A stretch of DNA of 33,188 nt from a virus: positions 1 to 33,188 of the IMG/VR virus record IMGVR_UViG_3300042554_000322. One strand, 5' to 3'. The notes below the pieces were generated by a model. It saw only the letters and a list, made by a program, of their open reading frames with translations, made no database searches and was not told the DNA's origin. Numbering within the stretch: the stretch's first letter is position 1; the number at the start of each line of letters is the position of its first letter. This document shows positions 1 through 33,188 of the stretch, piece after piece. The position numbers and the translations under genes are program-made.

Positions 1-72
1 CACGACGAAGGCCAGCTCTTTCTCGTCAAGTTCATTCGTGAGCTTGACGAGAAAGAGCTGGCCTTCGTCGTG
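1..72. repeat. Perfect 30-bp inverted repeat at the window edge (12-bp loop)
   Basis: Bases 1-30 are the exact reverse complement of bases 43-72, with a 12-base loop (31-42). The right arm is genuine coding sequence: in frame it leads into the HECMH motif of the VWA/metallopeptidase gene. The left arm is therefore probably a fold-back copy. The likeliest cause is an amplification or assembly artefact at a contig end; a true hairpin terminus is possible but less likely because the arm lies inside a coding sequence. Confidence 0.9.
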
Positions 73-1047
73 ATGCACGAGTGTATGCACAAGATATACC
101 GGCACATCACTACGTGGAAGAAGCTGGCTGAGGAGAACGCGTTGTTGACTAACGCAGCTTGCGACTACGTAATTAACCTGAAGCTTAAAGACATCGACCC
201 TAACGGTAACCACATCCGCATGCCGATGAAGGATGGCAAAGTGATCGGCTTGATCGATGAGAAGTATCGGGGCATGCACGTCAAGCAGGTCTACGACTCA
301 ATCAAGCAGGAGTTTGGTGAGGGCGGTGGTGGCGAGGGCTTCGATGAGCATGGGTGGGACGATGCCGACAGCATGACCGAGAAGGAGAAGGAGGAGCTTG
401 CCAAAGAGATTGATCGCGCTATCCGTCAGGGGCAGATTGCGGCTAAGAAAGTAGGCGCAGGTGCAGGTGGCATGGATCGTGACTTGCAAGACTTGATCGA
501 GCCTAAAGTGGACTGGCGTGAGGTGCTGCGCGAGTTCGTCAAATCAATCTGTAACGCAAAGGATGTTTCATCATGGAGACGAGTAAACCGCAGATTCCTC
601 GCAGGGGATACGTACCTGCCCACGCTGATCGGAGAACGAGTAGGACATATCGTGATCGGTATAGATACGTCTGGGTCTATCGGGGGCAAGGAGTTAAGCG
701 AGTTCCTTTCTGAAGTGAAGGGGATTGCAGATGAGGTTCGACCTGAGCGCGTTGACTTGCTGTACTGGGATTGTGAGGTGGCGAGGCATGAGGAGTATGA
801 CGAGCTTACCGTCTCTAACATTGTTAGTAGTACGAAACCACGTGGAGGTGGTGGCACTAGCCCTTCGTGTGTCACTAAATACATTAAAGATAAAGCGATC
901 AAACCGGAGTGCGTCATCATGCTCACCGATGGGTATGTCGGTGCGGATTGGGGTGGAGACTGGGAGTGTCCGGTTCTCTGGGTTATCGTGGGTAGCAACG
1001 ATGCCGTTGCGCCTGTTGGGAAAACTATTCGAATTGATGGGAGATGA
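31..1047 (+). CDS. VWA-like / putative metallopeptidase protein (DUF2201 type), 5'-truncated
   Basis: The protein resembles the two-part DUF2201 family: an N-terminal metallopeptidase-like segment and a C-terminal von Willebrand A-like domain. A zincin signature HECMH is encoded at 76-90. A Gly/Glu-rich acidic linker follows, then the VWA core with a MIDAS-type DTSGS motif (codons from 664) and a later LTDG strand. Such proteins usually act with a MoxR-family AAA+ ATPase as a metal-dependent chaperone or assembly pair. The reading frame stays open to base 1, so the true start is outside the window; bases 1-30 look like an inverted copy rather than native sequence, so I begin at 31. The next gene starts 1 base after the stop. 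The family call is from motifs and remembered resemblance; the phage role is unknown. Confidence 0.8.
   Translation, partial: FIRELDEKELAFVVMHECMHKIYRHITTWKKLAEENALLTNAACDYVINLKLKDIDPNGNHIRMPMKDGKVIGLIDEKYRGMHVKQVYDSIKQEFGEGGGGEGFDEHGWDDADSMTEKEKEELAKEIDRAIRQGQIAAKKVGAGAGGMDRDLQDLIEPKVDWREVLREFVKSICNAKDVSSWRRVNRRFLAGDTYLPTLIGERVGHIVIGIDTSGSIGGKELSEFLSEVKGIADEVRPERVDLLYWDCEVARHEEYDELTVSNIVSSTKPRGGGGTSPSCVTKYIKDKAIKPECVIMLTDGYVGADWGGDWECPVLWVIVGSNDAVAPVGKTIRIDGR
815..827. repeat. Palindrome copy 1 (CTAACATTGTTAG)
   Basis: Perfect 13-bp match to the family consensus CTAACAWTGTTAK, inside the VWA gene and reading S-N-I-V-S. Confidence 0.8.
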
Positions 1048-1048
1048 C

Positions 1049-1300
1049 ATGAGCAAAGTAATCGTTGAGTTGGGGTATCGCAGCTACGTGCTGGACGCGA
1101 GTGATGCGCTAAAGATGGCAGAGATATTTGGCAAAGCTGAGCGGTATGAAGCCAAGTGGCATAGCAAGACCGAGGAGAGAGACTCGCACTACACGCACCA
1201 CGTCTACCCCGACTCCGCATCCGATGCACCTACGATGAGAATACTAAACGATGCGACCTACCAGATGTACAAGCTGGCTGGTAAACCTGAAGATAACTAA
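1049..1300 (+). CDS. Small hypothetical protein (83 aa)
   Basis: The start is the ATG at 1049, directly after the TGA of the VWA gene, with a GGAGATG ribosome-binding sequence just upstream. A longer frame-compatible reading from 725 exists but overlaps the VWA gene completely and is rejected. The product is soluble and mixed in charge, with a His-rich stretch (HYTHHVYP) in its second half. No domain recognised. Its position between the VWA gene and a DUF3150-like gene suggests membership of that module. Confidence 0.75.
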   Translation: MSKVIVELGYRSYVLDASDALKMAEIFGKAERYEAKWHSKTEERDSHYTHHVYPDSASDAPTMRILNDATYQMYKLAGKPEDN

Positions 1301-1320
1301 ACTACTTAAGGAGAATTGAC

Positions 1321-2181
1321 ATGGGTATTTCATCAAGCGCAGTATTGGTAGAACTGAACGTCTCGGTGTGGGGTGCGAGTAAGGTAGATCGTGACGCCAC
1401 CGATGATGTCAATGTACGTAACAACGCAACAGCAGATGCAGCTAAGGTCTACAAGAATCTAACTGCCGGTACATCGTTGCGCAAAGAGATCAGCGACTAC
1501 GCTGCGAAGATTCGTCAGTATCACAACCGACAGACTTTGCCGTGGACGCACAAGGGCGCTCGCTTGTTACCTACTTCCAACGTACTAGCGTACAAGCAAG
1601 ACATGAACGTGATGGCGCATCACTTCAAAGCACTACTGCATAAGTTTTACTTTGACTACCCTAACATTGTTATGCAAGCCCAGAGCCACTTGCAGTCTAT
1701 GTTCAACCCCGCTGACTACCCGACACTTGAGGAGGTTAAGGAGAAGTTTGGCTACAAGCTGGTGTTCTCGCCACTACCCGAGGCTGGTGACTTCCGCTTA
1801 GACGTAGCAAGCGAGGAGCTTGCGGAACTATCACGCTCTTATGAGGCGGACTTTCAGCAGCGGCTTGACCGTGCGATGCGTGAGCCGTGGAAGCGGCTGC
1901 ATGAAGAACTTACGCATATCAGCGAGAAGCTAACCGATGCAAAAGAAGGTAGCGATGAAACCAAGAAGCGTTACCACGACAGCCTCGTGACCAACGCGCA
2001 AGCACTGTGCGGTCTGCTTACTAAGTTAAACATTACGAACGACCCGAAGCTTGAGCAAGCACGTCGCGAGTTGGAACTAACAATGTTAGGTGTAGACATC
2101 GACACAATCAAAGAATCGCCCGAGGTGCGTAGCAGCGTGAAGTCACGGGTGGATGCAATCCTTGATAAGTTTGAATGGTAA
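1321..2181 (+). CDS. DUF3150-like protein (286 aa)
   Basis: The start is set by AAGGAGAATTGAC upstream of the ATG. The protein is mostly helical and charged. Its central part (around residues 140-200) has the pattern of DUF3150-like proteins: a YP.L.EV..KFG segment, a short strand ending in GDFR, and a long helix with a W..L..E.. pattern, then a helical tail. Members of that family sit beside MoxR ATPase and VWA genes in bacteria and phages, as here. Biochemical function is unknown. Two copies of the 13-bp palindrome (1661 and 2077) lie inside the gene. The family assignment rests on remembered resemblance only. Confidence 0.6.
   Translation: MGISSSAVLVELNVSVWGASKVDRDATDDVNVRNNATADAAKVYKNLTAGTSLRKEISDYAAKIRQYHNRQTLPWTHKGARLLPTSNVLAYKQDMNVMAHHFKALLHKFYFDYPNIVMQAQSHLQSMFNPADYPTLEEVKEKFGYKLVFSPLPEAGDFRLDVASEELAELSRSYEADFQQRLDRAMREPWKRLHEELTHISEKLTDAKEGSDETKKRYHDSLVTNAQALCGLLTKLNITNDPKLEQARRELELTMLGVDIDTIKESPEVRSSVKSRVDAILDKFEW
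1661..1673. repeat. Palindrome copy 2 (CTAACATTGTTAT)
   Basis: Family copy inside the DUF3150-like gene, reading P-N-I-V-M. Confidence 0.8.
2077..2089. repeat. Palindrome copy 3 (CTAACAATGTTAG)
   Basis: Family copy in the opposite core orientation, inside the DUF3150-like gene in another codon phase (L-T-M-L-G). Confidence 0.8.
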
Positions 2182-2191
2182 GGAGACAGAC

Positions 2192-2566
2192 ATGGGATAC
2201 AGAAGCGACGTGGTAGCAGCGTTCTACGTAAGCAAAGAGGAGCACTTCCCTGTGTTGAAGCTTTGGCTTGACGAGAACTTTCCTGTGCAGGAGTTTGGGG
2301 ATGATGTACGGTGGTTCAGTAGAGGTATGCTACTTGAGTGTGAGAATGTCAAGTGGTACGAGACTTACGAAGACGTGAAGGACTTTGACACCGCTGCGGA
2401 TAAGTACATAAGCCTATGTAACGCAGAAGTAAATGAGGGTACGCCTACGTTCAACTACGAGTTTGTGCGGATAGGTGAGGACTACGATGACGTGGAGGTA
2501 GTCAGAGAGGGTATTGCAGGAGAATACCTATTGCACGTAAGTCGCGGTGTAATTGTGGAGGTGTGA
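2192..2566 (+). CDS. Hypothetical phage protein (124 aa)
   Basis: The start ATG at 2192 follows AAGGAGACAGAC; a longer in-frame reading from 2153 would overlap the previous gene and is not needed. The protein begins MGYRSDV and is acidic and rich in aromatic residues (WYETYEDV). I have the impression that short MGYRS-type proteins recur in phage early regions, but no function is known to me. It lies 10 bases after the DUF3150-like gene, so is probably co-transcribed. Confidence 0.75.
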   Translation: MGYRSDVVAAFYVSKEEHFPVLKLWLDENFPVQEFGDDVRWFSRGMLLECENVKWYETYEDVKDFDTAADKYISLCNAEVNEGTPTFNYEFVRIGEDYDDVEVVREGIAGEYLLHVSRGVIVEV

Positions 2567-2567
2567 C

Positions 2568-2684
2568 ATGGACAATGAAGAATGGCTTGTTTTAGCAGCA
2601 GCAATACTCGGTGCGATCATGGGCTGCGTTCTAGGTGCAACCTTGATGGTTATCTTTGGAGGTGCGTATGTATGGAAAGCTTAA
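2568..2684 (+). CDS. Small single-span membrane protein (38 aa)
   Basis: A short frame starts with the ATG at 2568, one base after the previous stop. The product has an acidic N-terminus (MDNEEW) and one long Ala/Gly/Ile/Leu-rich hydrophobic stretch of about 25 residues, ending WKA, so it should be an inner-membrane peptide. Its end overlaps the next gene by 17 bases, and the ribosome-binding site of that gene lies inside it. Many phage membrane peptides of this size interfere with host functions, but nothing specific can be said. Confidence 0.6.
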   Translation: MDNEEWLVLAAAILGAIMGCVLGATLMVIFGGAYVWKA

Positions 2685-3675
2685 GAACACGGGGATTCCG
2701 TCGCTTCGTGATCACAAAGAAGCACTAGCCCACTGGAACAGCATCAAGCCTATCCGTGGCAGGACTAATGACGAGCGTCCGATTGGAGATCGGCGTAAGA
2801 ACTACATGCAGATTTTCCAAGACGCAGCGGGGAACATGGTCTGCAAGCTATACGCCACCAACGTAATTACGTTCTATCCAGATAACAAAGTTAGGTTGCA
2901 TGTGCCATGGAATTGGCGCACCAATACTACGGCTAAGTTCATCAAAGACGTGCTCGGGTGGCATCGTGTGTACACAGGTGTGTACGACCATGACGTGTGC
3001 TTAGGAATCAAGGGGGACGATGCAAGGCAGATTCGGATCGGGGAGAACACCATGTTAGAGGTGGCTCATGATGGCTCATTTAAGTTGGTTAGTAATGACA
3101 ACGTAGGTGTAGTGCTCTCAGTGGATCGAAGCAAGATGAACGCCGTTCGTAAGTCGGTCGCTCCGTTTATGAAGTTTGCAACAGGGGCAATCAAGCTACG
3201 CGAAGCTGAGTTTCAGACTGACTTCATGGTGGACATGATGAGTTACCTAGCTGACAACGCGAACGTAGGCATACAAAGCGTCGAGCGGAACTGGCACGAG
3301 CGGGTCAAGTGGACGCTGGTAGTCCCTGATCAACAGCGTTGGTGGAAGCGGGGTGACACGGAGGAGAGCCGCCGGTTGCATACATTCTTTCTTGATCGAG
3401 TGCGTAACGGTGACACTGGAGATTGGAACCACATGCTGAACTGGGCAGCTGCGTCGTTTGGGCATTTGCGAACGGGTCGAGGCGACGAGCCTAGCAAGTA
3501 CCGCATGACGGTAGAAGTGTTTAATACAGGCATGGGTGAGTTACTACTAGCAGCGCACCCCGAGGTGTTCGTCCAGCGTAACGAGACACGCGAGAAAGTG
3601 GAGCGCAACCGCTATCGTAAGTACATGCCATTCGTAGAACTAACTAACAAGGAGAAAAGCAATGATGCAAATTAA
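2668..3675 (+). CDS. Hypothetical protein (335 aa)
   Basis: I choose ATG 2668, with GGAGG eight bases upstream; a TTG at 2656 is a weaker alternative. The protein is basic and Trp-rich, with beta-rich N-terminal segments (for example VRLHVPWNW) and a helical second half. No domain recognised. It overlaps the next gene by 14 bases, and that gene's ribosome-binding site lies in its last codons, so the two are translationally coupled and possibly functionally linked. Confidence 0.75.
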   Translation: MYGKLKNTGIPSLRDHKEALAHWNSIKPIRGRTNDERPIGDRRKNYMQIFQDAAGNMVCKLYATNVITFYPDNKVRLHVPWNWRTNTTAKFIKDVLGWHRVYTGVYDHDVCLGIKGDDARQIRIGENTMLEVAHDGSFKLVSNDNVGVVLSVDRSKMNAVRKSVAPFMKFATGAIKLREAEFQTDFMVDMMSYLADNANVGIQSVERNWHERVKWTLVVPDQQRWWKRGDTEESRRLHTFFLDRVRNGDTGDWNHMLNWAAASFGHLRTGRGDEPSKYRMTVEVFNTGMGELLLAAHPEVFVQRNETREKVERNRYRKYMPFVELTNKEKSNDAN

Positions 3676-4510
3676 CGACGGCACAGCACCACCTAACATT
3701 GTTATAGATAGCAACGTGCATTTACCAGCAGGGGAGAAGCTGGTGTTACCTGCTTCCTTGGAGTTTATTCCGAAGGCGGCGCTTATCTTCCCGCGATGGA
3801 CTTTCGAGATCGTTCGCGCTAACGACGTGAGTAAACCGCACGAAGGTAAGTTCTACGTAGCTAAGCGCATCGTGGTTAAAGATGAGCGTAGTACCCCACT
3901 AGGTCGCATCGAGTGTCAGGCTTGGGGTGCGCAGGGGGTAGATGCGTACTTCTCGAATGATCGAATCAGCCGTGCCGCTGAGCGTGGGGATTGCAAGCGA
4001 ACATCAAAGCCGGACGTAGCGATAAAGATACTAAAGAAGTGGTTCACGCAGCCGCCAGTATCTGAGATCGCCGAGGTTGCATACGAGAAAGTAGCCCGTG
4101 ACTACATGAGTCGAGTGTCATCTATTACACGTACGTACAGGGACAACGTGCATGACGTAATGGAGGGGCTAGAGAAATATGTAATGGACAACATCGAGGA
4201 GTACTGGAACAAGATACATCCAAACCACACCCCTCGGTTTACTTTAGAACAACTAAAGGTAGCGCAACAAGATATGGAAATCGCTGGCTCGATGGATGCC
4301 CAGAAATTCTTGACAGTAGTTATTCACGATGGTAAATATATCGTCCGCACGTCTAATGGTGGACATCAAGTAATGATGCACGAGGACTTGTCTGAACACA
4401 TGCGCAGATCGATAGGCTTACTAAAGCTGGTAGAGCCTAGCCAGTTCGTCGGGGGCGCAGGGTTCAAAGGTAGGGACGACGTGTATTTTGTATCTAACCC
4501 ACAAGCATAA
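3662..4510 (+). CDS. Hypothetical protein (282 aa)
   Basis: The start ATG at 3662 follows AAGGAGAAAAGCA. The N-terminal third looks beta-rich (FEIVRANDV, KFYVAKRIVVKDE), the middle is helical (VARDYMSRVSS to EEYWNKIH) and the C-terminus is beta-rich again. No known domain recognised. A copy of the palindrome sits about 30 bases inside the gene (3693). It is paired with the preceding 335-aa gene by a 14-base overlap. Confidence 0.75.
   Translation: MMQINDGTAPPNIVIDSNVHLPAGEKLVLPASLEFIPKAALIFPRWTFEIVRANDVSKPHEGKFYVAKRIVVKDERSTPLGRIECQAWGAQGVDAYFSNDRISRAAERGDCKRTSKPDVAIKILKKWFTQPPVSEIAEVAYEKVARDYMSRVSSITRTYRDNVHDVMEGLEKYVMDNIEEYWNKIHPNHTPRFTLEQLKVAQQDMEIAGSMDAQKFLTVVIHDGKYIVRTSNGGHQVMMHEDLSEHMRRSIGLLKLVEPSQFVGGAGFKGRDDVYFVSNPQA
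3693..3705. repeat. Palindrome copy 4 (CTAACATTGTTAT)
   Basis: Family copy 31 bases into the 282-aa gene, reading P-N-I-V-I. Confidence 0.8.
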
Positions 4511-4515
4511 ACATA

Positions 4516-4773
4516 ATGAGCATACTAAAACGCAGTCCGCAGGGCAGACCGAAGTTAAACGAGCACCCACTACTTGACCACTTGATAGCGAAGGGGTGGG
4601 CAGAGAACGATAGGGGTATCGCCACCTTGTTGGGGCTTAGCCCCTCTACGGTTAGTAAAGTGCGCAGTGGACTTAGAGTTGCGACAAGCGACTTTATCCT
4701 TGCTGTGCATGACGCTACCCACATGCCTATCAAAGATATACGGAGGTTGGCCTATAAGTACGGAGAAGCATAA
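4516..4773 (+). CDS. Small HTH DNA-binding protein (Cro/XRE-like, 85 aa)
   Basis: The protein contains a helix-turn-helix at about residues 35-53 (IATLLGLSPSTVSKVRSG), followed by helices typical of the Cro/C1 fold (FILAVHDATHMPIKDIRRL). It should be a small transcriptional regulator or DNA-binding accessory protein. No good Shine-Dalgarno precedes ATG 4516. Its stop overlaps the next start as TAATG. It is one of the few phage-encoded candidates that could bind the palindrome repeats in this arm, but nothing in the sequence proves that. Confidence 0.75.
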   Translation: MSILKRSPQGRPKLNEHPLLDHLIAKGWAENDRGIATLLGLSPSTVSKVRSGLRVATSDFILAVHDATHMPIKDIRRLAYKYGEA

Positions 4774-4973
4774 TGGTAATTGCAAGAAAGGCTGAGCGGT
4801 TTGCGAATTCACTGCTTGAGATGCCGATGGGCGAGAACGATCTAGAGATAGCTGCGGTGTTAAAAGAGTTAGCTAAGGTCTACGAAGCTGCATTTGACAT
4901 GGTGTATGCAGACACGCACGAGCAAAGCAAACAAGCTTACCTCGATATGTTTAAGTTAGTAAAAGGAGGATGA
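4773..4973 (+). CDS. Small helical hypothetical protein (66 aa)
   Basis: The start overlaps the upstream stop by one base, with GGAGAAGC as ribosome-binding site. The product is predicted to be almost wholly helical (LEIAAVLKELAKVYEAAF) with no membrane segment. Function unknown. It belongs to a run of tiny, tightly packed early genes. Confidence 0.7.
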   Translation: MVIARKAERFANSLLEMPMGENDLEIAAVLKELAKVYEAAFDMVYADTHEQSKQAYLDMFKLVKGG

Positions 4974-4974
4974 C

Positions 4975-5181
4975 ATGAGTGACGAAATCAACTACCGCCA
5001 AGAGATCAAAGCGTTCCTTGCGGCTAACAGCGAAATGTTAGGTGGCCTTACAAGCGTGATCACGCACACGGGCGAGAACATAGATCTGAACAACATGACT
5101 GACGAGCAAGCCAAGACCGCTGCTGAAACGCTGTTCATCATAGGTACGCCAACAAGACTTGGCGCGTTAGCTAAGCGGTAG
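4975..5181 (+). CDS. Small hypothetical protein (68 aa)
   Basis: The start follows a strong AAAGGAGGATGAC ribosome-binding site, one base after the previous stop. The product is acidic and helical, with the segment MTDEQAKTAAETLF and a basic C-terminus (LGALAKR). No domain recognised. Confidence 0.7.
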   Translation: MSDEINYRQEIKAFLAANSEMLGGLTSVITHTGENIDLNNMTDEQAKTAAETLFIIGTPTRLGALAKR

Positions 5182-5190
5182 GGGGAGACA

Positions 5191-5346
5191 GTGGATACGA
5201 AGTTTTGCACAAGCTGCCAAGCGACAAGATCGACTGAAGGCGGGGAGTTTAGAGCTACACGTGGCGTGACACGATGGGTATGCCGACCATGTATCGAACG
5301 CAAGGCTGTCAGCATCTACCGCAATGTGAGTAAGGAGAAGCGATGA
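5191..5346 (+). CDS. Small zinc-ribbon-like protein (51 aa, GTG start)
   Basis: A GTG at 5191 follows GGGGGAGACA. The product has two CxxC pairs (CTSC and CRPC) separated by about 21 residues, the layout of a zinc ribbon or treble clef, and a basic tail (VSKEKR). Such mini-proteins in phages often bind nucleic acids or host factors; here the function is unknown. The stop overlaps the next start as ATGA. Confidence 0.7.
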   Translation: MDTKFCTSCQATRSTEGGEFRATRGVTRWVCRPCIERKAVSIYRNVSKEKR

Positions 5347-5486
5347 ATAAAGTAAGAGTTTGGTGTGTCATCGACGATAGAGATATTTCACTAGTGTTCC
5401 GTTGGGACGCGGAAGAAAACTGTTGGGTGTGCAAGATGGAAGACGCTTTTATGCAAGACCTTGGGCCGCTACCGGAGGACGCATGA
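5343..5486 (+). CDS. Small hypothetical protein (47 aa)
   Basis: ATG 5343 overlaps the preceding stop (ATGA), and AAGGAGAAG lies just upstream. The product is acidic, begins MNKVRVWCVIDD and looks like a short beta/alpha peptide with two cysteines. Its stop again overlaps the next start as ATGA. The chain of overlaps is the main support for it being real. Confidence 0.6.
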   Translation: MNKVRVWCVIDDRDISLVFRWDAEENCWVCKMEDAFMQDLGPLPEDA

Positions 5487-5665
5487 TCACACTAACCCGC
5501 GAGGAAGCGCAGCAGGTGCTGGATGCGTTGGAGAAAATTATCCAAGGATGTAACGACGTTGAACGCGATGGGCATATACACAAGGACGGCAAAGATTTAG
5601 CGAGGTTAGTGCGAATTGATTGTCGAGAACCAGCAGAAACCCTCCGCACCCGACTTAACACATGA
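5483..5665 (+). CDS. Small hypothetical protein (60 aa)
   Basis: I choose ATG 5483, which overlaps the previous stop (ATGA) and has CGGAGGAC upstream. A longer in-frame reading from 5402 would cover the preceding gene. The product begins MITLTREEAQQVLDALEKI and is helical and charged, with a short His-containing loop. I have the impression that similar openings recur in small phage proteins, but the function is unknown to me. Confidence 0.65.
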   Translation: MITLTREEAQQVLDALEKIIQGCNDVERDGHIHKDGKDLARLVRIDCREPAETLRTRLNT

Positions 5666-5670
5666 CAAAC

Positions 5671-5683
5671 CTAACAATGTTAT
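5671..5683. repeat. Palindrome copy 5 (CTAACAATGTTAT), overlapping a start codon
   Basis: The only copy outside a coding sequence. Its last two bases are the first two of the ATG at 5682 of the ribbon-helix-helix candidate, so it occupies the ribosome-binding position and is the best operator candidate. Confidence 0.8.
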
Positions 5684-6056
5684 GTCTACTGAAATAAAAG
5701 TAAGACGAGGGCGGGGTCTCGGTAAAAAGCCTCGGCATGCACTCACGAGCATACGCATACCGGTATATGTTCTTGAGTATTTCAAAGAGAACTTCGACAA
5801 CAGCACATCCAAGATGCGCGAGGTTCTTGAACTTTATGTAGCTACCAAAGGAGAAATGTATGGCAAGAGTATCAGCGAAGGCTTACATCATCAAACACCC
5901 GAACGCCCCAGCATTGGAAATCATGAAGGCGACGGGGGTAAGCAAGGCGACAGTTTACAAACAGAAGTGGTTGTTAAAGAAACAAATTGCGAGTGGTGTG
6001 GACTTATCATCCCTGAAGGTGCGGCGTGGTCGCCCACGCAAAAACAAGCTTATTGA
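5682..6056 (+). CDS. Ribbon-helix-helix-like regulator candidate (124 aa)
   Basis: The first 60 residues have a basic N-terminus (KVRRGRGLGKKPR), a short strand (LTSIRIP) and two helices (VYVLEYFKENF; TSKMREVLELYV), the pattern of a ribbon-helix-helix DNA-binding protein. No Shine-Dalgarno is present; instead the 13-bp palindrome at 5671-5683 overlaps the ATG, which would suit autoregulation. The last 197 bases overlap the next gene, whose own start has a good ribosome-binding site. The C-terminal half may therefore be a run-on reading of that gene rather than a conserved domain. Confidence 0.5.
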   Translation: MSTEIKVRRGRGLGKKPRHALTSIRIPVYVLEYFKENFDNSTSKMREVLELYVATKGEMYGKSISEGLHHQTPERPSIGNHEGDGGKQGDSLQTEVVVKETNCEWCGLIIPEGAAWSPTQKQAY

Positions 6057-6342
6057 CCTAAGCAAAGCAGGCTCACCGCTTAACACCCCTGACCCGAAGA
6101 TGCCTAACTTCACACCGAAGCATGATCTCGTCAATCACCCCGCGCACTATACCGACGGTGGCATTGAGGTTATTGACTTCATTGAAGCTAAACGCCTTGG
6201 ATACCATCTGGGTAACGTAGTAAAATATATCTGCCGCGCCGGTAAGAAAGGCACTAACAACGGCTTGGAAGATTTGCGCAAAGCACAATGGTATTTGAAA
6301 CGCGCCATTGAACGCAACGAAGTCTACCCCTCTAATAAATAG
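5860..6342 (+). CDS. HTH-DUF3310 protein (160 aa)
   Basis: The start has AAAGGAGAAATGT upstream. An N-terminal HTH-like segment (IMKATGVSKATVYKQK, about residues 22-37) is followed by a basic linker (VRRGRPRKNK). A DUF3310 domain runs from about residue 89, with the signatures HPAHY, GIEVIDFIEA, LGNVVKYICRAG and LEDLRKAQWYL. DUF3310 proteins are widespread in tailed phages; their biochemical role is unsettled. The fusion to an HTH segment suggests DNA binding. The gene is followed by a strong terminator. Confidence 0.85.
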   Translation: MARVSAKAYIIKHPNAPALEIMKATGVSKATVYKQKWLLKKQIASGVDLSSLKVRRGRPRKNKLIDLSKAGSPLNTPDPKMPNFTPKHDLVNHPAHYTDGGIEVIDFIEAKRLGYHLGNVVKYICRAGKKGTNNGLEDLRKAQWYLKRAIERNEVYPSNK

Positions 6343-6362
6343 CAGCCCCCCGCTGACTTTTG

Positions 6363-6390
6363 GCACGGCTAACCCCCGTGCTTTTTTTTT
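6363..6390 (+). terminator. Rho-independent terminator
   Basis: A GCACGG / CCGTGC stem (6363-6368 with 6376-6381) is followed immediately by nine T residues. It closes the small-gene operon after the DUF3310 gene. Confidence 0.9.
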
Positions 6391-6411
6391 CGTCTTTTTG
6401 TTTCAACCCCC

Positions 6412-6439
6412 TTGACAAAGTCAAACATGCCTGTAAACT
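6412..6439 (+). promoter_or_regulatory. Sigma70-type promoter (TTGACA - 16 bp - TAAACT)
   Basis: A perfect -35 box TTGACA (6412-6417) and a -10 box TAAACT (6434-6439) are spaced by 16 bases, in the short gap after a terminator. The expected transcription start, about seven bases after the -10, falls on or next to the ATG at 6446. It should restart transcription for the polymerase/nuclease operon by host RNA polymerase. Confidence 0.8.
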
Positions 6440-6445
6440 CAGTGC

Positions 6446-6742
6446 ATGGCCTCTACACCCGAAGCAAAAGTTAAACTCAGCGTCGTTAAACTGCTCAAGC
6501 AGTACGGCGTCTATTTCTTCTTCCCCGCTACGCACGGATACGGACGCTCAGGCGTACCGGACATAGTCTGCTGCATCAAAGGCAAGTTCTTAGCTATTGA
6601 GTGCAAGGCTGGCAAGAACGAACCTACAGCGTTGCAACAGCGCGAGATTCTACAAATACAACAATCAGGCGGCATGGCAATGGTGGTCAAAGAAGACCTA
6701 ACATTGTTAGAGTTTCTATTAAAGGAGCTAACTTATGAGTGA
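6446..6742 (+). CDS. VRR-NUC domain nuclease (98 aa)
   Basis: This is a compact single-domain VRR-NUC (PD-(D/E)XK-fold) endonuclease, as found next to phage replication genes and related to the nuclease domain of FAN1. Visible motifs are GYGRSGVPD with D39, the IECK signature with E52 and K54, and a following Gln-containing helix (TALQQRE). The domain begins within a few residues of ATG 6446, so this is the natural start, yet it has no Shine-Dalgarno and the promoter places the mRNA start at this codon. It probably processes branched DNA during replication or recombination. It overlaps the next gene by eight bases. Confidence 0.85.
   Translation: MASTPEAKVKLSVVKLLKQYGVYFFFPATHGYGRSGVPDIVCCIKGKFLAIECKAGKNEPTALQQREILQIQQSGGMAMVVKEDLTLLEFLLKELTYE
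6698..6710. repeat. Palindrome copy 6 (CTAACATTGTTAG)
   Basis: Family copy near the 3' end of the VRR-NUC gene (L-T-L-L), 25 bases before the next start. Confidence 0.8.
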
Positions 6743-7166
6743 AGAATTTTCTGCGGGTGTGCGCATAGTGTTAGAACGCGCTAAGTCTAACCCAGAAGAG
6801 ATGGGCGAAGAGTTTGGTAAGTGGTCGCAGCTGAGAGAAGCAATCTTTGAGTGTAAAGAACGTGGCATACGCAATGCGTGGACGCGAGGTTTTACCGAGG
6901 AAGAGATTGATGCGCTGTACGACTCGTTTTGTAGTTGCCACCGCAAGACATTTGATGACTGGGTGATGCAGCAGGTGTTAGTTGAAGAAAACGTAGAGCA
7001 AGGACTAAGGGAGTCACAGGTGCCCCAACGAGTATTTACCGAGACGCAGCTTAAGAGTCGTATGAAAGGCGTAGATCGGCACGGTACGTGGGATAACGTA
7101 ACAAACCAAATGTCGAATACGTCGCTAGGAAATTTAGTGCACGGGTTAAATCAAGGACGTAAATGA
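6735..7166 (+). CDS. Hypothetical protein (143 aa)
   Basis: The start has AAAGGAGCTAACTT upstream. The product is acidic and helical in its first two-thirds (IDALYDSFCSCH) with an Asn/Gln-rich C-terminus. No domain recognised. It lies between the VRR-NUC and DNA polymerase genes with overlaps of eight and four bases, so it is likely a replication accessory protein by position only. Confidence 0.7.
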   Translation: MSEEFSAGVRIVLERAKSNPEEMGEEFGKWSQLREAIFECKERGIRNAWTRGFTEEEIDALYDSFCSCHRKTFDDWVMQQVLVEENVEQGLRESQVPQRVFTETQLKSRMKGVDRHGTWDNVTNQMSNTSLGNLVHGLNQGRK

Positions 7167-8989
7167 AAATAATCGCGTTGGACTTTGAGACGTACTACGA
7201 TAAAGAGTTTAGCCTTAAGAAGCTAACAACTGAGGAGTACATCCGTGATTCGCGTTTTGAAGTTATTGGAGTGGGAGTTAAGGAAGATGATGGGTCACCT
7301 GCCACATGGTTTAGTGGAACACAGACGCAGATTAAGAAGTATCTTGATTCGCTCGACCTCGGACAGCATTTGGTATTGGCTCACAACGCTATGTTTGATG
7401 CCGCTATATTGCATTGGCATTTCGGCATTAGTCCTCGGGGTTGGCTCGATACGCTTAGCATGGCTCGGGCACTACATACTATTGAAGTGGGTGGAAGCCT
7501 TGCGGCACTGGCTGAGTACTACGAACTCGGAGCAAAGGGAACCGAAGTCATCAAAGCCGAAGGCAAGCGTCGTACGGATTTCACCGCCGAAGAACTAGCT
7601 GCGTACGGCGAGTACTGCAAGAACGACTGCGACTTAACGCTAGAGCTGTTCCGTATTCTTAGTCAGGACTACGCGAAGGAGGAGCTGAAGCTAATCGACC
7701 TGACCATCCGTATGTTCTCGGAGCCGGTGTTAGAGCTTGATCAGGTGGTGTTGAAAGAACACTTAGAAGATGTAATGCGAACCAAAGCCGTACTTATGGC
7801 GGCTACCGAGTTGGACAAAGAAATGCTTATGAGCAACCCTAGATTGGCTGAGGTGCTACGTGGGTATGGGGTAGAACCGCCAATGAAGATAAGCCCAACG
7901 ACAGGCAAAGAAACGTATGCGTTCTCCAAGACCGACGAAGATTTCAAAGCACTACTCGAACACGAGAACCCAACCATACAGGCTGTTGTAGCTGCTAGGC
8001 TAGGCGTTAAGTCTACGCTGGAGGAGACACGCACCCAACGCTTCATCGAGATCGCAGGACGAGGCACGTTGCCCATACCCCTACGCTACTACGCAGCCCA
8101 CACCGGACGGTGGGGCGGGGATGACAAGGTGAACATGCAGAACCTGCCGCGTAGCTCTAACTTAAAAGACGCAATCATTGCCCCCGAGGGCTACATGATG
8201 ATTGACTCGGATTCCTCACAGATCGAAGCGCGGACGCTGGCGTGGCTGGCGGGGCAGGATGACTTAGTTGAAGCATTCGAGCGTGGTGAGGACGTGTACA
8301 AGAAGATGGCCTCGGCTATCTATATGAAGCCTGAAGCGGACATTACTAAAGATGAAAGATTTGTCGGGAAGACAACGATCCTCGGGGCTGGCTACGGCAT
8401 GGGGGCGGCGAAGTTCCAGAACCAACTAAAGGTGTTCGGTGTATCAATCGACATAGAAGAATGTAAGCGCATCATCAACGTGTACCGCGAGACGAACCCG
8501 CGCATACCGGCGCTGTGGCGTGAGGCGGGGAAGGCGCTGGAGACTATGATAGTTTTCCAGTCGGGAACCCTCGGGCGCTTAGGCATCATCGAGGTGCAAG
8601 GCAATCGGGGTTTGCGTTTACCAAATGGCATGTACATCAAGTACCCCAACCTGAGACTGATCACTAATAGTGACGGTAAAACAGAGATGGTGTACGATAC
8701 AAAGAGGGGTAAAGCAACTATAGCAAACAGGATATACGGCGGGAAGGTCGTAGAGAACGTGTGCCAAGCCCTAGCAAGGATCGTCATTGGCAAGCAGATG
8801 CTTATGATCGCTAAGAAATACAAGGTGGTGATGACGGTGCATGATGCCGTGGCTTGCATTGTGCCGGAAGATGAAGTCGAGACCGCACAGGAGTTCGTGG
8901 AGTTGTGTATGCGCCTACGGCCTGACTGGGCACCTGAGTTACCACTTAACTGCGAAGCTGGACATGGAAGGAGCTATGGAGAATGTTAG
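7163..8989 (+). CDS. DNA polymerase, family A, with 3'-5' exonuclease domain (608 aa)
   Basis: The phage replicative polymerase. The N-terminal DnaQ-like exonuclease shows Exo I DFET (D7, E9), Exo II HNAMFD (H74 to D79) and Exo III-like YCKNDCDLT. The polymerase part has TGRW, NMQNLPR, motif A DSSQIEAR (catalytic D350), an O-helix-like segment ending in GAGYGMG, and motif C VHDA (H560, D561). Both proofreading and polymerase residues appear intact, and the length suits compact phage Pol A proteins. The start overlaps the preceding stop by four bases. It works with the primase-helicase at 14.5 kb, the SNF2-type helicase and the probable ssDNA-binding protein. Confidence 0.95.
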   Translation: MKIIALDFETYYDKEFSLKKLTTEEYIRDSRFEVIGVGVKEDDGSPATWFSGTQTQIKKYLDSLDLGQHLVLAHNAMFDAAILHWHFGISPRGWLDTLSMARALHTIEVGGSLAALAEYYELGAKGTEVIKAEGKRRTDFTAEELAAYGEYCKNDCDLTLELFRILSQDYAKEELKLIDLTIRMFSEPVLELDQVVLKEHLEDVMRTKAVLMAATELDKEMLMSNPRLAEVLRGYGVEPPMKISPTTGKETYAFSKTDEDFKALLEHENPTIQAVVAARLGVKSTLEETRTQRFIEIAGRGTLPIPLRYYAAHTGRWGGDDKVNMQNLPRSSNLKDAIIAPEGYMMIDSDSSQIEARTLAWLAGQDDLVEAFERGEDVYKKMASAIYMKPEADITKDERFVGKTTILGAGYGMGAAKFQNQLKVFGVSIDIEECKRIINVYRETNPRIPALWREAGKALETMIVFQSGTLGRLGIIEVQGNRGLRLPNGMYIKYPNLRLITNSDGKTEMVYDTKRGKATIANRIYGGKVVENVCQALARIVIGKQMLMIAKKYKVVMTVHDAVACIVPEDEVETAQEFVELCMRLRPDWAPELPLNCEAGHGRSYGEC

Positions 8990-9324
8990 ACACAATGATA
9001 TGGGCGGGGGTTGGGATCGTATGCGGTGTAGCGGGATCGACAATCGTGCACAAAATACAAGGGTTGAAAAACATACCTGTTGAAGTGGAGAAAGAGACAG
9101 GTTTAAGCTTCGCAGTACCGCAAGACGTAAACCACAGCACAACACCTCGCATTCGTGTGGGTGTGATTGACGCAATGAACGGGCGCATCTTAGAAGTCAG
9201 CACAGCTATACCAAATAACCATAACCACTACGACTGGAAAACAGAGATGTACGTCATATCGGAGAACCAGAAGCTAAGCGAAGCCATGTCGCTGGTCATG
9301 CTGATGAAAGGACTGGAGAAATAA
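8983..9324 (+). CDS. Membrane-anchored hypothetical protein (113 aa)
   Basis: The start overlaps the end of the polymerase gene by seven bases, with AAGGAG upstream. An N-terminal hydrophobic segment (MIWAGVGIVCGVAG) likely anchors it in the inner membrane; a soluble domain follows. The stop overlaps the next ATG by one base. No family recognised. Confidence 0.65.
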   Translation: MLDTMIWAGVGIVCGVAGSTIVHKIQGLKNIPVEVEKETGLSFAVPQDVNHSTTPRIRVGVIDAMNGRILEVSTAIPNNHNHYDWKTEMYVISENQKLSEAMSLVMLMKGLEK

Positions 9325-9524
9325 TGTTAGAGCCACTTAAAATTAACAAAGTGTGGGGTGCCATCAACGATTGGTGGGCTAGATCAATGTTTGCGATATT
9401 GCTCTTTCTAATCGGGTGGGTAATCGGCAACGTGCAAACCGAAGGGCGTATAGCGTCAGACTGCAAGTTCGCTAATGCGTTTCGCGTAGACATCCAAGCG
9501 TTTAGCTGCCAGAGGAAACTATGA
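9324..9524 (+). CDS. Small membrane protein (66 aa)
   Basis: One hydrophobic span (MFAILLFLIGWVIGNV, about residues 22-37) lies between a short Trp-containing N-terminus and a C-terminal tail with two cysteines. Start and stop overlap the neighbours (TAATG and ATGA), so it is embedded in the operon. Together with the preceding gene it may form a membrane component. The C-terminal part recalls Rz-like phage membrane peptides only loosely; function unknown. Confidence 0.65.
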   Translation: MLEPLKINKVWGAINDWWARSMFAILLFLIGWVIGNVQTEGRIASDCKFANAFRVDIQAFSCQRKL

Positions 9525-10194
9525 TTCCAGCTTGGTCATACAGCAGCATCAAGACGTTCGATCAGTGCCCGAAGAAGTACTTTCACCTGCGTATTAAGAA
9601 GGACTTCAAAGATGAAGATTCGACAGCAACGATCTTGGCAAGGAGCTTCACTCAGCTGCGGAAGAGTTCATTAAATCGGGTACGCCGATCCCGCCGAGGT
9701 TTAGCTTTATCGCGCCAACACTTGAGGCTCTCAATAATATTGGAGGCGAGAAGCATTGTGAACTCAAACTGGGAGTCGCTAAACGCGATGGTAAGTTCGC
9801 ACCTTGCGACTTCTTTGCCAAGGATGTCTGGTGGCGGGGTATAGCTGACTTACTGATCGTCAATAAAGAAAAGCGCACAGCGTATCTGGTGGACTACAAG
9901 ACCAGCAAGAACGCCAAGTACGCCGACACCAAGCAGCTAGACCTATTGGCAGGTGCGGTGTTCGTGCACTACCCCGAGGTAGTCGAGATCAAGTCAGCTT
10001 TGTTGTTTGTAGTTAGCAACGAGATAGTAAAGAAGAAGCACGAGTACATAATGAAAACGTCGTACATGAACAGCATGGAGCCTGAGCTTATCCGGCTGGA
10101 AGCGGCGATAAAGAACGATGTCTGGAACCCAGTCTCAGGGCCGCTATGTAGGTTCTGCCCTGTTACTGGATGCGCACACAACAGGGGGAAGTGA
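9521..10194 (+). CDS. Cas4/RecB-like PD-(D/E)XK nuclease, interrupted by a one-base frameshift
   Basis: The first 36 codons (9521-9628) encode the conserved start of a RecB/Cas4-type nuclease (WSYSSIKTFDQCPKKY). The rest of the domain continues in the -1 frame from about 9628-9631 to 10194. The motifs there are GKELHSAAEEF (motif I His), GIADLLI (Asp), VDYKTSK (D-x-K) and KQLDLLA. A C-terminal CRFCPVTGC, with the N-terminal Cys, gives the four Cys of a possible iron-sulfur cluster. Joined, the protein would be about 224 aa. One base is missing at 9629-9630, with no obvious slippery heptamer. Read straight, frame 2 stops at 9844 without the active site. A sequencing error, a real mutation or frameshifting could explain it. 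Confidence 0.85.
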
Positions 10195-10556
10195 TGACTC
10201 TAAACGAAGCTAAAGACTTAATTAACCTCATAGTCCAAGAAAACCCCGGCTTGTGCGATCACGGACTACGAACAATCAGTCCAGAGCAACAGGGTACTCC
10301 TATAAACCCAAAAGAATTTATGACGGTAGTTGAGTGGTTACTTGGCTATGACGCATTTGACCGCAGGAAAACAATCAATACCAGCATGGGGAGTTATGGT
10401 TGGAAGCACAAGGTGGAGCGCGATATGGGTTCGTACGTAAGCAACGGTGCTTTCATCTGCGCTGCACTTTACCTGAACTACAAAATGAAACCCATCCCCA
10501 ACTCACCCAACGCATACTTTAACTTACGAAAGGAGTCGAGCTATGCCATACGTTAA
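10194..10556 (+). CDS. Hypothetical phage protein (120 aa)
   Basis: I choose ATG 10194, which overlaps the previous stop (TGATG) and follows GGGGGAAG. The C-terminal half has a MGSYGWKHKVERD segment, then YVSNGAFICAALYL and NSPNAYFNL. I recall this pattern from conserved phage proteins of unknown function. It overlaps the next gene by 14 bases. Confidence 0.7.
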   Translation: MTLNEAKDLINLIVQENPGLCDHGLRTISPEQQGTPINPKEFMTVVEWLLGYDAFDRRKTINTSMGSYGWKHKVERDMGSYVSNGAFICAALYLNYKMKPIPNSPNAYFNLRKESSYAIR

Positions 10557-10836
10557 TAAGCCTCGCCCGTACAAGAAAGAGTACGAGCAGTATCAAGGTA
10601 CACCTGAGCAGATCAAGAAACGCGCTGAGCGTAACGCTGCACGACGCAAGCTAGAGAAAGACGGCAAGGTGCACAAAGGTGACGGTAAAGACGTAGCCCA
10701 CACTAAAGCGCTATCTAAAGGTGGCACTAACGCAACTGGCTTGAAGGTTGAGAGTGCTGGAGCTAACCGGTCATTCCTACGTGGTTCTGATCGTAGCTTG
10801 AAGTCCGAAGTCAGTAAGCGCGAACGTAAGAAGTGA
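10543..10836 (+). CDS. Small basic HNH-like protein (97 aa)
   Basis: The start follows AAAGGAGTCGAGCT. The protein is very basic, with a Lys/Arg-rich N-terminal half. The segment DVAHTKALSKGGTNATGLKV resembles the central part of an HNH motif (D-x-x-H, then a GG-T-N turn and a late Asn), but the zinc cysteines of classical HNH nucleases are absent and the first His is not obvious. It may be a DNA-binding or degenerate HNH protein. The position between two nucleic-acid enzymes fits. Confidence 0.6.
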   Translation: MPYVNKPRPYKKEYEQYQGTPEQIKKRAERNAARRKLEKDGKVHKGDGKDVAHTKALSKGGTNATGLKVESAGANRSFLRGSDRSLKSEVSKRERKK

Positions 10837-10838
10837 AG

Positions 10839-11069
10839 ATGAAGCACCTCCCTGCGGACGGAGGCGAACCTGTAGAGGTTGAAATGTCCGTGGAAGAAGC
10901 ACGGATGATATGGCTAACAATGTTAGGTTCTGACTGGGTAGACGAAGCCATACTTATAGACGAACCGTTTGGCTCTGCGCTCGACATTGCTGGTACTGTT
11001 TTAGATTATGAAGCTTTGATTGAGTATGACTTTCACAAACAAAAAATAAAACTCAGATGCAAATCGTAG
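10839..11069 (+). CDS. Small acidic hypothetical protein (76 aa)
   Basis: ATG 10839 is taken as start; GTG 10833 is possible. The product is acidic (EPVEVEMSVEEARMIW and later DWVDEAILIDEPF), with a basic last ten residues. It contains the palindrome copy at 10914. It overlaps the helicase gene by 13 bases. No domain recognised. Confidence 0.65.
   Translation: MKHLPADGGEPVEVEMSVEEARMIWLTMLGSDWVDEAILIDEPFGSALDIAGTVLDYEALIEYDFHKQKIKLRCKS
10914..10926. repeat. Palindrome copy 7 (CTAACAATGTTAG)
   Basis: Family copy inside the 76-aa gene upstream of the helicase (L-T-M-L-G). Confidence 0.8.
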
Positions 11070-12619
11070 ACAACAAAGTCATCGTCATCAGAACAAGACG
11101 CCCTCACTTAGTCACGGAAAAGATTAAGAAGAGCAAGGTCATTGGTAGGTTGCCTGATGGGTTCCATGATGTCGCCGTTCACTTCGGATTGGACGAAGTG
11201 CAAGAGCTGGCTAAACTAAAAATTAAAGACGTGCCTTCTACAATAGATAGAGACTACGACTGGCCCGGACAGTTCACGCCATTCGCACACCAGAAGCAGA
11301 CCGCTTCGTTCCTGACGCTACGCAAGAAAGCGTTTTGTTTCAACGAGCAGGGTACAGGTAAGACCGCTGCGGTTATCTGGGCAGCAGACTACTTGATGAA
11401 GTTAGGTAAGGTACGACGGGCGCTTATCATCTGTCCGCTCTCCATCATGAAGTCTGCATGGCAGCAAGACCTGTTCCGCTTCGCTGTACACAGAAGCTGC
11501 GACATCGCTTACGGTAAACGTGAGCAGCGCAAGGCGGTTATCAACGGCGACGCTGAGTTTGTCATCATTAACTTTGACGGGTTAGAAATAGTTAAGGACG
11601 AGGTAATTAACGGCGAGTTTGATCTGATCGTCGTAGACGAAGCGTCAGCCTACAAGAATATGCAGACTGCGCGGTGGAAGACCTTGAAGGCTATTATGAA
11701 CCTCGACAAGTGGCTGTGGATGCTTACTGGTACGCCAGCAGCACAAGCACCGACTGATGCGTACGGCCTAGCTCGTCTAGTGAATCCTGAAGGGATACCA
11801 ACATTCTTCGGTCAGTTCCGTGACAAAGTTATGGAGAAGGTTGGTCAATTCCGTTGGGTACCCCGTCAAAATGCAGAAGTTGTAGTGCATAACGCCTTAC
11901 AACCAGCGATCCGGTTTGAGAAAGCGCAATGCCTTGACCTGCCGGAGGTTACTTATCTTGAGCGCGATGCTCCACTTACCTCGCAGCAAGCTAAGTACTA
12001 CCAGTTACTTAAGCAGCAGATGATCATCCATGCTGGCGGCGAAGAGGTCTCGTCAGTCAACGCTGCGGTCAATCTGAACAAGCTGCTACAGATTTCAGGC
12101 GGCGCGGTCTACTCTGATACCCGCGAGGTTGTTGAGTTTGATGTCAGCAACCGACTGCAAGCTGTGCAAGAGGTTATAGAAGAGGCAAGCCACAAGGTGC
12201 TGGTGTTCGTGCCTTTCACGCATACAATAGAGTTGCTCAAAGCACACTTAGAGAAGTCCAAGATTACGTGCGACGTTATTAGCGGTCAGGTAACAGTCAA
12301 TAGACGTAACGACATTATCCAGCGGTTTCAGAGCGAGAAAGACCCACGAGTGCTTATCATCCAGCCTCAAGCAGCGTCACACGGTCTCACCCTCACCGCA
12401 GCAGACACAATCATTTGGTACGCACCTGTTACCAGCGTGGAAACTTACTTGCAAGCAAATGCACGGATCAACAGACCCGGACAGAAAAACGCTATGACTA
12501 TTGTGCATATCAAAGGCAGTGAAGTCGAGACTCGGCTTTACAGAATGCTACGTACCAATATTGCAAACCACACAAAAATAATTGACCTGTACAAACAAGA
12601 ATTAAACGGACAAGCTTGA
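11057..12619 (+). CDS. SNF2/DEAD-type DNA helicase (520 aa)
   Basis: A superfamily 2 helicase of the SNF2-like phage type. Visible motifs: a Q-motif-like region (FTPFAHQKQT, about residues 73-82), Walker A EQGTGKT (K102), ALIICPLS (Ia), VVDEAS (II), LTGTPA (III), LVFVPF, SHGLTLTAAD (V) and QANARINRPGQK (VI). The two RecA-like lobes are complete. It probably remodels replication or recombination intermediates alongside the VRR-NUC and RecB-like nucleases. The ATG overlaps the previous gene by 13 bases and lacks a clear Shine-Dalgarno, suggesting coupling. It ends just before the 12.6 kb promoter. Confidence 0.92.
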   Translation: MQIVDNKVIVIRTRRPHLVTEKIKKSKVIGRLPDGFHDVAVHFGLDEVQELAKLKIKDVPSTIDRDYDWPGQFTPFAHQKQTASFLTLRKKAFCFNEQGTGKTAAVIWAADYLMKLGKVRRALIICPLSIMKSAWQQDLFRFAVHRSCDIAYGKREQRKAVINGDAEFVIINFDGLEIVKDEVINGEFDLIVVDEASAYKNMQTARWKTLKAIMNLDKWLWMLTGTPAAQAPTDAYGLARLVNPEGIPTFFGQFRDKVMEKVGQFRWVPRQNAEVVVHNALQPAIRFEKAQCLDLPEVTYLERDAPLTSQQAKYYQLLKQQMIIHAGGEEVSSVNAAVNLNKLLQISGGAVYSDTREVVEFDVSNRLQAVQEVIEEASHKVLVFVPFTHTIELLKAHLEKSKITCDVISGQVTVNRRNDIIQRFQSEKDPRVLIIQPQAASHGLTLTAADTIIWYAPVTSVETYLQANARINRPGQKNAMTIVHIKGSEVETRLYRMLRTNIANHTKIIDLYKQELNGQA

Positions 12620-12643
12620 CATTGTCTAAAACTGGTGTATAGT
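12616..12643 (+). promoter_or_regulatory. Sigma70-type promoter (TTGACA - 16 bp - TATAGT)
   Basis: TTGACA (12616-12621) and TATAGT (12638-12643) with 16-base spacing begin inside the last codons of the helicase gene. The expected start near 12650 leaves a short leader carrying TAGGAGAGAAAG before ATG 12673. It should drive the secreted micro-protein and the genes to the 14.5 kb terminator. Confidence 0.85.
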
Positions 12644-12672
12644 GGGTTGACCATCTAACTTAGGAGAGAAAG

Positions 12673-12825
12673 ATGAAATACTTAATCGCTATATGGGCAC
12701 TCGCCGCAGCGGGGGTTGTCTACGCTGGCTGCTCTTCACACAGCTATCAATACAACGGTCGGTTTGTGTACTGCACTACTTGCTGCGACGCCAACGGCAA
12801 CAACTGCAACACGTTCTGTAATTAA
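12673..12825 (+). CDS. Secreted or lipid-anchored six-cysteine micro-protein (50 aa)
   Basis: A signal peptide (MKYLIAIWALAAAGVVYA) precedes a Cys at residue 20. The lipobox (YAGC) is imperfect because of Tyr at -3; VYA is a reasonable signal peptidase I site, so the product is either a lipoprotein or a soluble periplasmic peptide. The roughly 32-residue mature part has six cysteines (20, 34, 37, 38, 45, 49), enough for three disulfides. It has its own consensus promoter and a good ribosome-binding site. Small phage lipoproteins can act in superinfection exclusion (Llp of T5 is a known example); that role here is a guess. Confidence 0.75.
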   Translation: MKYLIAIWALAAAGVVYAGCSSHSYQYNGRFVYCTTCCDANGNNCNTFCN

Positions 12826-12937
12826 GTTGGAGGTAGCCCAGCCGGAGGTGGCGCTAATAACCCCGGCAGTAGGGGCCGAAGGTCCTTTTCGACGTTTTCC
12901 TATACTTCGGTGACCCTACACTTTCATAGGAGAGAGT
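12826..12937 (+). promoter_or_regulatory. Structured leader before the ssDNA-binding operon
   Basis: This 112-base gap is unusually long for the arm and is rich in inverted sequences. CCCC/GGGG lies at 12861-12864 and 12872-12875. CCGAAG (12876-12881) pairs with CTTCGG (12905-12910), extended by AGGG (12871-12874) with CCCT (12914-12917). A TATACT at 12901 could be a weak -10 without a matching -35. The hairpin ends about ten bases before the AGGAGAG ribosome-binding site of the next gene. It could attenuate or regulate translation; no known riboswitch class is recognised. Confidence 0.4.
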
Positions 12938-13339
12938 ATGGACGTGCAGGACTTTCCAGCCGACAAGCTGGCAGATATATACATAAAAATACGCGATAAG
13001 CGTGATGAACTGAAACGCAACTTCGAAGAAGAGTATGCAAAGCTGGGGACGCAGTTAGATGTCCTTTCCGGTGAGATGCTCGAATTGTGCAAGGAAAACA
13101 ATGCGGACAGCATTAAAACTCCTGCGGGCACAATCATGCGACGGGTTGAAACTAGGTTCTGGACAAATGACTGGGATTCGTTTTACAGCTTTGTCGAAGA
13201 CGAGGAGGCGTTTGGCTTGTTTGAGAAGCGCATCCATCAAGGTAACATGAAGCAGTTTTTAGAAGAAAACCCCGACAAGATGCCCAAGGGTCTGATGTCG
13301 GATAGCAAATACAAAATCACTGTAAGGAGAAGCAAATGA
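12938..13339 (+). CDS. Helical DNA-metabolism accessory protein (133 aa)
   Basis: The start follows AGGAGAGAGT. A long N-terminal helix, probably coiled coil (residues about 10-50), leads into a beta segment (SIKTPAGTIMRRVETRFW) and a helical C-terminus with EKRIHQGNMKQFLEENP. I recall this layout from phage proteins encoded beside ssDNA-binding proteins and nucleases; it loosely recalls Gam/Gp157-type host-nuclease inhibitors. The stop overlaps the next ATG (ATGA). Exact function unknown. Confidence 0.65.
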   Translation: MDVQDFPADKLADIYIKIRDKRDELKRNFEEEYAKLGTQLDVLSGEMLELCKENNADSIKTPAGTIMRRVETRFWTNDWDSFYSFVEDEEAFGLFEKRIHQGNMKQFLEENPDKMPKGLMSDSKYKITVRRSK

Positions 13340-14232
13340 GCAACGAAGTCTCTATCTTCAAAAACGCTGACGTAGCACTTGCTAAGAAAGCGCCATCGGC
13401 ACTGACCCAGTCTCTGATGAAGAAAACGTCGCGTCTGAAGCGCATCGTCGCCAAGAACGGCATTCTGCGCCGCCAAGCTAACGGCGAAGAAGTAGGTAAG
13501 CTGAAAGCGCCTTTGCGTGTAGTCGTCGTCAACGTAGCACCTGACATCTCGCGCACCTTCTACGCCAAGACCTACGACCCTAACGCTGAAGCTACTGCGC
13601 CTGACTGCTGGTCGCCAGATGGTCGTGTACCTGATGCAAGTGTCAAGAGCCCACAAGGTAAGAACTGCGAGACCTGCCCAAAGAACATCGCTGGTTCGGG
13701 TCAAGGTAATACTAAGGCTTGCCGCTACGGTCGCCGCATCGCGCTAGTGCTGCCGGATGATATGGATACCAACGTGGCTGGTGACGTGTATCAGATGCAG
13801 TTGTCAGCTAAGTCGATCTTCGGTAAGGGCAGCGGTCACACTTTCCCGTTCAACGCATACATGGACTACGTGTTTGCTAACGGCAGCGACTTGGAGTCTC
13901 TCATCACCGAGATCAGCTTCAACGAGGACAACGACAATCAGACGGTGCTGTTTAAAGCCGTGGACTTCGTCGGTAAAGACCCGCAGTTGGAAGCCGTTGT
14001 TGCGGAGGCCATGCAGTCTGTCGAGGCTAAGAAAGCTGTCGAGATGACGGTGTACCAAGTGGACACCCAAGACAAAGATAGCAACGAGGCGTTCGAGACT
14101 GTAGCTAAGAAAGACGAAGAAGCCCCGGTAGCTGAGCCAACCAAACGCGCAGGTAAGAAGCAGCAAGAAGTATCTGACGCACCTAAGAAAAGCCTAGCCG
14201 ATGTCGTTAACGACTGGAGCAGCGAAGACTAA
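13336..14232 (+). CDS. Probable single-stranded DNA-binding protein (298 aa)
   Basis: The core looks beta-rich and contains a Cys cluster, CWSPDG then CETCPKN then ACRYGRRIALV, likely a zinc site. The C-terminal about 65 residues are low-complexity and charged, ending NDWSSED, an acidic tail with an aromatic residue like that of many SSB proteins which recruit partners through it. Neighbouring polymerase, helicases and primase support the role. It is not a standard OB-fold SSB that I can align, so the call is by architecture and context. ATGA overlap with the preceding gene indicates coupling. Confidence 0.65.
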   Translation: MSNEVSIFKNADVALAKKAPSALTQSLMKKTSRLKRIVAKNGILRRQANGEEVGKLKAPLRVVVVNVAPDISRTFYAKTYDPNAEATAPDCWSPDGRVPDASVKSPQGKNCETCPKNIAGSGQGNTKACRYGRRIALVLPDDMDTNVAGDVYQMQLSAKSIFGKGSGHTFPFNAYMDYVFANGSDLESLITEISFNEDNDNQTVLFKAVDFVGKDPQLEAVVAEAMQSVEAKKAVEMTVYQVDTQDKDSNEAFETVAKKDEEAPVAEPTKRAGKKQQEVSDAPKKSLADVVNDWSSED

Positions 14233-14241
14233 GGAGCAGTA

Positions 14242-14475
14242 ATGAGCTACGGATACAGTCAACAACTTGCCGAGCGCAACCGAACAGCGAACGGTAAGTT
14301 ACTTGGCGTAGCACTTGGACGTGTGTGCATACGTTACGACATTCCGGTAACAACTGTGGCAAAGACTCTGAAGGTAACGAGAGCTACGGTGTATAACTGG
14401 TTTGCCGGTACGCATGCACCGCACATCAAGTACTCCGACAAGATCAAAGAGCTGATCGAAAAGTATCGCGGTTAA
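14242..14475 (+). CDS. Small HTH DNA-binding protein (77 aa)
   Basis: The start follows AAGGAGCAGTA. The protein is a single XRE-type HTH domain: VTTVAKTLKVTRATVYNWFAG forms helices two and three, at about residues 36-56, followed by a helix (DKIKELIEKY). It probably regulates phage or host transcription, or marks a replication site. It is the last gene before the 14.5 kb terminator. With the 4.5 kb HTH protein it is a candidate binder of the palindrome repeats. Confidence 0.75.
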   Translation: MSYGYSQQLAERNRTANGKLLGVALGRVCIRYDIPVTTVAKTLKVTRATVYNWFAGTHAPHIKYSDKIKELIEKYRG

Positions 14476-14494
14476 GCAGGTGCAGCGCGACTTC

Positions 14495-14519
14495 GGGGGG
14501 TCTCGTACCCCCCTTTTTT
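14495..14519 (+). terminator. Rho-independent terminator
   Basis: GGGGGGT (14495-14501) pairs with ACCCCCC (14507-14513) around a CTCGT loop, followed by six T residues. It ends the 12.6-14.5 kb transcript. Confidence 0.92.
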
Positions 14520-14537
14520 ACCTATAAATAATTAGAC

Positions 14538-17420
14538 ATGGCTACATTCGACCTACTAGATGCCGTGCTTCCCGAGGAGGGGTGGTTCTGCGTCATCGGT
14601 ATTAAGAACGAGATAGCTTGGCAAAAACTTGTAGAGACTAGAGCAGAGGCAGATGAAGTAGCTAGGGATTATTTGGATGGTGAACGCGATGTGTATTTCG
14701 GCTGCGCTAAGTATGGCACCGGCGAGAACCGCAAAGCAGACAACGCCAAGTATTTCAAAGCAGTTTGGCTCGACATAGACTGCGGCCCCACTAAGGGTGT
14801 ACCCAACGCCAAAGGCAAGATTGACGGGTACATCGATCAGGAGACAGGGCTGCAAGAGCTACGGCGCTTTTGCAAAACTATAGGTTTACCCAAGCCAGTG
14901 CTCGTTAACTCGGGGCGCGGCATTCATGTGTACTGGCCTCTGACGGAGACCATCGACAAAGACCGGTGGTGGCCTCTGGCACTACGCATGAAAGAGCTGT
15001 GCGGTATTCATAACCTGATCGTCGATCCGGCTGTATTTGACGTAGCGCGGGTGCTGCGCATACCGGGGACGCTGAACTATAAAGATGATCCACCCAAGCC
15101 GGTGGAGGTGTTGTCGTCGGCGGAACCCGTCTCTGCTGATGAGCTTACTAAAATTATTGGCGTCTCTGAAGAAACGTCGAAGTCGTTTTTCCCTAAGCGT
15201 AAGGGCCCTCCGTCTGCATTGACTATGGCTCTCATGAAGAACCGCACGGCATCGTTCAAGACGATCATGCTTAAGACGGCACAGGGGGAAGGCTGCAATC
15301 AGCTGCTGCACTGCTACCAAAACCAAGACAGTATTGACTACAACCTCTGGCGCTCCGGCTTATCTATCGCGGCGTTCTGCGAGGATGCGCAATCTGCTGC
15401 GCACAAGTTATCGAGTAAGTATCCGGGCTATGACGCGAGTGAAGTAGACGAGAAGCTACATAACCTACAGACCACAGGTGGGCCGCATCACTGCGAGACC
15501 TTTGAACGCTGGAACCCCGGCGGCTGCGAAGACTGTAAATACAAGGGCAAGATCACGTCGCCTATTAGTCTTGGCAAAGAAATAGCAAAAGCTGAAGCTA
15601 CTGATGGCGCTTACGAAGTTGAGGTCGAGGACGAAGAAGGCGAAGTCACCCCGCTCTTCATCCCTGAGTTTCCGTACCCATATGTACGAGGCAAAAAGGG
15701 CGGCATCTATCGAGAGGTGATGGGCGAACCCGACCCAGTGCTGGTCTACGAGCATGACTTATATGTGCACAAGCGCATGTACGACCCGGATATGGGGGAG
15801 CTTGCCCTGATCAGGCTACACCTACCGCACGACGGTATGAAGGAGTTCAGCATCCCAGCGTCAGCACTAGCGGGGAAGGATGAACCTAAGAAATTACTAG
15901 CTACTCAGGGTGTGTTGGCGCACAAAGCGCAGATGGACTCGGTTGTCAGCTTTCTAATTTCTTGCGCAAAGAACATGCAGATTACAAAAAAGGCAGAGAT
16001 TATGCGGACGCAGTTTGGCTGGGTAGATAAAGACAGCAAGTTTATTGTTGGTGACAGAGAGATCACGGTGAACGGCGAGTTTCACAGCCCCCCGTCAGCG
16101 GCTACGCGCCATCTGTCGCCTTTCGTCATGGAGTGCGGGGAGCTTGATAAGTGGAAGGAAGTATTCAACCTGTACTCACGCCCCGGCATGGAAGCCAATG
16201 CGTTTGCTGCACTTACTGCGTTTGGCGCTCCGCTACTGAAGTTCACCGGGCAGAGGGGCGCAATTATCAACTTGGTATTTCACGGCTCAGGGTCGGGCAA
16301 ATCAACCACGCTGGCTGTATGTAACAGCGTATGGGGGCACCCAGATAACCTGATGTGTATCCCGAAGGACACGATCAACGCCAAGATGCTGAAGCTAGGG
16401 GTGATGAACCACTTGCCATTCACGATGGACGAGATCACCAACATGACCGCAGAGGACTTCTCTGACATGGCCTACGGCATGACGCAGGGGCGGTGGAAGG
16501 ATCGCGTCAAGGGGCAAACCAACGAGCTGCGAGTCAACAATACATTCTGGCAGACCATGTCGTTAACCTCAGCCAACGCTTACTTTGCACAGAAGCTGGG
16601 TTCGCTGAAAGCCACGCCGGATGGCGAGATGATGCGCTTACTGGAGTATGAGATCAGATACTCCGACGCTATTGACGTTGCCGAGGGTAAGCAGTTGTTC
16701 GACCATCAGTTGCGCGAGAACTACGGATTGGCTGGAGGTATCTACGCTTCTTGGCTCGTATGCAACAGAGATGATGCAGTGCAGCTGCTTCGCGCTACGC
16801 AAGCCAAGATTGATAAAGAGTTAAGACTTTCGCAGAAGGAGCGGTTTTGGTCAGCGGTTGTAGCTTGCAATATCACGGGTGGGTTGATAGCCAAGTCGCT
16901 TGGGCTGCACGACTACGACATGCGAGCGATTTACAAGTGGGCTTGTAGTTTGATTTATGAGCTGCGTTCCGGCAATGATCAAAACGACAACCATGCTCTA
17001 GCTGCGCTGGGTAACTACATCAACCGCCACGTGCAAAATGCGCTGGTTATTAATGGGCAGTCGGATGCACGCACTACCTTCAATGCAGCGCCGCTGTTGG
17101 AACCGAAGGGGCAGCTAGTCTTACGTTACGAACCAGATAACAAGACTCTCTTCATTCAGGCATCAAGCTTCAAAGAAGACTGCGCCAAGCGGCAGGAGAA
17201 CTACAATGAAATTCTTAAAGACCTCAAGATACGTGGCATATTCAAAGGGCGCGTAGTTAGGCGGCTGGGTACCGGTATGAAGGTGGCTTCTGCACCCGTC
17301 TACGTGCTGGAGTTTGATTGCAGCCAATCTGATTTCTTGAGTGTAGGCGACCTACCAATTAAAGAGGACAACGATGCTGGTGGAGAGCATCAGCTACCAG
17401 ATAAACTGGAAAGCGTTTAA
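14538..17420 (+). CDS. Primase-helicase fusion (AEP-like primase plus DUF927-like P-loop helicase, 960 aa)
   Basis: The N-terminal 200 residues look like an archaeo-eukaryotic-type primase: WLDID (D79, D81), NSGRGIHVYW (S125, H130) and ARVLRIPGTLN (around 170-180). A zinc-binding linker has HC319, C330 and C333 (ending CEDC). The C-terminal half is a DUF927-like P-loop domain with Walker A HGSGSGKSTT (K588), a Walker B-like LPFTMDEIT and a downstream helicase-like core. One protein would thus unwind and prime at the phage fork. No Shine-Dalgarno precedes ATG 14538; a TATAAA at 14523-14528 sits 9 bases upstream of it. The last 47 bases overlap the next gene. Confidence 0.88.
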   Translation: MATFDLLDAVLPEEGWFCVIGIKNEIAWQKLVETRAEADEVARDYLDGERDVYFGCAKYGTGENRKADNAKYFKAVWLDIDCGPTKGVPNAKGKIDGYIDQETGLQELRRFCKTIGLPKPVLVNSGRGIHVYWPLTETIDKDRWWPLALRMKELCGIHNLIVDPAVFDVARVLRIPGTLNYKDDPPKPVEVLSSAEPVSADELTKIIGVSEETSKSFFPKRKGPPSALTMALMKNRTASFKTIMLKTAQGEGCNQLLHCYQNQDSIDYNLWRSGLSIAAFCEDAQSAAHKLSSKYPGYDASEVDEKLHNLQTTGGPHHCETFERWNPGGCEDCKYKGKITSPISLGKEIAKAEATDGAYEVEVEDEEGEVTPLFIPEFPYPYVRGKKGGIYREVMGEPDPVLVYEHDLYVHKRMYDPDMGELALIRLHLPHDGMKEFSIPASALAGKDEPKKLLATQGVLAHKAQMDSVVSFLISCAKNMQITKKAEIMRTQFGWVDKDSKFIVGDREITVNGEFHSPPSAATRHLSPFVMECGELDKWKEVFNLYSRPGMEANAFAALTAFGAPLLKFTGQRGAIINLVFHGSGSGKSTTLAVCNSVWGHPDNLMCIPKDTINAKMLKLGVMNHLPFTMDEITNMTAEDFSDMAYGMTQGRWKDRVKGQTNELRVNNTFWQTMSLTSANAYFAQKLGSLKATPDGEMMRLLEYEIRYSDAIDVAEGKQLFDHQLRENYGLAGGIYASWLVCNRDDAVQLLRATQAKIDKELRLSQKERFWSAVVACNITGGLIAKSLGLHDYDMRAIYKWACSLIYELRSGNDQNDNHALAALGNYINRHVQNALVINGQSDARTTFNAAPLLEPKGQLVLRYEPDNKTLFIQASSFKEDCAKRQENYNEILKDLKIRGIFKGRVVRRLGTGMKVASAPVYVLEFDCSQSDFLSVGDLPIKEDNDAGGEHQLPDKLESV

Positions 17421-17568
17421 GAAAGGCACTTCGATCTTTGTTCCGTGCCTGAACCCACGTGGCGCTTTAGAAGACATAATGTCAACTATGAAACGCCTAA
17501 AAGTTAAAGTAGTGACAAAAGTGGTGATTCAGGACGGAGTGAGGGGGGTGCGTATTTGGAGGCTGTGA
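17374..17568 (+). CDS. Small conserved phage protein (64 aa)
   Basis: ATG 17374, preceded by AAAGAGGACA, lies inside the 3' end of the primase-helicase gene. The product is basic: ISYQINWKAFKKGTSIFVPC, then a helix, then VVTKVVIQDGVRGVRIWRL. I recall this ending (VVIEDGVRGLRVWR-like) from many phage proteins placed next to primases, which supports it being real. It may be a small nucleic-acid-binding or protein-interaction module. Function unknown. Confidence 0.7.
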   Translation: MLVESISYQINWKAFKKGTSIFVPCLNPRGALEDIMSTMKRLKVKVVTKVVIQDGVRGVRIWRL

Positions 17569-17626
17569 GCTATACTGCCCCGGACAGTAGGCTTCTCGCT
17601 CTGTCGCTTTCTCCTATGTTGGCTTC

Positions 17627-17661
17627 GCCCCGGCCCACTCCTCTCGCCGGGGCTATTTTTT
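17627..17661 (+). terminator. Rho-independent terminator at the convergent junction
   Basis: GCCCCGG (17627-17633) pairs with CCGGGGC (17647-17653), followed by TATTTTTT. It ends + strand transcription and overlaps the last codons of the - strand giant gene. On the - strand no T-run follows the stem, so it should work only in the + direction. Confidence 0.88.
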
Positions 17662-20600
17662 GCCGTAAGGGTCAGGCGGCAGAATCTTCATAAGCATCGG
17701 GCGCAGCTTATCGGTAGTGCGGATACCCCGAACTGACATCGCGCTGGCCTCGATATTGTCCTCAATAGACTTGATGATGGTGTCAGCATCCAACGCGACC
17801 ATCGGATTCTTCTTGTTGAAGTCTTTGAGCGCCCGTACCGCAGCATCCCGGCGGCTTGGTGTGAACTTAGTAGTCAGGTCTTTGAACATCGTTAGCACCT
17901 GACTGCGCTCCAGATTGACCTTGTCGAGTTCAGCCCGTGCCTGAGACACGTCTTCTTGCGTGGCACCGATCTTGGTTGGGCTAAAGCCCGTCGCCGCAAT
18001 CGCAATCTCTTTGGCGCTTAGCTGATCCCGCGTTACTACCTTGTCATCCTTGAGGGTGCGCACACCTTCCTCGTTATACCGCATCGCTGTGGCAAATCCA
18101 CGCACACCGGCGGGTAGCAACATCTCCACACCACGCTGCACGTCACCTGTATTTATGCGGCGCAGTGCTTCGGTTGCGTTAACTGCAAGTCCAACACTTG
18201 GGCCCAGCAAGTTGAAGATAAATTCTTTGAGTGCTTCTGGTTCAGATTTACCCTGTTTGATATCACGGAACCATAGCTGATCCAGTTTGACCCGACCGTG
18301 AAAGTCTATGTCAGTAGCCCACGATACAGGCCCACGCTCAAGTGCCAACCCTAGATTCTTGCCAAACTCTTCACGCAGCCAGTTACGGAAGCGCAGTTTC
18401 GGGTTGCGCTTCTCTGGGTCTTCATCATCCTCAGACAGCAACGACATCGCCCACACAAGTACCGATACCAGAGGTAGACCCAACGTACCGGCAAACATAG
18501 CAGTCATGCCAAGCGTACCGATAAACTTAGTAGCCGCAGTCTTCTTAACCTCGGCGTCTGCGCCCTTGAACATCTCTTTGAAGTTCTTGACCAGATAAAA
18601 CGTAGTCTGCTGCGCGAACGACTTGAACTGCAACAGCACACGGGCAAGGTTGCTACGGAAATACCGTGGCTTGTTGAACTCCGAGTAGTCAAACATCGCC
18701 TCATCAGTCAGACGGGATGCTTCGTTTACTGCTTCCTCGAAGGCGGTCTTGTCATCGCGCTTAGCTTTCTTAGCACGGTCGTATGCTAAGTCGTACGCGG
18801 TCATGAACATCACTTCGCGGTTGATCTTCTCGCTGTGATGGAACAGGTAGCTAATAGCGTTGAGCGCAGTCATCGTAGACCCGCTGTACTTGTCTGACGA
18901 CGTGCGTGAAAGTTGCAGGGTGTCGTAAGTCAGCGTGGTGTCAATCTTACCCCGACGCATAGCCTCCATGTACGCCTGTTGACGGTGCCCAGTCAGTTTA
19001 GATAGCAGGGTCGGGAATGTGTACTTGCCATCTTTATCAGTCACGCCCACTGACTTGAAGATGTTCATATTCTTAGCAAGTGCTAAGTTAGCCCGTGGGC
19101 CGAACTCTCCGTTTAGTACTGGCATGCCGAACACAGCCAGACCTGTCAGGTTGGTAATAGCCGAAGCAGGTGCACTCATGTAGTACACAAAGCTTGCTGT
19201 ACCCAGCGTATTAGCTAGGCGTGTAGCAAACGCGTTCGACGGCTCAGGCGACAAAACTGCATCAATCCTGTCCTTCATCTCACGGTAGATCGGCTTGTAC
19301 AGGTAATCCCGCTGAGGCTTGCCCTTAGTTGCATCCCAAGCGCGGTCTAGGGCTTTGCGTATCTTATCGCCGTACTCGATCTTGGCAAGCTGCACCGACG
19401 TATGGAAGCTGGACTTGGCAAAGTTGCGCAGTGCATCTGCGCGGAAGCCCGCTGTGCCCTTACGATGTAAGAAGTGCTTACGGAAGTTCTGCTCAGGCAA
19501 TGTCGAGAAGTAAAGCTGATACACCTCATCACGCAGCCGAGATTTTTCTTTAGCCGCTTCCTCGTCCGTAGTGATGAGACTAAACTTAGCGCCGTCAATA
19601 AGGTCGGCTATATCCTTCACCATCCTCGAGTTGCGCATGCCCTCGTCGATAGCTTCCATATAGTTATCGCCCATACCGAACTGATCGGCATCGGCTTTTA
19701 GCTTTTCCAAAGGTATACCAAGCTCTTTAGCCCGCTGACGCACGAAAAAGTTCCGCTCACGTGCGTCTTCGAACATGTAGTACTCCATGTCTTTGCTACG
19801 TGTGCTACCTATACGCACCCAGTATTTACCCTCACGGACGAGCGGGAAGTAAGGCTCAGGTAGGTTCTCGAAGTCTTTTTCTAGCTTGGCGAGTAGCTTC
19901 TTGCGTGTGTCCTCGTCTACCGTCGTAGCCGATATACGATCTACAAGGATTTGCTTGTAGCGCAGGAACCGCGCTTTGTAGAAATCTCTGATCTTGTTGT
20001 AGAGCGCCTTACCATCCGGGCCCAACGACTCATACATCTCAGTGAGTGTCTTGGATTTATCCGGTGTCACCGATGGGTCTACTTGGTTAATCGTAGTCAG
20101 GTGAATCAGGCGGTTCAACGTGCGATACTTGCCGGGATTGGCTTGCTGCCACTGATGCCACTCTTTTGCCATCTGAGCAGTCTCGTCCAACATCTCGGTC
20201 TTGGCACCGTTCATGTCCTCAGCAAGACGAATCACGTTATCAAGTAACGGCTTACCATCCGCATCGGTCATCGCCTTTGCTGCTTCAAGTTCAGTCAGCT
20301 GCCGTGTAGTCAGCGCACCTAGAAAAACAGAGCGTTGTTCATCCCCGGTGCCGTTATAGATGTCGGAGACCACGTTCTTGAAGTCATCCCAGCCACGCAC
20401 TTTAATGAGCTGCCCGATGATGGTCAGGTTTTCTTCCGGCGCAGACAAGGGCTGCTTGATGTTGTCAGCTTTCTGCTTGCCTTCTTTGCCCGCTTTCTTA
20501 GCAGCTTGTACCTCCGCAGGTGTAGCTATGATGGCGTTCGCATCAATCGGCAACTTCATGCTTAGCACAGCATCAGTAGAGATTATTAGGTCTTGTAACG

Positions 20601-23565
20601 CCGACTGATACTGCTCCGCCATATTAAATAGCTTGCGGATGCCTTGTACAAACTTGGTGAAGAACGACGTGCCTTTGACATCGCCGGGGATGTTTGCCAA
20701 GAACGACTGCATAACCTTGTCAGTCAGGCCATACGACACGAACTCGCGGATGTCGGTAAATGCACCGTTCCTATATAACCCATCGAGGGACTCGTTAGAG
20801 CGCCCGTCAGATTTAATTTTTAGGTAGACAGACCCTGCGCGGTTCATAGCCTGACGCATCACAGACACAAAAGCCTGTAACGGTATGTCGCGGTCTAGCC
20901 CTTTCTCAGTTAGTGCTAGTGCGTAATCAAGCTTTTTGCTTGTCGCGGCGTGCAATGCCTCATGGAGCACCACCGTGTTGTTGGTACCCTGCACGTCACC
21001 GAAGGATGTATCGCGGACATAGATCACGTCTTGGTAATACACACCCTGCGTCGTATCCGTCATTGCGTTTGCAACAACGTCCGGTATCTTAGTGTTGGGG
21101 CCGATTACTACAAACTTCACGCCCTTGACCGCAGATAGTAGGCGCTGAGCAAGCAACTTCTCGAACGCATTACCCTTGTTGATTATGTAGCGCAGAGCTT
21201 GCTGCGCATCGGTCATCTGCTCAAAGGCCGCATCTGGCGCAGTTACTGAAGAAATCGGTAAACGCGTGGACTTGAGGACTGTGACCCCTTCAGCAGAGGC
21301 TTTTTCTGCATACATGGCTTCGAATTCGGCACGCTCTTCTGGTGTGAAGTTAGCAACAGCATCAATAGCTAACTGCCGCGCTTTCCACGGCTTACCATTA
21401 GGCTGCGTCAAGTCTTTGCGCTTTGACAGTCCAAACAGGGCTAACTTAGCCTGACGCAGTTCCGCCTGCCGTTGCGCTTCTCCTGCGATAGCTAGTGCTA
21501 TTGCTCGCTCGTCTTTGAAACCTTCAGCTTCCATAGCTTCGGGCGTGACAGGCGTAGAGAGTTTTTGCAAGGCGGTGATAGCCTTGTTGGCCGCAGTAGT
21601 CAGCGCCTTGTTACGGCGCATCTGTTCTTGCTGGGCACCTACATCCTTACGATTGACCGTCGCAGCTACCGCAGATTCAGCAGCTTCGTTTGTGGCTGTC
21701 TCTAGTTCGGTTGCGGCAGGGGCTGCTTGTTGCGGTCTTTCTTCTTTTGCTTCGACGGCTTCAGTGGTTTCAGCGACACTGGGTTCCTCCGTTATGACTT
21801 CTTCAGGGGTTGGTGTTGTTTCTTGCTGTAAACTTGTAATAGGCACGGAGCGCAGAACCTCGCCCATTTCGTCTTTTATACTTATATCTGCGCTATTACC
21901 CGAAGTGCTTAGTATCGTAACCGGAGTGCTACCCCCAAGCTCATTTAAGATTGCGGGGCCCGGTACTAATTCAGCAGGTTGTTCTAATCCTTGATTAGCC
22001 GCAGCAGCAAGTGATGTTTCCAGCGCTTCGGCATCGGTAGGCGATACAGCAGGTGCGGCTTCTCCCAGAGCTTCACTAGGAACAGCACTAGGTACGGTAG
22101 CAGCAGGGGTAGTAGTAATAGCTTCACTTGGCGCTCCTTCTAATGCAGTTGGCTGTACTCCCGCTCCAGCGACAGGCTCACCAGCAAGTTGTGTAGCAAT
22201 ATCCAATCCACTTGCGAGAGATGCTTCAACTCCTCCGGTAACATCGGGGGCTCCAATACCAGACACTCCAGCGCTAGGCTCAACTCCTGTGGCGACAGGT
22301 TCTGTAGGTTGAGTGACATCGGCGACTCCTCTCGTGTCAACGGGTATCTGGAATATGCCAAATTTGCCATCCTCCAATTCCTGAACGGCAAAGTTCTCGT
22401 TAGGACGATTGAGTTTTAAAAGTCTTGTACGCTCTTGCGCAGCTTCAGGAGTATCGAATGCAAAGAGTGGTTCTTCCGCAGCTGGTGTAGGCGTAACGAC
22501 TGCGCCGGGTTCTGCCGTAGAAGCTGCGATTTCTTCTTTGATTTGTCTATCTTGGTCTTCTAAATCGCGCTCATCACCAGCAAGTTTTTTAGCGGCGCGG
22601 GTTTGTAGTACACGGCTAGTCGCACCCATCGGGCCACCAAGCAGCAATGCACCACCTGCGGCTTCTAAGTATTCTTTAGCAGCGGTTGGGTCAGTGAACG
22701 GATTAATCTCCAGCCCAGCCTGCCAACGCTCTAGTAGTTGTTGCGAGACTTCTTGTGGGACTTCAAAGGCGATACCCTTCGCAGCCCCCGTAGCCACAGC
22801 ACGACGGTAAGCACCGGGGCGTGTAGCTGACTCAACGATTTCCATCGCCGCTCTATCTGCGGCTGCTTTACCCTCTAGGCCGACTAACTGACCTAACGGC
22901 TTGAAGAACTTAAACCCAAAGATGTCGAGCGCAGTTTGTCCCGTGGCGGCTGCACTAGCAGTCAGACGGTTGATGTCCTCGCCCTCTTTGCCACGCGCCT
23001 TCTGCTCTTCTTTTTGGCGGGCGATGTTGTCTGCAATATACGAACCCAACGCCGTAATACCGTAAGCGGCGGTGCCAGCAAGTGCAGCGGGTACAGCAGC
23101 AGGTGCAGCAAAAGCGGCAGCGGCACCAGCCCCCATCGCCGGAGCCATTGCGCCAAACGACGTACCCGCAACTTCCTTGAACTTATCGTAGGTCTTGCTT
23201 AGCGCGTCGCCGTAGTTACCTTGGCGGAAGGCTTCGCCTATGTCGCTAAACTCAGTCTGCTTGTATTCTTCAGCAGCTTTCTGTCTAGCAGCGAGCAACT
23301 CCTCGGTAGACTTAGCTTGGTCTCCGACCCCAAAGAATAGCTTGGCGGCAGGTGCAGCAGTCTCCACACGTTCTCTTAGTGCAGACGTAAACGACCCAGT
23401 GAAACCGGGTTCCTCTTTAGTGCGGGCATCGATAAACGGAACCGCCGTAGAAGGGTCAAAGCCCCCCGTGCGAGGAGCTTCTATTTCTAATGCCGCAGTT
23501 GAGGGGTCAAACGAAAACCCCCGCGTCGTTTCTACGGGACGTGCTGTAGATGGATCGAAAGCCAT
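17653..23565 (-). CDS. Giant internal virion / ejection protein with HEALH metallopeptidase motif (1970 aa)
   Basis: The largest gene here. Residues 1-41 hold three FDPSTA repeats (at 3, 19, 36). Residues about 135-180 are Ala/Gly-rich and hydrophobic, as in membrane-active virion proteins. An Ala/Pro/Glu/Thr-rich low-complexity stretch (about 350-640) follows. A zincin motif LHEALHAAT (H868, E869, H872) lies in the middle. The C-terminal 600 residues resemble large polyvalent (LPD/PLxRFG-type) phage proteins, with LLQFKSFAQQTTFYLVKN and a C-terminal helical domain. By size and last position in the late operon it resembles a T7 gp16-type ejection protein; the peptidase might cut the host envelope or mature the virion. 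The start is weak in Shine-Dalgarno and follows the previous stop by five bases, suggesting coupling. Confidence 0.8.
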   Translation of the reverse strand: MAFDPSTARPVETTRGFSFDPSTAALEIEAPRTGGFDPSTAVPFIDARTKEEPGFTGSFTSALRERVETAAPAAKLFFGVGDQAKSTEELLAARQKAAEEYKQTEFSDIGEAFRQGNYGDALSKTYDKFKEVAGTSFGAMAPAMGAGAAAAFAAPAAVPAALAGTAAYGITALGSYIADNIARQKEEQKARGKEGEDINRLTASAAATGQTALDIFGFKFFKPLGQLVGLEGKAAADRAAMEIVESATRPGAYRRAVATGAAKGIAFEVPQEVSQQLLERWQAGLEINPFTDPTAAKEYLEAAGGALLLGGPMGATSRVLQTRAAKKLAGDERDLEDQDRQIKEEIAASTAEPGAVVTPTPAAEEPLFAFDTPEAAQERTRLLKLNRPNENFAVQELEDGKFGIFQIPVDTRGVADVTQPTEPVATGVEPSAGVSGIGAPDVTGGVEASLASGLDIATQLAGEPVAGAGVQPTALEGAPSEAITTTPAATVPSAVPSEALGEAAPAVSPTDAEALETSLAAAANQGLEQPAELVPGPAILNELGGSTPVTILSTSGNSADISIKDEMGEVLRSVPITSLQQETTPTPEEVITEEPSVAETTEAVEAKEERPQQAAPAATELETATNEAAESAVAATVNRKDVGAQQEQMRRNKALTTAANKAITALQKLSTPVTPEAMEAEGFKDERAIALAIAGEAQRQAELRQAKLALFGLSKRKDLTQPNGKPWKARQLAIDAVANFTPEERAEFEAMYAEKASAEGVTVLKSTRLPISSVTAPDAAFEQMTDAQQALRYIINKGNAFEKLLAQRLLSAVKGVKFVVIGPNTKIPDVVANAMTDTTQGVYYQDVIYVRDTSFGDVQGTNNTVVLHEALHAATSKKLDYALALTEKGLDRDIPLQAFVSVMRQAMNRAGSVYLKIKSDGRSNESLDGLYRNGAFTDIREFVSYGLTDKVMQSFLANIPGDVKGTSFFTKFVQGIRKLFNMAEQYQSALQDLIISTDAVLSMKLPIDANAIIATPAEVQAAKKAGKEGKQKADNIKQPLSAPEENLTIIGQLIKVRGWDDFKNVVSDIYNGTGDEQRSVFLGALTTRQLTELEAAKAMTDADGKPLLDNVIRLAEDMNGAKTEMLDETAQMAKEWHQWQQANPGKYRTLNRLIHLTTINQVDPSVTPDKSKTLTEMYESLGPDGKALYNKIRDFYKARFLRYKQILVDRISATTVDEDTRKKLLAKLEKDFENLPEPYFPLVREGKYWVRIGSTRSKDMEYYMFEDARERNFFVRQRAKELGIPLEKLKADADQFGMGDNYMEAIDEGMRNSRMVKDIADLIDGAKFSLITTDEEAAKEKSRLRDEVYQLYFSTLPEQNFRKHFLHRKGTAGFRADALRNFAKSSFHTSVQLAKIEYGDKIRKALDRAWDATKGKPQRDYLYKPIYREMKDRIDAVLSPEPSNAFATRLANTLGTASFVYYMSAPASAITNLTGLAVFGMPVLNGEFGPRANLALAKNMNIFKSVGVTDKDGKYTFPTLLSKLTGHRQQAYMEAMRRGKIDTTLTYDTLQLSRTSSDKYSGSTMTALNAISYLFHHSEKINREVMFMTAYDLAYDRAKKAKRDDKTAFEEAVNEASRLTDEAMFDYSEFNKPRYFRSNLARVLLQFKSFAQQTTFYLVKNFKEMFKGADAEVKKTAATKFIGTLGMTAMFAGTLGLPLVSVLVWAMSLLSEDDEDPEKRNPKLRFRNWLREEFGKNLGLALERGPVSWATDIDFHGRVKLDQLWFRDIKQGKSEPEALKEFIFNLLGPSVGLAVNATEALRRINTGDVQRGVEMLLPAGVRGFATAMRYNEEGVRTLKDDKVVTRDQLSAKEIAIAATGFSPTKIGATQEDVSQARAELDKVNLERSQVLTMFKDLTTKFTPSRRDAAVRALKDFNKKNPMVALDADTIIKSIEDNIEASAMSVRGIRTTDKLRPMLMKILPPDPYGKK

Positions 23566-23570
23566 AGCGG

Positions 23571-26261
23571 TTAAACCGGCTGGTAGGATTTAGGGTCTTT
23601 AGGATCACCGCCTATATATTTAGCTCTGTTGCCGTTTGCATCTGTGAAAATTTGCCCCGGTTGTGGCTTAGTACTCCCAGCTGCACTTGCGCTTGCCCCC
23701 GCGTCCGGTTGCGCCCCACCCCCGCCGAGTGCGGTTTTGTAGCGCTTTTCGGCATCCGCTAGTTTTGTGCGTAGGCTCGCCACACTTTCGCCCGCTGGCA
23801 ACGGCAGCCCTAATTCCGCATTTGTCAGCATTTTGTTGATAGCGGTTATTTCGTCTTGGATTACGTTAGCCGCGCCTGTACCCGCACGAAGACTTGCATA
23901 TGGATCAACCTTAAACATCTTAGCGTAGTCTTCCGTAGCTATACGTTTGAGCTGCGCCAACTCTTGTTGGTTAGGGTTACGTCCGTTTGCTTTAGTAAAG
24001 TCAGCAACCGCGCCCTCAATGTAGTTCCCAAGCGCTTGACGATTAACGTCAGTCTGACCCGCACGCTGTACAGCAAACCCTTCACGTGCAATCTGTAACT
24101 GCTGCGCCAGTTTTTTATCTTCCTGTGCAATGTTCGCCAACTTTTCTGTCTTGCTGGCATCGAGTGCGTACATGTTTTGTTGGATGCCTGCAATGCGATC
24201 CGCAGATTTCTGCGCCTCGGCGTATTTACCGCGCTTATCAAGCCGCTCATAACGTGCAGTCTCTATGCGTAGCTTATCTGCCTCACGCTTGGCATCGCGC
24301 TTAAGTTTGTCGAGTTCTTTGACGTTGCGCCCAACAATTGCACCTGCTTTACCAAACGCAGTAGCAAACGGAACGGATTGACCGAAAGCCTCCATAGCTT
24401 CGAATGCCATACCCGCTTTAGACATCGCCTCGGACTCAGGGCTAATCTCTGAAGACTTAGCAAGCTTTTCAGACAGCTCAATAGACTTATCTGGACCGAG
24501 GAATCTTTCTTGTTCGGCTAAGCTGGCTTCAATATCTTTAGCCCGATCTGTCTCTGTGCGGAAAGCTTTCAATGGGTCTAAAGCACGAAGGTTTGCTATG
24601 TCGTCGGGCTTTGCCTCAACCTTATTACCTTTAGCGAAAGCGACGATACCGCCACGCGCCATCTCAGGCATCTCTTCACGCTCGCCTACTGCGGTGTCAC
24701 CAAACATAGTCTCAGATAGCGGAGCCGCAGCGATACCCGAGTCTGCACCCATATCAGCGGCGATCATCTCGTCCTTGATGGTAGTCTCAGGGATAGACTC
24801 AGCGAGGATGTTGGCGTTGCGTAGTCGAGCGTTTAACGTCTGCTGTTCCTGTACTAATGCGAATGTAGTTGCGTCACTAGCGTTTTGCTTAACGGCCTCA
24901 AGCTGCTCTTCCGACATGCCATTCAGCGCCGCACGTAGCTTGTTGATGTCCATCGTGTTAGGCACAGAGCCTTGGGGCTGCGGAGCTGCATCAGCAATAC
25001 CACCTTCAGGCACGCCACCCTCTGCGTAACCCTTGACGATGCCGCCCTCCTTGAACCCACCCTTACCTAACTGCGAAAGGCCGTACGCACCCAGACCCAT
25101 CTGCGCAATTTGTGAGGATAGCGGAGGCGGGGCTTGGAACTGCTGATACGAGACTTGAGATAGCGGGACACCACGTAGGATGTCCGACAAGAATGATAGT
25201 TGCTGCTGCTCGTAGCCACGCTGACCCAAAAAGTCTTGATAAGCTTGACTGAGTTTTTGCTGGTCGAGCTGTTGCTGTTGAGCGCCCGCCGCAGCTTGAG
25301 CACGCATCGCTGCTTCCTCCTGACCAAACTGTTGTTGACCGAGCGCACCTAACTGCCCAGCGGCAGCGAGCTGCTGTTGCAGACCCTGCATGCCATAACC
25401 AGCACCAAATTGACGGGACTGCTCCGACATGCGTTGGGCTTCTGTGCCGTAACGTGCAGCGGCTTCCGCAGCCGTCATACCTTGACCAAAACCAAACTGA
25501 CGCGACTGCTCAGTCCCTTGCTGTGCCTGCATATACGCTTGCTGGTTAGCCAGTTGTGCTTGCAGTCTAGCCTGCTGTTCCGCGTTGAACTGCTGCGTAG
25601 CACGATCAAATGCTGCTTGACCCCCACGAGCTTGAATATCACCCAATTGCATACCGAGGTTACGCTGGCGTTCCGCTTCGACTAAGCCTTGACGAGACCC
25701 ACCAAACGCACCTTGCTGTACGGCCTGCGCTTGTTGCTTTTGCCCCAAGATGTCGGACTGACGCATAGCTTCACGTTTTTCAATGTTCGTGACAGCTTGT
25801 TGGTACGGCGACATAAAAGCTTCTGCCATACCGGGACGGGTAAAGCTGCTAGTCCGTGCACCCATAATGCCGAATTGCCCCGGTTGATACTGCCCCGGCG
25901 CTTGATATACGTTGGAGAACCCTGTGGGGTCATACCCAGTACCGGCAGCGCGTAGCCCAGCGCCAGCAGCAAGTTGTGACGCCATACCAGTCTGCGCGGT
26001 AGGGCCAAGATTTCCTGCTGCCTCAAACGATTTCTGCTGTAGCGGTTTAAATTCAGCGATGCGCTGCTCGCCGTATGGCTGATAAGGAGTTTTAGAATAG
26101 GCTTCTGCGCGTCCAAGCATCCGCTCGACGGTGGGCCTTGCGTACTCAGGAATAGTTGTAGTGGTCTGTGTGGTGCTAGATGGCTGCGCCTGCCCACCAC
26201 CGCCGGGGTAAAGTCTGCGCCCATCACTGCTGTAACCGTTAAATTTATTCCTGATAATCAT
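23571..26261 (-). CDS. Gln-rich internal virion structural protein (896 aa)
   Basis: I set the start at ATG 26261, which forms an ATGA overlap with the upstream GNAT-like gene and has AGGAGC in front; a longer reading to 26312 is rejected. Residues about 60-380 are Gln/Ala/Gly-rich with imperfect repeats (EQSRQFGFGQGM and EQSRQFGAGYGM). Glycine-loop motifs (GGIVKGYAEGG at about 405, RGGIVAFAKG further on) recur, and a long coiled-coil region fills the C-terminal half. The end reads KYIGGDPKDPKSYQPV. The layout suggests an extended helical ejection protein comparable in position to T7 gp15. Assignment is by composition and order, not by alignment. Confidence 0.65.
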   Translation of the reverse strand: MIIRNKFNGYSSDGRRLYPGGGGQAQPSSTTQTTTTIPEYARPTVERMLGRAEAYSKTPYQPYGEQRIAEFKPLQQKSFEAAGNLGPTAQTGMASQLAAGAGLRAAGTGYDPTGFSNVYQAPGQYQPGQFGIMGARTSSFTRPGMAEAFMSPYQQAVTNIEKREAMRQSDILGQKQQAQAVQQGAFGGSRQGLVEAERQRNLGMQLGDIQARGGQAAFDRATQQFNAEQQARLQAQLANQQAYMQAQQGTEQSRQFGFGQGMTAAEAAARYGTEAQRMSEQSRQFGAGYGMQGLQQQLAAAGQLGALGQQQFGQEEAAMRAQAAAGAQQQQLDQQKLSQAYQDFLGQRGYEQQQLSFLSDILRGVPLSQVSYQQFQAPPPLSSQIAQMGLGAYGLSQLGKGGFKEGGIVKGYAEGGVPEGGIADAAPQPQGSVPNTMDINKLRAALNGMSEEQLEAVKQNASDATTFALVQEQQTLNARLRNANILAESIPETTIKDEMIAADMGADSGIAAAPLSETMFGDTAVGEREEMPEMARGGIVAFAKGNKVEAKPDDIANLRALDPLKAFRTETDRAKDIEASLAEQERFLGPDKSIELSEKLAKSSEISPESEAMSKAGMAFEAMEAFGQSVPFATAFGKAGAIVGRNVKELDKLKRDAKREADKLRIETARYERLDKRGKYAEAQKSADRIAGIQQNMYALDASKTEKLANIAQEDKKLAQQLQIAREGFAVQRAGQTDVNRQALGNYIEGAVADFTKANGRNPNQQELAQLKRIATEDYAKMFKVDPYASLRAGTGAANVIQDEITAINKMLTNAELGLPLPAGESVASLRTKLADAEKRYKTALGGGGAQPDAGASASAAGSTKPQPGQIFTDANGNRAKYIGGDPKDPKSYQPV

Positions 26262-26662
26262 AATTTTGCTCCTACAACCCTGTACTTTTCCGAAAGACCG
26301 AATCGTTGCCACAATCTAGTTGCTGACTCACGTGAGGCACCCTCTATATAGGTTGCGCCAAACGCTTTGAGTAACTCTGTGAACTGCGCGTACGTTTCGT
26401 GGCCTGTAATTAGTTTGCCACCCATCGTGACAATAAAGGCAACCCGATCTTTTGGGCGGTTGTAAAACTGAATCGTTGCAGCACCATGTATAACTTGGTC
26501 GTCGTCAATCGCAACTATAAGTACCCAAGTGCCATTTGTTACGTAAAGCTTAGCGTGTTCAATGTTGTAGTCGTCTTGATACGCCAAGGCCGCATCGATG
26601 AATTCCTCCACCTGCGGCCATAATTGGTTTACATAGTTAACGTCTACGTGTTGTATCTTCAT
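26258..26662 (-). CDS. GNAT-like small internal virion protein (134 aa)
   Basis: The sequence resembles a compact GNAT acetyltransferase fold: an N-terminal helix pair, strands WVLIVAIDDD and GAATIQFYN, then VAFIVTMGG, a helix (YAQFTELLKAFGA), and a final strand/helix (RLWQRFGLSEKYRVVGAKL). Similar short GNAT-like proteins lie among the internal virion genes of podoviruses, in the position of T7 gp13. An acetyl-CoA-binding RxxGxG/A loop is not evident, so it may be structural rather than catalytic. Both ends form ATGA overlaps with neighbours. Confidence 0.65.
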   Translation of the reverse strand: MKIQHVDVNYVNQLWPQVEEFIDAALAYQDDYNIEHAKLYVTNGTWVLIVAIDDDQVIHGAATIQFYNRPKDRVAFIVTMGGKLITGHETYAQFTELLKAFGATYIEGASRESATRLWQRFGLSEKYRVVGAKL

Positions 26663-28137
26663 GCGGGCAGATGCTTATCTGCTTTACTGTTAATCGCTAC
26701 TTTGCCTTTACCTACCGACTTGCGGCGACCTTTTTGTATACGCTCCATCATGGCGTACAGCTTACGTGCACCAGCTTCTGTGGAGCCATTACCAAGCTCC
26801 GACACAATCCGGGCGGGCACTACAAACTCGCCATCAGCGAGACGAGCAGGCTGACGCTTCCCAATAACAGCAGGAATAGAATCAGAAACTCCATCGCCCG
26901 GCCCTTTCAATAGACGCCCACCATCAGAGTAGTCACCTAGATCAGACAAACCACCCCTTGCAAACTTTGGCTCACCGCTATACGCACTCACACCAGCATC
27001 GCCGCTTGGTGAAATGACGTTAATTGCTTCAGGGCGCTGCACCATCGGGTTGCTGTACATCGCTGTGTTAATGCCAGCCATCGGGTACCCAGTATTCGCT
27101 CCCACCGCGTTTTGTGCCGCCATCATTTCTACAGGGCCACCGATTGCATACGCTTTTGCTATGCCGCCCTCAGCTATTTTTTCAATTTCTTTGGCTTTAG
27201 GGGATGTAGCTGAGTAAGGCTCCAATGGTGTGAACTTAGAGTCAAAGTACATACGCTCACTAGTATCTTCTAGCGGACTAACTGCGTATGCCTCGGGGCG
27301 CTGAGTGCGCGTAAACTCGTACGGGCGAATCATGCCTTTGTCTTGTTCAGCTGGAGTTTTTGGTTTGCCGCCCATTAAGGCATTTACTCCAAGCCCCACA
27401 GCCGCACTAGTGGCATATGGGTGCTCTTTTATATAGTCACCTGCCGCATCCATACTAGGGTTCTGAATCAGGTTACCTAAGTTTGAGAGGAAATTACCGC
27501 CGGGTTGAATTGGACTCGCCGGTGGCAGCGCAGCAGCATTTGGAGAAAGACCTTGAGCGCCCTGAGCGTAGCTCATATTAGCGGGGCCGCGCATCGCGGT
27601 ATTGGCATTCCGAATATTTTCTACTAGGCCGGGTGCTTGTTGAGGAACTTGATTAACGAGCTGTTGTGAAACAGTCTGAGACGCTTTTATCATCTCAGGT
27701 GTCAGATTCCCCGCTTGTGAACCCAACCCGGCAAATTGATTAGCTGCATTCCATGAAGCTGGGTTTGCCCCCGCTGAAGCCACCTTACTCAACCCAGAAG
27801 CAGCGTTAGCAAAAGGAGTGGCGGCGTTAAACGCAGTTGGGATCGCAGTGCCTGCTTGTAGTCCGCCCAGTGCGGGTGCGGCTTTAGCGAATATGCCCGG
27901 TGCAGCGGTAGCGGTTAGCCCTTTGGTAGCGAGGGCAGGGAGGGCAAGTGAAGGCGCGGCAGCGGCGGCAGGTAATACAGAGGCCATACCCCCCAATGCG
28001 TTTAGGCCGAGACCACCAAGAACTCCCGAGGTAGCTGCGCCAGTACCGAGAATAGACCCCGCAGTTAGTCCAGTGGTAAGCGCCCCAGTAGTCGCTGTAG
28101 TAGCGGCAACAGCAGGAAGAGCGGCGGCAGCACCCAT
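26659..28137 (-). CDS. Ala/Gly-rich virion protein (492 aa)
   Basis: The start has GAGGTGAAATT upstream. The N-terminal 110 residues are highly Ala/Gly/Leu-rich and hydrophobic, like pore-forming ejection proteins. The C-terminal region (about residue 409 on) carries GPGDGVSDSIPA, then ARLADGEFVVPARIV, LGNGST and AGARKLYAMMERI. I recall this motif series from structural proteins of many phages. It shares Gly-rich EGGI/RGG loops with the 896-aa protein. In order it resembles T7 gp14. Its stop overlaps the GNAT-like start as ATGA. Confidence 0.65.
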   Translation of the reverse strand: MGAAAALPAVAATTATTGALTTGLTAGSILGTGAATSGVLGGLGLNALGGMASVLPAAAAAPSLALPALATKGLTATAAPGIFAKAAPALGGLQAGTAIPTAFNAATPFANAASGLSKVASAGANPASWNAANQFAGLGSQAGNLTPEMIKASQTVSQQLVNQVPQQAPGLVENIRNANTAMRGPANMSYAQGAQGLSPNAAALPPASPIQPGGNFLSNLGNLIQNPSMDAAGDYIKEHPYATSAAVGLGVNALMGGKPKTPAEQDKGMIRPYEFTRTQRPEAYAVSPLEDTSERMYFDSKFTPLEPYSATSPKAKEIEKIAEGGIAKAYAIGGPVEMMAAQNAVGANTGYPMAGINTAMYSNPMVQRPEAINVISPSGDAGVSAYSGEPKFARGGLSDLGDYSDGGRLLKGPGDGVSDSIPAVIGKRQPARLADGEFVVPARIVSELGNGSTEAGARKLYAMMERIQKGRRKSVGKGKVAINSKADKHLPA

Positions 28138-28198
28138 AATTTCACCTCAATGTCAATTGCAAGAAGTGTAGCACTTCACTGCGTCAAAGCCTACGGGA

Positions 28199-28519
28199 TT
28201 AGCCAACTTTCCAGTCGGTACCGTCCGAATAAACAGGCACTTTGCCACTACCGCCACCGGCAACCGTGGAGCCAAATGTTGATACCGATGAGTCGATGAC
28301 AAATGCTCTTGCCCCCACGCCCAAAGAAGCCGCGCCGGGCAGTGTTGCTACTTCGTAAACACCACTTAAGCAGAACCCTGCTGCGAGGTTATCAATGGTG
28401 GCAAAGTACTGCCGCAAGATGTTATTAAGTGTGTCTTGGTATTGCCGGTCATACTGCACTGGTGCAAACGGGAATAGTGGCGTTTTAGTAAGTGCAATAG
28501 TTTTAAGCTGCCTTGCCAT
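28199..28519 (-). CDS. Small structural protein (106 aa)
   Basis: A strong AGGAGGT ribosome-binding site precedes ATG 28519. The N-terminal half is helical (DTLNNILRQYFATIDNL); the C-terminal half has ARAFVIDSSVSTFGSTVAGG and a KVPVYSDGTDWKVG ending. I recall this ending from phage tail and virion proteins. It probably decorates or assembles with the tail hub encoded just upstream. After it lies a 61-base gap with a short GAAGTG/CACTTC stem (28163-28177) and no T-run. Confidence 0.65.
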   Translation of the reverse strand: MARQLKTIALTKTPLFPFAPVQYDRQYQDTLNNILRQYFATIDNLAAGFCLSGVYEVATLPGAASLGVGARAFVIDSSVSTFGSTVAGGGSGKVPVYSDGTDWKVG

Positions 28520-28524
28520 TGTGG

Positions 28525-30663
28525 CTACCTCCTGCCGTCCGGTCTGACATCAAGACGCGGGATACCTAGCTGCCACTGCGTACCCAACGTATCTGACTCA
28601 ACTTTGAACGCCATCTGCCGCCCACGCACCCGGCTATACACAATCTCAGTAAACTCTTGCACGCTGTATACCTGCTGCCCAGCGTAAGACTGCGCAGATT
28701 GAATTGTTGGGCTTGGCGATACACCATACCCAGAGCCGGGGTTCTGTCGTGGACGAACTACAAACTTAACGCGAGGCGTCTCTGGCGCGGGTGTAGTCGA
28801 ATTATCAAACGTAATGTCAGGCAAGATGCGCCACACAAACCCGTAGTTATGCCCATCCCCAATATCAAAATCGGACGATTGAATGTATGCGCTGATTGCG
28901 CTAGGCGGGTTGGTGCTACCGTCATCGACCGCAGCTTCGTGATACACCAATAAGTTACCGCTAGTTGCCGCCATCGGAAATTGACGTAGTGGGCTATCCA
29001 GCCAAGCCGTTCTATCCAGCGTGCCGTAATACCAAACACGGTCGAGGTAGTTGAAGATCACATAGCGATCGATGACATCGGAGTTAGCCGAGCAATAAAA
29101 CCACCAGATTTCAGAATAGCCTTCATTGGTACCAGCAAAGAACTGTTCCTGTTGATCACGGTTAATATCGCCAAACACGAACTGACGCAGTGAGCACGGT
29201 AGCGTTTCAACTCGACCAGAGTAAACATAAAACTTATCTACTCCCATCCAGTAAATAACACCAGCAGCCGTTGCCATCGCGTTCTGCGAAGCAATAGATA
29301 TGTTGTCCGCGAGTAGCGTGAAGCCCCACACCAGCGGGGGGCCAAAATATTGCATGGAGTAGATAGCGGCATCAGTCCAAACGATAATTTCTTGGCGGGT
29401 TTGTAACGCCCCTACAATGAATGAGCCGTGCGAAAGACGGAAATCACCCGCTTGGTTGGTGGGCAGTGGCTCCCAATCCGTATAGCTTTCTTGCGCAGTC
29501 CAACGAATCTGCATCGGGTCAAGCTCAGTCGTCGCATACGTGCCACTCGGGTCATTACAACCAAATGCAATCACAATACGAGAGGCATCCGACACCATAA
29601 TCTCGTTAACTTGCGACGGCGTATAAGTGTTAGACACAATAACGCCCCGTGTGCCGTAGGCAGGATTAGAACCCGAACCGGGTTGCCATAAATAAATAGC
29701 GCCGCCACGAGGGTTGAATAGCAAATCTTCGCCAAAATTGGACTGGCTCCATAAGCGTAGTGATACTTCAACCCCTATTGCACTAGGAAATCCTTCGCCC
29801 CAGCCGGGGAAGCCTGTGGCTTGTACAACCAAAGCGCCGTCACTATGAGATGCAGCAGTTGTGCCATCCGCACCACGGGTGCAGCCAGTAAAGTCGGTCG
29901 AGGTTTTGCCTGAGTAGGTAATGTATTCGCCATCAATCCATATAGCACCGCTAGTAGTAAACGCTGTTGTGCTTACCACGGTAATAGTCGTTGCTGAATT
30001 ATTAATCCCGCCGTTCAACGTAGACGACGAAGTACCCGGAATATATCCGCCCCACGGCGAAACGCCCCAACCAGTACCAACTGTGTTGATAGCAGGGGCT
30101 GTATTAATTTGATACGCCGCATCTGTTGCGCCCCCACCATCACCCGAATCCGATGCATTTGCCGCAACAGACGAAGTAATAGTGTATTGCGTCCCAGTCA
30201 ATACAGACTGAATTTGAAACTCGGAGTTTAGGATCGCAGCAGTGATATTGCCGCCAAGACTTACCGCACTTGAGAAAGTAACGAAGTCGCCCGCTTGTAA
30301 TCCTGAAATACCTGTATCTGTTACGGTAATCGTAGTTGAGCCGTTAGTAGCGGCAAACGTAGTTGTGTTCGTTGTTGTCGAGCGGATCGGCGTGATGTCA
30401 TAGTACGCACCGCCAGATTCAATATAAAATTTGAGGTTGGTGCCAACACCAGCGAGATTAAAACCTTTAAGCGTTACCCAGTTCCACAGCGAACGGCAGA
30501 CACCAAGAAAGGTGTTGTACGACAGCGCCGCCCAGCCGCCGATCTTCTCTGGGTAGCCAGAACGAAAGCGCACTTTGTCGCACTCAAACCAACCACCCTC
30601 GTTGGCAAGCGTCGTGCCTTCGCGGTTTACACCGGGGCGGAACTGTAGCTTCTGCAACGGCAT
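28525..30663 (-). CDS. Tail hub / DNA-stabilisation protein (beta-propeller type, 712 aa)
   Basis: The start has AAGGAATAGCC upstream. The protein begins QFRPGVNREGTTLANEGGW and has repeated beta elements typical of a podovirus tail nozzle or P22 gp10-like packaged-DNA stabilisation protein (TDAAIYSMQYFGPP, ADNISIASQNAMA, GVIYWMGVDKFYVYSG). Two inserted beta modules are visible, one near residues 95-185 (NGSTTITVTDTG) and one near 215-280 (NNSATTITV to DGEYITYSG, ending RGADGTTAASHSDGA). The C-terminus reads QLGIPRLDVRPDGRR. Its place before the ejection cassette fits a tail-tube role equivalent to T7 gp12 or P22 gp10. Confidence 0.75.
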   Translation of the reverse strand: MPLQKLQFRPGVNREGTTLANEGGWFECDKVRFRSGYPEKIGGWAALSYNTFLGVCRSLWNWVTLKGFNLAGVGTNLKFYIESGGAYYDITPIRSTTTNTTTFAATNGSTTITVTDTGISGLQAGDFVTFSSAVSLGGNITAAILNSEFQIQSVLTGTQYTITSSVAANASDSGDGGGATDAAYQINTAPAINTVGTGWGVSPWGGYIPGTSSSTLNGGINNSATTITVVSTTAFTTSGAIWIDGEYITYSGKTSTDFTGCTRGADGTTAASHSDGALVVQATGFPGWGEGFPSAIGVEVSLRLWSQSNFGEDLLFNPRGGAIYLWQPGSGSNPAYGTRGVIVSNTYTPSQVNEIMVSDASRIVIAFGCNDPSGTYATTELDPMQIRWTAQESYTDWEPLPTNQAGDFRLSHGSFIVGALQTRQEIIVWTDAAIYSMQYFGPPLVWGFTLLADNISIASQNAMATAAGVIYWMGVDKFYVYSGRVETLPCSLRQFVFGDINRDQQEQFFAGTNEGYSEIWWFYCSANSDVIDRYVIFNYLDRVWYYGTLDRTAWLDSPLRQFPMAATSGNLLVYHEAAVDDGSTNPPSAISAYIQSSDFDIGDGHNYGFVWRILPDITFDNSTTPAPETPRVKFVVRPRQNPGSGYGVSPSPTIQSAQSYAGQQVYSVQEFTEIVYSRVRGRQMAFKVESDTLGTQWQLGIPRLDVRPDGRR

Positions 30664-30665
30664 GG

Positions 30666-30917
30666 CTATTCCTTACTTTTGCCTGACGGCGTTGTATTGT
30701 TTGACGCATTGGTCGAGGGCGGCTTGGAGACGGGCGGCGTCGGCAGCGTACCCTGCAAGAAACTCTCCATCTCCTTTTGCCAATTCCGCACCGGAGGCTC
30801 CACTGCAAGATCGGGCGGTACCGGAGGCGGTACCATTTTCGGCGGGGCGCTCCTGCCTGTCGCGCAAGCTGTTAGTAAGAGCGGTAGCACGAGCATTAAT
30901 GTCCCTGATCTGCGCAT
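30666..30917 (-). CDS. Rz1-like outer-membrane spanin lipoprotein (83 aa), nested in Rz
   Basis: Reading from ATG 30917 (GGAGGGAAAAGG upstream) gives a lipoprotein signal with lipobox LTAC (Cys 18), then a Pro-rich stretch (APPKMVPPPVPPD), as in Rz1. All but the last seven bases lie inside the Rz gene in another frame. With Rz it should fuse the inner and outer membranes in the final step of lysis. A longer in-frame reading from 31109 covers Rz and is not needed. The stop is two bases before the tail-hub start. Confidence 0.85.
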   Translation of the reverse strand: MRRSGTLMLVLPLLLTACATGRSAPPKMVPPPVPPDLAVEPPVRNWQKEMESFLQGTLPTPPVSKPPSTNASNNTTPSGKSKE

Positions 30918-31146
30918 CCTTTTCCCTCCGCAGCTTGTCCGCCGCCTGTTGCATTTCTTGCTCACGTTGCCGGGCTTCTTCCTGCCCCTTGGCATAAGCG
31001 GCGTACTGCTCTGCCTTCTCTTTATCCCACGCCTGCTGGACTTCCGCTTGACCCGCAGAATTGCCTTTATAATACCCGCCCCCAGCTGCACCGGCAATCG
31101 CCAATACAAGCGTCAACAGCACCCACGGGTTGAAGAACGCTGTCAC
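30673..31146 (-). CDS. Rz-like inner-membrane spanin (157 aa)
   Basis: A GTG start at 31146 forms a GTGA overlap with the preceding gene. One N-terminal membrane anchor (VLLTLVLAIAGAAGGG, about residues 9-24) is followed by a long coiled coil rich in Gln, Glu, Lys and Ala (to about residue 95), the classical layout of an i-spanin. It pairs with the nested Rz1-like lipoprotein. The C-terminal part contains two cysteines. The arrangement shows a Gram-negative host. Confidence 0.88.
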   Translation of the reverse strand: MTAFFNPWVLLTLVLAIAGAAGGGYYKGNSAGQAEVQQAWDKEKAEQYAAYAKGQEEARQREQEMQQAADKLRREKDAQIRDINARATALTNSLRDRQERPAENGTASGTARSCSGASGAELAKGDGEFLAGYAADAARLQAALDQCVKQYNAVRQK

Positions 31147-31334
31147 TTAGTAGGCACCTTGGTAGCGTCTAGCTTCTTGTGAACTCGGACTTCTTTGCAG
31201 ACCTGCACCTCTTTACCCTTCTTGTCCTTCTGGGTGTTACAGACCTTCTTGGTCTCGGCAGCGTGAATCTGGAAAGCCAACACCAAACTTGTTAAAACGG
31301 TAACAAACATACGCAGACTAAGTAGCTTCATCAT
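31143..31334 (-). CDS. Small secreted basic protein (63 aa)
   Basis: The start has AAGGAAATCAC upstream; a second Met follows immediately. An N-terminal signal peptide ends near QIHA, leaving a mature basic segment of about 38 residues with two Cys (VCNTQKDKKGKEVQVC) that could form a disulfide. It lies between a 52-aa gene and Rz, so it probably acts in the periplasm during lysis. No family recognised. Confidence 0.65.
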   Translation of the reverse strand: MMKLLSLRMFVTVLTSLVLAFQIHAAETKKVCNTQKDKKGKEVQVCKEVRVHKKLDATKVPTK

Positions 31335-31343
31335 GTGATTTCC

Positions 31344-31502
31344 TTAAGTGCTTTTATAAGACGCGTTGTGTTTTGCTTCTAACTCACGTAAATCATTTGC
31401 AACATCTGATACCCCGTGCCAGTCTTCTAGAGCAATCATTACCTGTAAGTAGTCCAACAGTATGCTCTTTTGTGTTTCAAAGCTGGTGTAATCTTTGTTC
31501 AC
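31344..31502 (-). CDS. Small hypothetical protein (52 aa, GTG start)
   Basis: A short frame starts at GTG 31502 with CCGGAG upstream. It overlaps the stop of the holin candidate as GTGA and ends nine bases before the next start. The product is acidic and helical (VNKDYTSFETQKSILLDYLQ and LEDWHGVSDVANDLRELEAK). The overlap and filling of an otherwise empty 160-base gap support it. Function unknown. Confidence 0.65.
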   Translation of the reverse strand: MNKDYTSFETQKSILLDYLQVMIALEDWHGVSDVANDLRELEAKHNASYKST

Positions 31503-31969
31503 GAAATCTCCGGATGAGGGGGTTGCACTGGGGCTGGTTTACCGCCATAGCCTGTAGCCACCGGCAGAGGCGAACTAATAGGATCAATGGTTGGCTCCAT
31601 ACGTACAGGTGTTTGCGTAGGTGCAGGTGCCTTGGGAGCCGGTGGTGTTGGCTTGTCGTCTCGTTCTTCCTTGGTTGACAGCCCCGGCGGTACAAACTGC
31701 TGAAGCGCATCCTTACCCTTGACGGCAAGCAGGGTTGCCAAAGATCCTAAAATATATTTAGACATGTCCGACAAGATCAGGAAGAACTGCTTGTCCGCCG
31801 GTGCCATCCCGCTCATCGGTTGCTCGACGAATACGACAGAATACAAGCTCACGCCCACCATAATGATCACGACGCAGCAGAACGTAACAGCAATACAGAA
31901 CTTAATTACTGCATCGTGTTGTTCCTGTGTCAGTGCAAGGAACTGGCTTATTAGTTTTAGCGGGTTCAT
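31499..31969 (-). CDS. Holin candidate (156 aa, Pro-rich tail)
   Basis: The start has AGAGGAACCCA upstream. One clear membrane span (residues about 22-48, FCIAVTFCCVVIIMVGVSLY) is followed by a second, weaker hydrophobic stretch (about 61-84, YILGSLATLLAVKG). A Pro/Ala-rich, probably disordered tail of about 55 residues completes it. Location beside the endolysin and spanins supports a holin role, but the tail is longer than in typical holins. The first 68 bases overlap the upstream lipoprotein gene. Confidence 0.6.
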   Translation of the reverse strand: MNPLKLISQFLALTQEQHDAVIKFCIAVTFCCVVIIMVGVSLYSVVFVEQPMSGMAPADKQFFLILSDMSKYILGSLATLLAVKGKDALQQFVPPGLSTKEERDDKPTPPAPKAPAPTQTPVRMEPTIDPISSPLPVATGYGGKPAPVQPPHPEIS

Positions 31970-32153
31970 TGGGTTCCTCTTTCATCACTTCCGGTTTCAA
32001 CAACTGATCCGGGCAGGTTCCTGTTACAGCACATTGTGGACGTTGGCATCGCGGTTTGTCCCAGTTTTCTGGGTTCTGACAAAAGTACCGAACCCGCTCA
32101 CACCCGCTAAGCCAAACGACTGCCAGTATCAAGCATAGCCAACGCAATTTCAT
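31902..32153 (-). CDS. Cys-rich lipoprotein (83 aa)
   Basis: I choose ATG 32153 (MKLRW), with AGGGAG upstream; the longer reading from 32201 lacks support. A signal peptide with canonical lipobox LSGC (Cys 18) is followed by a mature part rich in Cys and Pro (five further Cys). It overlaps the endolysin end by 47 bases and the holin start by 68. It is distinct from the Rz1-like protein, so the lysis cassette encodes two lipoproteins. Confidence 0.7.
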   Translation of the reverse strand: MKLRWLCLILAVVWLSGCERVRYFCQNPENWDKPRCQRPQCAVTGTCPDQLLKPEVMKEEPNEPAKTNKPVPCTDTGTTRCSN

Positions 32154-32760
32154 AGTGATGCTCCCTATCTGCCAATCCAATATAGCCGCCGTTAATCGCA
32201 CGGGTTAAGCCCTTGAAGTCGTTGCCATCGACAAACCGGTTTAGCTTGTTCGTCTCCCAGAACCAGCAGGCACTCTGGGCTGCGCCCTCGAAGGTCTCCA
32301 AGTATTCCGACGCTTGCTCTGGGGTCAGGTCAAGTGAGGCACCGAACCAAAAATAGTTGTCCTTGCCGGTCAGCTGCAAAATCCCGCGCCCGCGAAATTT
32401 GAACCCCTCGGCACTGGCTTCGTCGCCGTTGCCCATCCGATTAGCGTACACACGGCTGGCAATCTTCTTCGGGTTGCGCTCGTACTGCTTGGCAAGCTCA
32501 AGTGTGGGGAAGTACTTCGGGAAGACACGCATCAAGCCGGAGGCTGAGTAGTTCAGGTTCTCGGTGACAAACACGAAGCCGCCCGATTCATGAGCGCACT
32601 GTGCTAGGAATGCAGCAATGCGCTTCGGGGTGTTGATTTGGTACTCATCCAGCAAAGACTTGCCGCCCAGTTCTGTCTGCGGGCTAAATAGCGTGTCGTA
32701 CCACTGCTGCGCGTACTTGGTGTTGGGGGCAAACTTCTTGAACTGTGCCAACGTGATCAT
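32107..32760 (-). CDS. GH19 endolysin (chitinase-like muramidase, 217 aa)
   Basis: A glycoside hydrolase family 19 enzyme that should degrade peptidoglycan. Visible motifs: AAFLAQCAHESGGF with the catalytic Glu 58, ENLNYSASGL (Glu 67), FPKYFP, FRGRGILQLTGKDNY and AINGG. The domain fills the protein; no signal peptide is seen, so export presumably needs the holin. The start overlaps the previous stop as ATGA, with GAGAGGAT upstream. The length matches single-domain phage GH19 endolysins. Confidence 0.93.
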   Translation of the reverse strand: MITLAQFKKFAPNTKYAQQWYDTLFSPQTELGGKSLLDEYQINTPKRIAAFLAQCAHESGGFVFVTENLNYSASGLMRVFPKYFPTLELAKQYERNPKKIASRVYANRMGNGDEASAEGFKFRGRGILQLTGKDNYFWFGASLDLTPEQASEYLETFEGAAQSACWFWETNKLNRFVDGNDFKGLTRAINGGYIGLADREHHYEIALAMLDTGSRLA

Positions 32761-33062
32761 CTGTCGTACATCCTCTCAATCAGTATTTCCTTGCGCAGCT
32801 CCCGCATCTTCCTTACCTCATGCACCGCCGCTTGGGTCGCAAAGTACATGTCGTAGTACATAAAGGCTAAGATTGGCATCACGATAAAGAACATCAGCAC
32901 CACGGTAAGAACCACAACAATCAATGACCAAGGGACGTTCTCATCATCGCGCTTCTTGTCGTCAGCCACATTATTCCCACCGCCCATATAACTACGAACA
33001 CCACTGCCGAAACCCACGCCGCCTTTGACTTGATTTCCGCTATTCTTCTTTTGCGTCGCCAT
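32757..33062 (-). CDS. Membrane protein (101 aa)
   Basis: A Gly/Asn-rich soluble N-terminus (about 43 residues) leads to a strong membrane span (LIVVVLTVVLMFFIVMPILA, about residues 47-66) and a charged helix (VRKMRELRKEILIERMY). No good ribosome-binding site is seen at ATG 33062, and 142 bases overlap the preceding gene, so the true start may lie further in (Met 26, 32987). It ends with an ATGA overlap to the endolysin. It could be a lysis regulator or pinholin, not provable here. Confidence 0.55.
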   Translation of the reverse strand: MATQKKNSGNQVKGGVGFGSGVRSYMGGGNNVADDKKRDDENVPWSLIVVVLTVVLMFFIVMPILAFMYYDMYFATQAAVHEVRKMRELRKEILIERMYDR

Positions 33063-33187
33063 GATGCTATCTGTGCCAGTCTAAGTTCCTCTGCGTGGGC
33101 TACCTCCTGTTCGGCAACAATCTTCTGCCGCATCTCATCAAACTTACCCCACAGCGCACCCAATTCTGGCGGGGCTTTGTACACCAT
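32921..33187 (-). CDS. Membrane protein (88 aa), at the window edge
   Basis: The frame opens at the last ATG in the window (33187); the true start may be further out. The N-terminal half is helical and charged (MRQKIVAEQEVAHAEELRLA), followed by an Arg/Lys patch (WRRKRRIAEIKSK) and one membrane span (AAWVSAVVFVVIWAVGIMWL, about residues 56-75). The 142-base overlap with the next gene is unusually long; both products look like membrane proteins, so both may be real. Function unknown. Confidence 0.6.
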   Translation of the reverse strand: MVYKAPPELGALWGKFDEMRQKIVAEQEVAHAEELRLAQIASWRRKRRIAEIKSKAAWVSAVVFVVIWAVGIMWLTTRSAMMRTSLGH

Positions 33188-33188
33188 C

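Follow-up and report, generated by a model that had tools for sequence, protein, structure and literature searches.

The 33,188-nt stretch of viral DNA analysed here (the window) encodes a 1970-residue protein, with an ATG start, whose N-terminus carries the peptide FDPSTA three times. This raises the questions of what the protein is and what the repeated peptide might bind. Both the open reading frame and the three copies, described in a first-pass annotation, were found again. The answer proposed here, to which we give a probability of about 0.78, is that this giant protein (the giant) is the last ejection protein, at the tetramer position, and carries an interchangeable tag cognate to the C-terminus of the protein encoded upstream; direct binding of the two and a zincin carried in the virion are proposed as parts of this reading. 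The zincin domain was already known, and the pairing of tag and C-terminus is the new part.

Gene order and domain content of the giant

By gene order, the giant is at the position of the gp16-like (tetrameric) ejection protein of a podovirus, encoded right after a gp15-like ejection protein within an array of tail-tube B and ejection genes (Table 1). The order tubeB, gp14-like, GNAT, gp15-like and giant holds for the window and for those inspected FDPSTA phages whose flanking sequence was long enough. The gp15-like protein most likely starts at the ATG of MIIRNKFNGY (26261) rather than at the GTG at 26312. From synteny and homology we infer that the giant is a virion protein. Its homology to solved ejection proteins was restricted to the zincin domain. 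No family match for a peptidoglycan-hydrolase domain was found in the giant using Pfam, NCBIfam and PHROGs; the P22/Sf6 counterparts also have no such domain, which is therefore not a strict requirement (PMC8954989). Hydrophobic stretches were present at residues 144-162 (mean KD 1.5) and 1692-1710 (mean KD 1.86).

Table 1. Features of the giant and of the neighboring ejection genes, by position in the window
Feature	Residues	Positions	Strand	Basis or remark
Third ejection protein (T7 gp16 / PhiM1 TEP position)	1970 aa	17653..23565	-	
PLxRFG / DarB-like C-terminal region (NF032893, PHROG 10089)	1238-1954	17704..19854	-	NCBIfam E 2e-130
LPD39 (PF18858)	1067-1232	19870..20367	-	E 3.7e-15
Zincin-like metallopeptidase domain	about 800-1010	20536..21168	-	
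E941, candidate third zinc ligand	941	20743..20745	-	in DIREFVSYGLTD; invariant 35/35
HEALH (HExxH)	868-872	20950..20964	-	within NTVVLHEALHAATS; E869 is the motif glutamate
FDPSTA docking tag copy 3 (putative)	36-41	23443..23460	-	
FDPSTA docking tag copy 2 (putative)	19-24	23494..23511	-	
FDPSTA docking tag copy 1 (putative)	3-8	23542..23559	-	
Second ejection protein (gp15-like)		23571..26261	-	PHROG 4287 DNA ejection protein, E 3e-4
Cognate C-terminal mini-domain of upstream ejection protein		23574..23660	-	PGQIFTDANGNRAKYIGGDPKDPKSYQPV
gp14-like ejection protein candidate	492 aa	26659..28137	-	position
Tail tubular protein B-like virion protein		28525..30663	-	PHROG 3287 E 7e-58; marks ejectosome gene order

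The LPD39 and PLxRFG matches bear out the first-pass description of the C-terminus as polyvalent-like, and the presence of zincin, LPD39 and PLxRFG in one ORF beside ejection genes is the pattern of phage polyvalent proteins. DarB-like / PLxRFG proteins of F116- and Pavtok-type phages resembled the giant over the C-terminal ~840 residues (25-28% identity), but these giants differ in having methylase/helicase modules and other N-termini. A PDB profile search with the tail of the giant returned chance matches only, and the predicted model of the tail had a pLDDT of 69.5.

The zincin domain

Only four positions of the domain, H868, E869, H872 and E941, were invariant among the 35 non-redundant relatives, while the rest of the domain varied widely. 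An AlphaFold2 model (pLDDT mostly 87-97) placed the HExxH motif and E941 in two helices following three strands, an order of elements compatible with a zincin fold. A zincin motif had been noted from the sequence in the first pass, with a third zinc ligand to be sought within residues 800-960; E941, in a helix of this confident model, is a candidate for that ligand. Because E941 was found and is invariant, and homologues keep HExxH, neither of the two outcomes named in advance as evidence against the motif (a predicted fold without a zincin active site, or homologues lacking HExxH) was observed. The four residues would together form the full set for an active gluzincin-type site.

A profile search with the domain matched 9sfn (3e-28), 8vb2 (PhiM1; 1.6e-18), 23sg (2e-15) and N4 vRNAP (7e-7), and a single-sequence search reached 9sfn at E 1.4e-7. 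Known zincins were weak profile matches to the domain (E about 0.008). Foldseek gave no significant match for the zincin model against the PDB, where a fold search with the two-domain model was uninformative, and BFVD matches were phage internal core and vRNAP proteins. By sequence, solved ejection proteins (9sfn, 8vb2, N4 vRNAP) are homologues of the domain, and it is the already described MPTase domain of phage polyvalent proteins, which shares the HExxH helix and a second-helix glutamate after a three-stranded core and is likewise joined with LPD domains in giants encoded by late genes (Iyer et al., 2017; PMC5512222). In the text searched, that article describes neither such N-terminal tags nor C-terminal partners for them.

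The tetrameric ejection proteins T7 gp16 and PhiM1 gp48, and also LUZ19 gp37, have the same gene position as the giant, after a gp15/OEP-like protein; PhiM1 gp48 and LUZ19 gp37 have the zincin domain in common with it as well. The LUZ19 protein carries HEAVH at 419 and, at 1337 aa, has the same length as 9sfn chain G. Unlike T7 gp16, PhiM1 gp48 and LUZ19 gp37, the window's giant adds LPD39 and a PLxRFG tail. The C1 domain of the N4 virion RNA polymerase, also a virion-ejected giant, is a homologous zincin domain; in contrast to that protein, no polymerase was detected in the giant.

The domain is probably a peptidase that travels in the virion, and we consider activity following ejection slightly likelier than self-processing within the capsid. 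After ejection, its targets could be proteins of the host envelope or cytoplasm, or the giant itself, whose C-terminal part would be freed. This reading is a tentative one: the catalytic residues are invariant and the domain recurs among virion-ejected proteins with solved structures, although the reading is drawn from location only. Cleavage of the giant by its own domain during assembly or head maturation is a little less likely. Iyer et al. proposed autoprocessing for polyvalent MPTases, with cleavage of P1 DdrB ahead of packaging, but N4 vRNAP, which has the zincin domain, was reported to be packaged uncleaved (PMC5512222). A non-catalytic, structural piece of the hub is the least probable of these roles; the PhiM1 ejectosome paper describes the domains of gp48 without naming a zinc site or protease (PMC11440229), yet exactly the four catalytic and ligand positions are invariant amid a widely varying domain.

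Pairing of N-terminal tags with C-terminal mini-domains

The three FDPSTA copies start 16 and then 17 residues apart and are encoded by TTC GAT CCA TCT ACA GCA, TTT GAC CCC TCA ACT GCG and TTT GAC CCT TCT ACG GCG. Copies 1 and 2 differ in 6/6 codons, all synonymously, which rules out a fresh duplication and indicates selection to retain the peptide. Tested for self-repeats over its first 75 residues, the giant alone gave p = 0.017. Within a mixed set of 71 proteins (giants and about 20 other virion proteins), of which eight had been retrieved by the FDPSTA repeat, 32 N-termini had p <= 0.01, compared with 2 and 1 in internal control windows from the same proteins. Two FDPSTA copies at a 17-residue period had no exact match in bacterial genomes. 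FDPSTA is not a fixed family feature: the same body occurred with three copies of FSFEEA in a close relative (L007) and three of VPxxLLPxDL in another locus (L012). Confinement of the tag to one phage lineage was likewise rejected.

As a portable N-terminal tag, FDPSTA predicted a C-terminal mini-domain of ~25 residues, GxxYTDANGNxAxY, on the protein encoded just upstream. The two occurred together in 13/13 pairs from five clusters, with neither body detectably similar between clusters. Other tandem tags on sister proteins (PWExY, NPFAKY, FSFEEA) each had their own cognate C-terminus. In a cross-table of 1,011 adjacent ORF pairs, using regular expressions written after part of the data had been seen, tagged pairs were cognate in 42/42 cases and mismatched in none. 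One apparent domain without a tag (L138) was a wrong-frame ORF; the true next gene has KPWESF twice. Two predictions were fixed before scanning: an NPFA tag was preceded by an FGxGAA C-terminus in 10/11 cases, the exception (L121) having the tag without FGxGAA upstream, and an APWER tag was preceded by a GYxFKGGDP C-terminus in three new contigs.

The prediction also held from domain to tag in nine annotated phages: EBPR podovirus 2, Pseudomonas USP_18 and D14S, Aeromonas BUCT695, DSL-LC05, Bradyrhizobium and Rhizobium phages, and two Zobellviridae. In a genome scan, 33 loci could be evaluated, and in 31 of them the next gene had the PW tag, with at least two copies in 28; two loci (L273, L287) had the domain and no tag on the next gene, and there were no true cases among 662 other pairs. 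Among the matches listed in a YTDANGN scan most were unrelated proteins (fibres and others), and at least five were C-terminal with the full domain pattern, as judged by eye (L193, L195, L203, L264, L265). The next gene carried FDP-type tags in 5/5 of these, including the variants FDPSSI/FDPDNV (L195) and FDPSSA/FNPSSA (L265). An EWWEDAP scan found close relatives only and was left out as independent evidence. Tags numbered two in 57/64 proteins, three in 6/64 and one in 1/64, and the mini-domain was always single.

The annotated start of the giant in F116 does not show the tag, but LKA5 and D14I have it. LUZ19 gp36/gp37 have no such tags, so the proposed device is not universal. In the two Zobellviridae phages the tagged next gene encodes a lysozyme, not a giant. 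At one locus (L132), the single clear case and a PW pair, polarity was reversed, with the motif at the upstream C-terminus and two domains at the giant N-terminus. Between the Pseudomonas aeruginosa phages D14S and D14I, the upstream protein was 91% identical in DNA up to the last ~27 codons, after which one carries DANGN and the other GGNP; the next gene begins with FDP[ST]TA twice and KPWEEF twice, respectively. Both halves were thus swapped between closely related phages, in a contiguous stretch that extends into the giant. At the level of sequence, tag class and mini-domain class are shown to associate one-to-one, with the halves exchanged together across the gene junction. The first-pass suggestion that FDPSTA may dock to the neck or core is thereby supported and sharpened: judging by co-occurrence, its likely partner is the C-terminal end of the ejection protein encoded before it, at the octameric-core position.

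A proposed docking code for ejection proteins

Tag and mini-domain may bind directly and so attach every giant subunit to the second ejection protein, during core building in the head, during re-formation of the channel in the periplasm, or both. With two or three tags per giant and one domain per upstream protein, a tetramer could hold an octamer (4 x 2 = 8), and this copy ratio matches tetramer-on-octamer stacking. The PhiM1 TEP tetramer sits atop the OEP octamer (PMC11440229), and in T7 a gp16-N 'molecular tape' stabilises the gp15 C-terminal domain (PMC8954989). The arithmetic need not hold in the two Zobellviridae, since the tagged gene there encodes a lysozyme. More broadly, we consider it likely, if held a little less firmly than the reading of the giant itself, that such pairs form a modular docking code of ejectosomes. 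Several orthogonal pairs, exchanged as junction cassettes and usable in either polarity, would link consecutive ejection proteins (sometimes a lysozyme) at a 2:1 ratio that solves the octamer-to-tetramer mismatch, in lytic phages and prophage-like loci of several bacterial phyla.

The same pattern could arise if adjoining gene ends (3' of the first, 5' of the second) were simply co-inherited in recombining cassettes, without contact between the peptides. Both halves fall inside a few hundred bases spanning the junction, the D14S/D14I swap is contiguous and reaches into the giant, and part of the within-cluster co-occurrence does reflect the shared junction history of adjoining halves. Linkage as the whole explanation is nevertheless very improbable, given cognate pairing in clusters where both bodies are dissimilar, synonymously diverged FDPSTA copies, the reversed pair and the empty mismatch cells of the cross-table. 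That both termini bind something else, such as the portal, a scaffold, a further core protein or a host factor, is improbable too, if less so. Ejection proteins touch portal and tail, and the tags resemble short linear motifs able to bind many partners; against this, the one-to-one class match, the polarity reversal and the 2:1 ratio would need an extra coincidence, and most of the remaining structural genes in FDPSTA phages show no recognisable relation to the window's own.

If the pairs bind directly as proposed, they would constitute a previously unnoticed assembly code common to phages of many bacteria. In a literature search largely outside subscription journals and preprints, the searched motifs appeared in no paper, nor did any paper treat docking domains or linear motifs together with ejection proteins. 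Such a code addresses how ejection proteins, described as extremely variable, meet first inside the capsid and later in the periplasm, and would identify successive ejection proteins by sequence alone, even with bodies diverged past recognition. It offers a testable reason why so many giant phage proteins that lack annotation begin with tandem repeats, and it is a source of small, mutually orthogonal peptide:domain pairs. The F116-type phages D14S and D14I are a natural experiment.

Terminal docking domains of polyketide and peptide synthases work in a comparable way: a subunit's C-terminus recognises the N-terminus of the next-encoded subunit, a short motif on one side pairing with a small domain on the other, whichever way round, and the pairs are exchangeable. 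The phage pairs, if they bind as proposed, would be alike in logic. They differ from synthase docking in being located in ejection proteins and in that the downstream partner has at least two copies.

Features and gene order of the giant

The features that the first-pass annotation had ascribed to the 1970-residue protein, or giant, were all located: the FDPSTA repeat, a hydrophobic segment, LHEALHAAT and a polyvalent-like C-terminus, the last comprising LPD39 and a PLxRFG/DarB-like region. On the minus strand the window order was: endolysin, spanin, tail-tube-B-like, 106-aa ORF, 492-aa ORF (gp14 position, by gene order), GNAT-like ORF, gp15-like (second ejection protein) and giant. Small ORFs like the GNAT-like ORF occupied the same place in contigs L089 and L090; in L086 and L088 the likeness was one of position.

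Scanning with the gp15-like protein matched 80 viral contigs, many with a giant ORF of ~1,900-3,100 aa directly next or one gene further. These giants are mosaics. The giants of L001-L005, L019 and L061 had a ~53-residue block in common with the window giant (the ISIKDEMGEVLRSVPITSLQQ region) at 85-91% identity, against ~33% in their remaining matching parts; judged by sequence, the block is a recently shared module. The peptide MIIRNKFNGYxxxGxRLY was strongly conserved at the N-terminus of gp15-like proteins and elsewhere heads gp14-like proteins of other phages; it may be a second tag, for docking or for targeting.

Locations of features in the window and in compared loci
Feature	Location	Strand	Basis
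Giant ORF, 1970 residues	17653-23565	-	ORF call
FDPSTA copies	giant residues 3, 19, 36	-	sequence
Ala-rich hydrophobic stretch	near giant residue 144	-	sequence
ISIKDEMGEVLRSVPITSLQQ block	giant residues about 528-583 (DNA about 21817-21984)	-	
LHEALHAAT, including HExxH	giant residues 868-872	-	sequence
LPD39	giant residues 1067-1232	-	family search
PLxRFG/DarB-like C-terminal half	giant residues 1238-1954	-	family search
GNAT-like 134-aa ORF within ejection cassette	26258-26662	-	
MIIRNKFNGYxxxGxRLY peptide	window 26261 (gp15-like start); L005:1386-3584; L061:7316-9496; L031:9998-11842		
Zobellviridae lysozymes with doubled PW tag	L137:3063-3656; L140:3080-3754		
F116 giant, annotated start	L139:3014		
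Two zincin domains in one giant	L074:10417-17292; L024:6073-13644		

Exchangeable tags and their cognate mini-domains

Many giant heads were tandem short motifs. In a mixed set of 71 proteins (giants plus about 20 other virion proteins, eight fetched by the FDPSTA repeat), 32 N-termini passed a shuffle test at 0.01 vs 2 and 1 for internal control windows. In two scans, every doubled FDP[ST]TA lay at the very N-terminus of a large ORF, which at mapped loci with enough flank followed a gp15-like gene in a tube - ejection array. Close relatives retained the giant body and swapped the head: FDP[ST]TA x3 (L006), FSFE[ED]A x3 (L007) and VPxxLLPxxL x3 (L012) were each followed by FIDARTKTAEPTPE.QSVFRQVAD. 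The L125 N-terminus carried a single APWERNW together with SPADLLP, a motif similar to the L012 tag, so that this head looks like a mixture of two tag types.

Each tag class had one upstream C-terminal mini-domain: FDPSTA, GxxYTDANGNxAxY; PWxx[WYF], GYxFKGGDPxxxxxW; NPFAx[YF], FDxxFGxGAAxxxLG; FSFEEA/FTLEEA, YNTARGPARWNG; GWETIV, GGQKYEPDK; and WWEDAP, RFIAPDGT. In a cross-table of 1,011 non-identical pairs of adjacent ORFs, 42/42 tagged pairs were cognate and none mismatched; because the classes were defined partly on these data, the blind tests below weigh more. Bodies of tagged pairs grouped into 5 clusters for FDPSTA, 7 for PW and 3 for NPFA, and no similarity was detectable from one cluster to another; similar bodies in different tag classes were common.

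Pseudomonas phages D14S and D14I (91-97% identity across large parts) provided a natural swap. Their upstream proteins were similar up to the last ~27 residues, where DANGN replaced GGNP; the next protein then started with FDP[ST]TA x2 instead of KPWEEF x2, high similarity returning near residue 808-833. The annotated giant of Pseudomonas phage F116 (a methyltransferase) was without the KPWEEF tag present in LKA5 and D14I, probably through a wrong start or sequencing frameshift.

Downstream proteins carried two tags in 57/64 pairs, three in 6/64 and one in 1/64; upstream proteins always carried one domain. We infer that tag and mini-domain form a docking pair. The 2:1 ratio would fit the tetramer stacked on an octamer in PhiM1 (PMC11440229) and, in T7, the gp15 C-terminal domain stabilised by the gp16 N-terminal tape (PMC8954989). 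Where the giant started with a hairpin mini-domain, YxVxGPDGxxYxVEGPxGAS (L022, L025, L027, L074, L076, L084, L017-L019 and L038), the C-terminus encoded upstream ended in a short motif of [GK][WF] type, which suggests a docking pair whose domain is carried by the giant.

Blind tests and reversed polarity

The tag:domain idea and its predictions were fixed ahead of the tests. From tag to domain, NPFA scored 10/11, and APWER had its cognate domain in three new contigs (L125, L127 and L128). From domain to tag, the tag was found in these annotated phages: EBPR podovirus 2, USP_18, BUCT695, ppBeUSDA76-2, RHph_I3_11, DSL-LC05, D14S and two Zobellviridae. In the Zobellviridae the doubled PW tag was borne by a lysozyme encoded after a protein with a GGDP C-terminus, which suggests a separate lytic enzyme recruited to the ejectosome.

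Bacterial genomes gave 34 C-terminal domain matches, prophage status resting on the gene pair alone; one ended without further sequence. The next gene carried the PW tag in 31 of the 33 evaluable loci, with two or more copies in 28; the two failures, L273 and L287, had no giant after the domain-bearing gene. Two PW motifs occurred in 3/662 other pairs, all three being the true next gene overlooked by the pairing rule. Polarity reversal had been listed as a point to check before L132 was inspected; there the upstream protein had APWERNW at its C-terminus, and the downstream giant began with two GYRFVGGDP domains.

The zincin domain

Iterative HMM search within the gp15-scan contigs gathered 46 ORFs with the zincin domain. 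H868, E869, H872 and E941 were the only positions conserved in all 35 non-redundant copies, so the HExxH motif, whose absence from homologues would have counted against the proposed metalloprotease, was invariant; a separate alignment gave the same four columns. An AlphaFold2 model of residues 760-1240, confident across the domain, had three strands followed by a long helix with HExxH. The third zinc ligand sought by structure prediction has a candidate in E941, on a second helix.

Against solved structures the family profile matched 9sfn 'Internal virion protein' (E 2.8e-28), 8vb2 PhiM1 gp48 (E 1.6e-18), 23sg gp10 (E 2e-15) and N4 vRNAP (E about 1e-6), with known zincins matched weakly, below these. 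Given the invariant residues, model layout, profile matches and the LUZ19 motif, the predicted zincin is real at the level of sequence and of an already known kind: its layout matches that of polyvalent MPTases (three strands, HExxH helix, second helix with glutamate; PMC5512222), and LUZ19 gp37 (1337 aa) likewise has an HExxH-type motif, HEAVH at 419, with KELVAWGLTD at 495.
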